The position numbers were made by a program, and so were the translations under genes. From Gemmatimonadaceae bacterium (GTDB lineage Bacteria; Gemmatimonadota; Gemmatimonadetes; Gemmatimonadales; Gemmatimonadaceae), in the NCBI GenBank assembly GCA_036003045.1, contig DASYSS010000044.1, positions 1 to 57,217 on the forward strand: a stretch of 57,217 bases of DNA. Reading direction: 5' to 3'. Below the pieces are notes generated by a model that was not told the origin of the DNA, searched no databases, and saw only the letters and a list, made by a program, of their open reading frames with translations. Within the stretch, counting starts at the first letter, position 1; every line of letters begins with the position of its first letter. Positions 1 to 57,217 of this stretch are shown piece by piece.

Positions 1-55
1 GCCGCAAGCGTAGTATCCCTTAGCGGCGATCTCGACCGCCGCCCTACCTCAGGGA

Positions 56-1048
56 ATGCTCGTGATCCTTCCGGGTCTTGGTGTTGTTTGGCGCAGCGCC
101 ATGGTGGTCCTCGGCATCGCGGCCGTCGTGCCGGCCGGAGCTGGGGACATGCGCTCGCATCCCAGCCCGACGAAGGACTACGACGCAGCCGTCGAGCGCG
201 CCAGGCAAATCATCGCCGCCGATTCGGCCGTCGCGGCACCGGGCGGAGAGTCGATCTTGCTCGTCCATGGGTCGAAGACGCCGCGGGCGGTCGTGCTTCT
301 CCACGGGTTCACCGACTCGCCGCGTCAATTCGCGGCGCTCGCCGACTCGCTGTATGCGCGCGGCGACAACGTGTTCGTCCCGCGTCTGCCCCACCACGCT
401 GAACGGGGCCGCGACGCGCGTCAGTTGTCGCGGCTCTCCGCGGCGGATTTATGCCGTACGGGAGACGCCGCCGTCGACATCGCCGCGGGGTTGGGCGACT
501 CAGTGATCGTCGAGGGGCTGAGCGTCGGCGGTACGATCGCCGCGTGGGCCGCCGAACATCGTCCAGAGGTCCGGCGCGCGGTCGTGATCGCGCCGCCGTT
601 CGAGGTGAGCCACGTCCCCTCGATGCTCGAAAAGCCGCTCGTGAACCTGAGCTCGCACGTCCCGAACGTCACTCGTCGGGCGGCGCCCGACACCGCGCGT
701 CCGGATCGCGATCCGGGTTACACCACGCACGCGCTGGCGCAGGTGCTCAAGCTGGGCATGGCCGTTCGGCGGGACGCGCCGCGCGAGATTCCGGCGCGCG
801 CCGAAGTGTTGTTCCTCGTGAACGCCGACGACGGTACGGTCAAGACGCCGGCCGTTCTGGATCTGGCGCGCGTATGGAACGACCGCGGTGTGGCGGTCTC
901 GGTGTACGAGTTTCCTGATTCGCTCGGACTGCCGCACAACATTCTCGATCCGATGTCGCGGCGGTCGGACGCGACCGCGGTGTATCCCACGCTCGAAGCC
1001 CTCGCCCACGGACAGAGTCCGCCGGCGTGGCTCCGCGCGCGTCGCTAG
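56..1048 (+). CDS. alpha/beta-hydrolase (lipase/esterase-like), probably exported
   Basis: Predicted serine hydrolase of the alpha/beta fold. The strand ending in an oxyanion-type HG (VVLLHGFTDS) and the nucleophile elbow GLSVGG, which carries the catalytic serine, are visible. A late DxxxLPHN segment probably supplies the acid and histidine (...PHNILDP). The substrate is unknown; monoacylglycerol lipases and carboxylesterases are the closest types. The first 35 residues are hydrophobic (VVLGIAAVVPAGAG) and look like a signal or anchor. The start is uncertain: ATG 56 gives 330 aa but its purine run touches the ATG, while ATG 101 and ATG 150 (with GGAG upstream) are alternatives. It is convergent with the next gene. 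Confidence 0.8.
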   Translation: MLVILPGLGVVWRSAMVVLGIAAVVPAGAGDMRSHPSPTKDYDAAVERARQIIAADSAVAAPGGESILLVHGSKTPRAVVLLHGFTDSPRQFAALADSLYARGDNVFVPRLPHHAERGRDARQLSRLSAADLCRTGDAAVDIAAGLGDSVIVEGLSVGGTIAAWAAEHRPEVRRAVVIAPPFEVSHVPSMLEKPLVNLSSHVPNVTRRAAPDTARPDRDPGYTTHALAQVLKLGMAVRRDAPREIPARAEVLFLVNADDGTVKTPAVLDLARVWNDRGVAVSVYEFPDSLGLPHNILDPMSRRSDATAVYPTLEALAHGQSPPAWLRARR

Positions 1049-1061
1049 CGCCGCCTAAGCG

Positions 1062-1454
1062 CTAGCGAATCACGGCCGTGCTGTTCTGCAACACTGCGCC
1101 GACCGTGAACACGATCGTTTGACCGGCCCCGACGGCGAGACTGCCGCTCGACGCGCGGCCTGAACCGCCGATCGGCACGGCAATCAGATGGAAATCGCGC
1201 GCTCCGATTGACGGGTCCAGCAGAAAGTGGCGGCTGGAATTGCCGGTCACCGTGCCCAACCGGGTCGACAGTCCGTCGACGATCGTAAAGACGTCGACGT
1301 CGAGGAAGTTCTGGTTCTTTACATCCAAACCAACCGCGCTGGCGGGCACGACTTCACCACCGGCCTCGTTCGTTCGGCCGCAAGCGGTCAACCCCGCCCC
1401 GGCCGCGATCGGCGCGATGGCGAGCACAACGGCGATGATGCGCAGGTTCTTCAT
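1062..1454 (-). CDS. small secreted lipoprotein, unknown function
   Basis: 130-aa protein starting MKNLRII, with a hydrophobic stretch and the lipobox LTAC followed by GRTNEAGGE, so probably signal peptidase II processed and membrane anchored. The remainder is a compact beta-rich domain (DVFTIVDG, FHLIAVPIGG, GQTIVFTVGA) with no catalytic motif I recognise. I chose ATG 1454 over the longer frame because a GGAGGA ribosome binding site lies just upstream and the signal peptide begins there. It is transcribed divergently from rpsF. Similar short lipoproteins are common in Gemmatimonadota, but no function is inferred. Confidence 0.75.
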   Translation of the reverse strand: MKNLRIIAVVLAIAPIAAGAGLTACGRTNEAGGEVVPASAVGLDVKNQNFLDVDVFTIVDGLSTRLGTVTGNSSRHFLLDPSIGARDFHLIAVPIGGSGRASSGSLAVGAGQTIVFTVGAVLQNSTAVIR

Positions 1455-1541
1455 GGCTCCTCCGTAAAACCATTGCCTAGGCCAAGCATATTGGCCCTTG
1501 GGGACGTTAGGGGCAGGTCGGGTGCCAAAGGACTCTTTGCC

Positions 1542-1570
1542 TTGAGATAATCCGTTGCCGCGGCTATGAT
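1542..1570 (+). promoter_or_regulatory. sigma-70-type promoter of the rpsF operon
   Basis: TTGAGA (1542-1547), 17-bp spacer, TATGAT (1565-1570). It points at rpsF and predicts a start site near 1577, leaving an untranslated leader of about 95 nt. This is a visual match to the consensus only. Confidence 0.6.
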
Positions 1571-1610
1571 TAGCGAGCTGTGCGCATGTCCGCGCACCGC
1601 GTACAACTTC

Positions 1611-1641
1611 CCCTCCTCTCGCTCCGGCAACCAGCGAGGGG
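1611..1641 (+). promoter_or_regulatory. candidate S6:S18 autoregulatory hairpin in the rpsF leader
   Basis: CTCGCT (1618-1623) pairs with AGCGAG (1633-1638) around the loop CCGGCAACC, with C-rich sequence before and GGG after the stem. The S6:S18 leader motif described for rpsF mRNAs carries a CCG trinucleotide in a hairpin upstream of the start, and here CCG opens the loop. Position and CCG fit; agreement with the full covariance model is untested. Confidence 0.35.
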
Positions 1642-1671
1642 CGGCCCAGACCAAAGGGAGATTGCCAGCGC

Positions 1672-2040
1672 ATGACGCGCCAATACGAGGCGGTGTACGT
1701 CTTCGACTCGACCCTCGAAGACGCCGCGATCAACGAGAAGCTCGGTCGGCTGCATGGACTCCTCGGAAATCCGGGAGACCTGCAGGTGAATCACTGGGGT
1801 CGGCGACAGCTCGCCTACCCGATCGGCCGGCGCGAGTCCGGCTATTACGCCGTGGCGAAGTTCACGGCCGATGCGACCGCGCTTCCCGAGTACGAGCGCG
1901 CGATCAAGCTGGATGACGGCGTCGTCCGTCACTTGATCACGCTCTACGAGAACGAGCTCGGTGCCCCGCCGATGTCGGAAGAGGAGATCGCGGCCGCCAA
2001 CCGTCGTCGTGACCAGGACGACGACGACGACGAGGAGTAG
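1672..2040 (+). CDS. rpsF: 30S ribosomal protein S6
   Basis: 122-aa S6, a 30S platform protein that binds 16S rRNA together with S18. Family signatures are visible: YEAVYVFD at the start, WGRRQLAYPI in the middle and GYYAVAKF on the following strand. The C-terminus has an extension ending in a run of Asp/Glu (QDDDDDEE), reminiscent of the glutamate tail added to S6 in enterobacteria but here gene encoded. GGGAG lies upstream of ATG 1672. It is the first gene of rpsF-rpsR-DUF2232-rplI, with 3 nt between its stop and rpsR. Confidence 0.97.
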   Translation: MTRQYEAVYVFDSTLEDAAINEKLGRLHGLLGNPGDLQVNHWGRRQLAYPIGRRESGYYAVAKFTADATALPEYERAIKLDDGVVRHLITLYENELGAPPMSEEEIAAANRRRDQDDDDDEE

Positions 2041-2043
2041 ACC

Positions 2044-2265
2044 ATGCGACGACCACAAAAAGCTTGTCCGTTCTGCGAGACGCGCGTTCGCTACGTCGAC
2101 TACAAGGACGATCGCACGCTCGGCCGTTTCATCACGGATCACGGGAAGATTCTCCCGAGCCGGTTGAGCGGCACTTGCTCTCGGCACCAGCGTCAGCTGT
2201 CGACGGCCATCAAGCGCGCTCGATACTTGGCGATCATTCCGTACACGCGGGGCCTTCAGCCCTAG
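2044..2265 (+). CDS. rpsR: 30S ribosomal protein S18
   Basis: 73-aa S18, partner of S6 on the 30S platform. Typical elements are [25 protein letters not shown], the [12 protein letters not shown] helix and an RYLAIIPYT end. It keeps the zinc-ribbon type residues CPFC near the N-terminus and C-x2-H (CSRH) after SG, so it is probably the zinc-binding form. The order rpsF-rpsR-(membrane protein)-rplI matches the conserved bacterial operon. Confidence 0.97.
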
Positions 2266-2268
2266 TTG

Positions 2269-3378
2269 ATGACCGACCCAGCACCGAACCAGCTGGCTAC
2301 CGATCCGCGCCCGGCCGGCGACGCATCCGCGCCGCCGCCGGCGCCGTCGGAGCGCGGTTGGGGAAAGCTCTTTCTCGCTCTCGCGGCGTTCGTGCTGCTC
2401 CCGATCACGCCGTACGTGCGCGCCCTCCTGCCGATGGAGCAGACGATGATGCTCTTCGTGCCGGCGGTCGCGGCGTGCGCGCTCGTGGGATGGTGGGCCG
2501 GCGGCCGGGCATTCTTCGCGATCGCGTGGGTGGCGATCGCGGTGGTGCTCACGGTGCAGCCGCCCGGAACGGTTGGGCCGTTCAGCAACCTGGCACGCGG
2601 TTGGAGTCTGCTGTTGGCCGGCGCGTTCGGCATCGTCTGCCTGTTGTCCACCGATCGTCCGTTCTTCACGCGGGCGATGGCCGCGCTGGTCATGACGTTG
2701 GGCCTCGCCACGGTGATGGCTTTCCTCGGCCCGGTTTCGGCGTCGCGCACGGCGACGATCATGTCGGACGAGTTCTCGCGGCGGAACGGCGAGACGATGG
2801 CCGCTGTCACGCAACTGGTCCAGTCGCACCCGAAGGAGTGGCAGCAGCTCGTCGACAAGATTCCCGCACTGTCGGACGCGCCGAATCAGACCGAGGATGG
2901 ACTCGCGTCCATCTCGGGCTTCGCGCGAACGATTTTCCCTTCTCTACTCGCGCTCGAATCGCTCGCCGCGCTCGCGCTCGCCTGGGCCACGTACCACCGG
3001 CTCGGACGCACGCGACTCGGCGCGCCGCTCAAGCCGCTGCGCGAGTTTCGTTTCAACGACCAGTTGGTCTGGGGACTGATCGTCGGACTGACGACGGTTC
3101 TCGTTCCGACTCTTTCCACGCTGCGCGGCCTCGGACAGAACCTGTTGGTCTTTTTCGGAACGCTCTACGCGGTGCGCGGCCTCGGCGTTCTCTCGTGGTT
3201 CATGGCGCCCGGCAGTCTGGGCGTCGCGATCACCGTGGGCGTCGTGCTGCTGTTCGCTCCCGTGCTACAGGCATTCGCCCTCGCCGCGTTTCTTCTCCTC
3301 GCCGTGGCGGCGCTCGCGCTCGGCCTCGGCGACACCTGGGCTGACTGGCGCGGACGCGCCGCTCGCCCCGCGCCGTAA
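2269..3378 (+). CDS. DUF2232-type multi-spanning membrane protein
   Basis: About 369-aa integral membrane protein placed between rpsR and rplI, the position held by DUF2232 (YybS-like) proteins in many bacteria. A Pro/Ala-rich cytoplasmic head precedes about eight hydrophobic segments. The first four fall at roughly residues 35-165 and the rest after residue 230, separated by a polar stretch with SHPKEWQQL. ATG 2269 is the likely start; a TTG lies directly before it at 2266, immediately after the rpsR stop. The molecular role of the family is unknown. Operon position suggests co-expression with ribosomal proteins. Confidence 0.8.
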   Translation: MTDPAPNQLATDPRPAGDASAPPPAPSERGWGKLFLALAAFVLLPITPYVRALLPMEQTMMLFVPAVAACALVGWWAGGRAFFAIAWVAIAVVLTVQPPGTVGPFSNLARGWSLLLAGAFGIVCLLSTDRPFFTRAMAALVMTLGLATVMAFLGPVSASRTATIMSDEFSRRNGETMAAVTQLVQSHPKEWQQLVDKIPALSDAPNQTEDGLASISGFARTIFPSLLALESLAALALAWATYHRLGRTRLGAPLKPLREFRFNDQLVWGLIVGLTTVLVPTLSTLRGLGQNLLVFFGTLYAVRGLGVLSWFMAPGSLGVAITVGVVLLFAPVLQAFALAAFLLLAVAALALGLGDTWADWRGRAARPAP

Positions 3379-3417
3379 CATCGTCATCTCAATCGGCACC
3401 TCGATCGGAGCTCAGTC

Positions 3418-3861
3418 ATGGAAATCATTCTTCGCCAAGCTGTCGAGAATCTCGGCACGACGGGCGACGTCGTGAACGTGAAACCCGGCTACGCCCGCAA
3501 CTACCTTCTGCCACACGGCCTCGCGTATGAGGCGACGCCCGGCAACCTCAAGCGCATCCAACAGGAGCGCGACCGACTCGACGCCGCCGAAAACGACCGC
3601 CGTGCGTCCGCGCAGGGCGTCGCGGAGAAGCTCGAGCAAGTGTCGCTGACCTTCTCGGCCCGAGTCGGCGAAGAGGGCAAGCTTTTCGGATCGGTCACCG
3701 CCACCGACATCGCGGCTCAACTCGAGGCCCAGGGCTATCACGTCGAGAAGCGCCAGATCGACCTGCACGAACCGATCAAGGCACTCGGCGTCTACCGAGT
3801 ACCGGTTCGCCTGCACGCCGACGTCAAACCGGAAGTCCGCGTTTGGGTGATCAAGCAGTAG
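3418..3861 (+). CDS. rplI: 50S ribosomal protein L9
   Basis: 147-aa L9, binding 23S rRNA near the L1 stalk. The N-terminal domain is canonical (MEIILRQAVENLG, GDVVNVKPGYARNYLLP), followed by the long connecting helix (residues 40-75) and the C-terminal rRNA-binding domain with LFGSVTATDI and PIKALGVYRVPV. Length matches the family. It is the last gene of the ribosomal operon and is followed by a large inverted repeat. Confidence 0.97.
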   Translation: MEIILRQAVENLGTTGDVVNVKPGYARNYLLPHGLAYEATPGNLKRIQQERDRLDAAENDRRASAQGVAEKLEQVSLTFSARVGEEGKLFGSVTATDIAAQLEAQGYHVEKRQIDLHEPIKALGVYRVPVRLHADVKPEVRVWVIKQ

Positions 3862-3871
3862 CCGTCACGCC

Positions 3872-3950
3872 GGGTAAAGGGACGAAATGACGCCGAACGG
3901 CGTGGCGTGTGCCACGCCGTTCGCGTTAAAGGCTTCGTCCCATTCTACCC
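3872..3950 (+). terminator. long two-tier inverted repeat after rplI
   Basis: The inner arms GAACGGCGTGGC (3895-3906) and GCCACGCCGTTC (3911-3922) are perfect around GTGT. Outer arms GGGTAAAGGGACGAA (3872-3886) and TTCGTCCC-AT-TCTACCC (3934-3950) pair with a small bulge. It lies between rplI and rsfS. There is no T-run, so it may be a terminator, a processing site or a structured leader of rsfS. Confidence 0.5.
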
Positions 3951-4029
3951 TTCCTCGGAACCAACGTTATCCTACCAGTACTTGGTGGACACCCGTCCGC
4001 CTATCCATCGGAGCGTCGACCTGAACTTC

Positions 4030-4401
4030 ATGCCGGTAACTTCGTCAACCCTGAGCGCGCTCGAAGCGGCTCAACGCGCGGCGCAGATCGCCATCGACAA
4101 CAAAGCGCAGGATGTAGTTCTCTTGGATTTGCGGGGCATCACCGACATGACGGATTTCTTCCTGATCGCGAGCGGAACGTCGGATACGCACGTGCGCTCG
4201 GTCGGTGAGCACCTGATGGCGGCGATGAAGAAGGAGGGCTGGCCGGCCCATCACGTCGAGGGACTGGAGAAGGGTCGGTGGGTGCTGCTGGATTTCGTCG
4301 ATATCGTGGCGCACGTGTTTCACCCGACGTTGCGAAACTTCTATCAACTCGAGCGCTTGTGGGCCGACGCCGAGCAGATTCCGCTGGAGACCGGCGCCTA
4401 G
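4030..4401 (+). CDS. rsfS: ribosomal silencing factor RsfS
   Basis: 123-aa RsfS (Iojap/YbeB), which binds L14 on the large subunit and blocks subunit joining under nutrient stress. Family features are present: the AAQIAIDNKAQDVVLLDLRG helix-strand, TDFFLIASGTS, HVEGLEKGRWVLLDF and DIVAHVFHPTLRNFYQLERLW. The open frame extends upstream to 3907 but crosses the long inverted repeat. ATG 4030 gives the normal family length and N-terminus. Neighbouring rplI and the ribosomal operon fit its role. Confidence 0.93.
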   Translation: MPVTSSTLSALEAAQRAAQIAIDNKAQDVVLLDLRGITDMTDFFLIASGTSDTHVRSVGEHLMAAMKKEGWPAHHVEGLEKGRWVLLDFVDIVAHVFHPTLRNFYQLERLWADAEQIPLETGA

Positions 4402-4424
4402 CGCGCGACGTCGCGAATCGAGCG

Positions 4425-7400
4425 ATGGCGCGCCGATTCGTGGCGGGCCTGGCGCTCGCGCTGAGCGCCACGGCGGGGATCGGCCGCGCGGCGCGCGCGC
4501 AGAACTACTTCGGTCAAAACCAAGTCCAGTACGACAACTTCAAGTGGCAGATTCTGGATACCGAGCATTTCCAGATCTACTACTATCCCGAAGAAAAGGC
4601 CGCGACGTGGGACGCGGCCCGCATGGCCGAGCGCGCCTACGCCCGCCTCTCGCGCGTGCTGGACCATCAGTTCCGCGAGAAAAAGCCGATCATGCTGTTC
4701 TCGTCGCGCACCGACTTCGGACAGAACAACGTCACCGGTGACCTCGGCGAAGGAACGGGCGGCGTCACCGAAGCGACGCGCCATCGCATGTTGGTGAACT
4801 TCACCGGCGACTACCGCAGCTTCGAGCACGTGCTCACGCACGAGATGGTGCACGCGTTCCAGTACGACATCTTCGCCCGCGGCAAGGCCGGCAACGGACT
4901 CGAGTCGCTCGCGCAGGTATCGCCGCCGGCGTGGTTCATGGAGGGAATGGCCGAGTATCTGTCGCTGGGACCGAGCAGCACGATCACCAACGTCTGGATG
5001 CGCGACGCGTCGCTGTTCGGAAAGCTCCCCACGATCGAGCAGATGAGCGACGACCCGGACAAGTACTTCCCGTATCGCTACGGGCAGTCGGTGTGGGCCT
5101 TCGTGGGCCAGAACTGGGGCGACGAGACGATTGGGCAGATCATGAACTCGGTGCCCACCGTCGGCATCGAGCGCGCGTTCATCCGCGAGCTCGGCGTCAC
5201 GCTCGACGAACTGGGCGACCAGTGGCGCGAGAACGTGCAAACGCGGTTGCTCCCGGCGATCGGCGTGATGGACCGGCCGCGGAAATTCGCCCAGGCGATG
5301 CTCAACAGGAAGCAGTCGGACGGCGACATCTTCCTCGCGCCGTCCCTGTCGCCCGACGGACACACGGTCGCTTTTCTCTCGAACGGGAAAGTGCGCCGCG
5401 GCGAAGTATTCATCGACCTCTGGCTCGGCGACGCCGAGACGGGCAAGCGAACCGCCCGGCTCATCCCGAGCCAGTACGATCCGAACTTCGAGGAGCTGCG
5501 CTTCCTCTACTCGCAGAGCGCATTCTCGCCCGACGGACAGCAGCTCGCGTTCACGGCGCAGCGGCGCGGCAAGGACGTCTTGTACATCGTCGACGTTCGC
5601 TCGCACAAAATCACGAAACAGTTCAACCTCACGCTGGAGTCGGTCACCAGCCCAACGTGGTCGCCCGACGGAACCAAGCTCGCGTTCAGCGGAGGGGCCG
5701 GGGGGATCACCGATCTCTTCGTCATCAACGTCGACGGCACCGGTTTCCGGCGTCTCACCGACGACAAGTTCGGCGACTTCCAGCCGCAGTGGGCGCCCGA
5801 CGGGCGGACGATCGCGTTCGCGACCGACCGCGACTCCGCCAGCTTTGCTCTCCTGCAATTCAAGCCGTGGCGCATCGCGCTGCTCGATTTGGAGTCGGGC
5901 GCCATCAGCGTTCTTCCCGGACAGGCGGGGCTCAACCTGAATCCGCAGTGGGCTCCCGACGGAAGAACGATCGCGTACGTCTCCGACCGGACGGGCACGC
6001 CGAACGTCTTTCTCTACGATCTCGACGATCACCAGCACTACCAACTCACTCGCGTCGCCGGTGCGGTGCAAGCGGTCACGGAGCTGAGCCCGGCGATCAC
6101 GTGGGCGCGCGCCGCCGATCGCCTGGCGTTCACGTACTTCGAGAACGGCGAGTACACGGTATGGTCGGTGAACAACCCGCGCTCGTTGCGAAAAAACCCG
6201 TTCCGCGACTTGCCCCAGATCGCGGATCTGACACAGGCCGGGTCACCGGCGCCGCAGACGCCGGAGGACAGCCTCACACGCACCGTGTCGCTGGTCGCCC
6301 TGCTCGATTCGGCGGAGCTCGGGCTGCCGGACACGAATCGTTTCCGAGTCTCGCCCTACCATGTCCGGCTCACGCCGGATTTCTCGGCGCGTCCGACGAT
6401 CGCGTATTCGCCCGACGCCATCGGCGGGCGTACCGTGTTCGGCGGCACGACGCTGGTGATGAGCGACATGCTCGGCAACAACCACCTGTCGCTCTCGGGC
6501 GAGATCAACGGACGCATTCGCGAGGCGGCGGCGCTCATCGGGTACACGAACCTCGCGCATCGTTGGCAGTTCACGACGGCGCTGTCGCAGCAGCCGTACT
6601 ACTTCCTCTCCGCCGACTCGATCGCCAACACGCTTGACCCCGACGTCGCGCACGAGAACCAGCAGATCACGACGTACGTGGCCCGGCAGGCGTTCGCGGT
6701 CACGGCGTATCCGCTGGACCGATTCACGAGAATCGAGTTTGGCGCGGGGTTCAACAACATCGACCGGACGCGCGACTTCATCACCCGTCAGGTGACCGAC
6801 GGAACCGTCGCCGGCGGCTACTCGGTCGACAGCACGCACCGCGACCCGTCGCTCAATTACGTGGACGGTCAGGTCGCGCTGGTCTCCGACAACACCGTGT
6901 TCGGCTACACGGGGCCGGTGATGGGACGCCGCTTCCGCGTCCAGGTGAGCCCCGTGACGGGGACGTATCACTGGGTCGAATATCTCGCCGACTATCGCCG
7001 CTACGACCCGATCCTCTTCAACTACCTGACGCTGGCGACGCGCGCGTACACCGACCTTTCGATCGGCAAGGACGAGACCGCGTTCCAGAAGTACATCGCG
7101 CGCCCGGATTTCGTCAGAGGCTACGACCGTAACAGTACGTTCTATCTCTCTTGCCCGGTCGTCGGCGCGAATCCAACCAACTGCAGCGCCGTGCAGCTTC
7201 TCGGCAGCCGCGTGGCCGTCGCGAACGCCGAGCTGCGATTCCCGCTGATTCGCCGCCTCGAGTTGGGCTTCCTCCCTGGCGCGTTGCCGCCGCTCGACGG
7301 ACTTTTCTTCTACGACGCGGGACTGGCCTGGTCGCACGGGCAATCAGTTTCGCTTTCGCGGCCGGCAGGCTACGATGTCACGAAGGACCGCATTCCTCTC

Positions 7401-7529
7401 CGCAGCTACGGTTTCGGTTTGCGCCTCAACCTGTTCAACTACGCCATCCTGCGGTGGGACTACGCCATTCCAGTAAACCAGGAAGGACACAAGGGACTCT
7501 GGACGTGGTCGTTGTGGCCCAGCTTCTAG
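4425..7529 (+). CDS. secreted metalloprotease / beta-propeller / Omp85-like barrel fusion
   Basis: 1034-aa protein with an N-terminal signal peptide (ALALSATAGIGRAARAQ). Residues about 30-270 form an MA-type metallopeptidase domain with HEMVH at 139-143 and a downstream FMEGMAEY helix that could give the glutamate ligand. Residues about 300-560 hold repeated SPDG/APDG-x-(T)-I/L-A-F motifs of a TolB-like PD40 propeller. The last 400 residues are beta-rich with an Omp85-type VRGYD at about 897, a FFYDAGLAWS strand and a C-terminal aromatic (WPSF), fitting an outer-membrane barrel. The start at ATG 4425 avoids overlap with rsfS. Substrate unknown; a cell-surface protease is inferred. Confidence 0.75.
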   Translation: MARRFVAGLALALSATAGIGRAARAQNYFGQNQVQYDNFKWQILDTEHFQIYYYPEEKAATWDAARMAERAYARLSRVLDHQFREKKPIMLFSSRTDFGQNNVTGDLGEGTGGVTEATRHRMLVNFTGDYRSFEHVLTHEMVHAFQYDIFARGKAGNGLESLAQVSPPAWFMEGMAEYLSLGPSSTITNVWMRDASLFGKLPTIEQMSDDPDKYFPYRYGQSVWAFVGQNWGDETIGQIMNSVPTVGIERAFIRELGVTLDELGDQWRENVQTRLLPAIGVMDRPRKFAQAMLNRKQSDGDIFLAPSLSPDGHTVAFLSNGKVRRGEVFIDLWLGDAETGKRTARLIPSQYDPNFEELRFLYSQSAFSPDGQQLAFTAQRRGKDVLYIVDVRSHKITKQFNLTLESVTSPTWSPDGTKLAFSGGAGGITDLFVINVDGTGFRRLTDDKFGDFQPQWAPDGRTIAFATDRDSASFALLQFKPWRIALLDLESGAISVLPGQAGLNLNPQWAPDGRTIAYVSDRTGTPNVFLYDLDDHQHYQLTRVAGAVQAVTELSPAITWARAADRLAFTYFENGEYTVWSVNNPRSLRKNPFRDLPQIADLTQAGSPAPQTPEDSLTRTVSLVALLDSAELGLPDTNRFRVSPYHVRLTPDFSARPTIAYSPDAIGGRTVFGGTTLVMSDMLGNNHLSLSGEINGRIREAAALIGYTNLAHRWQFTTALSQQPYYFLSADSIANTLDPDVAHENQQITTYVARQAFAVTAYPLDRFTRIEFGAGFNNIDRTRDFITRQVTDGTVAGGYSVDSTHRDPSLNYVDGQVALVSDNTVFGYTGPVMGRRFRVQVSPVTGTYHWVEYLADYRRYDPILFNYLTLATRAYTDLSIGKDETAFQKYIARPDFVRGYDRNSTFYLSCPVVGANPTNCSAVQLLGSRVAVANAELRFPLIRRLELGFLPGALPPLDGLFFYDAGLAWSHGQSVSLSRPAGYDVTKDRIPLRSYGFGLRLNLFNYAILRWDYAIPVNQEGHKGLWTWSLWPSF

Positions 7530-7572
7530 CGACGACGCGACCGCGGCCGTCGTCTCCGCCTCGACGGCGGAC

Positions 7573-8889
7573 ATGACGACGCCCGCGACGGAGCGGGGAT
7601 TCGACTGGGAAGCCGCCGGGCAGGGTCTCGGCGAATCGCTGAATCTCCACCACGCAATCGTGGTCGTCGGTCACAATCCCGAACAAACAGGCCAAGTCGC
7701 TCTCGGCATCGCGCGAGCCCAATCGGCGCATCGGCGCGTCACGCTCGGCGATCTGTTCGCCGATTCGCCGCCGATTCAGCACCTCGTGCACGATGACGAC
7801 GCGCACGGTCTCGTCGAGGCGATCTCGTACGGCATCTCGCTCACGCGCGTGACCCGTCCGGTGAGCGGCTCGACGCGCCTGTTCGTGATCCCGAGCGGAT
7901 CCGAACCGCCGGATTACGAGGAGCTGCTCTCGAATCCACGGTGGGCCAGCGTCGCCGCCGAGGCTCGCGCGACGACGTCGCTCTTGCTGCTCGCCGCGCC
8001 GGCCGGAGCGACAGGGATCGCGGCGCTCGTCGCGGCGACCGACGGTGTGGTCGTAGTCGGCGACGCGACGCCGGCGGGCATCGAAGCGTCGTCGGTGGTC
8101 GCGATGCTGAGAGAGTCGAGGCCGGCGGCCGCTCGGGAGCATCGGGCGTCGCGCGCCGTCGCCGTCAAGCGGCGGCAATTCAAGGTGACGTCGATGCCCG
8201 GGATCGCGCTTCTCTCGCTGATCGTGATCCTCGTCGGCTGGCTGGCGTACCGGCCACTCGCCGGCGGGCCGGCGCGACTGGGGCCGAAGCCGGACACGGT
8301 GACTCACCGCGTCATCCCCTCGCCGATCGCCGTGCAGCCGGCCAATCCGAGCGACCGCGTGGACACGGCCGCGATCGACGCGCCGTACATGGTCGCGAAT
8401 CCCGGCGACTCCATTTCCACCGCCGCATTCGCCGTCGAATTGGTTGCCGCAAACACGTTGTCAGGCGCTATTTTGAAGCTGCAACAGGACGGCAACAACG
8501 TTCCGACGGAAACTTTCTCGCCGGCGCAGGTGCAGGGTGCGACGTGGTACAAGGTGGTCAGCGGCGCGTACACCACGCGAGCGCAAGCCGACTCGCTGCT
8601 TCGCGCGCTGAGGCAACACAAGCTCCTTGACCGCTCCAGCGGCACCGTGGTGCGATTGCCGTTCGCGTTCTTGATCGATTCAGGATTGCCACCATCGGCG
8701 GTTCCCGGAGTCGTTTCGATGTGGGGCTACCGGGGGCAGCCGGCGTACGCGCTCCAGCAAACCAACGGCTCGGCGTGGCTGCTCGTCGGTGCGTTCGAGT
8801 CGGTCGGTCAATCGGCGTTGGCAGTTCCCTCGCTCCGCGCGGCGGGTATCAAGCCGCAGCTCGTCTACCGTAAAGGGAGGTCCTTCTAG
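7573..8889 (+). CDS. SPOR-domain membrane protein with degenerate NTPase-like N-terminus
   Basis: 438-aa protein. Residues 1-190 resemble a MinD/tyrosine-kinase-like alpha/beta fold (HHAIVVVGHNPEQTG, SLLLLAAPAG, DGVVVVGDATPAG). However, the Walker A Gly-Lys-Ser/Thr is missing, so NTP hydrolysis is doubtful. One membrane segment lies at about 215-232 (IALLSLIVILVGWLAY). The C-terminal 150 residues contain a SPOR-like repeat (TWYKVVSGAYTTRAQADSLL, then AWLLVGAFES), a domain that binds denuded septal peptidoglycan. It is upstream of smc and its stop codon shares a base with the smc GTG start, suggesting coupling of division or envelope functions with chromosome segregation. Confidence 0.7.
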   Translation: MTTPATERGFDWEAAGQGLGESLNLHHAIVVVGHNPEQTGQVALGIARAQSAHRRVTLGDLFADSPPIQHLVHDDDAHGLVEAISYGISLTRVTRPVSGSTRLFVIPSGSEPPDYEELLSNPRWASVAAEARATTSLLLLAAPAGATGIAALVAATDGVVVVGDATPAGIEASSVVAMLRESRPAAAREHRASRAVAVKRRQFKVTSMPGIALLSLIVILVGWLAYRPLAGGPARLGPKPDTVTHRVIPSPIAVQPANPSDRVDTAAIDAPYMVANPGDSISTAAFAVELVAANTLSGAILKLQQDGNNVPTETFSPAQVQGATWYKVVSGAYTTRAQADSLLRALRQHKLLDRSSGTVVRLPFAFLIDSGLPPSAVPGVVSMWGYRGQPAYALQQTNGSAWLLVGAFESVGQSALAVPSLRAAGIKPQLVYRKGRSF

Positions 8890-11800
8890 TGCGACTGACC
8901 AAGCTCGAGTTGCAGGGCTTCAAGTCGTTCGCCGACGCGACGCACTTGCAGTTCGATGCGGGCGTTACGGCGATCGTCGGCCCCAACGGGTGCGGCAAGT
9001 CGAACGTGTCGGATGCGGTGCGGTGGGTGCTTGGCGAGCAGCGCGCACGCCTGCTGCGCGGCGCGAAGATGGAAGAAGTCATCTTCCAGGGCTCCTCGGC
9101 GCGGCGCGCGGTCAATGTCGCGGAAGTCTCTCTTCACTTCTCGAATGAAGACGGCACCTTGCCCGTCGCGTTCCAGGAGGTCGTCATCACGCGACGGCTT
9201 TCTCGGTCGGGCGAGAGCGATTACTTCCTGAATCGCGCGCCCTGCCGTCTTCGCGACATCTCCGATCTGTTGCGCGGCACGGGCCTCGGCGCCGACACAG
9301 GCGTCGTCATCGAGAGCAAGATGATCGACGCGCTGCTGTCGGACCGGCCCGACGACCGGCGCGAGCTGTTTGAGGAAGCCGCCGGCGTCGGTCTCTATCG
9401 CGATCGCCGGCGAACCGCCGAGCGGCGCCTCGAGGAAACGACGGTCGACCTGCAGCGCCTCGACGACTTGATCAGCGAAGTCCAGAGCCAGGTCCGTTCG
9501 CTCGCGCGCCAGCGTCGCCGCGCCGAGAAGCACGCGGAGCTCAATGCCCGGCGGTTCACCGTCGAGCTCGCGCTCGCCAAGCGCGAGATGGAGGCGTGGC
9601 ACGACGAGTTGGGACGATTGACCGAGCGCGTTCACGCGCTTCGCGAGGGCGCGCCCGGTGCCGACGCCGGCGTCGGCGCCGCCGAACAGGCGCGCGACAC
9701 CGCGCACGGCAATCGCGCCGCGGCCGAGGCGCAACGCACCGAGCTGCTTCGCCTCGTCTCGAGCCAGCGCGAGCAGTCGCTCCAGATCCGCTCGGAGATG
9801 AAGGTGGCGGAGGAACGCCAACGCAATTCGTTGGCGCGCCGCCAGCGGGCCGAGATGGAAGCCACGGAAGGCGTGGCCTACGGCAGCCGCCTCACCTCGG
9901 ACATTCAAACAGCGGTCGACGACCGCGCGCGGCACGAAGAGGTGTTGAACGCGGCGCGAGGGTCCCTCACCGAGCGCCAGCAGCGCGAGGACGAGGCCCG
10001 GCAGCTGGTCGCGCGCAGCCGGGCGACGGTCGACGACGTCGAACGCGCGCATCGCGAGCTTCAAGATCGCGCGCGTCGCGTCGACATCGAGCGGGAGCGG
10101 ACGCGCCAGGAGAGCGACGAGCTCGTGCAGCGGCTCGAGCAGCTCGCCGACGAGCGCTCACAGCTCGCCGACGCGCTCTCCGGCGTGGCGCGCGAGATCG
10201 AGGACGCATCGGTCGTGATGGAAGACGTGCGCCGCCGCGTCGCCGAGTCGGTCACGACGCTCGAGGCGGCGCGCGCCACCGACCGCGAGGCCCGCGAGCG
10301 CGAGTCGCTCGCCCGCGCCGAATTGTTCCGCGCCGACGAGACTCACACCTCGCTCCAAGGCCGCGTCAACGCGCTCGATTCGCTCGAGCGCGAGCGAGTC
10401 GGGCTCGCCCCGGCGACCGCGCGACTGCTTCGCGAGCGCGAGCGATTCGGCGAAGGCGCGGTCCTCGGCCCGCTCAGCGATTTCATCAATGCCGACGAGC
10501 CTTCGGCGCTCCTCGTCGAACGTTTCCTCGGCGCGACCGTTCACGCCGTCGTCGTGCGCGACATGTCCGTCGCCGCCGACGTTCGCGCGTGGCACGCGAC
10601 CGCGAACCCCGGGCCGCTGCTCCTTCTGCCGTTGGACGCGATCCCCGACGCGCTCGTCGCCGACGAACGTCCCGACGCTCTGTCGCATCGTGTCGACTCG
10701 TCGGGTCCGGTCCGCGCGTGGGTGCGCGGGCTGCTCGGTCACGCGAGCCCGGTGGACGAGGGCGCGGCCTTCATCGACATGCGCGGCGCGGTCTGGCTAC
10801 CTGGCCTCATTGGTGGTCCGGGACCGCTGCGTCGTCGCGCGGAGTTGTTCGCGCTGCGCGCCGAGCTCACAGCCACGGAAAAGGTCCGTGCGTCGGCAAT
10901 CGAAGCGGCCGATGCGGCTCGCGTCGCGGCGCAGGAATGCGAGCGCGCTGCGATCGAAGCCTCTGGGGCGCTCGAGACGGCTCAGGTCGAGGCACGTCGT
11001 GCCACCGAACGTCACGGTGAGCTCGACCGCCGGCGACAGCGCGTCGAACGCGAAGTCGGAGACGCCGATGCACTCGCCATTCGACTCACGCAGCGCCGCG
11101 ACCAGCTGACCGATCAGGCGACGCGCCTCGACGCCGAGGCGCTCGCCGTTTCGCACACCGTGCTGGAGTCCGCGGAATCCGGGACCCGCGCGCGCGACGC
11201 GTTCGCCGTCGCGGAACACACGTACGAAGAGGCCCGCGAGGCTCGCACGGCCGCGCAGATCGAGGTCGCGCAGTGTCAGGCGCGCCTCCAGGTGGCACAC
11301 GACCGCGAGCATCGCCTCACCGAAGAGCAGAAGTCCGCCGCGACCCGCCTCGAAGCGCTGCGCGCCGAGCTGTCCGACCTGGCGCTCGTCGACGCGCAGC
11401 TGGCCGATCAGATGGCCCTTTGGCAGCTCGACCTCGAGACTCGCGACGCCACGCTCGCCGACGGCGAGCGGCGGCTCATTCTCGCCGAAGAAGGCGTGCA
11501 GGGCGCGGATGCATCGCTGACGTCCGCCGAGCACGCGCTCGACGACGCGCGGCGGCGCGCCCAAGCGCACCACGAGGAGTTGCATCAAGCCGAGCTGCGC
11601 CACACGGAGCTCGGCGGCCGCCGCGCCGCGATCCGCGAACGGCTCGAGGCCGAGTGGCGCCGGCCACTCGACGAGATGCTGACCGAAGTGCAGCCGCTCG
11701 AGATGGACGACGCCACACTCCGCGCCGAAGCCGAATCGCTGCGCGACGAGATCGAGCGATTGGGGCCGGTCAACGTGCTCGCGATCGAGGAGCACGACGA

Positions 11801-12419
11801 GACGGTCAAGCGCCAAGACTTCCTCACCACCCAACGCGCCGACCTCGCGGACGCGAAGGCCACGCTGCAACAGGCCATCCGCGAGATCGACACGACGGCG
11901 CGCGAGCTCTTTCTCGCAACCTTCGCCGAGGTCCGCGACAACTTCAGGCAGATTTTCATGTCGTTGTTCGGCGGCGGCGAGTGCGACCTCCGGCTCGAGA
12001 ACCCGGATGCGCCGCTCGACTGCGACATCGAGATCCACGCGTCGCCGCGCGGCAAACGCACGCAGCGGATCCACCTGCTGTCGAGTGGAGAGCGGGCGCT
12101 CGTCGCGCTGTCGCTCTTGTTCGGCATCTTCCTCACGAAGCCGAGTCCGTTCTGCCTGCTCGACGAGGTAGATGCGCCGCTCGATGACGCCAACGTCGGG
12201 CGCTTCGTGAAGATGCTCACACAATTCAAGTCGCGAACCCAGTTCATCGTCATCACGCACAACCCGCGCACGACGACGGAAGCCGCCGACGCGGTTTACG
12301 GCGTGACGATGCAGGAGCCGGGCGTGTCGTCGCTCGTCAGCGTCCGGATGCGCGGCGCGACGGCGGTGGACGAGGTGCTCGCCACGTCGAACGCCGACGG
12401 TGCCGTCGCGCACGTGTGA
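8889..12419 (+). CDS. smc: chromosome segregation ATPase SMC
   Basis: 1176-aa SMC, normal family length. Head: MRLTKLELQGFKSFAD, Walker A GPNGCGKSN with VRWVLGEQ, and the Q-loop region. Two long coiled-coil arms rich in Glu/Arg/Ala flank a hinge at about 500-660 (LGPLSDFINADEPSALLVE). The C-terminal head carries the signature LLSSGERALVALSLLF and Walker B with CLLDEVDAPLDD, and ends with the FIVITHNP switch. The signature has LSSGE where most SMCs have LSGGE. It starts at GTG 8889, overlapping the previous stop. It would act with ScpAB, which are not in the window. Confidence 0.96.
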   Translation: MRLTKLELQGFKSFADATHLQFDAGVTAIVGPNGCGKSNVSDAVRWVLGEQRARLLRGAKMEEVIFQGSSARRAVNVAEVSLHFSNEDGTLPVAFQEVVITRRLSRSGESDYFLNRAPCRLRDISDLLRGTGLGADTGVVIESKMIDALLSDRPDDRRELFEEAAGVGLYRDRRRTAERRLEETTVDLQRLDDLISEVQSQVRSLARQRRRAEKHAELNARRFTVELALAKREMEAWHDELGRLTERVHALREGAPGADAGVGAAEQARDTAHGNRAAAEAQRTELLRLVSSQREQSLQIRSEMKVAEERQRNSLARRQRAEMEATEGVAYGSRLTSDIQTAVDDRARHEEVLNAARGSLTERQQREDEARQLVARSRATVDDVERAHRELQDRARRVDIERERTRQESDELVQRLEQLADERSQLADALSGVAREIEDASVVMEDVRRRVAESVTTLEAARATDREARERESLARAELFRADETHTSLQGRVNALDSLERERVGLAPATARLLRERERFGEGAVLGPLSDFINADEPSALLVERFLGATVHAVVVRDMSVAADVRAWHATANPGPLLLLPLDAIPDALVADERPDALSHRVDSSGPVRAWVRGLLGHASPVDEGAAFIDMRGAVWLPGLIGGPGPLRRRAELFALRAELTATEKVRASAIEAADAARVAAQECERAAIEASGALETAQVEARRATERHGELDRRRQRVEREVGDADALAIRLTQRRDQLTDQATRLDAEALAVSHTVLESAESGTRARDAFAVAEHTYEEAREARTAAQIEVAQCQARLQVAHDREHRLTEEQKSAATRLEALRAELSDLALVDAQLADQMALWQLDLETRDATLADGERRLILAEEGVQGADASLTSAEHALDDARRRAQAHHEELHQAELRHTELGGRRAAIRERLEAEWRRPLDEMLTEVQPLEMDDATLRAEAESLRDEIERLGPVNVLAIEEHDETVKRQDFLTTQRADLADAKATLQQAIREIDTTARELFLATFAEVRDNFRQIFMSLFGGGECDLRLENPDAPLDCDIEIHASPRGKRTQRIHLLSSGERALVALSLLFGIFLTKPSPFCLLDEVDAPLDDANVGRFVKMLTQFKSRTQFIVITHNPRTTTEAADAVYGVTMQEPGVSSLVSVRMRGATAVDEVLATSNADGAVAHV

Positions 12420-12443
12420 GTCATCGCCCGTGACGGACGCGGT

Positions 12444-13481
12444 ATGATGGCACGGCGCCGCCACGCGGCGCTCGCGCTAGTCGTCGGTTTGATGGCGGGC
12501 GTGACGAGTCGAGGCCGCGCGCAAGCGGTGTCGGCCGTGTCGGTGTCGCTCGCGGTCGTCAACGACAGCATTTCGCCCGCCCCGCAGATCCTCGTGCAAG
12601 GCACGCCGGGCCCGCCCGCGCTCGGTCCGTACAGCGTCACCCTCGAGGCCGCGTTCGAACCGCTTTTTCGCACGCCGTTTCTCGTGCGAACGTCGCCGGA
12701 CCTGACGGCGTCGTTCCACGCCGACTCGCTCTTTCCAGAGCGGACCATCGTGTGGTTCCGCGCCCGCATCTTCGACCGCCTCGGCAATTTTCAAGAGCAG
12801 ATTCGCTTCTTCCCCGTGCGCAGCTGGCTGCGACTGATCAGTCCGACGCGCAGCGTGAACGACGTCTTGTTCACGCGTCAGCCGACATTTACGTGGAGCA
12901 GCCCGGCCGTCACGCTGCCGCCGGGGCCGTGGACGTACGAGATCACCATCACGAACACGGCGAACGGCCAGCTCCGGCAATTCACGGTCAACGACACGAC
13001 CTTCGTGCCGCCGACGCCGCTCGATGCGTGTACCTCGTACCGCTGGACCCTGCACGCGGCCATGGTGAACGGCCCGCCGTCCGATCAGATCACCGCCGCC
13101 AGCCCCGGAACGTTCGTCATTCAGACGTCGGAGTGTCCGACGGCGACCCTCTTCTATCAGAATTTTCCTAATCCGTTCGGCGGCGGCATCCAGTCGAACA
13201 CCTGCTTCTGGTTCGACCTGGCGCATCGCGCGAACGTGTCGCTCAACGTCTACGACCTGCGCGGCCGCCACGTGCGCACGATCGTTCCCGGATTGTTGCC
13301 GGCGCAACTCGACTCTGGCGCCTACGGACGGCAGAATGGCACCGAGGGCGGCTGCGACAGCAAACTTCAGTGGGACGGCAAAGACGCCGCCGGCCGGAAC
13401 GCGCCGCCTGGCGTCTACATCGCGATCTTCATCGCGGACGGCCTGCGGTCGACGGTGAAGATGCTGTACCGGGGGCCGTGA
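12444..13481 (+). CDS. secreted protein with FlgD/por-sorting-like C-terminal Ig domain
   Basis: 345-aa protein with a signal peptide (LALVVGLMAGVTSRGRAQA). The middle 200 residues are beta-rich and look like Ig or fibronectin-type modules (FTWSSPAV, GPWTYEITI). The C-terminus (about 235-345) has the FYQNFPNPF motif followed by a FlgD-like Ig fold (VSLNVYDLRGRHVR, LQWDGKDAAGR, PPGVYIAIF). In Gemmatimonadota and Bacteroidota-type bacteria such domains sit at the end of secreted surface proteins. Ligand and export route are unknown. It lies between smc and an MBL hydrolase, with a 1-nt gap to the latter. Confidence 0.7.
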   Translation: MMARRRHAALALVVGLMAGVTSRGRAQAVSAVSVSLAVVNDSISPAPQILVQGTPGPPALGPYSVTLEAAFEPLFRTPFLVRTSPDLTASFHADSLFPERTIVWFRARIFDRLGNFQEQIRFFPVRSWLRLISPTRSVNDVLFTRQPTFTWSSPAVTLPPGPWTYEITITNTANGQLRQFTVNDTTFVPPTPLDACTSYRWTLHAAMVNGPPSDQITAASPGTFVIQTSECPTATLFYQNFPNPFGGGIQSNTCFWFDLAHRANVSLNVYDLRGRHVRTIVPGLLPAQLDSGAYGRQNGTEGGCDSKLQWDGKDAAGRNAPPGVYIAIFIADGLRSTVKMLYRGP

Positions 13482-13482
13482 C

Positions 13483-14250
13483 GTGCGATTCACCACGCTG
13501 GGCACCGGAACCATCTCGCTGTCGCCGGCGCGCAGTTGCTCCGGCTATCTCCTCGAGACGGCCGACGTCCGCCTTCTCGTCGACTGCGGCAGCGGCATCA
13601 CGCGCCGGCTCGCCGAGCTCGGCCCGTCGTGGCAGACCATTACGCACGTCGCGATTTCGCATTTTCACATCGACCACCACGGCGATCTTCCATCCTTGAT
13701 CTTCGCGTGGAAGTACGGCTTCCTGCCGACGCGATCGACGCCGGTGGACATCATTGGGCCGGTGGGAACCGCCGATCTGGTCACGCGTCTCGCGGCGGCA
13801 TACGGCGAGTGGGTCACGGCCCCGGGATTTCCACTCATGATTCGCGAGATCGGGCCGTCGGACACGTTCGCGCTCCCGGGCGGCCTGCGCCTCACGTGCC
13901 ATCCCGTTCCCCACACGCCCGAGAGCGTGGCATATTCCATGGAGCGCAAGGGGCGACGGATCGTCTACACGGGCGACACCGGGCCGTCCGAGGCGCTTGC
14001 CGCCTGGGCCCGCGGGTGCGACCTGCTGGTTTGCGAGTGTTCGCTGCCGACCGGCATGCACATTCCCGAACACCTGACGCCGGAGCAGTGCGGCGAGCTC
14101 GCCGCGGGCGCGGCGCCGAAGCACTTGGCGCTGACGCATTTTTACCCGCCGGTCGAGCGGGTCGACGTCCGCGCGCTCGTCGGCGCGCGCTTCGCGGGAC
14201 CCGTCACGCTGGCGCGCGACGGATGGTACTTCGACTTCGAGGACGAGTAA
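13483..14250 (+). CDS. MBL-fold metallo-hydrolase (RNase Z-like)
   Basis: 255-aa metallo-beta-lactamase fold protein of the RNase Z/ElaC branch. The metal motif HFHIDHHGD (HxHxDH) is near residue 64, the second-metal aspartate lies in [10 protein letters not shown], and the final histidine in LALTHFYPP. The usual pre-tRNA processing exosite is not obvious and the protein is shorter than ElaC, so it may be a general phosphodiesterase or hydrolase. It begins at GTG 13483 with a 1-nt gap from the previous stop, and its TAA overlaps the aroF ATG. Confidence 0.85.
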
Positions 14251-15299
14251 TGCTGGTCGTGATGCAGAACCACGCGACGCAGGAGCAGATCGACCGCGTC
14301 GTGAAGACCATCGAGGAGATGGGCTACTCGGCCCGGCCGATGCCGGGCGAGACGCGCATCGCCATCGGTCTCGTCGGCAACGACGGCCGCGTCGACAGCT
14401 CGCGAGTCGAGGCGCTGCCGGGCGTCGCCGAGATCATTCACGTCAGCAAACCGTACAAGCAGGTCTCGCGAGAATGGCGCGAGGAGAACACGCTCGTCAC
14501 GATCGCGCCCGGCGTCACGTTCGGCGGCAACGACGTGCAGATCATCGCCGGCCCATGTTCGGTGGAGTCCGAGGACCAGATCATCGCCGCGGCTCACGCC
14601 GTGCGCGCCGCGGGAGCGACCGCGCTGCGCGGCGGCGCGTTCAAGCCGCGCAGCTCCCCCTATGCCTTTCAAGGACTCGGCAAGAAGGGACTCGAGCTGC
14701 TGGCGCTCGCGCGGCGCGAAACCGGGTTGCCAGTGGTGACCGAGGCGCTCGACGAAGAGGGCGCCCACCTCGTGGCCGAGTACGGAGATTGCATTCAGAT
14801 CGGCGCGCGCAACATGCAAAACTATTCCCTGCTCCGCGCCGTCGGTCGACTCAACAAGCCGGTGCTCCTCAAGCGCGGCATCGCCGCGACGATCACCGAG
14901 CTGTTGATGAGCGCCGAATACATCCTGGCCGAAGGCAACGGACAGGTGATCCTCTGCGAGCGCGGAATTCGCAGCTTCGATACGATGACGCGCAACCTGT
15001 TCGACCTCACGGCGATTCCGCTCGTGCAGCGGTTGTCGCATTTGCCGATGATCGCCGACCCGAGCCACGGCACCGGATTGCGCGACAAGGTGACTCCGAT
15101 GGCGCGCGCCGCGATCGCGGCCGGGGCCGACGGCGTCATCGTCGAGGTGCATCCGACCCCGGACCGCGCGCTGTCCGACGGGGCACAGTCCCTCTATCCG
15201 GAACAGTTTGCGAGGTTGGTCACAGAGCTCCGTGCCATTGGGGCCGCAATTGGGCGCTCGGTGGCTGCGGCTGGAACGCCCGCGACGGCCGGCGTGTAG
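14250..15299 (+). CDS. aroF: 3-deoxy-7-phosphoheptulonate synthase (DAHP synthase)
   Basis: 349-aa type I-beta DAHP synthase, condensing PEP and erythrose-4-phosphate in the first step of the shikimate pathway. Residues 1-70 form the ferredoxin-like regulatory domain found in Thermotoga-type enzymes ([14 protein letters not shown]). The barrel follows with [43 protein letters not shown] and the metal-site [10 protein letters not shown]. The N-terminal domain implies feedback control by aromatic amino acids. ATG 14250 overlaps the upstream TAA; longer open sequence upstream belongs to the shadow frame of the MBL gene. Confidence 0.95.
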
Positions 15300-15306
15300 G
15301 ACACTC

Positions 15307-15975
15307 ATGCGATTCCCACTCGTCGCGGCAACTCTCGCTCTGGTCGGCGCCGCACCGGCGCTGCGCGCCCAACCGGTGGACGCCACGATCGATCGTGCCG
15401 TTCAGGCTTGGGCGAAGATCAAGACCGTGCGCGGCACCTTCGAGCAGACAGTGACGAACCAGCTCACGAGCTCCACCGCCACTGCTCGCGGTGAGTACGC
15501 GCAGGAGCGGCCGAACCTGCTGTCGATTCGATTCACGCAGCCCGCGTCGGACGCGATCGTGTCCGACGGCAAGGCGGTCTGGGTGTATTTGCCAAGCTCG
15601 GCCCCAGGTCAGGTCATCAAGCGTTCGGCCACCGATCGCAGCTCGACGCCGATCGATTTGACGGGCGCCTTTCTCGATTCGCCGCGCACGAAGTACGACA
15701 TCACCGCCGCCCCGGGAAAAACCGTGGACGGCCACGCCGCGCGCGGGCTCTTTCTTGTGCCCAAGGCGGGCGTGAGCGCGCCGTTCACCAAAGCAACCGT
15801 GTGGGTCGACGACGACGACGCGTTGATTCGAGAATTCGACATCACCGAGTCGACCGGGATCTCGCGCCACGTGCACCTCACGACGCTCGAGCCGAACGCG
15901 CAAGTGTCCCGCTCGCTGTTCGCCTTCTCCATGCCAGCCGGTACGAAGATCGTCGATCAAACGAAGCCCGAGTAG
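15307..15975 (+). CDS. lolA: outer-membrane lipoprotein carrier protein LolA
   Basis: 222-aa periplasmic chaperone that carries lipoproteins from LolCDE to the outer membrane. It has a signal peptide (AATLALVGAAPALRAQ) and the LolA core: KIKTVRGTFEQTVTN, ARGEYAQERPNLLSIRF, IVSDGKAVWVYLP and a late SRSLFAFSMPAGTKIVD. The half-barrel strand pattern is intact. Its presence supports an outer membrane. ATG 15307 follows the aroF stop by 7 nt and is preferred over the upstream ATG within aroF because the signal peptide begins here. Confidence 0.92.
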   Translation: MRFPLVAATLALVGAAPALRAQPVDATIDRAVQAWAKIKTVRGTFEQTVTNQLTSSTATARGEYAQERPNLLSIRFTQPASDAIVSDGKAVWVYLPSSAPGQVIKRSATDRSSTPIDLTGAFLDSPRTKYDITAAPGKTVDGHAARGLFLVPKAGVSAPFTKATVWVDDDDALIREFDITESTGISRHVHLTTLEPNAQVSRSLFAFSMPAGTKIVDQTKPE

Positions 15976-15989
15976 CGCTTCGTTCGACA

Positions 15990-16018
15990 CGCGACGATCG
16001 CCTCAGACGGTCGTCGCG
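15990..16018. terminator. shared hairpin between convergent lolA and tmk
   Basis: CGCGACGA (15990-15997) and TCGTCGCG (16011-16018) form an 8-bp stem over a 13-nt loop that contains the tmk stop codon. It could end transcription from both sides, but there is no T-run, so this is only a candidate. Confidence 0.4.
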
Positions 16019-16665
16019 AACTCCTCCGGCCAACGCTCTACGAGCACGGTCAGGATGCGCGCGAACACCTCGCGCTCTGTCCCGCGCGCGTCGACCCGGA
16101 CGATCGGTCCGCACTCGGCGTGCGCCGACTGCCAGGTGGGCGTCGCGAAATCGGCAAAGGCGTGGGCCACCCGATCGTGGAACTCCAGGTCCGCGCCTTC
16201 CATGCGGTCGTGACCGCCGCGCTCCATCGCTCGCGTGAGCCCGTCTTCTGTCGGCAGCGAAAGCAGGAGGGTCAAATCGGGGACGAGTAATCCCGTCGCC
16301 ATCCCGTTGGCCGCCCGGATCGCGGTCTCGGGGATGCCACGTCCTCTCCCCTGATAGGCGTACGTCGACAAGAAAAAGCGGTCGAGGAGCACGACGGCAC
16401 CGCGTTCCAATGCCGGCCGGATCTCTCGGTCGACGAGTTGCGCGCGCGACGCCATGAAGAGCAGTGCCTCGGCCCGCGGCGCGACGTCCGATGCAGGATC
16501 GAGCAGCACGCGCCGGATCTCGTCTCCCAAAGCCGTTCCGCCGGGCTCGCGCACCGCGACGACGTCGCGGCCACGCGCGACGATCCAGTCGCACAGCCGC
16601 TTGAGCTGTGTGGTCTTGCCCGCGCCCTCAGTTCCCTCGAAAACGATGAGCAGGCCGCGAGACAT
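16003..16665 (-). CDS. tmk: thymidylate kinase
   Basis: 220-aa dTMP kinase, making dTDP for DNA synthesis. P-loop FEGTEGAGKTTQ at the N-terminus, then VREPGGTALGDEIR, LLDRFFLSTYAYQGRGR (DR motif with substrate-binding residues) and the LID region with DRME. Length fits the family. It is the last gene of the minus-strand run rpmE-prfA-prmC-ylbF-tmk, 5 nt downstream of the YlbF-like gene. Confidence 0.95.
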   Translation of the reverse strand: MSRGLLIVFEGTEGAGKTTQLKRLCDWIVARGRDVVAVREPGGTALGDEIRRVLLDPASDVAPRAEALLFMASRAQLVDREIRPALERGAVVLLDRFFLSTYAYQGRGRGIPETAIRAANGMATGLLVPDLTLLLSLPTEDGLTRAMERGGHDRMEGADLEFHDRVAHAFADFATPTWQSAHAECGPIVRVDARGTEREVFARILTVLVERWPEEFATTV

Positions 16666-16670
16666 CGTTC

Positions 16671-17024
16671 TCAGCTGAGCGTGATGATTGGGCTCGCTGC
16701 GCCCTTCTCGAGGCCTTCGAGAATCCAGTCGTTCACGCGCGCCATCGTCTTGTCGAAGTTCTCCTGCGCGACGAGCAGTCGCTGGTAGGTCGCGCGGCCT
16801 TGAATCTGGCCGAGGAGGACGTCGAGCTCCTTTTCCATCGCGTCGGTGGGACGTTCGCCGCGCGCGAGCAACCGCTGCGCGTCGATGCGAAGCTGCTCCA
16901 TCTTCTGGAGCAGCACGACCGTGTCCTGGTCGTCGTTCAACGAGTCGCCGGCCCGTTTGACTTCCTTGTACTCGTTGCTCTGCCCGATCAACCGACCCAG
17001 ATCCTTGGCTTTGTCTTCGATCAT
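16671..17024 (-). CDS. YlbF/YmcA-family protein
   Basis: 117-aa all-helical protein matching the Com_YlbF family (DLGRLIGQSNEYKEVKRA; QRLLARGERPTD; FDKTMARVNDWILEG). In Bacillus, YlbF, YmcA and YaaT form a complex that affects RNase Y and competence. Whether that role holds here is unknown. It is small, soluble and lies between prmC and tmk in a translation/replication operon. The assignment rests on helix pattern and length. Confidence 0.7.
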   Translation of the reverse strand: MIEDKAKDLGRLIGQSNEYKEVKRAGDSLNDDQDTVVLLQKMEQLRIDAQRLLARGERPTDAMEKELDVLLGQIQGRATYQRLLVAQENFDKTMARVNDWILEGLEKGAASPIITLS

Positions 17025-17045
17025 CGCTCCCTCGGAAGGGGAGAG

Positions 17046-17936
17046 TTAGTCGAGTCGCCGGGCGAGCACGAAGCGCTCGCGGCCCGCGAGATCGAGTTCA
17101 ACCCGCACATCGTGAAACCGTCGCTCGCCGGCCACCAGCTCCGCGGCCAACGACGCGCGACGCGCGTCCACCTCGATGGCGAACAAGCCGTCGGGCTCGA
17201 GCACCGAAGCCGCTTGGCGCACAAGCCGGGCCGTAGCCGCGAGTCCGTCTCGTCCACTGTACAGCGCCGCCGCAGGTTCCCAATTCCGAACGCTCGCCGG
17301 CAACAGGTCGGCCTCGCTGAGCGCGATGTAGGGCGGATTCGACACGACGACCCGGCACCGAACGTCGAGCAGCGGACCAAGCAGCGACCCGTGAACCAGA
17401 TGGACCGGCGCGCGCAGCGACCGCCGTGCCGACGCGACGTTCGTGTGTGCGACGGCGAGCGCGTCCAGAGAGATGTCGGTGCCGTAGACGCGGGCGAAGC
17501 GCCCCTCGGTCGCCAGCGCGAGCGCGATGCATCCCGACCCCGTTCCAACGTCGATCGCGACGCCGCCGCGCTCCTGCTCCCCCTCCATCTCCTCCAACAC
17601 CAGATCGACGAGATGCTCGGTCTCGACCCGCGGGATCAAAACGCGCTCGTCGACCTCGAGCGTCAGGTGGCGGAAGTTTGCCCGCCCGACGGCGTAAGCG
17701 AACGGCGCCCCTCTCGCACGTCGCTCGACGGCGAGCCCGGCCCGCGCGCGTACGTGATCATCGACCTCGACATGACCGTTCGTCAGCGACCAGAACCGCG
17801 GCACGTCGAACAACGCGGAGACGATCTCCCGCGACTCGGATACCGGCTCGGCGACACCGCACGCGTCGAGCGCTCGGGCGAGCTCCTCGGCCAACCGTGC
17901 GACCGTGCGCGCTTTGGTCGGTCCGTCAGCCGTCAT
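17046..17936 (-). CDS. prmC: release factor glutamine methyltransferase PrmC
   Basis: 296-aa SAM-dependent enzyme that N5-methylates the GGQ glutamine of release factors. N-terminal helical RF-binding domain, then [36 protein letters not shown] motif [14 protein letters not shown], acidic loop [10 protein letters not shown] and the catalytic [15 protein letters not shown]. It is directly downstream of and overlapping prfA by 4 nt (ATGA), the usual pairing of enzyme and substrate. Confidence 0.96.
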
Positions 17937-18997
17937 GCGCTCGTTCCGTCGCCGTTGCCACCGAGTTGCTCCTCGACGTCCGCAAGCTTCAGCGCTTCGA
18001 CGACCGGCGCGATCTCGCCGTCCATGAACCCCTGAAGGTCGTGCGTCGTCCAGCCGATGCGGTGGTCGGTCACACGGCTCTGCGGAAAGTTGTACGTGCG
18101 GATCTTCGCCGACCGGTCGCCGGTGCCGACCTGCGTGCGCCGCATACGCGCGCGCTCGGCCTCCTGCTGCGCTACGCGCAGGTCGAGCAGCCGCGCGCGC
18201 AACACTTCCATCGCTTTCAGCTTGTTCTGAAGCTGCGACTTCTGGTCTTGTTGGCTCACTACGAGCCCGCTCGGCAGATGCGTGATGCGGACAGCCGAAT
18301 CGGTCGTGTTCACGCTCTGGCCGCCGGGACCCGATGCCCGGAAGACGTCGATGCGAAGGTCCTTGTCTTCGATCTTGACGTCGACTTCCTCGGCTTCGGG
18401 AAGCACGGCGACGGTCGCCGCCGACGTGTGAATGCGGCCTTGGCTCTCGGTCGCCGGAACGCGCTGCACGCGATGGACGCCGGATTCGCGGCGCAGCTCG
18501 CCGTAGGGGCCCTCACCCGAAACCTTGAATACGACTTCCTTCGCCCCGCCGAGCGCGCCGTCGGAGAGCGACATGGTCTCGAGCTTCCAACCGCGCCGCT
18601 CGCAGAAGCGAACGTACATGCGGTACAGGTCGGCGGCGAAGAGCGCGGCTTCGTCGCCGCCCGTGCCGGCCCGAATTTCGACGATCGCATTGCGTTCGTC
18701 GAGCGGGTCTCGCGGCAGCAGCGCGCGCGTGAGCGATGCCTCGAGCTCGGCGATGCGTGGTTCGACTCGATCGACTTCGGCGCGCGCTTCGGCCGCGAGG
18801 TCAGGGTCGTCAGTCGAGACGAGCTCGCGCGCTTGCGCGAGCTCGTCCTGGGCGCGGTCGAACTGCGCGCCCATTTCGACGATCGGCATTAGCCGTCGAT
18901 GTTCACGCCCCAGCTCGGCAAATTGCCCGGGGTTTAGCGCGCCGGGATTGGCGAGCGCGCTCTCGACCTCCTTCGCGCGAGCGAGGGCGGCCGCCAA
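17933..18997 (-). CDS. prfA: peptide chain release factor 1
   Basis: About 354-aa RF1, terminating translation at UAA/UAG. The catalytic loop is [18 protein letters not shown], with preceding [22 protein letters not shown] and later [17 protein letters not shown]. The start is uncertain: TTG 18997 gives [12 protein letters not shown], but a CTG 12 nt upstream would add the usual LRDRL helix, and the frame is closed by the rpmE TGA further up. No ATG exists in that stretch. It overlaps prmC by 4 nt. Confidence 0.95.
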
Positions 18998-19027
18998 TCG
19001 ATCGCGGAGCGCCAGACGAACCGAGCC

Positions 19028-19234
19028 TCAGCTCGACTGCTTCGCGAACTTCTGTCGGAAGCGCTCGACGCGGCCGGCGGTGTCGACCAGACGCTGCTTA
19101 CCCGTGAAGAACGGGTGGCACTGCGAGCAGACGTCGGTGTGAATCTCGGCCTGGGTCGACCGCGTGAGGAACGTATTGCCGCAGGCGCACTTGACGGTCG
19201 CCGTGGCGTATTCGGGATGGATATCGGCTTTCAT
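19028..19234 (-). CDS. rpmE: 50S ribosomal protein L31 (zinc-binding form)
   Basis: 68-aa L31 beginning [16 protein letters not shown]. The zinc ligands CxC (CACG) and CxxC ([12 protein letters not shown]) are all present, so this is the C+ type that stores zinc and is replaced under zinc starvation in many bacteria. [16 protein letters not shown] is the conserved C-terminal part. It is the first gene of the minus-strand operon leading into prfA. Confidence 0.96.
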
Positions 19235-19650
19235 TTACGACTCTCGCTCAGTGGAACCTCGATGGGCCGAAGCGCGAGACACGGACGTGCCCGGCAGCCT
19301 TCAGTCACGAACGGATCCGGTCAGTTGTAGCCTGATAAATATAGAGGGTTAAGGCAGGTAATGCGAGCGGGTTAACTGCGGACTACGCAGCTGACGACCG
19401 GCGCAGGTGACGGAGGCGCACCTGCCGAGGGCGCGACTGCCGAGCGGCGCGAAGCGCGCACCTGCCAAGCGGCGCGTTTCGCGCCGGCCCGCCATAAGGT
19501 GTTTCGTCATTCGGCAACCGCGCAGTTCGGGAGATGCGACCGTCGGCAGTCGCGCCCTCGTCAGCCGCGCAGTCGGCAGTTCCCCACTGTTTGGAACTCC
19601 GCCCCGAAGGTACTAACTTCGCCAAGTTCCTCAGCCCACATGCCCAGACC
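19235..19650. other. intergenic region between rpmE and the Crp/Fnr gene
   Basis: About 415 bp between divergent genes, which must hold both promoters. A TATATTTAT stretch on the minus strand (about 19336-19344) could be the rpmE -10 region. The middle is very GC-rich with short repeats (see 19416-19476) and inverted copies of ACTGCC/GGCAGT. No RNA gene or credible small ORF was found. Confidence 0.5.
19416..19476. repeat. degenerate GC-rich tandem repeat
   Basis: Three imperfect units, 14 to 23 bp long, around the core CTGCC(G/A)AG, the last two with GCGGCGCG following: 19416-19429, 19431-19451 and 19454-19476. Hairpins can form within GCGCG stretches. Function unknown. Confidence 0.45.
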
Positions 19651-20331
19651 GTGACCACGACGACCGTAGACTTTCTCGCGACGGTGCAGTTGTTCAATGG
19701 GCTCGATCGAACCGAGCTCCAACGGTTTGCCGACCTGACGCGCGAGCGGTTCTATCCGCGCGGCAGCGTCATTCTATTCGAAAACGACCCCGGCGACTCG
19801 CTGTTCGTCGTGCGCCAGGGACGCGTCAAGGTCGTCCTCATCGGTGAGGACGGGCGAGAGGTCATTCTTGGCGTGCTCGGTGTTGGCGAGCATTTTGGCG
19901 AGCTGTCCCTCATCGACGACCGGCCGCGCTCGGCGCACGTCATCGCGATGGACGACGCCCATCTGCTCGTGCTCCGGCGCGAGGACTTTCGGAAACGTGT
20001 CGAGTCGTCGCCGGCGGTTGCGTGGGCGCTGCTCACCGAGCTGTCGCGGCGTCTCCGTCGCGCGGACGAGAAGATCGGCGGGCTCGTGCTCTTGGACGTT
20101 CCCGGCCGCATCGCACGATTGCTGCTCGATCTCGCCGAAGAGATGGGGAGCGACACGATCGACAAGCCGCTGACGCATCAGACGATCGCGCAGATGATCG
20201 GCGCGAGCCGCGAGACGGTGTCGCGCGCGATGAAGGACTTCCAGGACGCGAACTGGGTGACCGTCGAACGCCGGCGCATCACGCTGGCGGATCGTCCGGC
20301 GCTCGAGGCTCGCGCACAAGCCAAGCTCTAG
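19651..20331 (+). CDS. Crp/Fnr-family transcriptional regulator
   Basis: 226-aa regulator. A cyclic-nucleotide-binding fold spans about residues 10-130 (LFNGLDRTELQRFA, FENDPGDSLFVVRQGRVKVVL, HFGELSLIDDRPRSAHV), close to the cAMP-pocket phosphate-binding pattern GELSL-x4-RSA. The dimer helix is at 130-150. A winged HTH has the recognition region LTHQTIAQMIGASRETVSRAMKDF. There are no Fnr cluster cysteines at the N-terminus, so a nucleotide rather than oxygen signal is likelier. The start chosen is GTG 19651; an upstream ATG at 19534 would add a low-complexity Ala/Ser tail. Confidence 0.88.
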   Translation: MTTTTVDFLATVQLFNGLDRTELQRFADLTRERFYPRGSVILFENDPGDSLFVVRQGRVKVVLIGEDGREVILGVLGVGEHFGELSLIDDRPRSAHVIAMDDAHLLVLRREDFRKRVESSPAVAWALLTELSRRLRRADEKIGGLVLLDVPGRIARLLLDLAEEMGSDTIDKPLTHQTIAQMIGASRETVSRAMKDFQDANWVTVERRRITLADRPALEARAQAKL

Positions 20332-20364
20332 CCGCGTCGCACCGGCCCGGACCACCGTACGGTC

Positions 20365-21237
20365 ATGACGTTGCACCTGCGTTTCTGGGGGACGCGCGGC
20401 TCCGTGCCGACGCCGGGCCCACACACGGTGCGCTACGGCGGCAATACATCGTGCGTCGAGGTCCGAACCGGCACCGGAGCGCTGGTGATCATCGACGCGG
20501 GAACGGGAATGCGCGAGCTCGGACAGTCGCTCGTCGACGGCGCCAACGGTTCGCCGATCACGGCCGATATTTTCCTCACGCACGCGCACTGGGATCACAT
20601 CCAGGGCATTCCCTTCTTCGCGCCGATCTTCGAGCGCGGCAACCAATTCACGATCTGGGGCGCGACGTCGCTGCGCGCAAACGTCGGCCGCGTCCTCCGC
20701 GACCAGATGTCCCCCGTCGTCTTCCCCGTGACGTTCGACTCGCTGCCGGCGCGCGTGGAGTTCGCCGAACTGGCCGATGACCCGCACGTTGGCGACGGAT
20801 ACTCGATCGCCGCGTTCGCGCTCCATCATCCGGGCGGCGCGATCGCGTATCGCGTGACCGACACCGCCCCGGGCGGCCGGACCTTCGTCCACGTCTCGGA
20901 CAACGAGCTCGCTCCCCACGCGAGCTACGGCGACGACCCCGGCTGGCGGGACCGCCTCGTCGACTTCGTGCGCGGCGCCTCGGTCCTCATTCATGACGCG
21001 ACGTACACGCCCGAGGAGTACGAGCGCCACCGCGGGTGGGGACATTCGACGTACGACGACGCGCTCGAGCTCGCGCTCGACAGCGGTGTGCACGAGCTGG
21101 TGCTCTTTCACCACAAGCCAGAGCGCCACGACGACGACCTCGACGAGCGCCTCGCGTCGTGCCGCGCGACGGTCGCGCAGCGCGGGGTGTCACTGCGCGT
21201 GACCGCGTCGGCCGAAGGAATGACGCTTTCGGTGTAA
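20365..21237 (+). CDS. MBL-fold metallo-hydrolase
   Basis: 290-aa protein of the metallo-beta-lactamase superfamily. It starts with RFWGTRGSVPTPGP and YGGNTSCVEVR, a pattern of the PhnP/RNase Z-like subgroup often near cyclic-nucleotide or two-component genes. Metal ligands: HAHWDH, a later HHPGG, the DNEL aspartate region and HHKPERHDD near the C-terminus. It follows the Crp/Fnr gene by 33 nt and precedes pxpB by 1 nt. A cyclic-phosphodiester hydrolase role would suit the Crp neighbour, but this is inference. Confidence 0.85.
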   Translation: MTLHLRFWGTRGSVPTPGPHTVRYGGNTSCVEVRTGTGALVIIDAGTGMRELGQSLVDGANGSPITADIFLTHAHWDHIQGIPFFAPIFERGNQFTIWGATSLRANVGRVLRDQMSPVVFPVTFDSLPARVEFAELADDPHVGDGYSIAAFALHHPGGAIAYRVTDTAPGGRTFVHVSDNELAPHASYGDDPGWRDRLVDFVRGASVLIHDATYTPEEYERHRGWGHSTYDDALELALDSGVHELVLFHHKPERHDDDLDERLASCRATVAQRGVSLRVTASAEGMTLSV

Positions 21238-21238
21238 C

Positions 21239-21931
21239 GTGCGCTTCACCCCGCTGGGCGACCGCGCCGTCATGATCACACTCGGCGCGACGATCGATGA
21301 AACGACGCGCCGCCTCGTGCGCAGCGCGTCCGTGCGCATCGACCAGCGTCCGCCGGCGGGATTCGTCGACCAAGTGCCGGCGTTCACGAGCATCGCGGTT
21401 CATTACGATCCGGTCGTCGCGGCTCGAGGTACGTCGAAGACACCCTACGCGCGCGTCGTCGACGAGCTGACGACCGCGCTCGACGGGCTGACGGCGGAGA
21501 AGCCTCCGCCGGCACGCGTGGTCGACATTCCCGTGCACTACGGCGGATCGCTCGGCCCCGACCTCGACGACGTCGCACGAGGCCACGAGATGAGCGCCGA
21601 GGAGGTCGTGCGCATCCACACGAGTGGCGACTACCTCGTGTACATGATCGGCTTCATGCCCGGCTTCGCGTACTTGGGCGGCCTGTCGCCGAAGCTCGCG
21701 ACGCCGCGGCGGACAACCCCGCGCACCGTCGTACCGGCCGGAACGGTGGGCATCGGCGGAAGTCAGACGGGCGTATACCCGCTCGATTCACCCGGCGGTT
21801 GGAACCTCATCGGCAGGACGCCGCTCGCAATCTTCGACATCGCGCGCGAAGAGCCCGCGCTCTTGGCGACAGGCGATCGCGTTCGCTTCCGCGCCATCAC
21901 GGAGACCGAATTCCGGAACTGGCCGACGTGA
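21239..21931 (+). CDS. pxpB: 5-oxoprolinase subunit PxpB
   Basis: 230-aa PxpB (KipI/allophanate hydrolase subunit 1 family). Conserved stretches: FTPLGDRAVMITLG at the start, IPVHYGGSLGPDLDDVA, YLVYMIGFMPGFAYLGGL, and GTVGIGGSQTGVYPLDSPGGWNLIGRT. With PxpC and PxpA it hydrolyses 5-oxoproline to glutamate using ATP. It starts at GTG 21239 directly after the MBL gene and overlaps pxpC by 4 nt. Confidence 0.95.
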   Translation: MRFTPLGDRAVMITLGATIDETTRRLVRSASVRIDQRPPAGFVDQVPAFTSIAVHYDPVVAARGTSKTPYARVVDELTTALDGLTAEKPPPARVVDIPVHYGGSLGPDLDDVARGHEMSAEEVVRIHTSGDYLVYMIGFMPGFAYLGGLSPKLATPRRTTPRTVVPAGTVGIGGSQTGVYPLDSPGGWNLIGRTPLAIFDIAREEPALLATGDRVRFRAITETEFRNWPT

Positions 21932-22944
21932 GCGCGCGAGTCGTGAGCGGCGGGCTTCAGACGACTGTACAGGACCTCGGCCGCGCGCGCGCGCAGCGCC
22001 ACGCAGTGCCGGTCGGCGGCGCGATGGACACGATGGCTCTCCGCCTCGCGAACCTGCTCGTCGGCAACGAGGAGGGCGCCGCGGGACTGGAGGCGACGCT
22101 CATCGGCCCGGCGATCGAGTTCGATGCGCCGACGCTGATCGCGGTCGGCGGCGCGGATCTGACCGCGACGATCGACTCGACGCCGATCGGCCGTTGGCGA
22201 CCGGTGCTCGCGCCCGCGCGCAGCACGCTGCGCTTCGGCCGCCCCGAAAACGGATGCCGCGCCTACATCGCCTTCGCGGGAGGCGTGGACGTGCCGCCGG
22301 TCTTCGAGAGCCGCTCCACCTACTTGCGCGGCGCGTTCGGCGGCATGGACGGCCGAGCGTTGCGCGACGGCGACGAGATTCGCGTTGGCGAGTCATCCAA
22401 GCTCGCCCGCCGAATCGCCGGATCGTTACACGACGGCGAGGGTGGGCTGGGGCTCGCGCGATGGTATGCCGGAGTCACGCTGCGACCTCCCTACTCGGCG
22501 GAGCCGATCGTGCGACTCGTTCCGGGCGCTCACACGGAAGCGCTCGACGCGGAGTCGCGTACCGCGCTGTTCGGCGCCCGGTTTCGCGTGTCGGCAAGCT
22601 CGGATCGCATGGGCTATCGCCTCGAGGGTCCGCAACTCCGACTGCGCGAGCGCGTCGAGATGTTGTCGGAAGCGGTCACCTTCGGCACGGTGCAACTTCC
22701 GCCGGGCGGGGCGCCGATCGTGCTCATGGCCGACGGACAAACCACGGGCGGTTATCCGCGCATCGGTGAAGTCGCGTCGGTGGATCTTCCGCTCATGGGC
22801 CAGCTCAAGCCCGGAGACCACGTGCAATTCGTTGCCGTCTCGCTCGACGAAGCCCAGGGGCTGTACCTTGAGCGCGAGCACGAGCTGGCACAGATGAAGG
22901 TCGGTCTCGCGTTTCGTTTCTCCAAGGGCGGCGACACGACATGA
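21928..22944 (+). CDS. pxpC: 5-oxoprolinase subunit PxpC
   Basis: 338-aa PxpC (KipA/allophanate hydrolase subunit 2 family). Visible family blocks: VVSGGLQTTVQDLGR, GAMDTMALRLANLLVGN, RAYIAFAGGVDVPPV, RLVPGAHTEAL, SDRMGYRLEG and IVLMADGQTTGGYPRIG. It starts at GTG 21928 within a GTGA overlap with pxpB; the longer frame beginning at 21799 is inside pxpB. It ends in an ATGA overlap with pxpA, so the three subunits are translationally coupled. Confidence 0.95.
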   Translation: MSARVVSGGLQTTVQDLGRARAQRHAVPVGGAMDTMALRLANLLVGNEEGAAGLEATLIGPAIEFDAPTLIAVGGADLTATIDSTPIGRWRPVLAPARSTLRFGRPENGCRAYIAFAGGVDVPPVFESRSTYLRGAFGGMDGRALRDGDEIRVGESSKLARRIAGSLHDGEGGLGLARWYAGVTLRPPYSAEPIVRLVPGAHTEALDAESRTALFGARFRVSASSDRMGYRLEGPQLRLRERVEMLSEAVTFGTVQLPPGGAPIVLMADGQTTGGYPRIGEVASVDLPLMGQLKPGDHVQFVAVSLDEAQGLYLEREHELAQMKVGLAFRFSKGGDTT

Positions 22945-23714
22945 GCCTGCAGGTAGATCTCAACTGCGACATGGGCGAGAGCTTCGGCGCGTACACGATC
23001 GGCGCCGACGACGCGGTCTTTCCCTTCATCACCTCGGCGAACGTCGCGTGCGGGTATCACGGCGGCGATCCCGCGGTGATGCGATCCACGATCGCACGCG
23101 CGAAGGAGCGCGGCGTGGCGGTCGGCGCGCACCCCGGGTTTCAAGACCTCATCGGCTTCGGCCGCCGGCCGATGGACGTCACGCCGGGCGAGGCGTACGA
23201 CCTCGTCGTCTACCAGGTCGGCGCGCTGATGGGGTTCGCGCGCGCCGCCAGGGTCGAGCTTCAACACGTCAAGGCTCACGGCGCGCTCTACAACATGGCG
23301 GCGGTGAATCGCGAGCTCGCGTCGGCCATCGCGCGCGCGATCGCCGACGTCGACCGCGGACTGGTCATGTTCGGCCTGCCCGGCAGCCATCTCGTGACCG
23401 AAGGCGAGAAGGCGGGACTTCGCGTGGCGTGCGAAGCGTTCGCCGATCGCAACTACATGCCCGACGGATCTCTCGTGTCGCGCAAACGCCCCGACGCGCA
23501 CGTCCACGACGCCGACGACGCCGTACGCCGCGCCATTCGGATGGTGAAGGAAGGTCGCGTGCGCGCCGTGGACGGGAGCGAGGTCTCACTTCGCGCCGAC
23601 ACGATCTGCATCCACGGCGACGGGCCGCACGCCGCCGAATTCGCGCAGCGACTCCGGTCGGCGTTCGAGTCCGAGCACATCGCCGTGCGCGCGCCCGGGC
23701 GCGCGGCGCCCTAG
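22941..23714 (+). CDS. pxpA: 5-oxoprolinase subunit PxpA (LamB/YcsF family)
   Basis: 257-aa PxpA. Family motifs: VDLNCDMGESFG, SANVACGYHGGDPAVM with the metal/catalytic residues, GAHPGFQDLIGFGRR, VKAHGALYNMA and the late ICIHGDGPHAAEFA. Length matches PxpA. The order pxpB-pxpC-pxpA is the common one. Its last 4 nt overlap the convergent Gfo/Idh/MocA gene, leaving no room for a separate terminator. Confidence 0.95.
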   Translation: MSLQVDLNCDMGESFGAYTIGADDAVFPFITSANVACGYHGGDPAVMRSTIARAKERGVAVGAHPGFQDLIGFGRRPMDVTPGEAYDLVVYQVGALMGFARAARVELQHVKAHGALYNMAAVNRELASAIARAIADVDRGLVMFGLPGSHLVTEGEKAGLRVACEAFADRNYMPDGSLVSRKRPDAHVHDADDAVRRAIRMVKEGRVRAVDGSEVSLRADTICIHGDGPHAAEFAQRLRSAFESEHIAVRAPGRAAP

Positions 23715-24715
23715 AAGCGGTACTCCTTCCCTTCGTCGGCTGCTTTGTAGATCGCTTCGACGATCTTGTGCAGTACGACCTGGTCGGTCGGCGGGTCGAA
23801 CGCGGTCTCGCCGTTGACGACCGCGACGAAGTGCGCCAACTCCGCGCGATAGGATTGGATGAATGCGCTGTCGCGACTGGCGGCGCCGCTGGGCGACACA
23901 TCCGTCGCCCGCCCGTTCAGTTCTTTGACTACGCGCAGCGGAGCGAGACGCGCGCTGCCGCGGGTGCCGAGGACCTCGAACCACCAACGCTCTTCTTCGC
24001 CGACGTACGCCGACGACACATCGAAGAGAAACGCGATTCCGGCGGCGCACTCGAGCTGCGCCAGAAGTGCGTCCTCCACGGCGCCGGCGCCGCGTCCGCG
24101 CTCCATGTGCGCGGTGACTCGAACGGGCTCCGGGTTCTCGGCCAGCCAGAGCGCGAGGTCGAGCAGCGGAACCCCGTGCTCGAGAAACGCGCCCCCACCG
24201 GCCTCGGCCCGCCGAAATCGCCAGCCATCGGGGGGACGCTTCCCGCGAAAGGCTCCGGCGCGAACGCCTACGATCCGGCCGAGCTCACCGCCGTTGATGA
24301 ACCGCGCGAGCGTTTGGACGTCGGTGCGATAGCGGTGGTTGTTCGCCACGGCGACGACCCGGTCGGCGCGCGTCGCCGCGGCGAGAATTCGGTCCACGCC
24401 GCGCGAGTGCAGCGCCAGCGGGCGTTCGCAGAGCACGTGCTTGCCCGACGCGAGCGCGCTCAAGGCGTGCGGCTCGTGGAGATGGTTGGGCGTCGCGATG
24501 ACGACCGCGTCGAGGGCGTCCTGCTCCAGCAGATCCTCGATGTCGGTGTACACGTCGGGCACGCCGAAGCGGTCGGCGAGCGCGCGCGCTTTGGGACGGT
24601 CGTTGTCGCACAGGGCGACGAGCTGCGTCCCCCGCATCTTCGCCAGGACCGGCAGATGCGCGAGCTGCGCGATTGCGCCCGCGCCGACCACTCCGATTCG
24701 AACGGGTTCCTTCAT
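23711..24715 (-). CDS. Gfo/Idh/MocA-family oxidoreductase
   Basis: 334-aa NAD(P)-dependent sugar-type dehydrogenase. N-terminal Rossmann fold: RIGVVGAGAIAQLAHLP, ALCDNDRPKA, DAVVIATPNHLH. The usual EKP motif reads CERPLA, with Arg replacing the common catalytic lysine. The C-terminal substrate domain includes WRFRRAEAGGGAFLEHGVPLLDLALWL. Substrate unknown. It lies downstream of rimO-hemL-spoIID-like-OMP on the minus strand and is convergent with pxpA. Confidence 0.85.
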   Translation of the reverse strand: MKEPVRIGVVGAGAIAQLAHLPVLAKMRGTQLVALCDNDRPKARALADRFGVPDVYTDIEDLLEQDALDAVVIATPNHLHEPHALSALASGKHVLCERPLALHSRGVDRILAAATRADRVVAVANNHRYRTDVQTLARFINGGELGRIVGVRAGAFRGKRPPDGWRFRRAEAGGGAFLEHGVPLLDLALWLAENPEPVRVTAHMERGRGAGAVEDALLAQLECAAGIAFLFDVSSAYVGEEERWWFEVLGTRGSARLAPLRVVKELNGRATDVSPSGAASRDSAFIQSYRAELAHFVAVVNGETAFDPPTDQVVLHKIVEAIYKAADEGKEYRF

Positions 24716-24733
24716 CGGTCGCTCTGAGGCCTC

Positions 24734-25393
24734 TTACATGCCACGGATGCGACCAAAGTAATACGTGCCGCCGGCGCGAGCCTGCACCGAGCGCAGCCCA
24801 CCCACGAGGTCGGCGCGCACGTTGGCTTCGACGCCGATCGAGCGCGAGATGCGGATGCCGAGCCCCGTGGTGGCATACACGCCGAAGCCGATGTCGTCGA
24901 GGTTCCGCTCGACGAACGTTCCCTTGATCAACTTCCCCTCGACGTTGATCACGTGCGCCGCAACGCCGAAGCCCGCGAATGGCTTGAGAACGTTGCTCGA
25001 GACCGGCGTGTACCGCATGTCGCCGCCGAACGTCACGTCGAACACGTCGATGCGCGACGGTTGAACCCGCGCCGACGTGTCCGTGAGGTTCTTGTCGATC
25101 GCGTCCACGAACTCCCGTACCACCGCGTCCCGATAACGGGACTCCCAGTAGCTCACCGAAAAGTTGAGATGCCAATGCTGGCCGATCGGGCCGTATTCGG
25201 CCTGCGTGGCGTAGACGGTCGCCGGTTCCACCTGCGACGGCAGCACCCGGCCGATCGACGCGCCGAGCGAAATGATCTGGAGTCGGTCGAGGTTAATGAG
25301 CGAACCACCCCCGGCGCCCTGAGATCGCGCGATGCAGGGGTTCGCGCCGACCGCGAGCACCGAGAACGCAGCCGCGGCGGCGCTACGGCGCAG
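24734..25393 (-). CDS. outer-membrane beta-barrel-like protein
   Basis: About 219-aa protein with a short hydrophobic leader (AAAAAFSVLAVGANPCIARSQ) and a mature part of alternating strands (LNFSVSYWESRY, FGVYATTGLGIRI, GVEANVRADLVGGL, GGTYYFGR) typical of small 8-stranded outer-membrane proteins. The start is unclear: no ATG fits, and CTG 25393 overlaps the spoIID-like stop by 11 nt, while the first upstream ATGs overlap by more than 100 nt. Translational coupling to the previous gene would explain a weak start. Function unknown. Confidence 0.6.
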   Translation of the reverse strand: MRRSAAAAAFSVLAVGANPCIARSQGAGGGSLINLDRLQIISLGASIGRVLPSQVEPATVYATQAEYGPIGQHWHLNFSVSYWESRYRDAVVREFVDAIDKNLTDTSARVQPSRIDVFDVTFGGDMRYTPVSSNVLKPFAGFGVAAHVINVEGKLIKGTFVERNLDDIGFGVYATTGLGIRISRSIGVEANVRADLVGGLRSVQARAGGTYYFGRIRGM

Positions 25394-26630
25394 GCCCGAT
25401 CGTCGTGCCTGGATAGTAGGCCTGGAGAATCTCGCGAAAATCCTGGCCGGCGCGCGCGCGCCCGATCGCGCCCCACTGACACATGCCGACACCATGCCCA
25501 TAGCCCATCCCGTGGAGCGTGAGACGCGCGAGCGAGCCGTCGGGCGCCGGCGCCGTTGCGACGGAAAAATAGGTGCTCTCCAGAATCTCGCCACCGGGTT
25601 TGCGGAGTACGAACCGAATGTCGTTGCCGCGCAGCACGAAGTTCCCCCGCTCCGTCGACACCGTGAGCGTCCCGACCCGCCCCGACGGCGTGTGTGAAGC
25701 GATCGAAATGTCTCGCACGGCCCCCGGCTTCCTGCCCGGCACGCTCGCGTAGGTCGCGAGGTACTGGGCGACCGCCGCGTTCAGTGTCGTGGCGTCGAAG
25801 GCACGGGTCCACGCGAATCGCGGCGCACCGTCGCAATAGAAGCGGTTCGTTCCAGGAATACGGTCGCTCACCGCCCGAAGATACGGTTCGTCGTTCGTTC
25901 GCCAGATCTCCGACGCCGCGGCCGTAGATCCGCCGCACGCCGAGTGGTACGGCGCGTTCACCACTCTGCCGGCGTACATCACGACGATCCAGCGCGTCGA
26001 CTCCACCGCCTGCGATCCGACCGCCGTCTCGGCGGCGACGCCGCCGTACACCTGATCCAGGACGCCGCTCGTGACGTCGTACGCGCGCGACGGCGCGAGA
26101 TGGATGTACGCGTAGCTCCGCGCCGTGACGGCCTGCGCTTGCACCGCCGCCGAGTCGCCTGGCGGGCGCTCGCCCATCTCCTGCGGAACGACCCCGAGCA
26201 AATAATCCTCGATCGACAGCGCGTTGATCTCGGCGAGCCCGCTGTCCGATCCGGTGAACACCAGATCCCCGCGGTACGGTGACCCGTCGAGCGCCATCAG
26301 GCCCGACCCGACCGGCTGCGCTCGGATCGATCCTTCGGCCCACACGGTTGGAACGCCGTCCGGACGCACGGCGCGAACGCGGCGCCCGTCGCGTTCGATC
26401 CGCCAGGCGGCGCCCGCGTTGCCCCGAGCCATCAGGCTGCCGCCGCTGCCGAGCAGATTGAACCCCGAAGGGGACGACACGCGCGCCGAGGCCGCGCGGC
26501 CCCCCCCCGATAGCAGAACGCGAATGAGCGTCTCGGACTTTTGAGGCGGCGGAGGCCCCGCTTCACCTGAATGGCCCGGCGACGCGATTGCGCAGAGCGT
26601 GGCAGCGGCGAGCGCCGTCCAGATGGTCAT
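25383..26630 (-). CDS. SpoIID/LytB-domain protein, exported
   Basis: 415-aa protein with a signal peptide (ALAAATLCAIASPGHSG). The SpoIID domain is clear: INALSIEDYLLGVVPQEMG, AVQAQAVTARSYAYIH, the SACGGSTA segment and the C-terminal GYGHGVGMCQWGA. SpoIID is a lytic transglycosylase acting on denuded glycan strands in sporulation. In non-sporulators LytB-like relatives modify or activate cell-wall hydrolases. It overlaps hemL by 4 nt (ATGA). The catalytic glutamate (PQE) is present, so activity is plausible. Confidence 0.85.
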   Translation of the reverse strand: MTIWTALAAATLCAIASPGHSGEAGPPPPQKSETLIRVLLSGGGRAASARVSSPSGFNLLGSGGSLMARGNAGAAWRIERDGRRVRAVRPDGVPTVWAEGSIRAQPVGSGLMALDGSPYRGDLVFTGSDSGLAEINALSIEDYLLGVVPQEMGERPPGDSAAVQAQAVTARSYAYIHLAPSRAYDVTSGVLDQVYGGVAAETAVGSQAVESTRWIVVMYAGRVVNAPYHSACGGSTAAASEIWRTNDEPYLRAVSDRIPGTNRFYCDGAPRFAWTRAFDATTLNAAVAQYLATYASVPGRKPGAVRDISIASHTPSGRVGTLTVSTERGNFVLRGNDIRFVLRKPGGEILESTYFSVATAPAPDGSLARLTLHGMGYGHGVGMCQWGAIGRARAGQDFREILQAYYPGTTIGPAP

Positions 26631-27913
26631 GCCACCGTTGCCATCGCGGCGTCGAGGCGATCGAGCGTTTGGTCGACTACCTCATCCGTGTGGGCGGACG
26701 ACATGAACGCGGCCTCGAAGGCCGAGGGCGCGAGGTAGACGCCCCGTTCGAGCGCGGCGTGAAAGAAACGTCCGAATCGCTCGACGTCGCTCGTCTTGGC
26801 GTCGGCGAACGAACGCACCGGCTCGTCGCGAAAGAAGAATCCCCACATTGTCCCGGCGCTGTCGGCGGTGAACGGAACCCTCCGGCGCGCGGCGATTCCG
26901 CGCAGACCGAGCACGAGGCGATCGGTCTGCCTGACGATGGCGTCGTGGAGGTTTTCGGTGAGCGCGTCGAGCGTCGCGATTCCCGCCGCCATCGCCACGG
27001 GGTTCCCGGACAACGTTCCCGCCTGGTAGACCGGACCATCGGGCGCGATCTGGCGCATCAGATCGCGTCGCCCTCCGTACGCCGCGACAGGGAATCCTCC
27101 GCCGATGACCTTGCCGAGCGTCGTGAGGTCGGCGGTGATGCCGAAGCGTTCTCGCGCGCCGCCAAACGCCACGCGGAATCCCGTCATCACTTCGTCGAAC
27201 ACGAGCAACGCGCCGTGGACGTCGGCCAGCTTGCGCAGTCCGGCGAGAAAGGCGGGATCGGGCGCGATGAACCCTGCGTTGCCGACGACCGGCTCCACGA
27301 TGATCGCCGCGACCGAATTTCGGGCGAGCAGCGCTTCGACGGCGGTGAGGTCGTTGAACGGCGCGACGACTGTGAGAGCCGCGAGCGACTCCGGCACACC
27401 GGGTGAGTTGGGCAGTCCCAGCGTCGCGACGCCCGACCCGGCGCGGACGAGAAATGAGTCGCCATGACCGTGGTAGCACCCGTCGAACTTGAGGATGACC
27501 TCGCGGCCCGTCGCGGCGCGCGCGAGACGGATCGCGCTCATCGTGGCTTCGGTGCCGCTCGAGACGAACCGGAGCATCTCGACGTGCGGCATCCGCTCGG
27601 TCACCAGTTCGGCCAGCTCGACCTCGGCTTCGGTCGGAATTCCGAAACTCGTGCCGCGACGCATCGCCTCGCTCACCGCCTCTAAAACGACCGGCGGCGC
27701 GTGGCCCAATACGAGCGGACCCCACGACAGGACGTAGTCGATGTACTCCTTGCCATCGGCGTCCCAGATGCGCGCGCCCTCCCCGCGCTCGACGACGAAC
27801 GGATCGCCGCCCACGCCGCGGAACGCGCGCACCGGCGAGTTCACTCCGCCGGGAAACAGCTCGCGCGCCCGGCGCATGATTCCCGCCCCTTTCCCGCGTG
27901 AGCCGCCGCTCAC
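26627..27913 (-). CDS. hemL: glutamate-1-semialdehyde 2,1-aminomutase
   Basis: 428-aa PLP enzyme making 5-aminolevulinate in the C5 haem pathway. Signatures: FPGGVNSPVRAFRGVGGDP, DYVLSWGPLVLGHAPP, FVSSGTEATMSAIRLARA, FDGCYHGHGDSFLVRAGSG, LVFDEVMTGFR and the PLP lysine in TTLGKVIGGGFP. Length is normal. It overlaps rimO and the spoIID-like gene by 4 nt each. No other haem genes are in the window. Confidence 0.96.
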   Translation of the reverse strand: MSGGSRGKGAGIMRRARELFPGGVNSPVRAFRGVGGDPFVVERGEGARIWDADGKEYIDYVLSWGPLVLGHAPPVVLEAVSEAMRRGTSFGIPTEAEVELAELVTERMPHVEMLRFVSSGTEATMSAIRLARAATGREVILKFDGCYHGHGDSFLVRAGSGVATLGLPNSPGVPESLAALTVVAPFNDLTAVEALLARNSVAAIIVEPVVGNAGFIAPDPAFLAGLRKLADVHGALLVFDEVMTGFRVAFGGARERFGITADLTTLGKVIGGGFPVAAYGGRRDLMRQIAPDGPVYQAGTLSGNPVAMAAGIATLDALTENLHDAIVRQTDRLVLGLRGIAARRRVPFTADSAGTMWGFFFRDEPVRSFADAKTSDVERFGRFFHAALERGVYLAPSAFEAAFMSSAHTDEVVDQTLDRLDAAMATVA

Positions 27914-29298
27914 CGACCGTAGCTTCCGACCGAACCGAGCATCGGCAGCGCGCGCACGCGGCGCGCCTTCGCCGGCGGCGCCGACACGACGCTCACGAGC
28001 CTCGCCGAAAAATCGACGTCGTCGACTACTCCATCGAGCTCGACGTCGACGAATGACCCCGGGGCGACCTTGTTCGCTCCCGCGAGCCTGGTGACGCCGT
28101 CGATGTCATCGGCCTGCCAGAGCACGCGGGCCTGCACGCCGTCGTCATCCACTCGATCGACGATCGCGCGCACCGTACATCCGAGGCGCTGCTCGTACCG
28201 CTCCGACGTGATCAGTCGCTGCGTTTCGTTCAACCGTTCGAGACGCTCGAGCTTGACCGCTTCGGGGACGTCGTCTTCCATTTCCGCGGCGCGCGTGCCT
28301 TCTTGGGCGGAGTAGGCGAACGCGCCGACGCGGTCGAACTGCAGCTCTTCGAGGAACTCGAGCAGCGTTGCGTACTCTTCCTCGGTCTCGCCGGGAAAGC
28401 CGACGATGCACGTCGTGCGAATGGCGACGTCGGGAACGGTGGCGCGCACCGCGTCGACGCGAGCGCGCACCGTACGCTGTCGCTCGGGCCGGCGCATGCG
28501 CGCCAGGACGCCGTCCGCTCCGTGCTGGATCGGCATGTCGAGGTACGGCACGATCCGCGACTCGGTCGCCATCAGCTCGAGAACGGCCGGAGTGAGCCCC
28601 GCCGAATAGATGTAGAGCATCCGGATCCACGGGATCGACGTCTCTCGAACGAGCGCGGTGAGCACGTCGGCGAGACCAACTTTTCTGTCGCGGACGTCGC
28701 GACCGTAGTGCGCCAGATCCTGGGCAACGAGGTTCACCTCTCGCGCCCCCTGCGCCTCGAGCAGCTGCGCTTCGCGGACGATGTCGTCGAGCGCGAACGA
28801 GCGGTGTTTGCCTCGCATCAGCGGAATCGCGCAGAACGCGCACCCGTGGTCGCACCCTTCGCTGACCTTGAGGTAGCGCACGTGCGGCAACCCGGCTACG
28901 AACTGCCGGACACCGGGATGCGGAACCGGAACGTCGTCCGCGGCCAGCAAACCCCGCTCGGTGAGCTCCGGAACCAGGCGGTCCATTTCGGACGAGCCGA
29001 GGAACAGATCGATTTCCGGCAGGGCCGAGAGCAGCTCGTCCTTGTGGCGCTCGACCATGCAGCCGACCCCGACCACCGCCTTGCACGACCCGCGATCCTT
29101 GAGCCGCCCCGCCTCGACCATCGCGTCGATCGATTCCTTTTTCGCCGCGTCGATGAACCCGCACGTGTTGACGAGCACGACGTCGGCGTCGTCGAGGTCG
29201 CTCGTGTAGGTCGCGCCGTGGTCGGCGAGCTGCGCGACGTAACGCTCGCTGTCCACGGTGTTCTTGTCGCAACCGAGAGTGATGACCGAAACCTTCAT
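27910..29298 (-). CDS. rimO: ribosomal protein S12 methylthiotransferase RimO
   Basis: 462-aa radical-SAM methylthiotransferase modifying the conserved Asp of ribosomal protein S12. The N-terminal domain SVITLGCDKNTVDSE carries the first cluster cysteines (with NTCGFID and GVGCMVER). The radical-SAM triad is CDHGCAFCAIP, followed by GFPGETEEEY and a C-terminal TRAM-like domain ending near DGVVDDVDFSARLV. The DKNTVDSE form is typical of RimO rather than MiaB. Confidence 0.95.
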   Translation of the reverse strand: MKVSVITLGCDKNTVDSERYVAQLADHGATYTSDLDDADVVLVNTCGFIDAAKKESIDAMVEAGRLKDRGSCKAVVGVGCMVERHKDELLSALPEIDLFLGSSEMDRLVPELTERGLLAADDVPVPHPGVRQFVAGLPHVRYLKVSEGCDHGCAFCAIPLMRGKHRSFALDDIVREAQLLEAQGAREVNLVAQDLAHYGRDVRDRKVGLADVLTALVRETSIPWIRMLYIYSAGLTPAVLELMATESRIVPYLDMPIQHGADGVLARMRRPERQRTVRARVDAVRATVPDVAIRTTCIVGFPGETEEEYATLLEFLEELQFDRVGAFAYSAQEGTRAAEMEDDVPEAVKLERLERLNETQRLITSERYEQRLGCTVRAIVDRVDDDGVQARVLWQADDIDGVTRLAGANKVAPGSFVDVELDGVVDDVDFSARLVSVVSAPPAKARRVRALPMLGSVGSYGR

Positions 29299-29445
29299 CG
29301 AGCGTGGCGCGGGGAGGGGGAAACGGGAATGACGGATGGTCGCCCACCGAAGCTGGAGATCCCGCGGGCGCCCGGAAATCTACAGTCGGGGCGGCGTGGC
29401 TTTAATCGGTCGCTGGGGAGGCAAAGAACTGAGTCTTGCGGGACC

Positions 29446-29466
29446 GTACTTTGCAACATAAAGTAC
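29446..29466. promoter_or_regulatory. 21-bp palindromic operator-like site before the DUF4173 gene
   Basis: GTACTTT-GCAACAT-AAAGTAC: perfect 7-bp arms around a 7-bp centre. It ends 5 bp before ATG 29472, so a bound regulator would cover the start site or ribosome-binding region. No classical Shine-Dalgarno fits between it and the ATG, so a leaderless or very short leader is likely. Confidence 0.6.
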
Positions 29467-29471
29467 TTGCC

Positions 29472-31106
29472 ATGACATCACCTCTTTATGGCGCGGCGAG
29501 CGGGGTATCGGCCGCGCGGACACCCGCCCCCGCCCTCTCGCCGTCCGTCGCGCGCACGACCCTGACCACCGCGGTTCTCCTCGGCGCGTCGGCCGACGCC
29601 CTGATGCACGACGGGCCGGGCGGCGTCGGACTCGCCATGTGGATCACGTTCCTGGCCGTCAATGCCGCCGTGCTCTTCGCTCGCGCCCGGCATGCTCCGT
29701 CGCGCCAAGCGTTCCTCTGGCTCTCGGCCGCGGTGATGTTCTCCCTCGGGCTCGCCTGGCGGAATTCGGGAACGCTGCAGGCGTTCGACTTCCTCGCCAT
29801 GCTCTTCTCGCTGGGAATGGCCGCGATCTCCGTCCGCGATCCTGGAGCCGCTCTCTTCGCGCGGCGCCTGCGAGATACGCTGCTCACCGGGATCGACGCG
29901 GCAGCGAACGTCGCGTTCGGCGTCCTTCCGCTCACGTTCCGCGAGGCGCTCACCAGCGAATCGGGCGGGAAAGCTCTCTCGCACTTTCGCGCCTTCGTGC
30001 GGCCGGCGCTCATCGCCGGCGCCGCGCTGCTCATCTTCGGGGCGCTTCTGAGAGACGCCGACCCCATCTTCGCGAGCTGGATAAACATTCCGTTCGACTT
30101 CGCCACCATTGCGTCGCACGTCGTCGTCACCGGCTTCTTCGCGTGGGTCGTCGCCGGTTGGGCGCGCGGGAGCCTGGCCGAGAACGTGACACCGCGCCGC
30201 TCCACGGCGTCGCTCCCGATTCAACTCGGCGCCGCCGACATCACCGCCGCCCTCGGCACGCTGTCCGTCCTCTTTGCCGCGTTCGTCGCGTCGCAGATCG
30301 GCTGGCTGTTCGGCGGCGAGAAGTTCCTCCAGGCGAGAACCGGTCTCACCGCCGCGAGCTACGCGCGTCAGGGATTCTTCCAGATGGTCTGGGTCGTGAC
30401 GCTCGTCGTCCCGATTCTCGTCGGCACCCGCGCCGCGCTCGCGCCGGCGGGGGGACGCACCCTCGCGCGGCGGCACACGCTGCTGTCACTGCCGGTCGTC
30501 GCGCTGCTCGGGGCCATCATCGTCTCGGCGATGCTGCGCATGAAGATGTACGTGCACTACTACGGACTCACGACCGAGCGCTTCTACCCGGCCGTGTTCA
30601 TGCTCTGGCTCGCGACCGTCATCGTGTGGCTGGCGATCACGGTGCTCCGCGATTGGGGACGGCCGTTCGCCGGCGGCGCGGTTCTCTCGGCGCTGACCTT
30701 CCTCGCCGCGCTGAACGTCGTCGACCCCGACGCAATCGTCGCCGGCGTGAACGTGTCGCGTGCGACGCGTGTGGCGCCCGGAACCGAACCCGCGCTCGAC
30801 CTCGAGCATCTGGCCACGCTTGGCGGGGGCGGCATGCCCGCCGCGGTCGACGCGGTGGTCAACGCCAACGTCGCGAACCCCACGGGAGCGACGCCGAATC
30901 CGGCGATCGTGCACCGATGCTTGGCCGCAAGGATCCTCGTCGGCCGCTGGGGCCCGCAGTCAGGGCCGCGCCGGCATGCGGAGCGGACAGGCGGTTGGCG
31001 GTACTGGAATGCCGACGACGCGGTCGCGTTTCGCGCGTTCGACGCGCACAGCGCCGAGTTGCAGAACTTCGCGAACGACGGGTGCGCGCCCGCCGATCCG
31101 CACTAG
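29472..31106 (+). CDS. DUF4173-family multi-spanning membrane protein
   Basis: 544-aa integral membrane protein with about ten to eleven hydrophobic helices. The central part matches the DUF4173 style (VARTTLTTAVLLGASADALMHDGPGGVG; SYARQGFFQMVWVVTLVVPILVG; MKMYVHYYGLTTERFYPAVFMLWLA). A soluble C-terminal tail (about 430-544) ends in CAPADPH. Function unknown. In other genomes DUF4153/4173 genes often sit beside small HTH regulators, none of which is adjacent here. ATG 29472 is preferred over 29436 because it directly follows the palindrome. It overlaps the convergent yajQ by 4 nt. Confidence 0.75.
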   Translation: MTSPLYGAASGVSAARTPAPALSPSVARTTLTTAVLLGASADALMHDGPGGVGLAMWITFLAVNAAVLFARARHAPSRQAFLWLSAAVMFSLGLAWRNSGTLQAFDFLAMLFSLGMAAISVRDPGAALFARRLRDTLLTGIDAAANVAFGVLPLTFREALTSESGGKALSHFRAFVRPALIAGAALLIFGALLRDADPIFASWINIPFDFATIASHVVVTGFFAWVVAGWARGSLAENVTPRRSTASLPIQLGAADITAALGTLSVLFAAFVASQIGWLFGGEKFLQARTGLTAASYARQGFFQMVWVVTLVVPILVGTRAALAPAGGRTLARRHTLLSLPVVALLGAIIVSAMLRMKMYVHYYGLTTERFYPAVFMLWLATVIVWLAITVLRDWGRPFAGGAVLSALTFLAALNVVDPDAIVAGVNVSRATRVAPGTEPALDLEHLATLGGGGMPAAVDAVVNANVANPTGATPNPAIVHRCLAARILVGRWGPQSGPRRHAERTGGWRYWNADDAVAFRAFDAHSAELQNFANDGCAPADPH

Positions 31107-31603
31107 CGGTAGTTGCCGAACTTGAGCTCGACCCCGAAATCTTTCGAGCGCAGCAATGCGATCGCCGTCTGCAGCTCGTCCTTGGACGGCGAGGTGACGC
31201 GCACCTGATCGCCCTGAATGGCCGCCTGCACCTTCTTGAGCTTCGCGTCCTTGATCGCCGCGGCCACTTTCTTGGCGGTGTCGGAGTCGAGCGACGTCTT
31301 GAGCTTGATCTCGCGCCGCACCGTGTCGCCGCCCGCTTGCTTGATCTCGCCGACGTCGAGATTCTTCACCGACACGCCGCGCTTGATGAGCTTCGATTGC
31401 ACGATCTCCAATAGCGCGCGCATCTGGAAGTCGCTGTCGGCCACGAGGCCGAGGAGCGCTTCGGCGCGTTTGAACTCGATCGCCGCGCTCGAGCCTTTGA
31501 AGTCGTAGCGCTGGGCGATCTCTTTTTGCGCCTGATTCACGGCGTTGTCGACTTCCTGGAGGTCGACGCCGGTCGTGACGTCGAACGAGGCTGGTTGGGG
31601 CAT
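31103..31603 (-). CDS. YajQ-family nucleotide/c-di-GMP-binding protein
   Basis: 166-aa YajQ-family protein: FDVTTGVDLQEVDNAVNQA, QRYDFKGS, VSVKNLDVGEIKQAGGDTVRREI, KKVQAAIQGDQVRVTSPSKDELQ and the C-terminal FGNYR. Members bind RNA or nucleotides, and the Xanthomonas protein binds cyclic di-GMP. The role here is not established. Length and both repeats are complete. It has a convergent 4-nt overlap with the DUF4173 gene. Confidence 0.93.
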   Translation of the reverse strand: MPQPASFDVTTGVDLQEVDNAVNQAQKEIAQRYDFKGSSAAIEFKRAEALLGLVADSDFQMRALLEIVQSKLIKRGVSVKNLDVGEIKQAGGDTVRREIKLKTSLDSDTAKKVAAAIKDAKLKKVQAAIQGDQVRVTSPSKDELQTAIALLRSKDFGVELKFGNYR

Positions 31604-31612
31604 GCGGGAACG

Positions 31613-33037
31613 CTACGGCGCGCCGTCCGCGGAGACCAGCCGCCCGCCGAAAAAGACCTGCTTCGGCGCGGCCGACGCGATCGGAATCACGCCCGGGATT
31701 CCCGTCCGCGCGGCGACGATGCCCGTTTCGCGAAGTTGTTCCCCGCGCAGCGCGTCACCGAGCGTGGTCGTCGGTCCGGCCGAGAGGATCGTTCGTCGGG
31801 TCTGATAGCCGAGGGAAAACGCGGCCGCGTCCGACTTCGTCACCGACTGCGCGGATCCGCAGCCGTAGCCGCCCATCACGGTCGTCCACGCGCACGTGTG
31901 GTGGAACCCCAGCGCGTGCAGCAGCTCGTGCTTCATCAGACTGCGGCTCGCCAGCGCGGCGTTGGTCGTCACGCGCGTCTTGGCGGAGAGCATGTTGAGG
32001 CTGCCGTCCCAAATCCAATTCGTGTAACCGGCGAAGCCGGTGAGCGTGTTGTCCACCCACACCAGCACGGCCTTGCGCGAGTAGCCGTTCACGTCCTGCG
32101 CCGGCAGCGACGACAGCGTCGCGGGAACGAACAGCTGGCGTCCCAGCTCGTTCTGCATCTCGGCGATGATGCTCCACAGGTTGATCGAGTCGGTCGCGGT
32201 GATCGGCGACGTCGTGAGCTGCGTGTTGAACGCGAGCGGGACGGGGAGGTCGGCGTCGCTCCACAGAACGACCGCGGCCTTCCAGAGCTGTGGGAAGAAG
32301 CTGTTGCAGTTCGCGTTCGTGTCGTCGGTGCACACGCGCTGAAACGCCTGCGCGAGACTCACGTCCACCGCCGACGACGGGTACGCCGGCGTCGAAAAGA
32401 CGGACGTCTTGGGAACGAGCATCGGGCGCAGCGCGGCGGTCGAAGCCTTACTCGTCGAGACGAGCGCCAACGTCGGGTGATAGCGCCGTGCTCCACTCGC
32501 TACGTCCACGAGAACGCTCATCGAGTCGGTCGCCCCGAACGTGAGTGGCGCCGCGATCTGAAACGATCCCGTTGCGTCGAGCGACCCGGTGAAATCCTGG
32601 ACGTTCGCGCCGGCGCCGCTCTCGACGCCGGCCACGAGACCAGCGACCGAGCCGCCGTCGATCGCGACCACACGTCCGCTGATCGAGGTCGGCGTGACGA
32701 CGGTCGCCCTCGTGCTGCCCGTCACGCCGCCGTACGACGCCGTGATCGTCGCGGCCCCGGCGTGGAGCCCGGTCACGACACCATTCGCGTTCACGCTCGC
32801 GATCGACTGGTCGGACGATTGAAACGTCGGCGTCGCGCCCGAAACCGGCTTGTTCGACGCGTCCAGCACGTGGGCTTGTGTCTGCGCCGACCCGCCGACC
32901 CCGACGAGTATTGGCGTCGGATTCACGACGATGCTCGCGGCCGATCCTGATGGAGGCGAGGGATGCGTGTCCGTCGTGGCGGACGAACCGCAGGCTGACA
33001 GGTAGCCGCAGACCACTACGCCGAGCGCCGCGCTCAT
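31613..33037 (-). CDS. secreted lipoprotein with Ig-like (Big2) domain and metzincin-like protease motif
   Basis: 474-aa protein. Signal and lipobox: LGVVVCGYLSAC-GSS. Residues about 30-115 form a Big2-type bacterial Ig domain (SQDSTPTF-like SSDQSIASVNANGVVTGLHAGAATITASYG), followed by a carboxypeptidase-regulatory-like module. The second half carries HELLHALGFHH at about 370-380, an HExxHxxGxxH zinc motif, and a nearby VMGG that may be the Met-turn. So it is probably a surface metalloprotease. ATG 33037 is chosen because the longer frame (33079) would overlap the sigma-factor gene. Confidence 0.75.
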   Translation of the reverse strand: MSAALGVVVCGYLSACGSSATTDTHPSPPSGSAASIVVNPTPILVGVGGSAQTQAHVLDASNKPVSGATPTFQSSDQSIASVNANGVVTGLHAGAATITASYGGVTGSTRATVVTPTSISGRVVAIDGGSVAGLVAGVESGAGANVQDFTGSLDATGSFQIAAPLTFGATDSMSVLVDVASGARRYHPTLALVSTSKASTAALRPMLVPKTSVFSTPAYPSSAVDVSLAQAFQRVCTDDTNANCNSFFPQLWKAAVVLWSDADLPVPLAFNTQLTTSPITATDSINLWSIIAEMQNELGRQLFVPATLSSLPAQDVNGYSRKAVLVWVDNTLTGFAGYTNWIWDGSLNMLSAKTRVTTNAALASRSLMKHELLHALGFHHTCAWTTVMGGYGCGSAQSVTKSDAAAFSLGYQTRRTILSAGPTTTLGDALRGEQLRETGIVAARTGIPGVIPIASAAPKQVFFGGRLVSADGAP

Positions 33038-33053
33038 CGCGCGGCGCCCAAGG

Positions 33054-33911
33054 TCAGCCGAGGTAGGACTCCAACGCACGCGCGCGGCTCACGTGGCGCA
33101 GCCGGGAGAGCGCCTTTTCCTTGATCTGGCGGACGCGCTCGCGCGTGATGCCGAGCAGCGCGCCGATCTCCTCGAGCGTCATCGGCTCGCTGCCGTCGAG
33201 TCCGAAGTAGAGCCGGAGGATCTTCGACTCGCGCTCCTTGAGGTGCGACAGCGCTTCCTCGATCGACTCGGTGAGGGCCTTTTCGAAGGTCTGCTCGTCG
33301 GGCGTCGGATTGAGCGTGTCGGGGAGGTAGTCGAGAAGCTTGTTGTCTTCACCCGGAGTGAGCGGCGCATCGAGCGAGAGATGCGTCTGCGAGATCGCCA
33401 TGGTCTTGGCGACCTCTTCCTCCGTGATGTCCATGCCGTGCGCGATCTCTTCGTGCGTCGGGTCGCGGCCCAGCTCCTGGAGCAGCGCGTTGGCCCGCTT
33501 GCCGATGCGGTGGAGCGTCCCCGCCCTGTTGAGCGGCACGCGCACGATGCGCGACTGCTCGGCGAGCGCCTGCAGGATCGCCTGCCGGATCCACCAGACC
33601 GCATACGAGATGAACTTGATGCCTTTCGTCTCGTCGAATTTGTGCGCGGCGCGGATGAGGCCGAGGTTGCCCTCGTTGATCAGATCGGAGAGCGAGACGC
33701 CCTGGTTCTGATACTTCTTCGCGACCGACACGACGAACCGGAGGTTGGAGCGCACGAGCTTGTCGAGCGACTCCTGGCTGCCGTCGCGAATGGATTGCGC
33801 GAGGCGGACCTCCTCATCGCGCGAGATCAGCGGGTACACGCTGATGTCGCGGAGGTATTGGTCGAGCGATCCCTCTTCGTACGACGATTTCTTGTTGCCG
33901 GTAGCAGCCAT
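33054..33911 (-). CDS. RNA polymerase sigma-70 factor, RpoD/SigA-like
   Basis: 285-aa sigma factor lacking region 1.1 but with region 1.2 (SLDQYLRDISVYPLISRDEEVRLA), region 2 (NLRFVVSVAKKYQNQGVSLSDLINEGNLGLIRAAHKFDETKGIKF split over 2.1-2.4, with ISYAVWWIRQAI), region 3 (RIGKRANALLQELGR) and region 4 (LRLYFGLDG, MTLEEIGALLGITRERVRQI). The 2.4 and 4.2 helices look like those of primary sigma factors, so it should read -10/-35 promoters. It could be the housekeeping factor or a close group 2 relative. The start is ATG 33911. Confidence 0.9.
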   Translation of the reverse strand: MAATGNKKSSYEEGSLDQYLRDISVYPLISRDEEVRLAQSIRDGSQESLDKLVRSNLRFVVSVAKKYQNQGVSLSDLINEGNLGLIRAAHKFDETKGIKFISYAVWWIRQAILQALAEQSRIVRVPLNRAGTLHRIGKRANALLQELGRDPTHEEIAHGMDITEEEVAKTMAISQTHLSLDAPLTPGEDNKLLDYLPDTLNPTPDEQTFEKALTESIEEALSHLKERESKILRLYFGLDGSEPMTLEEIGALLGITRERVRQIKEKALSRLRHVSRARALESYLG

Positions 33912-33927
33912 GCGTTGTCGAGGCAAT

Positions 33928-34767
33928 CTATCGGATCCGCTCACCGAGCCGCGACCAGCGGATGCGCGTGAGCCAAGCCAAGCTGTGTTCCGAGGAGTCG
34001 GGCGCATAACTGTAGTAGATCACGAACGGCTGACCCTTGATCAACGAATCGGCGACCCAGCCCCAATATCGGCTGTCGTATGAGTTGTCCCGGTTGTCGC
34101 CGAGCGCCAGGTAGTTCCCTTCTGGGACGACCAACGGACCCCAATTGTTTCGCGACGGGCGGTATGCCACACCCGCCGCCGCGGCGGTTTTGACAAGATA
34201 ATCGCGCTGCCACCGAAATTCGTCCTGCTGAGGATCGATATCCGGCTCGGTATGCTCGACGTACCGCTCGCTCACGACGTGGCTGTTGCGGATCAGTGTC
34301 CCGTCTCTCATCTCGACTGTGTCGCCGGGCACACCCTCCAGGCGCTTGACGAAATACTTCGTCACATCGCCGGGGTAATTGAACACTATCACGTCGCCGC
34401 GCTCCGGATCCCGAAGTCGAGGCAGCCGTTTGTGCGTAAACGGCACGTCGGCGCCGTAGACCAGCTTGTTGACGAGAAGAAAATCGCCGATCTGCAGCGT
34501 GTTCTCCATGCTTCCGCTCGGAATCTTGAACGCCTCGACGAGAAACGTGCGGATCACGACGAACAACAGCACGGAGACGAGAAAGATCTTGGCCCACTCG
34601 CCGAGGAAGTCCAATCCGGAGCGCTTCCGGTTCAGATCGCGGAGCGCATCCGACTTCTGCTGTTCGGAGATCGAGCGCGACGTGGCGGACGCGGCCGTGG
34701 TGCCCGCCGCTTCCACGGCGGGGGATTCCTGTTTCGGTGACGGCGACGCCTGCTCGTTGAGACTCAT
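33928..34767 (-). CDS. lepB: signal peptidase I
   Basis: 279-aa type I signal peptidase. A Ser/Ala-rich cytoplasmic tail precedes one membrane helix (about 58-78, IFLVSVLLFVVIRTFLV). The catalytic serine is in KIPSGSMENTL, the lysine in YFVKRLEGVPGDTVE, and GDNRDNSYDSRYWG is box E. It cleaves Sec signal peptides, many of which are predicted in this window. It lies 16 nt upstream of the sigma-factor gene. Confidence 0.95.
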   Translation of the reverse strand: MSLNEQASPSPKQESPAVEAAGTTAASATSRSISEQQKSDALRDLNRKRSGLDFLGEWAKIFLVSVLLFVVIRTFLVEAFKIPSGSMENTLQIGDFLLVNKLVYGADVPFTHKRLPRLRDPERGDVIVFNYPGDVTKYFVKRLEGVPGDTVEMRDGTLIRNSHVVSERYVEHTEPDIDPQQDEFRWQRDYLVKTAAAAGVAYRPSRNNWGPLVVPEGNYLALGDNRDNSYDSRYWGWVADSLIKGQPFVIYYSYAPDSSEHSLAWLTRIRWSRLGERIR

Positions 34768-34848
34768 CCAATGCTCACTGCGCTCTCTGCCGGAGATGCG
34801 GGTGTGAAATAACGCCCAGCATCGGACTCGGCTAGGGCATCCACGAGA

Positions 34849-36348
34849 TCAATCCGGGGTTCCAAGGTAGTTGTCGATCTGCGCCCGCTGCAGCGCACCC
34901 GAGAAATCCAGATAACCAACCTTTGTTTCCGAGAAGAACTCATACACTTCCCACCCGCCTTCCCGGTGGCCGTTCCCCGTCTGTTTTACGCCGCCGAACG
35001 GAAGATGTGCCTCGGCCCCGATCGTCGGCGCGTTGATGTACGTAATTCCGGTGTCGAGCTCGTTCATCGCGCGCATCGCGACGTTCACGTCGCGAGTATA
35101 GACGGAAGACGACAGGCCATACCGAACGTCATTGTTGACGACGAACGCCTCGTCCGGCGTGCGGACGCGAATCACCGACAACACCGGTCCGAAGATTTCT
35201 TCCTGCTCCAAACGCATGCCAGCGCGCACGCGCGCGAAGATCGTCGGCTCGAAGAAGTAGCCGTGATCGAGCGCGGACCCGTCGGGACGGCGGCCACCAC
35301 ACAACAGGTCGGCGCCCTCCTTTTGTCCGATGTCGATGTAACGCTCGACCTTGGCGACCGAGTCCTGATTGATGAGCGGCCCGACGTCGGTGCCCGGCTT
35401 TCGTCCATCGCCGAGCTTCATCGCGCGAGCGCGTTGGACGAGTCGGCTCACGAATTCGTCGTGCACGCCATCCTGCACGATGAGGCGGCTCGTCGCCGTG
35501 CAGCGCTGTCCGGTCGTGCCGAAGGCGCCCCAGAGCACGCCTTCGAGCGCCAGATCCAAATCGGCGTCGTCGAGCACGATCATGGCATTCTTGCCGCCCA
35601 TCTCGAGCGAAAGGCGCTTGTGCATGCGGCCGCAGACCTCGCCGACCACGCGTCCCGTGTCCGTCGATCCCGTAAATGAGATGACGGGAATGGACGGATG
35701 GTTCACGATCGCCGCGCCGGCCGCCTCCCCCACGCCGTGCACGAGCTGGATCACTTCGGGCGGCAGTCCGGCCTCGAGCAGAACCTCGACGAGTACGTGG
35801 CCGGTGTGCGGCACATCTTCGGCCGGCTTGAAGACGCAGGCGTTTCCGCAGACGAGCGCGGGGAACATCTTCCACGTCGGAATGGCGAGCGGGAAGTTGA
35901 ACGGCGTCACGATCCCCGCGATGCCGATCGGACGGCGAAAGCTCATCGCCCACTTGTTGCGCAACTCGCTCGGCACGGTGTGCCCGAACAGCCGCCGTCC
36001 TTCGCTCGACGCGTAGTACGCGGTGTCGATTCCTTCTTGCACGTCACCCCGCGTCTCGGCGAGGGGCTTGCCCATCTCGCGCGTCATCAGATCGGCGATG
36101 TCTTCCTTGCGCGCCGACAAGATGTCGCCGACGCGACGCAGCACGTCGCCGCGCGCGGGCGCGGGTGTATGCCGCCACTCCTCGAATCCGCGCTTCGCGG
36201 ACTCGACGGCCAGGTCGACGTCGGCCGAGCCGGACATGGGAAATCGGCCGATCGTGTCGCGCGCGTCGGCCGGATTCTGGTTCGCGAAATATTCACCGCT
36301 CACCGGCGGCACCCACTTGCCGCCGATGAAGTTGTCGAACGTTTTCAT
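34849..36348 (-). CDS. NAD(P)-dependent aldehyde dehydrogenase
   Basis: 499-aa ALDH. NFIGGKWVPPVSGE start, GIVTPFNFPLAIPTWK cofactor site, ISFTGSTDTG, the general-base glutamate in LEMGGKN, and the catalytic cysteine in GTTGQRCTATSR. The end motif NAPTIGAEAHLPFGGVKQTGNG resembles semialdehyde dehydrogenases acting on 2,5-dioxovalerate or amino-acid semialdehydes; the exact substrate cannot be read off. The open frame runs to 36687, but ATG 36348 matches the family start and overlaps the previous gene by 4 nt. Confidence 0.92.
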   Translation of the reverse strand: MKTFDNFIGGKWVPPVSGEYFANQNPADARDTIGRFPMSGSADVDLAVESAKRGFEEWRHTPAPARGDVLRRVGDILSARKEDIADLMTREMGKPLAETRGDVQEGIDTAYYASSEGRRLFGHTVPSELRNKWAMSFRRPIGIAGIVTPFNFPLAIPTWKMFPALVCGNACVFKPAEDVPHTGHVLVEVLLEAGLPPEVIQLVHGVGEAAGAAIVNHPSIPVISFTGSTDTGRVVGEVCGRMHKRLSLEMGGKNAMIVLDDADLDLALEGVLWGAFGTTGQRCTATSRLIVQDGVHDEFVSRLVQRARAMKLGDGRKPGTDVGPLINQDSVAKVERYIDIGQKEGADLLCGGRRPDGSALDHGYFFEPTIFARVRAGMRLEQEEIFGPVLSVIRVRTPDEAFVVNNDVRYGLSSSVYTRDVNVAMRAMNELDTGITYINAPTIGAEAHLPFGGVKQTGNGHREGGWEVYEFFSETKVGYLDFSGALQRAQIDNYLGTPD

Positions 36349-36919
36349 GGTTTCGTAGTTGGGGCCGGAGGCTTCGCTGTCGTCGGAGAGGGCGCGGGTG
36401 ATGTTGGCGCGGGCTGCACCGGCGCCGGCTGTGGTTTGGTTGGAACGGCTGAACATGACCAGCCCGCGGGATGCTTGTCGGTGGGATACGCATAGCCGAT
36501 ACGAGGCAAAATCTCCAGGGAGCCGAGGAGCACGCCCCATACCGTGATGGCGAGCGACACGAGGTGAGCGCGGCTCGCGCGATGACGCCACGTCCAGATC
36601 GATGCCCACACACCACCGGCCGTCATCACGCCGACGGCGCCGAGATACCCGATGAGTCCCACCCCGCATCGCGACGGATACGGCCAAAAGGCCATGGCGA
36701 TTCCGACCGCGAGCGCGAGCGTGAGCCGGGCGAATACACCGAACGACGTCGTCGATTTTGATTCCGCGGGCGCCGAAGCCGCCGGCCGTCCGCCGCGCGC
36801 CGGGACCGCCGCCCCTTTCGCTTGCTTGTCCGGCGCGGCCGGCATGAGCGCTTCATCAGGCAGCGACGCCAACTGCTTGTCGATCTTGGCGAGCTCTTTC
36901 TCCCAGTCACGATCAGGCA

Positions 36920-36920
<1 letters not shown>
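36345..36920 (-). CDS. membrane protein with Pro-rich tail, unknown
   Basis: 191-aa protein. Charged N-terminus MPDRDWEKELAKIDKQL, then an Ala/Pro linker, three hydrophobic helices (about 72-150: LTLALAVGIAMAFW, GLIGYLGAVGVMTAG, LVSLAITVWGVLLGS) and a C-terminal tail of Pro/Ala/Thr repeats (about 165-191). No known domain recognised. ATG 36920 overlaps the last base of the NtrX-like gene; its TGA overlaps the aldehyde dehydrogenase ATG. Co-transcription with both is likely. Confidence 0.65.
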
Positions 36921-38292
<1,372 letters not shown>

Positions 38293-38296
<4 letters not shown>

Positions 38297-38946
38297 TGCA
38301 CCGTCTTGTACAAGGTGATCTTGCTGCTCGCCACTCGAATGTCACCTATGTAGCGGGGGATCGGCAACGGGAGCGCGTTCGGCGACACCCCCGGCTGGCG
38401 CACCGGTTGGATCCGATCGATGAGCGTGGCGATCATGCCCTTGGGAATCGGCAGGCCGTGGATCCTCGCGTCGGAGACGTCGAATACGGCGGTGCCGGGC
38501 TTCAAGACGCTCAGCGTTCCGGTAAGCTCAACCCTCTCTCGATCGTGCACGATGCCGACGGCGTCGCCGATCGCGCCCCCCAGATCCGAGACCGAGACAA
38601 CGGCGCGCAACGAGAGCTTGTCTCCGTTCGCCATCGCTTCGACGCTGTCCGCGACGGTCGGCATTCGCTTCGCGACCTGCTGGTACACGTACGACGCCAG
38701 CGCAGCCGGCGACACGGACTCGAAGACTTGACCTCGAGGTTCGCCGAGCCGCTTGAGCGCGCCCCGCGTCGTGTCGGCGGCGGCGTCGGACAACGGCTCC
38801 CAGCGTTCGGTCGCGACGGCCGCCGCGCGGGGCGCGTGACTGGCGCGCTGCTCGAGCCGAGTCAGCCACCGATCGCGCGTGAGCCAAGCGCCGATCGCCA
38901 CGATGAGGAGCACGAACAGACAGCCGAGTCTCGTGATGCATCCCAT
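38293..38946 (-). CDS. membrane-anchored protein, unknown (DUF2140/YpmS-like?)
   Basis: 217-aa protein with one N-terminal membrane helix (CLFVLLIVAIGAWLTRD) and an extracytoplasmic domain of strands and helices (SPAALASYVYQQVAKRM, LSLRAVVSVSDLGG, VELTGTLSVL, ARIHGLPIPKGMIATLIDRI, GDIRVASSKITLYK). The ending resembles lipid- or peptidoglycan-associated DUF2140/2993 proteins, but I cannot confirm that. ATG 38946 is chosen because the hydrophobic helix starts there. It overlaps the NtrX-like gene by 4 nt. Confidence 0.65.
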
Positions 38947-38947
38947 G

Positions 38948-39517
38948 TCAGTCGCTCCGAAGCGGTGCCGATGCGACGGTCGAATACTTGGAGCCGCTCG
39001 GCCCTCCCCCCAACTCGCTCTGCATGAGGTCGAGGGACTGCACCGCGACGTCGACTCCGTAGTCCACGCCGCGCGCCGCATCGGTCAAGGCGCGCGCGCG
39101 TTCTTCCGGCAACGGGTGCTTCACGCGCGCTAGCGTGAGGTGCGGGCGAAAGGGACGCCCCTCGACCGCGAAGCCGAGCGCCTCGCACGCCACCTCGATG
39201 TCGTTGTGCAGCAACTCGAGCCGGGGATCCTGTTCCACTCCCATCCATACGACTCGCAACCGCCGAAAGTTCGGGAACGCCCCGATGCCCCCCAGGTGCA
39301 TCATCAACTCGCGGTGCCGCGTGGCCACCCGCGAGGTGGCGTCTCGCACCGCCGCCGCGGTCTCCGGCGGCTGATCGTCGAGGAATTTGAGCGTGAGGTG
39401 CAGTCTCGTTTCGTCGACCCATCCGAGCTCGGGGGCACAGTCGCGCATCGGCCCCGTCGCCGCCACGATCTCGCGGCGGACGTCGATCGGCAGATTAATC
39501 GCCAGAAACAGGCGCAC
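38948..39517 (-). CDS. thpR: RNA 2',3'-cyclic phosphodiesterase ThpR
   Basis: 189-aa 2H phosphoesterase. It starts RLFLAINLP and has both HxT motifs: RLHLTLKFLDD and FRPHLTLARVK. ThpR/LigT opens 2',3'-cyclic phosphates and can ligate tRNA halves in vitro. It begins at GTG 39517, overlapping larE by 23 nt; no ATG gives a proper N-terminus. The C-terminal 15 residues (GGGPSGSKYSTVASAP) match the usual end with S/T near the substrate. Confidence 0.92.
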   Translation of the reverse strand: MRLFLAINLPIDVRREIVAATGPMRDCAPELGWVDETRLHLTLKFLDDQPPETAAAVRDATSRVATRHRELMMHLGGIGAFPNFRRLRVVWMGVEQDPRLELLHNDIEVACEALGFAVEGRPFRPHLTLARVKHPLPEERARALTDAARGVDYGVDVAVQSLDLMQSELGGGPSGSKYSTVASAPLRSD

Positions 39518-40364
39518 TCGCGGCGTCCGAGTTGTGCGTTCGCCCCCCCCCGATCGACGCGAGCTCGTTGAGCGCGCCCGAGCGGAAACCGCGAGGGTCG
39601 ATCTCCACGCGTTCGTACCCGGCCTCGATCAGCGCGCGCTCGAGAAGACCGCGGCGTTCGTCGTTGCTCCATCGCTCACGTTCTGCGGCTGTCAGCTCGA
39701 CGCGGGCGAGCTCTCCGAAATGACGGACTCGAAGGTCCCCCGCGACTCCGAGATCTCGCAACGAGGCCTCCGCCCGTTCCACACGCCGGAGTCTTCCGAC
39801 CGTGACCGGCGTACCGTAGGGAATGCGGGACGAGAGGCAGGGTGACGACGGCTGTTCCGACGTCGGCAGCCCCAGGATGCGCGAGCGCTCGCGTATCTCC
39901 GCCTTCGTCAGCCCGAACATGGCGAGCGGCGACACGACCCCATATTCGCGCGCCGCGCGCGCGCCGGGGCGATGATCGCTCAGGTCGTCGGCGTTCGTGC
40001 CGTCGGCAACGACGTCGATGCCCCGAGAACGGGCCGCCGGCACGACGTGCGACCAAAGCTCCGACTTGCAGAAGTAGCAGCGATTGGTCGGATTCGCCGC
40101 GTAGCGAGGATCGTCCACCTCGGCGGTGTCGAGCTCGAGAACGTCGAGGCCGATGGCGCGGGCCGTTTCGCGAGCCGCGATCCACTGGCTCTCGGGGTAC
40201 GACGCGCTCCGCCCCGTGACGGCGAGAACGTTTTCGGCGCCCAGCGCCGCGACAGCGACCGCGGCGAGGTACGCCGAGTCGACACCGCCGCTGTAGCCGA
40301 TCGCGATCCGGCGCTGTTCGCGGAGCCAGCCGGAAAGCTCAGCTTCCTTGAGTGGGGCCGCCAT
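39495..40364 (-). CDS. larE: ATP-dependent sacrificial sulfur transferase LarE
   Basis: 289-aa PP-loop protein: AIGYSGGVDSAYLA at the N-terminus, NRCYFCKSELW, DGTNADDLSDHRPG and SPCLSSRIPYGT, where the cysteine corresponds to the sulfur donor of LarE. LarE builds the nickel-pincer cofactor of lactate racemase with LarB and LarC, which are not in this window. The overlap with thpR suggests coupled translation. An alternative is a LarE-like sulfurtransferase with another target. Confidence 0.9.
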   Translation of the reverse strand: MAAPLKEAELSGWLREQRRIAIGYSGGVDSAYLAAVAVAALGAENVLAVTGRSASYPESQWIAARETARAIGLDVLELDTAEVDDPRYAANPTNRCYFCKSELWSHVVPAARSRGIDVVADGTNADDLSDHRPGARAAREYGVVSPLAMFGLTKAEIRERSRILGLPTSEQPSSPCLSSRIPYGTPVTVGRLRRVERAEASLRDLGVAGDLRVRHFGELARVELTAAERERWSNDERRGLLERALIEAGYERVEIDPRGFRSGALNELASIGGGRTHNSDAASAPVSGD

Positions 40365-40417
40365 GCGCGAAACGTAATCGCCTTGGTTCCACGCCCGAGC
40401 GAGGTTCGCCGGACGAA

Positions 40418-40450
40418 GAATCCCGGTCGAGCGAAGCTCGGCCGGGATTC
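40418..40450 (-). terminator. strong hairpin after the 40469-41002 gene
   Basis: GAATCCCGG (40418-40426) pairs with CCGGGATTC (40442-40450), with an inner CGAGC-gaa-GCTCG stem. It sits 18 nt past the stop of the minus-strand gene and upstream of larE. No clear T-run, so terminator or attenuator. Confidence 0.55.
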
Positions 40451-40468
40451 CTGGAATCGTTCAGCGTG

Positions 40469-41002
40469 TCAGTACCGGCGAATCGACAGCCGATTGCTGG
40501 ACGGATTGAACCGACACGTGATGGCCACGCCCTCGCGTCCGCGCAGGCGAGTGGTAAGCGATACGTCCCACAGGTTGCCACGACGCGTCGCCGGGCCGAC
40601 CGCGGTGACATGGTAGCCGGGCGCCGAGTTCACGAAATCCTCACAGCGGCGCTGTGCGCGCATGGACTGCGATTCGAAAATGCGGCCCGCGGCGGTTCCC
40701 GATCGCTCGAAGCCGGGAAGATCGACGAGCCCGCGCGCGCCGTCGAACCGGCAAGTCACGTCGAACTCGTTTGATCCGCGGCGAACGCGCATCGGAAAGG
40801 CGTACATGCTTCCATTCAGCGACTCGCGGTCGCGGCGGAGGACTACGTAGCCGGCTCGGGACACGGCGGCGTTGCACGCGTCGCGCGCGCGCCCCCACAT
40901 GCCCGGTTGCTGGGCCTCGGCGCCCGTACTCAGGAGCGCCGCGGCCGCCAATGAAAGGATGCCGAGGTGGACCAGCGGCATCCGTCGGATTCGGTCATTC
41001 AT
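40469..41002 (-). CDS. small secreted protein, unknown
   Basis: 177-aa protein with a signal peptide (LVHLGILSLAAAALLSTGAEAQ). The mature part has four cysteines (DACNAAV, VTCRF, RRCEDF, ITCRF) spaced so that two disulfides are possible, and two similar halves (FDVTCRFDGARGLVDL and VAITCRFNPSSNRLSI). It may be an ancient duplication of a small beta module. Function not recognised. The ATG at 41002 lies almost at the predicted transcription start (see 41007-41034), so the mRNA may be leaderless; ATG 40981 is the alternative. Confidence 0.65.
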   Translation of the reverse strand: MNDRIRRMPLVHLGILSLAAAALLSTGAEAQQPGMWGRARDACNAAVSRAGYVVLRRDRESLNGSMYAFPMRVRRGSNEFDVTCRFDGARGLVDLPGFERSGTAAGRIFESQSMRAQRRCEDFVNSAPGYHVTAVGPATRRGNLWDVSLTTRLRGREGVAITCRFNPSSNRLSIRRY

Positions 41003-41006
41003 GGCA

Positions 41007-41034
41007 GCTATACCTCAGTTGATTAAGCCGTCAA
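41007..41034 (-). promoter_or_regulatory. sigma-70-type promoter for the secreted protein gene
   Basis: On the minus strand TTGACG (41034-41029), 16-bp spacer, TATAGC (41012-41007). The expected transcription start falls at about 41000, on or inside the ATG at 41002-41000. Confidence 0.55.
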
Positions 41035-41228
41035 TTAACGTCGCGCGATGCGAGTTGCCCGCGCGGTCATAGGCCCTTAGGGCACGATTCGCGCCGTGTG
41101 CCGCGTGACGCGCGTCGCAGTCGTCGCGAAAAAGACCGGACCACTTCGGCGACGTGCGGCTCACCCCCGACCCCGCTGTCGGCGACGCCGGCGATCGTGG
41201 GCGCCACACGCGGTGGCGCGGGCGATCC

Positions 41229-41257
41229 TTGTCCGGCCAACTCGAGTACGTTATACT
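41229..41257 (+). promoter_or_regulatory. strong sigma-70-type promoter of the candidate sRNA
   Basis: TTGTCC (41229-41234), 17-bp spacer, TATACT (41252-41257), giving a start near 41264. It is one of the best visual promoter matches in the window, and no long ORF begins directly downstream. Confidence 0.6.
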
Positions 41258-41263
41258 TTTGAA

Positions 41264-41340
41264 AAGCGAGACATGCGCGCAGCGCATGGACAAGTTCCGA
41301 ATTCACTTGGGGCCTGCCGAATTGCGAGCAGGCCCTTTTT
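41264..41340 (+). ncRNA. candidate small RNA (about 77 nt) with terminator
   Basis: The stretch between the 41229 promoter and an intrinsic terminator has three stems. A perfect 7-bp hairpin CATGCGC-gca-GCGCATG lies at 41272-41288. A weak CAAGT/ACTTG stem is at 41291-41309. The terminator stem is at 41310-41335. No ORF with a ribosome-binding site fits inside. It does not look like 6S, tmRNA, RNase P or SRP RNA, all of which are longer. It may be a trans-acting sRNA or a terminated leader (attenuator) of the desaturase operon about 220 bp downstream. Confidence 0.55.
41310..41340 (+). terminator. intrinsic terminator of the candidate sRNA
   Basis: GGGCCTGC (41310-41317) pairs with GCAGGCCC (41328-41335) over a 10-nt loop and is followed directly by TTTTT. 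This is the most classical intrinsic terminator seen in the window. Confidence 0.75.
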
Positions 41341-41467
41341 GCGCTCAGTCGCTTCGGGACGGCAGCCTCGGCCGCCGCGGGCCGAGCATTACGCAGGCAA
41401 GCCGCGTCGGTTTCTACGGTTTCGCGGCGCTCGGAACACAGGAAACAACATCAGGGGAAAAAAGAAC

Positions 41468-41560
41468 GTGCCTACGCTGAACGGGACCGCATTGAATGCG
41501 ACGTCGTCCAGGGGACGAAACGCGCTTGCGTTTGAAGACGTGACCAGGTTGGGTCGATGA
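41468..41560 (+). CDS. possible 30-codon leader peptide coupled to the desaturase
   Basis: A GTG-initiated frame (VPTLNGTALNA... ending FEDVTRLGR) preceded by AGGGGA at a workable distance. Its TGA overlaps the desaturase ATG as ATGA, the same junction used by the desaturase and infA. It has no recognised domain and the GTG start is weak evidence. It could instead be untranslated leader. If translated it would couple desaturase synthesis to leader translation. Confidence 0.35.
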   Translation: MPTLNGTALNATSSRGRNALAFEDVTRLGR

Positions 41561-42573
41561 GCCGAGTGGCCCCGCCCAAGGCGGGAGTTCATTGGCGCCA
41601 GGCGGTCGAGCCCTTCACCGGCCCCAGTGCGCCGCGCGCCGCGCTTCAGTTGGCCACAACGCTCGTTCCGCTGGCCTTGACGATGTGGGCGACTCGGGTC
41701 GCCATGCCGGTGTCGCCGCTCCTCGCGGCGTTGTTCGTCTTTCCGGCCGCCGGTCTGCTCATTCGCACTTTCATCTTGATGCACGATTGTGCGCACGGAT
41801 CGTTCTTCGCAACCCGCCGCGTCAACGATGCAGTCGGATTCGTGACTGGTGTGTTGACCCTTACGCCGTTTACGCAATGGCGGCGCGATCACGCGCTGCA
41901 TCACGCATCATCGGGCGACCTGGATCGTCGTGGACATGGCGACGTCAAAACGCTCACCGTGCGAGAGTACGTTGCGAAGCCTCCTCTCGGCCGACTCGCG
42001 TACCGAGTCGTCCGACATCCCCTGCTGCTCCTCATCGGCGGGCCGTTCTACCTGGCGCTCAGCAATCGGATCTCTGGCCAGGGCGCATCGAGCGGCCCGC
42101 GTCAGATCGCGAACGTGTGGCTCACGAACGCAGTCATCGGCATCCTGCTGACCGTCGCCTTCCTCACTCTCGGCTGGGCGACGGTGGTACTCGCGTACCT
42201 GCTGCCGTTCTACCTCGCGGCCATGGCCGGCGTGTGGCTGTTCTACGTCCAGCACCAATTCACGGATGCGTACTGGTCACGGCACGAGGACTGGGACTAC
42301 GTCGAGGCGGCGCTGCGAGGCAGTTCGCATCTGCGACTGCCGCCCGTGCTCCAATGGTTCACCGGCAGCATCGGCCTGCATCACGTGCACCACGTGGCTC
42401 CGAAGATTCCCAACTACCGCCTGCAGCCCTGTCACGACGCGAATGAGATGTTTCACGGTTCGCCGGTAGTCACGCTCCGCTCCGGCACGGCCGGGCTGCG
42501 CCTTGCGCTGTGGGATGAGGAACGCAAACGCCTCGTGCGATTTCGTGACGTTGCTCCGGCGAGGCACGGATGA
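41557..42573 (+). CDS. membrane fatty-acid desaturase
   Basis: 338-aa membrane di-iron desaturase. The three histidine boxes are complete: [15 protein letters not shown] and, late, [10 protein letters not shown]. Hydrophobic helices fall at about 30-70, 155-175 and 190-230. The family inserts double bonds into acyl lipids or modifies carotenoids using O2 and an electron donor. The box pattern HDCxH/HxxHH/HxxHH fits the acyl-lipid (DesA/DesK-like) group. It starts at ATG 41557 and its TGA overlaps the infA-like ATG, so translation is coupled with an initiation factor gene. Confidence 0.88.
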
Positions 42574-42788
42574 AAGAAGAGGCGATCGAAATCGAAGGAA
42601 CCGTTGCCGAAGTCTTGCCGAGCGCGATGTTTCGCGTCGACTTGGACAACGGCCACCGCCTTCTGGCCACCACCGCGGGCAAGATGCGGCGCTTTCGCAT
42701 ACGCATCATCGCCGGCGATCGGGTGACGGTCGCCGTGTCGCCGTACGATTTGGGCCGTGGGCGGATCACCTTCCGACACAAGAGCTGA
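42570..42788 (+). CDS. infA: translation initiation factor IF-1 (possible paralogue)
   Basis: 72-aa S1/OB-fold protein. It starts [33 protein letters not shown], then [35 protein letters not shown], the IF-1 signature. Binds the 30S A site with IF-2 and IF-3. It is not beside the usual secY/rpmJ/rpsM genes, so it may be a second copy; I cannot see the rest of the genome. It overlaps the desaturase by 4 nt, an unusual partner. Confidence 0.92.
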
Positions 42789-42790
42789 GA

Positions 42791-43039
42791 ATGGTCATGA
42801 TGATTCCGCCACGAGTCGACGCGCGATGGATCTCTACGCTCGGCGACACGGACCTGCTCGTCGCCGAACGAGCCCTCCACGACGATTTTCGCCTGCGAGA
42901 GCAAAAAGAGAAGGCACTTCGCGGCGGACGGTACGTGCTCCTCAACGGCCCATCGACGCTCGTCGACGCGTGGCAACGCTGGCTGCTTGTGAGCAACGCA
43001 GCGAGAGCTCGCGGACTCTCGGTGCGTCATCACGGCTGA
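42791..43039 (+). CDS. small protein, unknown
   Basis: 82-aa frame starting MVMMIPPRVDARWISTLGD two bases after the infA stop, in step with the operon. It is rich in charged residues (VAERALHDDFRLREQKEKALRGG) and ends with a helix WQRWLLVSNAARARG. No signal peptide, membrane helix or cysteine pair. The codon pattern is GC-rich at third positions like its neighbours, which supports coding. Function not recognised. Confidence 0.5.
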   Translation: MVMMIPPRVDARWISTLGDTDLLVAERALHDDFRLREQKEKALRGGRYVLLNGPSTLVDAWQRWLLVSNAARARGLSVRHHG

Positions 43040-43065
43040 CGGTCACATTTCTCACGGATCGGACG

Positions 43066-43263
43066 ATGTCGCGCAGTCAGTTCTCGGAGTACAAGGACAC
43101 GGCCCTCTGGTCGGCCGTTGCGGATGCAATGGCGGAACTGGTTGCGACGGGTGAAGTCGCCGTCAACACGGCATCGGACTACGTGATTTGGCACTTGTGC
43201 CGAGAGCTCGCCGCGAAACAAGTGGTTTCCGCGCCCGCGCTGCGCCATCAGTGGCCCCGCTGA
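43066..43263 (+). CDS. small protein, unknown
   Basis: 65-aa frame MSRSQFSEYKDTALWSAV..., helical, with SDYVIWHLCRELAAKQVV near the end and a single cysteine. It is 26 nt downstream of the previous small gene and has no clear ribosome-binding site, though TCACGGATCGG lies upstream. Soluble by composition. No domain recognised. It could belong to the desaturase-infA string or be the last gene of it. Confidence 0.45.
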   Translation: MSRSQFSEYKDTALWSAVADAMAELVATGEVAVNTASDYVIWHLCRELAAKQVVSAPALRHQWPR

Positions 43264-43442
43264 CCGCGACTCACGCGACAGGCGTCGCGATTCTCCGCCG
43301 CCCGAGCACGGATACGCGCACTACGGTATATTGAGAGTCGCTGGTGTGTGGCCGACGTGCCACCTCCCCCAAGTCCGCCGCGCGCCGCGCGACGAACTCG
43401 AGAGCCTCCAGGTCCAGCTTCCTCTAAGCCAGAGAGAGACCT

Positions 43443-43871
43443 ATGGGCTCGAACGCCGCCCGCACCGTTCTCATCGTTGAACCCGACGGCGATACACGAT
43501 CGGCGCTTCGCAATTCATTCGAGAGCGACGGGTACACGGTGATCGCCACCGGCGGCGCGGCCGACGCGCTGTCGTTGTTGGCCGCTCCGGAGATCAAGCT
43601 GGTCGTGACCGAGCTGTATTTGGAAAACGGCCAGGACACGTGCCTCGTCCACACGATCCGTACGGCTCCCGCCTACGAGGCAAAGCGAGTGCTCGCCTAC
43701 ACGCAACACGGGCGAGCGAAAGACCGCGAGTGGGCGATCGCCGAGGGCGCCGACGGCTACGTGCTCAAGAAGAACGGCGAAAAAAGGCTGCTCGAGGTCG
43801 CCGGCCGACTCACGCGCCGCAAGCGTTCGAACAAAAGGCGCCCGGGAAGAACGACGCGGGAACCTCAATGA
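43443..43871 (+). CDS. pseudo-receiver protein (REC fold, phosphoacceptor Asp replaced by Glu)
   Basis: 142-aa stand-alone receiver-like domain (RTVLIVEPDGDTR, LVVTELYLENGQD, RVLAYTQHG, GADGYVLKKN). The threonine and lysine of the switch are kept. The phosphoacceptor position is Glu (VVTEL) and one acidic-pocket residue is Pro (VEPDG). Phosphorylation is therefore unlikely; Glu may mimic the active state. A basic C-terminal tail (RRKRSNKRRPGR) could bind nucleic acid or a partner. AGAGAGA precedes ATG 43443. It overlaps the next gene by 4 nt. Confidence 0.8.
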   Translation: MGSNAARTVLIVEPDGDTRSALRNSFESDGYTVIATGGAADALSLLAAPEIKLVVTELYLENGQDTCLVHTIRTAPAYEAKRVLAYTQHGRAKDREWAIAEGADGYVLKKNGEKRLLEVAGRLTRRKRSNKRRPGRTTREPQ

Positions 43872-44392
43872 CGTACCGCGATGGCCCGGCGCCCTTTCTG
43901 ACGCAGTCCCGGGCACACTCTTCGTTGCGCCGAGAGCTCGACGCCATCCGGGCAGAGCTCGCGCTCCATCTCCACTCGCTCTCGGATCCGATCGACGAGG
44001 GCACGGTCGACCCTCGTGAGGCGCGCCGTCAGCAGCGCGTATCCGCGGCCGATCCGTCGATCGGGCTGACCGTGCTCCCGAACCGCGTCATCGCGCGGCT
44101 GGGTGCTGTCGGCGTCAGTTTTTCCTGGGTGCCCGGACGCACGGACGTGGTCGAGGACGGGCGGCTTCTCGTGATCGAGTGGCGCGGCGTGCTCGGCGCA
44201 CAGCGGGGCAACGGTGCGTTCAGGTCGGGTACGCCTGGCCGGGAGCGGATATATCGCGCCGAGGCAACCGACGCGGCGGATTGGCGCTGGCGAGACGAGC
44301 GGGTCAACGGGCTTGCCTGCACGACAGCGATGCTTGTCGAAGAGTGTATTTCGAATGCGCGCACCGAGGACGGCGGACCCGAACGCGAATAG
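43868..44392 (+). CDS. hypothetical protein coupled to the pseudo-receiver
   Basis: 174-aa soluble protein starting at ATG 43868 in an ATGA overlap with the pseudo-receiver gene. An N-terminal helix (RRELDAIRAELALHLHSL) is followed by a beta-rich part (IGLTVLPNRVIARLGAVGVSFSWVPG, GRLLVIEWRGVLG) and a helical end (CTTAMLVEECISNAR). No domain recognised. Its stop codon lies in a 16-bp tandem duplication at the edge of the comM-cassette region. Co-expression with the pseudo-receiver suggests it is its output or partner (inference). Confidence 0.6.
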   Translation: MTYRDGPAPFLTQSRAHSSLRRELDAIRAELALHLHSLSDPIDEGTVDPREARRQQRVSAADPSIGLTVLPNRVIARLGAVGVSFSWVPGRTDVVEDGRLLVIEWRGVLGAQRGNGAFRSGTPGRERIYRAEATDAADWRWRDERVNGLACTTAMLVEECISNARTEDGGPERE

Positions 44393-44412
44393 TCCCAAAC
44401 GCGAATAGTCCC
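44381..44412. repeat. 16-bp tandem duplication at the left edge of the cassette array
   Basis: AACGCGAATAGTCCC occurs twice (44382-44396 and 44398-44412) with one variable base before each. The first copy holds the TAG of the upstream gene; the second ends on the first base of the comM-fragment stop. It may be a trace of the recombination that set the left border. Confidence 0.6.
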
Positions 44413-44888
44413 TAACGCTGTCGATATCGCAGCGCCTCGCCAACGTGTTCGCTCGTGACGACATCACTCGCATCGAGGTCGGCGATCGTTCGTGCGACGC
44501 GCAAGACGCGATGATACGCCCGCGCCGACAGGTGAAGCGACTCCGAACCCTCGACGAGACGCCGCCGAGCATCCGCGGCGAGTTGGCCTCGCGTGAGAAG
44601 CCATCGACCGGAGGCATGTGCGTTGCACGTGATGCCTCTGGTTGCGGCATAACGGCGACGTTGCAGCGAGCGCGCCGCTTCCACTCGGCTTCGAATCGCT
44701 ATTGAACTCTCCGCCGTGGTGTTCGCATCCAGGGTGACCAGCGGCACCGGCGTGAGTGTCACCTGCATGTCGATGCGATCGGCCAACGGCCCGGACAGCC
44801 GCGAGCGATACTTAGTGATCTCTGATTCGGCGCACACACACGCCCTGGTCGGGTGGCCGAGGTACGAGCAGGGACAGGGTTTCGTTGC
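44412..44888 (-). pseudogene. comM 3' fragment, copy A
   Basis: About 159 codons homologous to the C-terminal third of ComM, from the codon for Ala ~345 (in AAMNPC) to the stop. It is closer to the intact gene at 55444 than the other copies are (ADRIDMQVTLTPVPLV; NAHASGRWLLTRG; ending ALRYRQR). The ATG that opens copies B and C reads AGG here and the sensor-motif Met is Thr, so only a GTG at 44837 could start it. Walker A and B are absent, so it cannot be an ATPase. The break falls exactly where the HTH gene at 44885 begins. Confidence 0.85.
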
Positions 44889-45307
44889 CCTTCTACCGGT
44901 GGTGCCTGGCCGCCCGAGTCCCGGTTCCGGGATATCCGGCCACCCTCGACCACATCGGACACCATATCCTCAAGCGCCGGCTCGACCTTGGGCTCAAGCA
45001 AAAGGAGGCCGCCCGGCGACTGGGCGTTCATCCGGGAGGCCTCGAAAACTGGGAATACGGACGGACGGTCCCCGCCGACCGCTTCATGCCGGCTGTGATC
45101 CATTTCCTAGCCTACAATCCATCGCCCGCACCGAGGACGACGGGACAACGGGTGGCATATGAGCGCGTTGCCCGCGGCTGGTCCCGGAAACGCCTGGCTG
45201 CAGAAGCCGGAGTAGATGAGGCTACGGTTCGACGAATGGAGGCGGAAACGCCCCGACCTGCTTATCGCTCCGTTCTGGCCTTGCTGACGGCACTGGGAAT
45301 TGAGTGA
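44885..45307 (+). CDS. XRE-type double HTH protein, copy A
   Basis: 140-aa protein with two helix-turn-helix units: residues about 20-75 (IGHHILKRRLDLGLKQKEAARRLGV, NWEYGRTVPADRF, VIHFLAYNP) and about 88-140 (VARGWSRKRLAAEAGVDEATVRRMEAE). The RRLDLGL-Q-KEAA...FLGYNP style belongs to a widespread family of small HTH proteins. It starts at TTG 44885, and that TTG lies within the comM-homologous sequence. Divergent from fragment A. Likely a DNA-binding regulator or recombination accessory; target unknown. Confidence 0.85.
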   Translation: MPFYRWCLAARVPVPGYPATLDHIGHHILKRRLDLGLKQKEAARRLGVHPGGLENWEYGRTVPADRFMPAVIHFLAYNPSPAPRTTGQRVAYERVARGWSRKRLAAEAGVDEATVRRMEAETPRPAYRSVLALLTALGIE

Positions 45308-45537
45308 ACGCGGGGGCGCCCGGATAGCTGCACCGGATCAACGGCGATGCCCATTGCGGTGACGCTACGCCGCCACCCCGCCCGGCGTTCGTGCGGCAAC
45401 GGAGCCGAGCGCCATTCGGAACCCGATCCCTTGCCCTCCGTTCTCGCAGAAACGCGATGGTCTAGGTCGTCACGACCTGCGAGGCTAAAGAGTTTGAGGA
45501 CCGGACACGTGTCGGCATTTCCCGAACCTTGGAATTG

Positions 45538-45957
45538 CTAGGGCAGCCGAAGGTCGGCGCGGACACTGTCCTCGTCGCCGGGCAATCGATCGAAATCGAA
45601 GTGGACCATCGCGCTGATCAATGCGCTGTCTCGCACGCCATTTAACAGGCGAACAGCTGTCGCAGTCACGCAGGCCGGATTTGCACCGCCGCCAGACGTC
45701 AGTCGGATACGATAGTGTCCGCTTACGTCTGTCGTTGCATCGTTGCTGGCGTTGGCGAGTCCGCGGCACGTGTCGAAGAATGAAGTCGCCCTGACCGTCA
45801 CGCCTGCGAGCGGGGTTCCCGATGCGTCTGACACTAAACCAACGACGGCCGCGAATACCGGCTTTGTCTCGGTCGACGACCCGCACGCAGCCAGGCCGAC
45901 GATAAGCGTCGCAAGACAGAATAGTTGGCGACAAGGCGCATGAACAGATCTCGTCAT
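45538..45957 (-). CDS. lipoprotein with CarboxypepD_reg-like domain
   Basis: 139-aa protein with signal and lipobox (ATLIVGLAAC-GSSTE). The mature part resembles a carboxypeptidase-regulatory-like beta sandwich (VVGLVSDASGTPLAGVTVRAT, TDVSGHYRIRLTSGG). GGAGGAGG precedes ATG 45957; the longer frame to 46218 enters the upstream gene. It is the second gene of cargo 1, after the metalloprotease and behind an 11-bp hairpin. The 230 bp between it and HTH A hold nothing I recognise. Confidence 0.7.
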   Translation of the reverse strand: MTRSVHAPCRQLFCLATLIVGLAACGSSTETKPVFAAVVGLVSDASGTPLAGVTVRATSFFDTCRGLANASNDATTDVSGHYRIRLTSGGGANPACVTATAVRLLNGVRDSALISAMVHFDFDRLPGDEDSVRADLRLP

Positions 45958-45979
45958 CGTGCAACCTCCTCCAGAGGTG

Positions 45980-46010
45980 TTTGCGGGGCGACGCATAGCC
46001 GCCCCGCAAA
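45980..46010 (-). promoter_or_regulatory. perfect intercistronic hairpin in cargo 1
   Basis: TTTGCGGGGCG (45980-45990) pairs with CGCCCCGCAAA (46000-46010) over 9 nt, starting 10 bp after the protease stop. It ends 9 bp before the GGAGGAGG of the lipoprotein gene. It may be a partial terminator or a 3' stabiliser that sets different expression levels. Confidence 0.55.
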
Positions 46011-46019
46011 TGAAGCGGT

Positions 46020-47807
46020 TCATTCGTTGAAGAGATAGTGATGCCACACGCTTCGAATGGTGGAGAGATTCCACGATGCGGGCGGGCTTGGCCACGATAC
46101 TGTACTCGGGGGCGAGTTGTATGCCGAGAAATGGTTTGTAGCATCTGTGCTTATCGACTCTTCGGCACAGTAGACCAAGTAGTCCGCTCCCGTGATGTGA
46201 GAGCCGGACAGCCGGCAATCTCGTACCATTTGCGCTATGTAGGTGTCGCCGAGGTTGGAAGAACCTCGAGCCAGATTGTACAGTGTGCGTGCCACTTCGC
46301 CCTCAATGTCACGCCCATTAGAGACATCCGAATGTGTTCCAGTAATGCCGGATGTCAAAAGTGCGGTCTTGCTCGACAGAATTGCGGCCGCATGATAGTC
46401 AGCGAAGCCCTCTTCCCACGCACACCCCATGTTGTACGCTGTCCACATAGTGTGGGTCGAGCCGCAATCGCCGTTATGATAAATTCCGCCAAGCGACCGC
46501 GCGTGTAGGGCGTGGCCAAACTCGTGCGCCACAGCGAACCAGCCGTAGTCATTGAAAACGGAGCGGTTCGGTCCGCTTTGCATTACGTACATGCTATTGT
46601 TGACTCCAGATCCAACTCCGACCTTGTCCCAGAAGGCCGCGTTCAATTGGTAGAACGTGGTGTTGCCGCAGTCCCCGTTGAAAGTGCCGAGACAACCCGG
46701 GTCGGTGATGATCACGTTGAACCCGCCGGGCGAGAATCCCGTGAAATGAGCGGCCGAAGAGTCTACGATCATTAAGAGATGCTCATACACCGCAGTTGGG
46801 GCACTTGCTAGCTCCGCGTCGCCACCCTCGGAAAGGCAGCTACCAAGGTCCTCGTAGGTGCCTCCGCCAGTCGGATTGGAGTACATCGTAAATCCGCCCT
46901 CGTCATACCGAAATTCCCCAGAGATGTAATAGTCCCATGAGTCGGGGCACCTCGCGACGTATTGGCCGTTGGCATCCGTGCCATCGTACCAGTCCGCGAA
47001 ACACTGGCCATCAACGTATTGGCACTCCTGCGTATGGACGGTGACCCCTGCCGCCGGACTATACGTCGGAGTCGATCCAAGCGAATCGAGAAAGACCAAA
47101 CGCCGATCGCCTGCGGACATCAGCGTCGATTCTCGCTGACGCGGGGCACGACTCAGATTCGCAATGGTCGACGATAGGCCTGATTGGGAATTCCGCACGG
47201 CGCGCGACCGCGCCGGACCTGGGCGCTTCAAGAGGCTATCCGGAACAACGCTGGGGTCGAAGGTCGGGGTGATCTTGCCATTCGTGCTGTCGGCGAACAC
47301 CCAGAGCTCTTTGTAGAGACTGGGTTGAATCACGTGCCCGTCGGGCGCCACGTCGCCTTCGCCTGACAACTTTCTAACGACGGCCAACACGCGATAATAG
47401 CCGGCGACGGGAACCTGGAAAACCGCGTTGGCCGTGAGCGCTGCGCCCGTGAGAGCTGATGCTGAGACTGTCGCCGCTGCGCCGATTCGTTGGCCCGGCA
47501 GTGTCACCAGGCGTTGCCAGCCCCCACGCTCCGCGGCGTCGGCCTCAGGAAAGTAAATGGCAACTTCCGCATTCGACGTATTCAACAGTCCATGCGCAAC
47601 AGCATGAACTTGGAGCGGCGCGTTGGGGCGCGGATCACCGGAGATCGTCAGGTCCAGACCGAAGCGTTCCTCGCCGCTGATGTGGATATTCGGCGCCGCT
47701 GCAACGACCGCGGCTGGCGATGGCTTGGAGGATGTGATCGTGTCGTCCGCGCAAGCCGACAAAAGCGCGGATACAGCGAAGACCGGGAGGAGATACTGGC
47801 GCAGCAT
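46020..47807 (-). CDS. secreted zinc metalloprotease lipoprotein (HExxH)
   Basis: 595-aa lipoprotein (signal LPVFAVSALLSAC-ADD). A beta-rich N-terminal region (about 45-175) leads to a catalytic part with HEFGHALHARS at 428-432 and a following EEGFADYHA helix that could supply the third ligand, a gluzincin-like layout. Eight or more cysteines in the second half suggest disulfides outside the cytoplasm. Codon use is less GC-rich than in the core genes, suggesting transfer. It is the first gene of cargo 1, with a leader region of up to 380 bp. Confidence 0.8.
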   Translation of the reverse strand: MLRQYLLPVFAVSALLSACADDTITSSKPSPAAVVAAAPNIHISGEERFGLDLTISGDPRPNAPLQVHAVAHGLLNTSNAEVAIYFPEADAAERGGWQRLVTLPGQRIGAAATVSASALTGAALTANAVFQVPVAGYYRVLAVVRKLSGEGDVAPDGHVIQPSLYKELWVFADSTNGKITPTFDPSVVPDSLLKRPGPARSRAVRNSQSGLSSTIANLSRAPRQRESTLMSAGDRRLVFLDSLGSTPTYSPAAGVTVHTQECQYVDGQCFADWYDGTDANGQYVARCPDSWDYYISGEFRYDEGGFTMYSNPTGGGTYEDLGSCLSEGGDAELASAPTAVYEHLLMIVDSSAAHFTGFSPGGFNVIITDPGCLGTFNGDCGNTTFYQLNAAFWDKVGVGSGVNNSMYVMQSGPNRSVFNDYGWFAVAHEFGHALHARSLGGIYHNGDCGSTHTMWTAYNMGCAWEEGFADYHAAAILSSKTALLTSGITGTHSDVSNGRDIEGEVARTLYNLARGSSNLGDTYIAQMVRDCRLSGSHITGADYLVYCAEESISTDATNHFSAYNSPPSTVSWPSPPASWNLSTIRSVWHHYLFNE

Positions 47808-48111
47808 TCGTCACCTCATTCTCTGAGTGGGGATCGACTGATCTCCGTACGGCAGTTGCGGGCCAGATAGTCGACGCGACGGACGGCCGTTCGCGCCGAC
47901 CCGCGGAGTCGTCGCAACAGGCTACTAGTCGCCGCGACAGATAGCCGCGACAGCCAACAGGAGTTGGACCGTTTCGCCCGACGTATTGCCCAGCGCGCCG
48001 CGAGGCGCGTCTGGACGCTGGCTGAGACTGGGAGGGGTGGGTGAACGCCGTGCGCGCGGCAGCGCGAGCGATGATTCGGCGTAAGCCCGCAGTCGGCGCG
48101 GGCGAAAGGTG

Positions 48112-48140
48112 ACAATACAATTGTGTCGTGAGGGATGCAA
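48112..48140 (-). promoter_or_regulatory. candidate promoter for cargo 1
   Basis: Minus strand TTGCAT (48140-48135), 17-bp spacer, TATTGT (48117-48112). An imperfect palindrome around ACAATTGT overlaps the spacer. It would give a leader of about 300 nt before the protease. Confidence 0.45.
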
Positions 48141-48186
48141 GAGTTTTGTCGCCTTCCCGCACGTAACGAGATTGTGAAAATGCATT

Positions 48187-48202
48187 ATTAGAGCGCCCTA
48201 AT
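48187..48202. promoter_or_regulatory. palindromic motif upstream of cargo 1 (shared with cargo 2)
   Basis: ATTAGAGCGCCCTAAT, an imperfect palindrome with arms ATTAG and CTAAT. On the minus strand it is followed by TAAT, then TTTTCACAATC, as in the related site at 54466. It probably contains or overlaps a -10 region. Confidence 0.45.
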
Positions 48203-48423
48203 CTTAGAAGGCTCCGGCGTGCCTGGCTTTGTCCACTGTGCGCCGAGCGCCTATACGCAACGCCAAACGTGCTGCGCATCACTTCGGGCGGGAGCGGATT
48301 CGCGACCCTCTACCAGTCCGTCGGCGCGGCACCAAACGCAACGCCTGCTTAAGGGTGCAATGGGTTGATGCTCAGCCCGCGACGCTGCGCCAGGGGAGGC
48401 ACGCTTACCGGCCATCCGCCGCG

Positions 48424-48900
48424 TCAGCGCGGTCGAAACCGTAGGGCCTCGGCAACGTGGGACGGAGCCACGGTGTCACTAACGTCGAGATCGGCGATCG
48501 TCCTCGCCACGCGAAGCACACGATGGTATCCGCGCGCCGAAAGATTCAACGACTCGACGGCCGCACTGACCGTCGCTCGTGCCTCTGGCTCAATGTTGCC
48601 GCGGCTAAAGAGCCATCGGCCCGAAGCTTGGGCGTTGCACGCGACCGCGGTCCCAGCGAATCGCGCACGCTGAACCCTTCGACTCCGCTCGACACGCGCG
48701 CGAATGCTCGACGAGGGCTCGCCGTCGGCCGGTCTCTCGAGCGACTCCGGTCTGAGAGGCGCGAGCGTGACATGCATGTCGATGCGGTCCGCCAACGCTC
48801 CGGAGAGGCGCGATCGATACTTGATGATCTCCGCCTCGCTGCACGTGCACGGTCTCGTCGGATGACCCAAGTAACAGCAGTTGCAGGGTTTCGTTGCCAT
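48424..48900 (-). CDS. ComM C-terminal-domain-only protein, copy B
   Basis: 158-aa intact frame matching only the C-terminal third of ComM (NCCYLGHPTRPCTCSEAE, RSRLSGALADRIDMHVTLAP, NAQASGRWLFSRG, YHRVLRVARTIADL, ending ALRFRPR). It starts MATKPC; the ATG lies just beyond the shared breakpoint. It has no Walker motifs. It keeps the CxxxxC-x-C cysteines. It is closer to copy C than to A or the full gene. The frame is undamaged despite clear divergence, which suggests selection rather than decay. It overlaps the start of HTH B by 7 bp. Confidence 0.8.
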   Translation of the reverse strand: MATKPCNCCYLGHPTRPCTCSEAEIIKYRSRLSGALADRIDMHVTLAPLRPESLERPADGEPSSSIRARVERSRRVQRARFAGTAVACNAQASGRWLFSRGNIEPEARATVSAAVESLNLSARGYHRVLRVARTIADLDVSDTVAPSHVAEALRFRPR

Positions 48901-49391
48901 TCTACCGGTGGTCGTTGGCCGTCCCGCGCCGCATTCCGGGCTATCCAGCGGCGCTCGAACACATTGGCCACCACATTTTGAGGCGCCGGTTGGATCTCGG
49001 ACTGGAGCAAAAAGAAGCCGCCCGTCAGCTCGGCGTTCATCCCGGGGGGCTCGAGAACTGGGAATACGGCCGGACGACGCCCGCCGACCGATTCATGGCT
49101 CGCGTGATTCGCTTTTTGGGTTACAATCCGGCGCCTGAACCAACAACGCTGGGAGCGAGCGTCGCCTACGAGCGCATCGCGCGTGGCTGGTCCCGAAAAC
49201 AGCTCGCCGCGCACGCGGGAGTCGACGAGTCGACGGTCGGACGAATCGAGGAAGACGCTCCTAGGTTGGCTCGTCGGCCGCGCCTAGCTGTGTCAACAGC
49301 CTTCAAATCGAATCCTTCGCCGCGCCACGATGGGACCGCTCGGCTCGCAGAACCGCAACGAGCCACACATCGCACCCGCGAAGGCGGCTAG
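48894..49391 (+). CDS. XRE-type double HTH protein, copy B
   Basis: 165-aa protein close to copy A: MPFYRWSLAVPRR, ALEHIGHHILRRRLDLGLEQKEAARQLGV, NWEYGRTTPADRF, VIRFLGYNP, then a second HTH (ARGWSRKQLAAHAGVDESTVGRIEED). It runs about 40 residues past the point where copy A ends, into unrelated Arg/Ser/Thr-rich sequence, so the original stop is lost. TTG 48894 is the start. TTG and the CAT of the comM fragment share the 7 bp TTGCCAT. Confidence 0.82.
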   Translation: MPFYRWSLAVPRRIPGYPAALEHIGHHILRRRLDLGLEQKEAARQLGVHPGGLENWEYGRTTPADRFMARVIRFLGYNPAPEPTTLGASVAYERIARGWSRKQLAAHAGVDESTVGRIEEDAPRLARRPRLAVSTAFKSNPSPRHDGTARLAEPQRATHRTREGG

Positions 49392-49424
49392 TTCTCGCGC
49401 CGACGGCGCCACCTCGCCGTCAAC

Positions 49425-50309
49425 TCAGAGTCCGGCGGTGGCAGCGAAAGCCGCTGATAGCGTCTCCATTTCCGAATCGAGCGTGACACGCTCGCCAGTG
49501 CGGAGAGCGGCCGCCACGGTGCCCCCAAGCAGTTTCAAGTCTCGGACGACAGCGGGCCTCCCGAGCGTTGCCGCCAACGAACGCGCTACGTACGCCCGGG
49601 CGCCCACGATGGCGGCCCTAATCGAGCTGTCCAGCCAGAGGACCTGCCACAGGCTGCCCAGTGTCTCGGTAGCGAGGATTCGGCCTTCGATCGGTGCCAG
49701 CGCGAGCGCGAGTGGATCTCTGGCGGCGAGCGGCCGGCCAGAAAAGGGCAGATGCGGACAACCGTCGCGCAGGTGGATTGCGCGCCAGTCGCCCGGAGCG
49801 AACGCACTCCACCTGATGTCTCTATTGCTCGCCAGAACAACGTCGCGCGCAACGCGCGACGACGCGCAGACGGTGACCCTCGATACTCGCGCTATCTCGC
49901 TCAAAAGTCGAGTCGCCGCATACTTCACGGTCCTCCCACTGGAGGCGGCATCGTCAATGATTCCGGCCAGGCCCAACTCGGCTCCGTAGCCGGGCGGCTC
50001 GCTCGGCATCCCGAACCGGAGATCAACGTCTCGGGAAATTCGGAGCGGACGAAGGCTAGGATCAAGGTGCGGCGTAGGAAAAAGCGGATCCAGTACAAAC
50101 CACGTTTCTTGACCTTGGAGTCGGACTCCGTTCGCCCAGGTCACATACGCTGAATGTTGTACGGTGTCCCACCCTCGGCGCGCGAAGTACCCGAGGACAG
50201 CCGCACGAATGCGTTCGGCAGCCGGAGCAAGAATAGACCGCCCCAAGTCGGTCGTCAGCGCTAGCGCCGAGTCGACGTCATCAATCACGAGACATCCGGG
50301 ATCCGACAC
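49425..50309 (-). CDS. phosphoribosyltransferase-like protein
   Basis: 294-aa protein. The segment LAGIIDDAASSGRTVKYAA matches the PRPP-binding loop of type I phosphoribosyltransferases (hydrophobic-Asp-Asp-x4-Gly-x-Thr). The region before it has LDPLFPTPHLDPSLRPL and a VDLRFGMPSEPPGYGA hood-like segment. It is longer than simple PRTases, with a C-terminal extension of about 150 residues. Substrate unknown; nucleobase salvage is the default, but the operon with secreted proteins is odd. It starts at GTG 50309, 16 nt after the preceding gene. It is the last gene of cargo 2. Confidence 0.6.
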   Translation of the reverse strand: MSDPGCLVIDDVDSALALTTDLGRSILAPAAERIRAAVLGYFARRGWDTVQHSAYVTWANGVRLQGQETWFVLDPLFPTPHLDPSLRPLRISRDVDLRFGMPSEPPGYGAELGLAGIIDDAASSGRTVKYAATRLLSEIARVSRVTVCASSRVARDVVLASNRDIRWSAFAPGDWRAIHLRDGCPHLPFSGRPLAARDPLALALAPIEGRILATETLGSLWQVLWLDSSIRAAIVGARAYVARSLAATLGRPAVVRDLKLLGGTVAAALRTGERVTLDSEMETLSAAFAATAGL

Positions 50310-50325
50310 TCGCGTTTCGTCCTCG

Positions 50326-51840
50326 TCAGGACCTTGGGGTCAGAGTCAACTTCAAATCCCGCGTCGAATCGGGAAGAAGCTGCAGTCGAAATCCGACGGT
50401 TTGGTATCCTGGGTGACTAACGGTGAGTCCCACGACCTTCGCGGGGAGTGTCCGAATCGCGAAATGCCCCGAATCGTCACTAACCGACACCCGCACAGGA
50501 TTCGCGACCGCGATGAGCGCGCGGCCGAGCGGACGGCCAGCCGGGTCAGTGATGAGTCCAGAGAGCCCGGCCGGGAACCTGCCGGCCTGCCTTTCGTCGA
50601 CCCGCTGCATGACAGATTCCACAGCGCTGTCTCGGTAGACCCCAACGCCATTGCGCGTAACCGCCGCGATCATGCCCTCATTCAAGCTGAGGCGAGGTAC
50701 AGGAACCTGCACATGCTCGCACGCCGGGCCGCGATCGCAATCAACGACTCGCCCGTGCTCGACTTGAACCTTGAACGGCGTCTGATGCAATTCGTAGGAC
50801 TCGGCCGGCGTGCGGATATGCCACTGGCTGACGAGCCATTCTCCCGTACGCGTATAGGAATAAACCAGCGTACCGCCTAGTCCAGCGTCATTCGGCGGCG
50901 CGAAGCACACCCTGCCCTGCTGGTTGCATATCCTTGTCGGCGCATATTGAAGATTTATATAGCTAAAATCGAGCCGTCTTAACGTACCCGTCGCCCGATC
51001 AAGCCAAAGCGTGCCAGCGACGTCTGTAATCGTGTCGGAGGCCGTAGGAAAAAACTTTATGCCGATCCAGTCCCCATGGTCGGATGGAGAAGCCTCAACA
51101 CCGAAGCAGTGCCTCTCCAGGAAGGAATCCGAGAGCAACATGTCGGCACTCGGCGCATCGAAGATGACACCGCCATCCGGTCGAAGTCGAACGTAGCCTC
51201 CGGAAGCGAGGATCTTGATCGGGGTCGTCGCGAAGAGGTGAGACGCGAGGAACTCTCGTGCTCCACTCGAGTCCAACTGCCAATGCCGATTGCGCGGATC
51301 AAGTTCCTTACCGCGCACAATCACGCCAGGCTGATCCTCGGTGCCCTGTATGTTTAGACCATGGATGTCCAGGTCAATGCTGTCATCCGGAAGCCGGGCG
51401 GCCGCGAGCGCACCGCGGGCGCGTTCCCAAGCGATCAGGAACTCGTCTGCCTCAGCGCCGCGAAGCTGGCAATCATCCCGGCCGGTGATGGCGAAGGTTG
51501 GCAACTCGGCGATCTGTGAGGCGAGCACAAGTTCGACCGTGAGAGTATCACCGATCTGGACGTAAGGCGTTGCGACCCGCGTAGGTCGAAACCCGATTCG
51601 CAGGACTCGAAGTTCAAACGTTCCGGCCCGCGGCGATTGGATGGCGTAGCGACCGTCCTTACCTGAAAGCGTTCTTGCGACGGTGACTCCGTTCTCATCG
51701 AGTAGAGACACCGCGACGCCGGCGAAAGTCGTGACGCTGTCCGGCAGCAGGACCCTGCCGCGAATCGTTTGCGCACGGACTCCGGTCGGCATCCAGATCG
51801 ACAGAACGAGCGAGGCGGCGGAAAACAGCAGACTTTGCAT
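50326..51840 (-). CDS. exported CarboxypepD_reg-domain protein (TonB-plug-like N-terminus)
   Basis: 504-aa protein with a signal peptide (LLFSAASLVLSIWMPTGVRAQ). Residues about 25-105 form a carboxypeptidase-regulatory-like domain (TIRGRVLLPDSVTTFAGVAVSLLDENG, SGKDGRYAIQSPRAGTFELRVLRIGF). A plug-like element follows (LPTFAITGRDDCQLRGAEADEF; YVRLRPDGGVIF). A second regulatory-like domain is at about 420-500 (LSGLITDPAGRPLGRALIAV, DDSGHFAIRTLPA). It is too short for a TonB-dependent barrel, so it may be a periplasmic or surface adaptor. ATG 51840 replaces the longer frame because the signal begins there. Confidence 0.65.
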   Translation of the reverse strand: MQSLLFSAASLVLSIWMPTGVRAQTIRGRVLLPDSVTTFAGVAVSLLDENGVTVARTLSGKDGRYAIQSPRAGTFELRVLRIGFRPTRVATPYVQIGDTLTVELVLASQIAELPTFAITGRDDCQLRGAEADEFLIAWERARGALAAARLPDDSIDLDIHGLNIQGTEDQPGVIVRGKELDPRNRHWQLDSSGAREFLASHLFATTPIKILASGGYVRLRPDGGVIFDAPSADMLLSDSFLERHCFGVEASPSDHGDWIGIKFFPTASDTITDVAGTLWLDRATGTLRRLDFSYINLQYAPTRICNQQGRVCFAPPNDAGLGGTLVYSYTRTGEWLVSQWHIRTPAESYELHQTPFKVQVEHGRVVDCDRGPACEHVQVPVPRLSLNEGMIAAVTRNGVGVYRDSAVESVMQRVDERQAGRFPAGLSGLITDPAGRPLGRALIAVANPVRVSVSDDSGHFAIRTLPAKVVGLTVSHPGYQTVGFRLQLLPDSTRDLKLTLTPRS

Positions 51841-51940
51841 CGCACTATTACTGCTTTCTGTCTGGTGCTCGCGCCTCACGTGGTCACGAGTGCCTAGGCG
51901 CCCGAACGCTGAAGCCACGAAACGCACGACGGCCAGCACG

Positions 51941-52639
51941 CTATCGGGCGGGCGCCCGCATCGCGGAACGCGGGAAGCCTTTGTAAGGAGCCCGCCCGTC
52001 CAATAGGTCACCGATAGCCCTCACGATCTCTGTATCCGATGGAGTCCCAGCGTAACGCCAACCGTTTACAAAGACAGTTGGTGTGCCGCGGATCCCCATC
52101 CTAGAACCGACCGCCAGACCCGCCTTAACTAATGGCGGCGTAGTGGTGTCCGCAACACAACTAGCAAAGCGATCGTCGGCGCCGAGGCCGAGGGGCCGCG
52201 CGAGCCAGCGCCAGTCAGCGTTCGATAACGAGTCCTGCTGAGCGAATATTACATCCAAGGCTTCCGGAAGCTTACCGGCATGATCAGCGCATTCCGCGGC
52301 ACGCGCAGCGGCCAGGGAGTGCGCGTGCTGGGCAAGCGGGTAGTGTATTAGTGAATAACTAACTTCGGTTGGATATCGGTCGCGGATCTTCAGAAGTGAT
52401 GAATGAAAGCGCCTACAAAAAGGACATTCCAGATCTGTGAATTCGACAATAGCTACTGGCGCGCTGCGATCGCCGAGCAGGTGGCTCGCCGAAAGAGCCT
52501 GGCCCCAGTCCGCTTCGAATCGAGATCGCTCGCCGGTTGGTGGCTGCTGGAAGAATTCTCGATGGACCAATACGCTGGCGAGGGCGACGGCCGCAATGGC
52601 GAGAATCGCTGACAAGGCCCTGTCCCAAAGAGTTTGCAT
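51941..52639 (-). CDS. membrane-anchored DsbA/thioredoxin-like oxidoreductase
   Basis: 232-aa protein. N-terminal membrane helix (about 8-26, ALSAILAIAAVALASVLV). Thioredoxin fold with active site CPFC at 72-75 (FTDLECPFCRRF) and the cis-proline loop GTPTVFVNG. An extra cysteine pair (AECADH and FASCVAD) may form a second disulfide. It belongs to the DsbA_2/thioredoxin_4 group and should act in the periplasm. GGAGGAAGG precedes ATG 52639. It lies downstream of the Cys-rich peptide gene, its probable client. Confidence 0.88.
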   Translation of the reverse strand: MQTLWDRALSAILAIAAVALASVLVHREFFQQPPTGERSRFEADWGQALSASHLLGDRSAPVAIVEFTDLECPFCRRFHSSLLKIRDRYPTEVSYSLIHYPLAQHAHSLAAARAAECADHAGKLPEALDVIFAQQDSLSNADWRWLARPLGLGADDRFASCVADTTTPPLVKAGLAVGSRMGIRGTPTVFVNGWRYAGTPSDTEIVRAIGDLLDGRAPYKGFPRSAMRAPAR

Positions 52640-52671
52640 CGTGGGGACCTTCCTCCGATTGTTGTATTGCA

Positions 52672-52706
52672 GCTGCCCCGGATCGGCCGAGCCAATCCGG
52701 GGCAGC
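52672..52706 (-). promoter_or_regulatory. perfect 12-bp hairpin between the Cys-rich peptide and dsbA-like genes
   Basis: GCTGCCCCGGAT (52672-52683) and ATCCGGGGCAGC (52695-52706) with an 11-nt loop, no T-run. It resembles hairpins that partly stop transcription or protect a strongly expressed upstream peptide mRNA. Confidence 0.6.
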
Positions 52707-52786
52707 CGTTCGTTGAGCGCGAGAATTAGTTACCCGTCAACGTCGGCCCGCAACGACCCCTGTAAGCATGTCGCAGGATTGGCTAC

Positions 52787-53023
52787 TTAGCTGTCTGCGC
52801 CGCAATAACCCACGTACGGCGCAAATTGCGGGCAATCCCACGTGTTAACCGCGCACTGCGGAAACAGCGGCGGATTGCACGTCTGGTCGAAAAGCGCTTC
52901 GCTGCACGAGCTGTAACAGATCGCTGGCGTGCGAGCCTCGGCCGTGCGGGCCGTCAGTTGCACGGCCGCTCCCAAGATGAGTATAGTCAGAATCTGAATT
53001 CCCAGTCGGCGTCTGGAGCTCAT
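52787..53023 (-). CDS. small secreted six-cysteine peptide
   Basis: 78-aa precursor. Basic start MSSRRRLG, hydrophobic core (IQILTILILGAAVQL) and a likely cleavage after AEA leave a mature peptide of about 47 residues. It has six cysteines spaced C-x3-C-x8-C-x7-C-x6-C-x9-C and many Pro/Aromatic residues (CNPPLFPQC, CPQFAPYVGYC). Three disulfides are possible. GGAGG precedes ATG 53023; the longer frame to 53077 lacks this. The next gene is DsbA-like. It could be an antimicrobial, signalling or structural peptide; the family is not recognised. Confidence 0.75.
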   Translation of the reverse strand: MSSRRRLGIQILTILILGAAVQLTARTAEARTPAICYSSCSEALFDQTCNPPLFPQCAVNTWDCPQFAPYVGYCGADS

Positions 53024-53168
53024 TGAAACCTCCAAGGATGACAAGGTTGGCATGAGGCGCTCAACGATAGCCAGCAAACTGTAACGTTTGGCGATCTACG
53101 CACGGCGGAGTTGTCCACGCAATTGCTTAGAAGTCCCTCAAAGCGCTCCATAGTTCTCGGAACCGGCT

Positions 53169-54122
53169 TCATGCCTGTCGGATATCGGTCTTCGTTCCTT
53201 CGGCATTCGACGCGGGTAAGGAGGATCGGCGTAGGCGATCCGCAAACTGATCAAGGAGAGTCGCAAATGATCTCCGGGCCCGCAGCGCCTTCGGCCGATG
53301 TCCGACATTCCGCCACACGAACTCGCTCAACGATGCTTCCGGGCGTGCCGATTTGCCGTAGCCCGCGAGATGAGCAGCTTCTTGCGGGGTAAGGCCCAAT
53401 ACTTCGAGCCGCCAGACGGAGTGAAGGACGACCACCGCGTGCAGAAGCTGCCTTGGCGCTGGGGCCGCATGCCGGCGAAGGTGGGCCCGCAGTGTGCTGT
53501 TTGCCATGCGGCACGCCTGCGACAGAAGTGCTACGTTGATCCGCCCCCGGGCGAGCAAGACGACCGCCGTCACTGGGACTGCTATGTCTCGATCGATACG
53601 TGGGGCTACTTCGCTCAGAATTGCGGCATGGGCGTCGGGCAGGGGCGCCCACGCAAGGGCGGCGCGCAGGTCCGTGGCAAGGTCGTCGAACCCGATCAAT
53701 GATACGCGCCATTTCAAGTCGTACGCTCGCGCCAAATGGGCGAGCGCCAGCACATCTCGCGCCGCGCCATCGCTGAGATCGCAACGGACTATGAGAGGTA
53801 AGTGAGCAACGAGTGGCAGTGTCCTTTCATGCCAGTCCGAAACACGCTGCATTCCGGCGGAAGCCTCGATTACAACGACGCCAGCCTCGAAGTTCGTGCC
53901 GGCGGCGCGATCTTGATCAAAAAGGCCGGCGCGACTGCGCACCAGAACAAGTTGGCTCCCGGTTTGACTCGCAAGCGTTCGCAGCTCGACCGCCGTTCCG
54001 CCAGAAACCAACGCGATGACGGCTGGCTCCCGCCTTGCAGGGCCGCGCCTCGCGAATCGAAGAGGCGAGTCTTTCCCCCGACGATGTCCATTTCCCTTCG
54101 TCTCACCTCCCCGATGTCCCAT
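53169..54122 (-). CDS. AraC-type HTH regulator (start or frame uncertain)
   Basis: Up to 317 aa. The C-terminal 100 residues have an AraC-like double HTH (INVALLSQACRMANSTLRAHLRR, VLHSVWRLEVLGLTPQEAAHLAGY, LSEFVWRNVGHRPKAL). The N-terminal 150 residues form an alpha/beta domain (PAVIALVSGGTAVELRTL, GVVVIEASAG, LPLIVRCDLSDGA) that may sense a signal or be receiver-like. The first 33 codons after ATG 54122 are basic and unconvincing. A good ribosome site precedes an ATG at 54106 in another frame, so the start is downstream or a frameshift exists. Probable regulator of cargo 2. Confidence 0.6.
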   Translation of the reverse strand: MGHRGGETKGNGHRRGKDSPLRFARRGPARREPAVIALVSGGTAVELRTLASQTGSQLVLVRSRAGLFDQDRAAGTNFEAGVVVIEASAGMQRVSDWHERTLPLVAHLPLIVRCDLSDGAARDVLALAHLARAYDLKWRVSLIGFDDLATDLRAALAWAPLPDAHAAILSEVAPRIDRDIAVPVTAVVLLARGRINVALLSQACRMANSTLRAHLRRHAAPAPRQLLHAVVVLHSVWRLEVLGLTPQEAAHLAGYGKSARPEASLSEFVWRNVGHRPKALRARRSFATLLDQFADRLRRSSLPASNAEGTKTDIRQA

Positions 54123-54707
54123 GAGCGACTACATGTAGCGCCGCGATGCCGACCACAGAGCGACCGAGAATGCCTCGCCGTCAGACCTCCACATTGCCGC
54201 GGCGGGACAGAGGCCGAGCCGACAAACGCATCTGTTGCGCGGCAGTTTGGCTACTCGCCCGCCAGAACAGGATCGTGCGGCGCCATGATTGCTGTAGTGT
54301 CGGACTCGGTCGCGTGCGAGGCCGCGGGGCCGCGCAATGAACCATCTCCGCTCCAACGACATCGCGGGAGCTCCAGAAAGTCGGAGAGGGCGCGAAAGCC
54401 CATTCGGTGCGCGCAGAATAAGAGACCCTCGCGCAATCCGCAAGAGGGCGTTCTTGATTGTAAATATTATAGGGCTCTAATGTTGCCTGGTGCGGCCGCG
54501 ATGCGCACCACTGCCGCGAACCTCCAAGGACTCACGCGCGAGCAAGGCTGAGCAAGATCACGAGAACGAGCCTGGTCAGGCCCCTCTCACAACTCTGGTG
54601 TCAAACGCGAAGGCTTCATTAACGCATTCTCATCGTCCCCACCAAGACGGCTTGTGCTGATCAGCCCGCGAGGCAATCCGCAAAAACGCGCCCGCAGCGG
54701 TCAAACC
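54123..54707. other. leader/promoter region of cargo 2
   Basis: About 585 bp between the AraC-like gene and the end of comM fragment C. It holds the promoter-like motif at 54466-54481. A 104-codon minus-strand frame (54129-54443) starts with TTG, lacks a ribosome site and has an Arg/Ser-rich composition; I do not call it. The AT-rich patch 54450-54485 stands out from GC-rich surroundings. Confidence 0.45.
54466..54481. promoter_or_regulatory. palindromic promoter-like motif upstream of cargo 2 (shared with cargo 1)
   Basis: ATTATAGGGCTCTAAT on the plus strand; on the minus strand ATTAGAGCCCTATAAT, which contains a perfect TATAAT followed by ATTTACAATC. Same position and downstream sequence as the site at 48187. 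Confidence 0.5.
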
Positions 54708-55181
54708 TCATCTCGGCCGAAATCGTAGCGCCTCGGCGACATGCGGCTCGCACACTTTCTCGCAGTCGGCGAGATCGGCGATCGTCCGCGCCACCCGAAT
54801 GACGTGGTGGTATCCGCCCCCCGAGAGGCTGAGTGATTCCATGGCGGCTCGGATCATCGCTCGCGCCTCGCGGCCTATGTTCCCGTTCGCAATCAGCTGC
54901 CGGCCTGACGCCTGCGAATCGCACGTGACGGCTGTTCCGGTGAACCGCACCCGCTGCATCGCTCGACTCAGCTCTACTCGCGCGCGGATGCTCGACGAGG
55001 ATTCACCGTCGCCAGCGCTCTCGAGCGACTCCGGATGCACCGGCGCAAGCGTGACGTGCATCTCAATTCGGTCCGCCAACGCACCCGAGAGTCGGGACCG
55101 ATAATTCAGAATCTCTGCCTCACTGCACGTGCACGCCCTCGTCGGATGGCCTAAGTAACAGCAGTTACAGGGGTTTGCCAT
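54708..55181 (-). CDS. ComM C-terminal-domain-only protein, copy C
   Basis: 157-aa intact frame, starting MANPCNCCYLGHPTR and ending ALRFRPR. Homologous to the last third of ComM and most similar to copy B (RSRLSGALADRIEMHVTLAP, SIRARVELSRAMQR). No ATPase motifs. It differs from B at many residues without frame damage. The start ATG (55181) overlaps the TTG of the decayed HTH C by 7 bp, the same geometry as copy B. A longer frame to 55214 reads through the HTH start and is not needed. Confidence 0.8.
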   Translation of the reverse strand: MANPCNCCYLGHPTRACTCSEAEILNYRSRLSGALADRIEMHVTLAPVHPESLESAGDGESSSSIRARVELSRAMQRVRFTGTAVTCDSQASGRQLIANGNIGREARAMIRAAMESLSLSGGGYHHVIRVARTIADLADCEKVCEPHVAEALRFRPR

Positions 55182-55440
55182 TCTACCGGTGGTGCCTGAC
55201 CGCGGTAAAGCCAATTCTCGGTTACCCTCGAGAATTGAGGCACCTAGGGGACCACCTGGTTAAGCGCCGTTTGGACCTCGGGCTGCGGCAGAAAGAGGCG
55301 GCCAGGCGACTCGGCGCGGCTAGAGCCTCCGGAACTGGGAGACCAATAGGCGCCGGCTTCATCTCCGGTTTTGTCCGGCCGTGATCGCGTTCCTCGGCTA
55401 TAACCCTCTGGCCGCAGGTAGGACCGGCGGCGCGGTCGTG
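55175..55440 (+). pseudogene. decayed XRE-type HTH gene, copy C
   Basis: It begins like A and B (MPFYRWCLTAVKP, RHLGDHLVKRRLDLGLRQKEAARRLG), then small indels shift the frame where A has VHPGGLENWEYGR. The first frame stops at 55384. The homology resumes as VIAFLGYNPLAAGRTGG in another frame and ends a few bases before the comM stop; the second HTH unit is missing. No cargo lies between it and the intact comM. Confidence 0.85.
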
Positions 55441-55443
55441 TCG

Positions 55444-56952
55444 CTAGTGTTGCCGATAGCGCAACGCCTCGCCGACGTGCTCGCTCGTGACAGCTTCACT
55501 CTCACTGAGGTCAGCAATCGTTCGCGCTACTCGCAGGACGCGGTGATAGGCCCGTGCCGACAAGTGGAGCGACTCCGAGCCCTCGACGAGAAGCCGACGG
55601 GCATCCGCGGCAAGGTGGCCTCGCATGAGCAGCCACCGACCGGACGCGTGCGCGTTGCACGTGACCCCTCTGGTCGCGGTATAGCGTAGACGCTGCAGCG
55701 CGCGCGCCGCGTCCACGCGGCTCCGAATCACCCTTGAACTCTCTGCCGAGGCGTTCGAATCCAGGTTGACGAGCGGCACTGGCGTCAGCGTGACCTGCAT
55801 GTCGATGCGATCGGCCAACGGACCGGATAGACGAGATCGGTATTTAGTGATCTCTGATTCCGCGCACATGCACGGTCTTGTCGGGTGACCGAGGTACGAG
55901 CAGGGACACGGGTTCATTGCCGCGATGAGCGAGAATCGCGCGGGAAACGCGACGCTCAACGCCGCGCGAGCGATCACGACGCGCCCGTCCTCGAGCGGTT
56001 GACGCAGCGCCTCGAGCGCCGCGCGAGGAAACTCGAGCAGCTCGTCGAGAAACAGGACGCCGTGGTGGGCCAGGCTCACCTCGCCGGGGCGTGGGACGCC
56101 GCCGCCGCCGACCAGCCCAGCCGACGAGATGGAATGATGCGGCGCGCGGAACGGTCGCGCGGATACGAGACCGCCGGACGGCGGAAGCATGCCGACGACC
56201 GAATGGATCGCCGTGACCTCGAGCGACTCCTCCTCCGTGAGTGACGGAAGAATCGATGGCAGCCGTCGCGCGAGCATCGTCTTCCCCGCCCCGGGCGGCC
56301 CGACGAGGAGGCACGCGTGCCCGCCGGCCGCCGCGATCTCCAGCGCGCGCTTCGCGCTCGCCTGCCCCGAGACGTCGGCGAAATCAACGGACTCGTCGCA
56401 CGCGGCCGCCTCGATCGCTCCCATGGCACGCGACAACGATCCCGCCCGCAACGATTCGACGAGCGACACGAGCGAGTCGGCGGTGAACGTGCACAGCGAT
56501 CGCACGAGCGACGCTTCGGCCACGTTGGGCGGCGGGATCACGAGTCCGCGCAACGCCGCCGCGCCCGCGAGATGTCGCGCGACCGACAGCACGCCGCGCA
56601 CCGGTCGAATCACACCGTCGAGCCCCAGCTCGCCGAGGAACGCGAGTCCGTTCGTGCACTCCGCCGGGAGCGCACCGAGTGCCACGAGCAAGCCGATGGC
56701 GATTGGGAGGTCGAACCCGGTTCCTGCTTTCCGTTGATCGCCGGGTGACAAGCTCACCGTGACGCGGCGAGCGGGGACGGCGAAGCCGGAGTTGGCGAGC
56801 GCCGCCGTGACGCGCTCCCGGCTCTCTTTCACTTCGCCGGACGGAAGACCGACGATCGTCCAGTGCGGGAGCCCTTGGGCGACGTCCACTTCGACGCAGA
56901 CGTCGTAGGCGTCGATTCCCAGCACAGCGGCGGATCGGATCGCGGCAAGCAT
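55444..56952 (-). CDS. comM: intact ComM/YifB, Mg-chelatase-like AAA+ ATPase
   Basis: 502-aa ComM, a branch-migration helicase that promotes integration of DNA during natural transformation. N-terminal Lon-like ChlI domain (about 20-165; GIDAYDVCVEVDVAQGLPHWTIVGLP). Walker A GPPGAGKTM at 217-225, Walker B VLFLDELLEF near 303, sensor AAMNPCPC at 344-351 and the Mg-chelatase C-terminal domain from 370. All key residues are present. The breakpoint seen in the fragments maps to Ala ~345. It starts at ATG 56952, with an upstream gene on the other strand. Confidence 0.95.
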   Translation of the reverse strand: MLAAIRSAAVLGIDAYDVCVEVDVAQGLPHWTIVGLPSGEVKESRERVTAALANSGFAVPARRVTVSLSPGDQRKAGTGFDLPIAIGLLVALGALPAECTNGLAFLGELGLDGVIRPVRGVLSVARHLAGAAALRGLVIPPPNVAEASLVRSLCTFTADSLVSLVESLRAGSLSRAMGAIEAAACDESVDFADVSGQASAKRALEIAAAGGHACLLVGPPGAGKTMLARRLPSILPSLTEEESLEVTAIHSVVGMLPPSGGLVSARPFRAPHHSISSAGLVGGGGVPRPGEVSLAHHGVLFLDELLEFPRAALEALRQPLEDGRVVIARAALSVAFPARFSLIAAMNPCPCSYLGHPTRPCMCAESEITKYRSRLSGPLADRIDMQVTLTPVPLVNLDSNASAESSRVIRSRVDAARALQRLRYTATRGVTCNAHASGRWLLMRGHLAADARRLLVEGSESLHLSARAYHRVLRVARTIADLSESEAVTSEHVGEALRYRQH

Positions 56953-57037
56953 ACGCGACGCTAGCCGCCGTGCCGCTTGGAAGCGTCATCATCTCATTGC
57001 CAAATCGAGCGGGATGCCGCATCGTGCAAAGGGAGAT

Positions 57038-57217
57038 ATGAGCATTCACTCGAAAGGCGCGATCGCGGCGGCGATCAGCCTCGTGGCGATCGCGCGACCA
57101 CTACAGCCGCAGCACGTGACCGGCATCGTGCGCGACAGCGCGTCACGCGAGCCGGTGCCGAGTGCCGTCGTGCGGTTGTTCGACGCATCGAATCGGGAAT
57201 TGGAACGCACGATCACC
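57038..57217 (+). CDS. exported CarboxypepD_reg-domain protein, 5' part only
   Basis: Partial gene cut by the window end. The 60 codons seen encode a signal peptide (GAIAAAISLVAIARPLQPQ) and the first strands of a carboxypeptidase-regulatory-like domain (VTGIVRDSASREPVPSAVVRLFD). Such a start is typical of TonB-dependent receptors and related outer-membrane proteins. GGGAG lies before ATG 57038. It is divergent from comM with an 85-bp gap. Confidence 0.7.
   Translation, partial: MSIHSKGAIAAAISLVAIARPLQPQHVTGIVRDSASREPVPSAVVRLFDASNRELERTIT

Follow-up and report, generated by a model that had tools for sequence, protein, structure and literature searches.

A leader element common to many Gemmatimonadota probably determines whether genes of the cold response are expressed

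RNA-level control of cold-shock genes has been worked out mostly in Escherichia coli. The cold box of this organism is a leader motif common to several cold-shock genes, and the element presented here is like it by description only. According to the available part of PMC6511841, a shift of E. coli to the cold raises IF1, IF2 and IF3 relative to ribosomes. Furthermore, a rho mutation in E. coli increases the expression of cspB and cspG fusions more than 2-fold (PMC7815308, partial text), and the accessible text of PMC9765468 describes attenuation of intrinsic termination by E. coli CspD and, by citation of Bae 2000, by CspA, CspC and CspE. In Agrobacterium, the cspA 5′ UTR is an Rfam cspA match and, in the Northern blots covered by the available portion of PMC3738593, was seen only within a ~500-nt cspA mRNA.

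Here, we analyse an element in a stretch of 57,217 nucleotides from a Gemmatimonadaceae bacterium (contig DASYSS010000044.1), called the window throughout. The element is likely a transcription attenuator that forms the 5′ leader of a cold-shock operon. A search of the window gave no Rfam match at the gathering score, and the leader is a candidate RNA family. No paper on it was found in a literature search that had subscription papers largely outside its scope; csp, cold shock and Gemmatimonas are nowhere mentioned in PMC2864571 and PMC8632094.

The features of the locus are collected in Table 1. The promoter proposed in the preliminary description is present in the sequence and is the sole sigma-70-type match between 40000 and 42500, where shuffles expect 0.2. 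Its −10 pattern TANNNT is kept in 82 of 84 aligned copies (10.2 for shuffled upstream sequence), and a TTG located 15–19 nt 5′ of TANNNT in 76 of 84 (shuffled: 1.1). The predicted terminated RNA runs from ~41264 to 41340 and comprises ~77 nt. The fold of the RNA 41263–41343 has an energy of −36.6 kcal/mol (z = −3.56), which 1 of 200 shuffles equalled. Several ORFs overlap the leader element in the window. A small-ORF reading of the element was rejected after two of them, 41096–41560 (+) and 41067–41306 (−), had been examined without a Pfam match.

Table 1. Coordinates of the leader element and of the genes behind it in the window
Feature	Position	Strand	Details
Promoter TTGTCC-17-TATACT	41229..41257	+	−35 TTGTCC 41229-41234, 17-nt spacer, −10 TATACT 41252-41257
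Predicted transcription start	41263..41265	+	6-8 nt past −10; onset of RNA conservation
P0, candidate long-range helix	41264..41269 (AAGCGA), partner 41349-41354 (TCGCTT)	+	6 bp in the window, found by eye
P1 hairpin CATGCGC-GCA-GCGCATG	41272..41288	+	7 bp
Conserved motif GGACAAGTTCC	41288..41298	+	near-invariant in alignment A2
Terminator hairpin	41310..41335	+	stem GGGCCTGC 41310-41317 / GCAGGCCC 41328-41335, 8 bp, 10-nt loop
U-tract TTTTT	41336..41340	+	directly behind terminator stem
Read-through leader	41341..41467	+	divergent in the window
Eroded CSP gene	41468..41560	+	30-codon remnant ending EDVTRLGR; stop overlaps desaturase start (ATGA)
Fatty-acid desaturase	41557..42573	+	PF00487, E 1e-32
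Translation initiation factor IF-1	42570..42788	+	PF01176, E 1.3e-23

The 7-bp hairpin, the 8-bp stem and the T-run had been predicted beforehand; all were found in place and their conservation goes far beyond chance. In an alignment fitted to the covariance model (87 rows, 86 of them distinct), 13 of the 14 pairs of P1 and the terminator show both-side changes and 97.6% of cells are paired. The covariation score is 0.376 against 0.187 in shuffled data, and none of 500 shuffles reaches the observed score; one pair-count control (control a) ignores relatedness. Across the 86 distinct rows, both-side changes affect 6 of 6 modelled P1 pairs (95.4% of cells paired) and 7 of 8 terminator pairs (99.3%). 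In 16 copies, P1 already had such changes at 3 pairs. Three rows of alignment A3 that lie behind CSP genes (L107:546, L105:1303 and L114:544) were kept in the 87-row count and in covariance model R2, and were excluded from the U-tract, P0 and promoter counts. A MAFFT alignment restricted to CSP-first copies at 190 nt or more (A5, 56 copies) gave 90.2% of cells paired for the P1 core, 96.2% for the terminator and 72.7% for P0. The motif GGACAAGTTCC possibly forms a 3-bp mini-hairpin, P2, whose candidate pairs are formed in 89.8% of A5 cells and are mostly invariant. Loss of stem conservation in relatives had been named at the outset as the outcome that would speak against the element, and both stems are instead kept by compensatory changes.

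A GC-rich hairpin followed by a U-tract, the sequence signature of an intrinsic terminator, is present in the window and conserved over 84 copies. In these copies, the mean number of T falls from 5.54 in the 8 nt behind the stem to 2.55 in the following 8 and to 1.43 in nt 17–24. The U-run stays directly behind the stem even where the loop and stem sequence is replaced. A motif scanner with a loop limit of 8 nt did not report the window terminator, probably because its 10-nt loop exceeds this limit. In many copies of genus g22 the U-tract is interrupted (e.g. GTTTGTGTTTG), which implies weak termination there and counts against the attenuator reading.

The element recurs within the genome and across the family. 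A BLAST search of the source genome with 151 bases retrieved three more strong copies, on contigs C38, C10 and C54, and covariance model R1, built from 16 copies, added a weaker one on C43 (E 1.5e-4), for a genome total of at least five. With 121 bases, matches were obtained in 9 of 59 genomes, the source genome included. At E ≤ 1e-3, R1 detects the element in 67 of the 179 genomes of the family. At E ≤ 1e-4, R2 matches 72 of the 395 genomes of the phylum, an upper figure because its weak tail holds false positives (ordinary terminators); 60 of the 72 belong to the same family, and the matches outside it are weak. An exact pattern occurs in 35 stretches of genome records, 33 of them labelled Gemmatimonadota, Gemmatimonadetes, Gemmatimonadaceae or Gemmatimonas, one labelled 'bacterium' and one a MAG labelled Candidatus Kuenenia. 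Three of the six CSP genes of the source genome have no model match, which again counts against the attenuator reading, as does the capture of ordinary terminators by R2.

The weak tail of R2 adds 30 loci, of which 18 precede a CSP gene, one precedes X178 and 11 have no match to the query set. By eye, seven of these 11 look like ordinary terminators (L212, L215, L217, L220, L232, L233 and L234). Among the individual loci inspected by eye, L221, which belongs to a different family within the class, has a weak hairpin and U-run ahead of an infC-like gene and is probably separate; L235 precedes a hisG-like gene, and L226 resembles the true element and precedes a hypothetical gene. L239 carries a second match directly behind its CSP gene. 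Second weak matches also occur behind CSP genes in genus g30 (L107:546-630, L105:1303-1388 on the minus strand, L114:544-628); these may represent a CSP terminator or a tandem copy.

A scan for a hairpin plus U-run within 330 nt upstream found one in 27 of 35 sampled CSP genes, mostly 130–155 nt before the start, against 2–5 of 35 in shuffles and 61 of 544 windows taken elsewhere in these CSP loci. By coordinates, 11 of the 35 loci coincide with R1 or R2 matches; among the 24 others, 16 carry the signal without a listed model match, families of the same order included. A few of the scan signals (e.g. L198 at −301) may be terminators of upstream genes.

The genes behind the element form a consistent set. 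Across the 84 strongest loci, the first gene behind the element encodes a CspA-like cold-shock protein (CSP) in 66 cases, IF-1 in five, a response regulator in four, the hypothetical X178 in three, a desaturase in three, a DEAD-box helicase in one and an unassigned protein in one; the remaining locus has no match. This last locus (L012) holds a partial IF-1-like stretch. Overall, a CSP gene comes first at 84 of 114 loci, and in 71 of these 84 the element starts 196–234 nt before the CSP start codon. As expected for an attenuator leader, the element lies behind a promoter and 5′ of the same functional gene set in relatives. Several single loci deserve mention. A divergent copy (L098) precedes a DeaD/DbpA-type RNA helicase (PF00270, PF03880) whose start lies 92 nt past the element start. 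The copy on contig C54 of the source genome (L004) precedes a long ORF without Pfam match. Related proteins of ~178 aa are the first gene at L070, L092, L101 and L231; the one member examined has no Pfam match.

A desaturase/IF-1 operon had been recognised downstream from the start and is borne out by both Pfam matches, but the CSP remnant in between had been missed. An alignment with the C38 copy, whose CSP is intact, indicates that the remnant retains the 3′ third of the gene and that its middle is deleted. With the CSP gene eroded, the leader in the window now precedes the desaturase and IF-1. The C38 copy comprises the leader, an intact CSP, a 79-aa desaturase remnant, bS21 and IF-1. The window is its mirror image, with a CSP remnant and an intact desaturase, then IF-1. 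Read from the two sequences, this is reciprocal gene erosion in duplicated cold-shock operons. The CSP gene is also eroded at the other two desaturase-first loci: both ends are retained at L060, whereas at L061 about seven initial codons are left and continue in frame into the desaturase.

Beyond the terminator, the second half of the leader in CSP-type relatives has a hairpin that covaries, a candidate pseudoknot and, ahead of the SD, a GUCGG/CCGAC helix. These were studied in alignment A4 (45 copies), which consists of 48 hand-picked leaders minus L011, L018 and L019 (deletions) and from which the window copy is absent. The divergence of the window copy in this part is a further point against the attenuator reading. 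The hairpin shows both-side changes at 6 of 6 pairs and is 77.5% paired. The two stems of the candidate H-type pseudoknot CCC-nnCGUGA-GGG..UCACG are 93.3% and 98.7% paired, with few double changes. Of these helices, the unsupervised A4 consensus fold predicted just one, the second pseudoknot stem (6 pairs); the others were assigned by hand. The pseudoknot segment is very conserved in CSP-type leaders, e.g. L078:229-371. The pseudoknot/hairpin region is missing in L018 and L019 and its first part in L011; the terminator is kept in all three.

At the level of sequence, a conserved promoter, an early terminator and a read-through leader before cold-shock genes are the anatomy of an attenuator, a reading that draws on conservation, covariation, the U-tract, the promoter and the gene association. 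Transcription would start at the sigma-70-type promoter and yield an RNA that folds into P1, the GGACAAGUUCC segment and the GC-rich hairpin with its U-tract. A fraction of the polymerases would halt at the U-tract in vivo and release the ~77-nt RNA. Those reading through would produce the operon mRNA, in which P0 could close around the first domain and, in CSP-type leaders, the candidate pseudoknot and the helix directly before the SD may form. Read-through would increase in the cold or upon CSP binding to the nascent leader; such a CSP–leader feedback loop is proposed because E. coli CSPs reduce intrinsic termination, as far as the partial source goes. We advance more tentatively a regulon-wide riboregulator with positive feedback, spanning CSP, IF-1, desaturase, response-regulator and DeaD-type helicase genes of Gemmatimonadota. 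The intrinsic terminator would then be a cold switch relieved by the encoded CSP, with the ~77-nt RNA as the off state and a P0-closed junction as the on state; this wider scheme is possible, though we would not expect all of it to hold.

A different view of the same helices is that the element is a structured, non-terminating 5′ UTR, a thermosensor or stability element that exerts control through translation or mRNA decay as in E. coli cspA. P0, P1, P2 and the GC hairpin would then form a four-way junction with the U-run as a linker. P0 strands in relatives include GCGACACA/TGTGTCGY, GCGATACA/TGTATCGC, GCGATGCA/TGCATCGT and GCGGTGAA/TTCACCGT; two P0 pairs have 18 and 10 double-change cells in A5, and P0 complementarity (6.68) exceeds all 200 partner permutations (mean 6.40, max 6.56). 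Of 8 sequences folded at 37 and 15 °C, several have a cloverleaf-like minimum-energy fold, and the candidate pseudoknot further downstream and the helix close to the SD suit this view as well. P0 can close only once polymerase has passed the terminator, with which it is not in competition. The hairpin could thus serve as one structural arm of the junction, which speaks against the attenuator reading. A non-systematic look through folding and pairing counts saw helices (P0, extended arm) that are compatible with the terminator and no conserved antiterminator; a pairing of GGACAAGUUCC with the terminator loop was considered and then set aside. However, at least 6 of 7 P0 pairs form in 27 of the 56 CSP-type copies and fewer in the other 29, compared with 99.3% of cells paired in the terminator stem, and the U-run is kept directly behind the stem despite replaced loop and stem sequence. 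We consider a non-terminating UTR unlikely.

Less probable still is a trans-acting sRNA, in which ~77-nt RNAs from several loci per genome would control other mRNAs, with the leader position of secondary importance. The element has its own promoter and terminator, several copies per genome and the near-invariant GGACAAGTTCC, but its placement 5′ of CSP, IF-1 and desaturase genes at a near-constant CSP distance points to cis action. Of the two options in the preliminary description, the terminated riboregulatory leader is strongly favoured by this placement. Because cold-shock genes follow the copies, the stand-alone free sRNA gene was dropped as the main reading, although action in trans by the terminated RNA of ~77 nt would still be possible. 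Finally, the hairpin might be a chance structure or the terminator of an upstream gene, and the 61 of 544 control windows indicate that a hairpin plus U-run is not rare at CSP loci. The nearest non-crossing upstream ORF (40469–41002, no Pfam match) lies on the minus strand, on which ground an upstream-gene terminator is rejected, and conservation extends over promoter, P1 and terminator as a single unit; we give this explanation hardly any weight. The attenuator reading is retained, and the conserved terminator leader makes CSP autoregulation by antitermination directly testable in a poorly studied phylum.

Among described systems, RF01766 (cspA thermoregulator, the E. coli cspA 5′ UTR) shares a long structured leader on a CspA-family mRNA with the element, as well as a pseudoknot and a helix near the SD, which are candidates here. 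Membership was rejected: in 12 CSP loci searched with RF01766, 10 gave scores below the 78-bit gathering score (best 61.3, coding region in the match) and two gave none, and one leader without coding region gave no match. By description, RF01766 is a thermoregulator that works at the level of translation, and it is not known to contain an intrinsic terminator, whereas the leader presented here has a conserved one. The E. coli cspB and cspG 5′ regions show early termination that limits csp expression, as proposed for the leader; it is Rho-dependent according to the available part of PMC7815308, in contrast to the conserved intrinsic terminator found here. Given that the Agrobacterium 5′ UTR was not seen alone in the portion of PMC3738593 at hand, a short product in Gemmatimonadota would be a real difference. 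The attenuation of intrinsic terminators by CSPs (PMC9765468, partial text) concerns E. coli sRNA terminators and other operons rather than a csp leader, but it acts on the same step as proposed here.

Follow-up and report, generated by a model that had tools for sequence, protein, structure and literature searches.

A recurring gene cassette in Gemmatimonadota that pairs a predicted secreted, cysteine-rich peptide with its own DsbA-like protein

A Gemmatimonadaceae genome, of a soil-type bacterium, carries one copy of a widespread and apparently undescribed gene cassette, which is inferred to make a small, cysteine-rich secreted peptide together with its own disulfide-forming enzyme and an envelope partner protein. 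The cassette lies in a 57,217-nucleotide stretch (GenBank assembly GCA_036003045.1, contig DASYSS010000044.1), referred to here as the window, which belongs to a genome of 5.37 Mb. The five genes lie on the minus strand and are listed below in order of transcription, together with one intergenic element.

53169-54122, minus strand: AraC-like transcription regulator with a divergent N-terminal domain
52787-53023, minus strand: precursor of the predicted secreted six-cysteine peptide (78 aa; signal residues 1-30; mature part of 48 aa at 52790-52933)
52673-52705, minus strand: perfect hairpin between the peptide and dsbA genes, possibly a processing, stability, or attenuation element
51941-52639, minus strand: membrane-anchored DsbA-like thiol oxidoreductase with a CPFC active site
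50326-51840, minus strand: secreted CarboxypepD_reg (CPD) protein, the putative envelope partner (a GTG start at 52011 is possible)
49425-50309, minus strand: phosphoribosyltransferase (PRTase)-like cytoplasmic protein, a rare accessory gene of the cassette

The precursor starts with ATG, preceded five bases upstream by GGAGG, and has a Sec-type signal, MSSRRRLGIQILTILILGAAVQLTARTAEA, that ends in AEA. The six cysteines of the mature part follow the spacing C-x3-C-x8-C-x7-C-x6-C-x9-C exactly, as noted in a preliminary description of the locus. The DsbA-like protein has an N-terminal hydrophobic segment that appears to be uncleaved, the sequence ECPFC, and a match to Pfam Thioredoxin_4 (PF13462; 3.2e-26); the nearest solved structures are of the DsbA and BdbD types. 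The CPD protein (1.3e-24) consists of a CPD domain, a conserved middle region of ∼250 aa, and a second CPD domain. The regulator is only a subthreshold match to HTH_18 (1.4e-4; 22.6 bits against a cut-off of 33.6), but a four-member profile of it matched the AdpA DNA-binding domain (6.4e-9). Assignment of the PRTase-like protein is weak in the window (Pribosyltran, E = 0.21; 3.3e-4 in a homologue), although the motif IIDDAASSGRT is visible.

Direct searches identified no convincing homologue of the peptide. Viral contigs gave nothing, and three hits within the family, at E values of about 0.005 to 0.009, were taken as chance; the one examined overlaps a long unrelated coding frame. No Pfam or NCBIfam family covers the peptides, and searches with PADLOC and PDB profiles likewise gave no family. 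We therefore searched with the neighboring genes. Homologues of the CPD protein and of the regulator led to 40 regions, and a strict scan of these for small ORFs with a signal and several cysteines gave five loci besides the window. Four of the five were exactly the regions that also held a DsbA-like CxxC protein, and the fifth lies on a contig with such a DsbA just outside the region retrieved. An alignment of these DsbAs was then searched over 179 genomes of the family, and 60 regions around the best hits were read; most show one to three secreted Cys-rich ORFs beside the DsbA gene.

In Gemmatimonadota, 53 of 68 related DsbAs have such an ORF on their own strand within 1.6 kb, compared with 3 of 68 on the other strand. 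None was found for 20 housekeeping-type DsbAs of the same family. A scan of genome contigs brought ordinary DsbAs of many phyla, which served as a control set; 4 of 83 have such an ORF, one of them on a contig of the same genus as the window. Outside the DsbA neighborhoods there are 6 such ORFs in 1.04 Mb, or about one per 170 kb. The loci were chosen by DsbA score from a seed of five peptide-bearing operons, and the small-ORF, start, and cleavage calls come from our own heuristics, so that 53 of 68 is not a census and the controls carry the argument; 15 of the 68 showed no peptide by our criteria, some of them near contig ends. Peptides of the same make-up occur in other families of the class.

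To examine whether the window peptide belongs to this group, a profile was built from the peptides of other operons, with the window peptide left out. It ranked the window peptide first of 7,332 small ORFs (E = 1.4e-6). Shuffling the mature part reached its score in 1 of 500 cases with the signal kept, and in 2 of 500 for the mature part alone. Part of the score comes from the signal, as signal-kept shuffles averaged 14.8 bits against 28.5. The window peptide has no close relative, and its membership rests on this profile. The preliminary description had read the precursor, the disulfide enzyme, and the surface protein as a peptide production and display or sensing system; this reading is supported by the recurrence of the three genes together across the class, although display or sensing as the end use is neither shown nor excluded. 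The Cys spacing, which it had proposed as a search pattern, is specific to this peptide; related peptides mostly have 6, 8, or 10 Cys with varied spacing, and the pattern would have missed nearly all relatives.

Among 90 DsbAs of this kind, 69 have a peptide, 52 a 6-bladed propeller gene, and 27 a CPD gene; 75 have one or the other of the latter two. Of four propellers scanned, three match PF17170 (DUF5128), one of them above its cut-off; the window has a CPD gene instead. Homologues of the CPD protein fill the same slot in seven other loci, and longer CPD proteins end in a TonB plug-like domain without a barrel. Nine loci hold a protein of ∼1,220 to 1,280 aa; of the two tested with Pfam, both have CPD and a subthreshold plug, and one has an outer-membrane-barrel match. 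Large proteins of this CPD-plug type were noted on the strand of the DsbA genes in seven loci. MacB/FtsX-type permease genes, possible exporters, lie close to the DsbA gene in five loci. The AraC-like gene, which the preliminary description had included in the operon, is not a constant part of the cassette: a same-strand relative lies near 12 of the 90 DsbAs, and relatives sit upstream of the peptide in eight named loci. The PRTase-like gene was found in 4 of 179 genomes, and in 3 of these, including the window genome, it lies beside a DsbA cassette. The 147-nucleotide intergenic stretch that contains the hairpin folds at z = −4.06, with no shuffle as good, and the hairpin is unique in the window. 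It may set the ratio of the two products in this operon; strong hairpins were found in only a minority of other operons, however, and we rejected the hairpin as a defining feature.

In 77 peptides, the mature part holds an even number of Cys in 70 and an odd number in 7 (P = 3.5e-14 against random parity), mostly 6 or 8; the median mature length is 57, and the median net charge is −3. Secretion was inferred from signals found by our own script rather than by a trained predictor. The DsbA subfamily mostly has CPFC with Thr-cisPro (GTPT in the window enzyme), and an extra Cys pair (C117 and C161) is invariant in 22 aligned relatives. VKOR, the likely reoxidizing partner, is present in the window genome and in 19 of 20 genomes searched. 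In a FastTree tree of 168 DsbAs, separation of the cassette family from housekeeping and generic DsbAs needs three changes, and the window DsbA falls in a group of 46 with a local support of 99, of which 41 have a peptide; FastTree supports are weaker evidence than bootstraps.

The mature part can diverge far faster than the leader or DsbA. In one pair of operons with DsbAs 73% identical, the mature peptides are only 28% identical, while the leaders stay alike; mature dN is 0.886, against 0.201 for DsbA and 0.136 for the leader. dN/dS is below 1 in every pair where both could be computed, so these are coding sequences under constraint. Some pairs of genomes had identical peptides and are uninformative about rate. 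Six cassettes have two or three tandem divergent peptides near one DsbA gene, with similar leaders and changed mature parts.

We propose that the precursor is exported by the Sec pathway and cleaved after AEA, and that the membrane-anchored DsbA-like protein of the same operon, probably reoxidized by VKOR, forms three disulfides in the 48-aa mature peptide. Sec export is inferred from the signal, and oxidation from the enzyme family, the even Cys counts, and the strong gene linkage; in the absence of expression, disulfide, or activity data these steps are well supported but not shown, and we consider them likely. The peptide may then work at the outer envelope with the third gene product, here a CPD protein and elsewhere a 6-bladed propeller or a large TonB-linked protein, acting as its carrier, receptor, or immunity partner, which is inferred from linkage only. 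The AraC-like gene likely controls expression. We hold the reading of the locus as a cassette of secreted peptide, dedicated oxidation, and envelope partner with reasonable confidence.

The end use is unproven. The faster divergence of mature peptides in the pairs measured fits a role in recognition or antagonism between bacteria, which is our tentative preference. The peptides are acidic, however, unlike typical cationic antimicrobials, and no outer-membrane exporter and no recognizable immunity gene is constant. A broader reading, which the data leave about as likely as not, is of an undescribed class of fast-diverging, disulfide-locked peptides, spread through the class of Gemmatimonadota that holds this genome, each made with its own subfamily of membrane-anchored DsbA and usually paired with an outer-envelope partner, forming a diversifying recognition or antagonism repertoire that travels partly on mobile islands. 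Gemmatimonadota are common soil bacteria with few cultured members, and little is known of how they interact with neighbors. If this interpretation is correct, they hold a large natural library of short disulfide-rich peptides that can be found through the linked dsbA despite having little sequence similarity, which gives a search rule for new bioactive scaffolds and a set of dedicated oxidative folding enzymes for producing them.

The main alternative is peptide signaling, in which the oxidized peptide is a secreted cue, the CPD or propeller protein its envelope receptor, and the AraC-like gene the response regulator or its output. A regulator gene lies directly upstream here and in about ten other operons, the partner is a surface-type protein, and the mature part varies behind a conserved leader in close pairs. 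We consider this unlikely, though it remains the strongest rival: regulator relatives lie near only 12 of 90 DsbAs, no relay between envelope and regulator is encoded here, and tandem divergent peptides in one operon, seen in four loci, suit a repertoire better than one cue. A structural role appears somewhat less likely again. It is suggested by the frequent envelope partner (75 of 90), the large TonB-linked-type protein in nine loci, and the acidic composition, but does not by itself explain why the peptide diverges faster than its DsbA or why several peptides share one cassette. It is improbable that the DsbA-like enzyme serves the large envelope protein, with the small ORF as a bystander or redox buffer. 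The CPD proteins do have two conserved cysteines (C124 and C245 in a five-row alignment), but the peptide stands beside DsbA, on its strand, whichever large partner is present, keeps even Cys counts, and in some loci accompanies DsbA without either partner within range. A chance, untranslated ORF, although consistent with the lack of direct homologues and family matches, is very unlikely given the leave-one-out profile, the Shine-Dalgarno sequence and signal peptide, dN/dS below 1 in equivalent peptides, and the low background of such ORFs.

No description of the cassette was found among open-access papers, which does not exclude one elsewhere. In make-up the peptides resemble the NVEALA peptides (PF14055) of Bacteroidota, which are also small, secreted, and Cys-rich, but PF14055 gave no match in the window genome, while a Bacteroides control was positive, or in 38 peptides tested, and a DsbA-like gene is the constant partner here. 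In outline the cassette, as inferred here, would work like the sublancin/glycocin clusters of Bacillus SP-beta (PMC4336743), which appear to combine a secreted disulfide peptide with a dedicated Bdb thiol oxidoreductase. Here, however, there is a Sec signal in place of what is probably a double-glycine leader, a Gram-negative envelope partner is present, and a Pfam search of all genes of the window cassette found neither a glycosyltransferase nor a peptidase-type ABC transporter. The window enzyme is a clear member of the DsbA/BdbD/Wolbachia-type DsbA family (PF13462), within a subfamily that has an N-terminal membrane anchor and is largely separate in the tree from housekeeping Gemmatimonad DsbAs. 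Defensins and other disulfide-rich host defense peptides are similar in size and Cys content, but the best PDB profile hit, to Big defensin, was nonsignificant (E = 0.12), and the peptides are acidic. Structure predictions, for which only window sequences were usable without relatives, gave a pLDDT of 62 for the peptide and 39 for the CPD protein, and no fold is established.

The cassette lies between partial copies of the 3′ end of comM (Mg chelatase-like), at 44408-44918, 48424-48921, and 54708-55214, and the full comM gene at 55444-56952. Each partial copy is next to a small divergent HTH gene (44885, 48894, and 55175), and two cargo segments lie between them, as if elements had inserted repeatedly into comM. 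The other cargo segment encodes a 595-aa lipoprotein-like secreted protein with an HEFGH metalloprotease-type motif and many cysteines (46020-47807, minus strand). The window genome has four such comM matches, and other members of the genus have one or two. In one of the retrieved loci, L068, two transposase-like genes (2053-3141 and 11077-12120 of that locus; IS110 type by eye) flank a cassette with AraC, six-Cys peptide, DsbA, and propeller. These arrangements suggest that cassettes may move.
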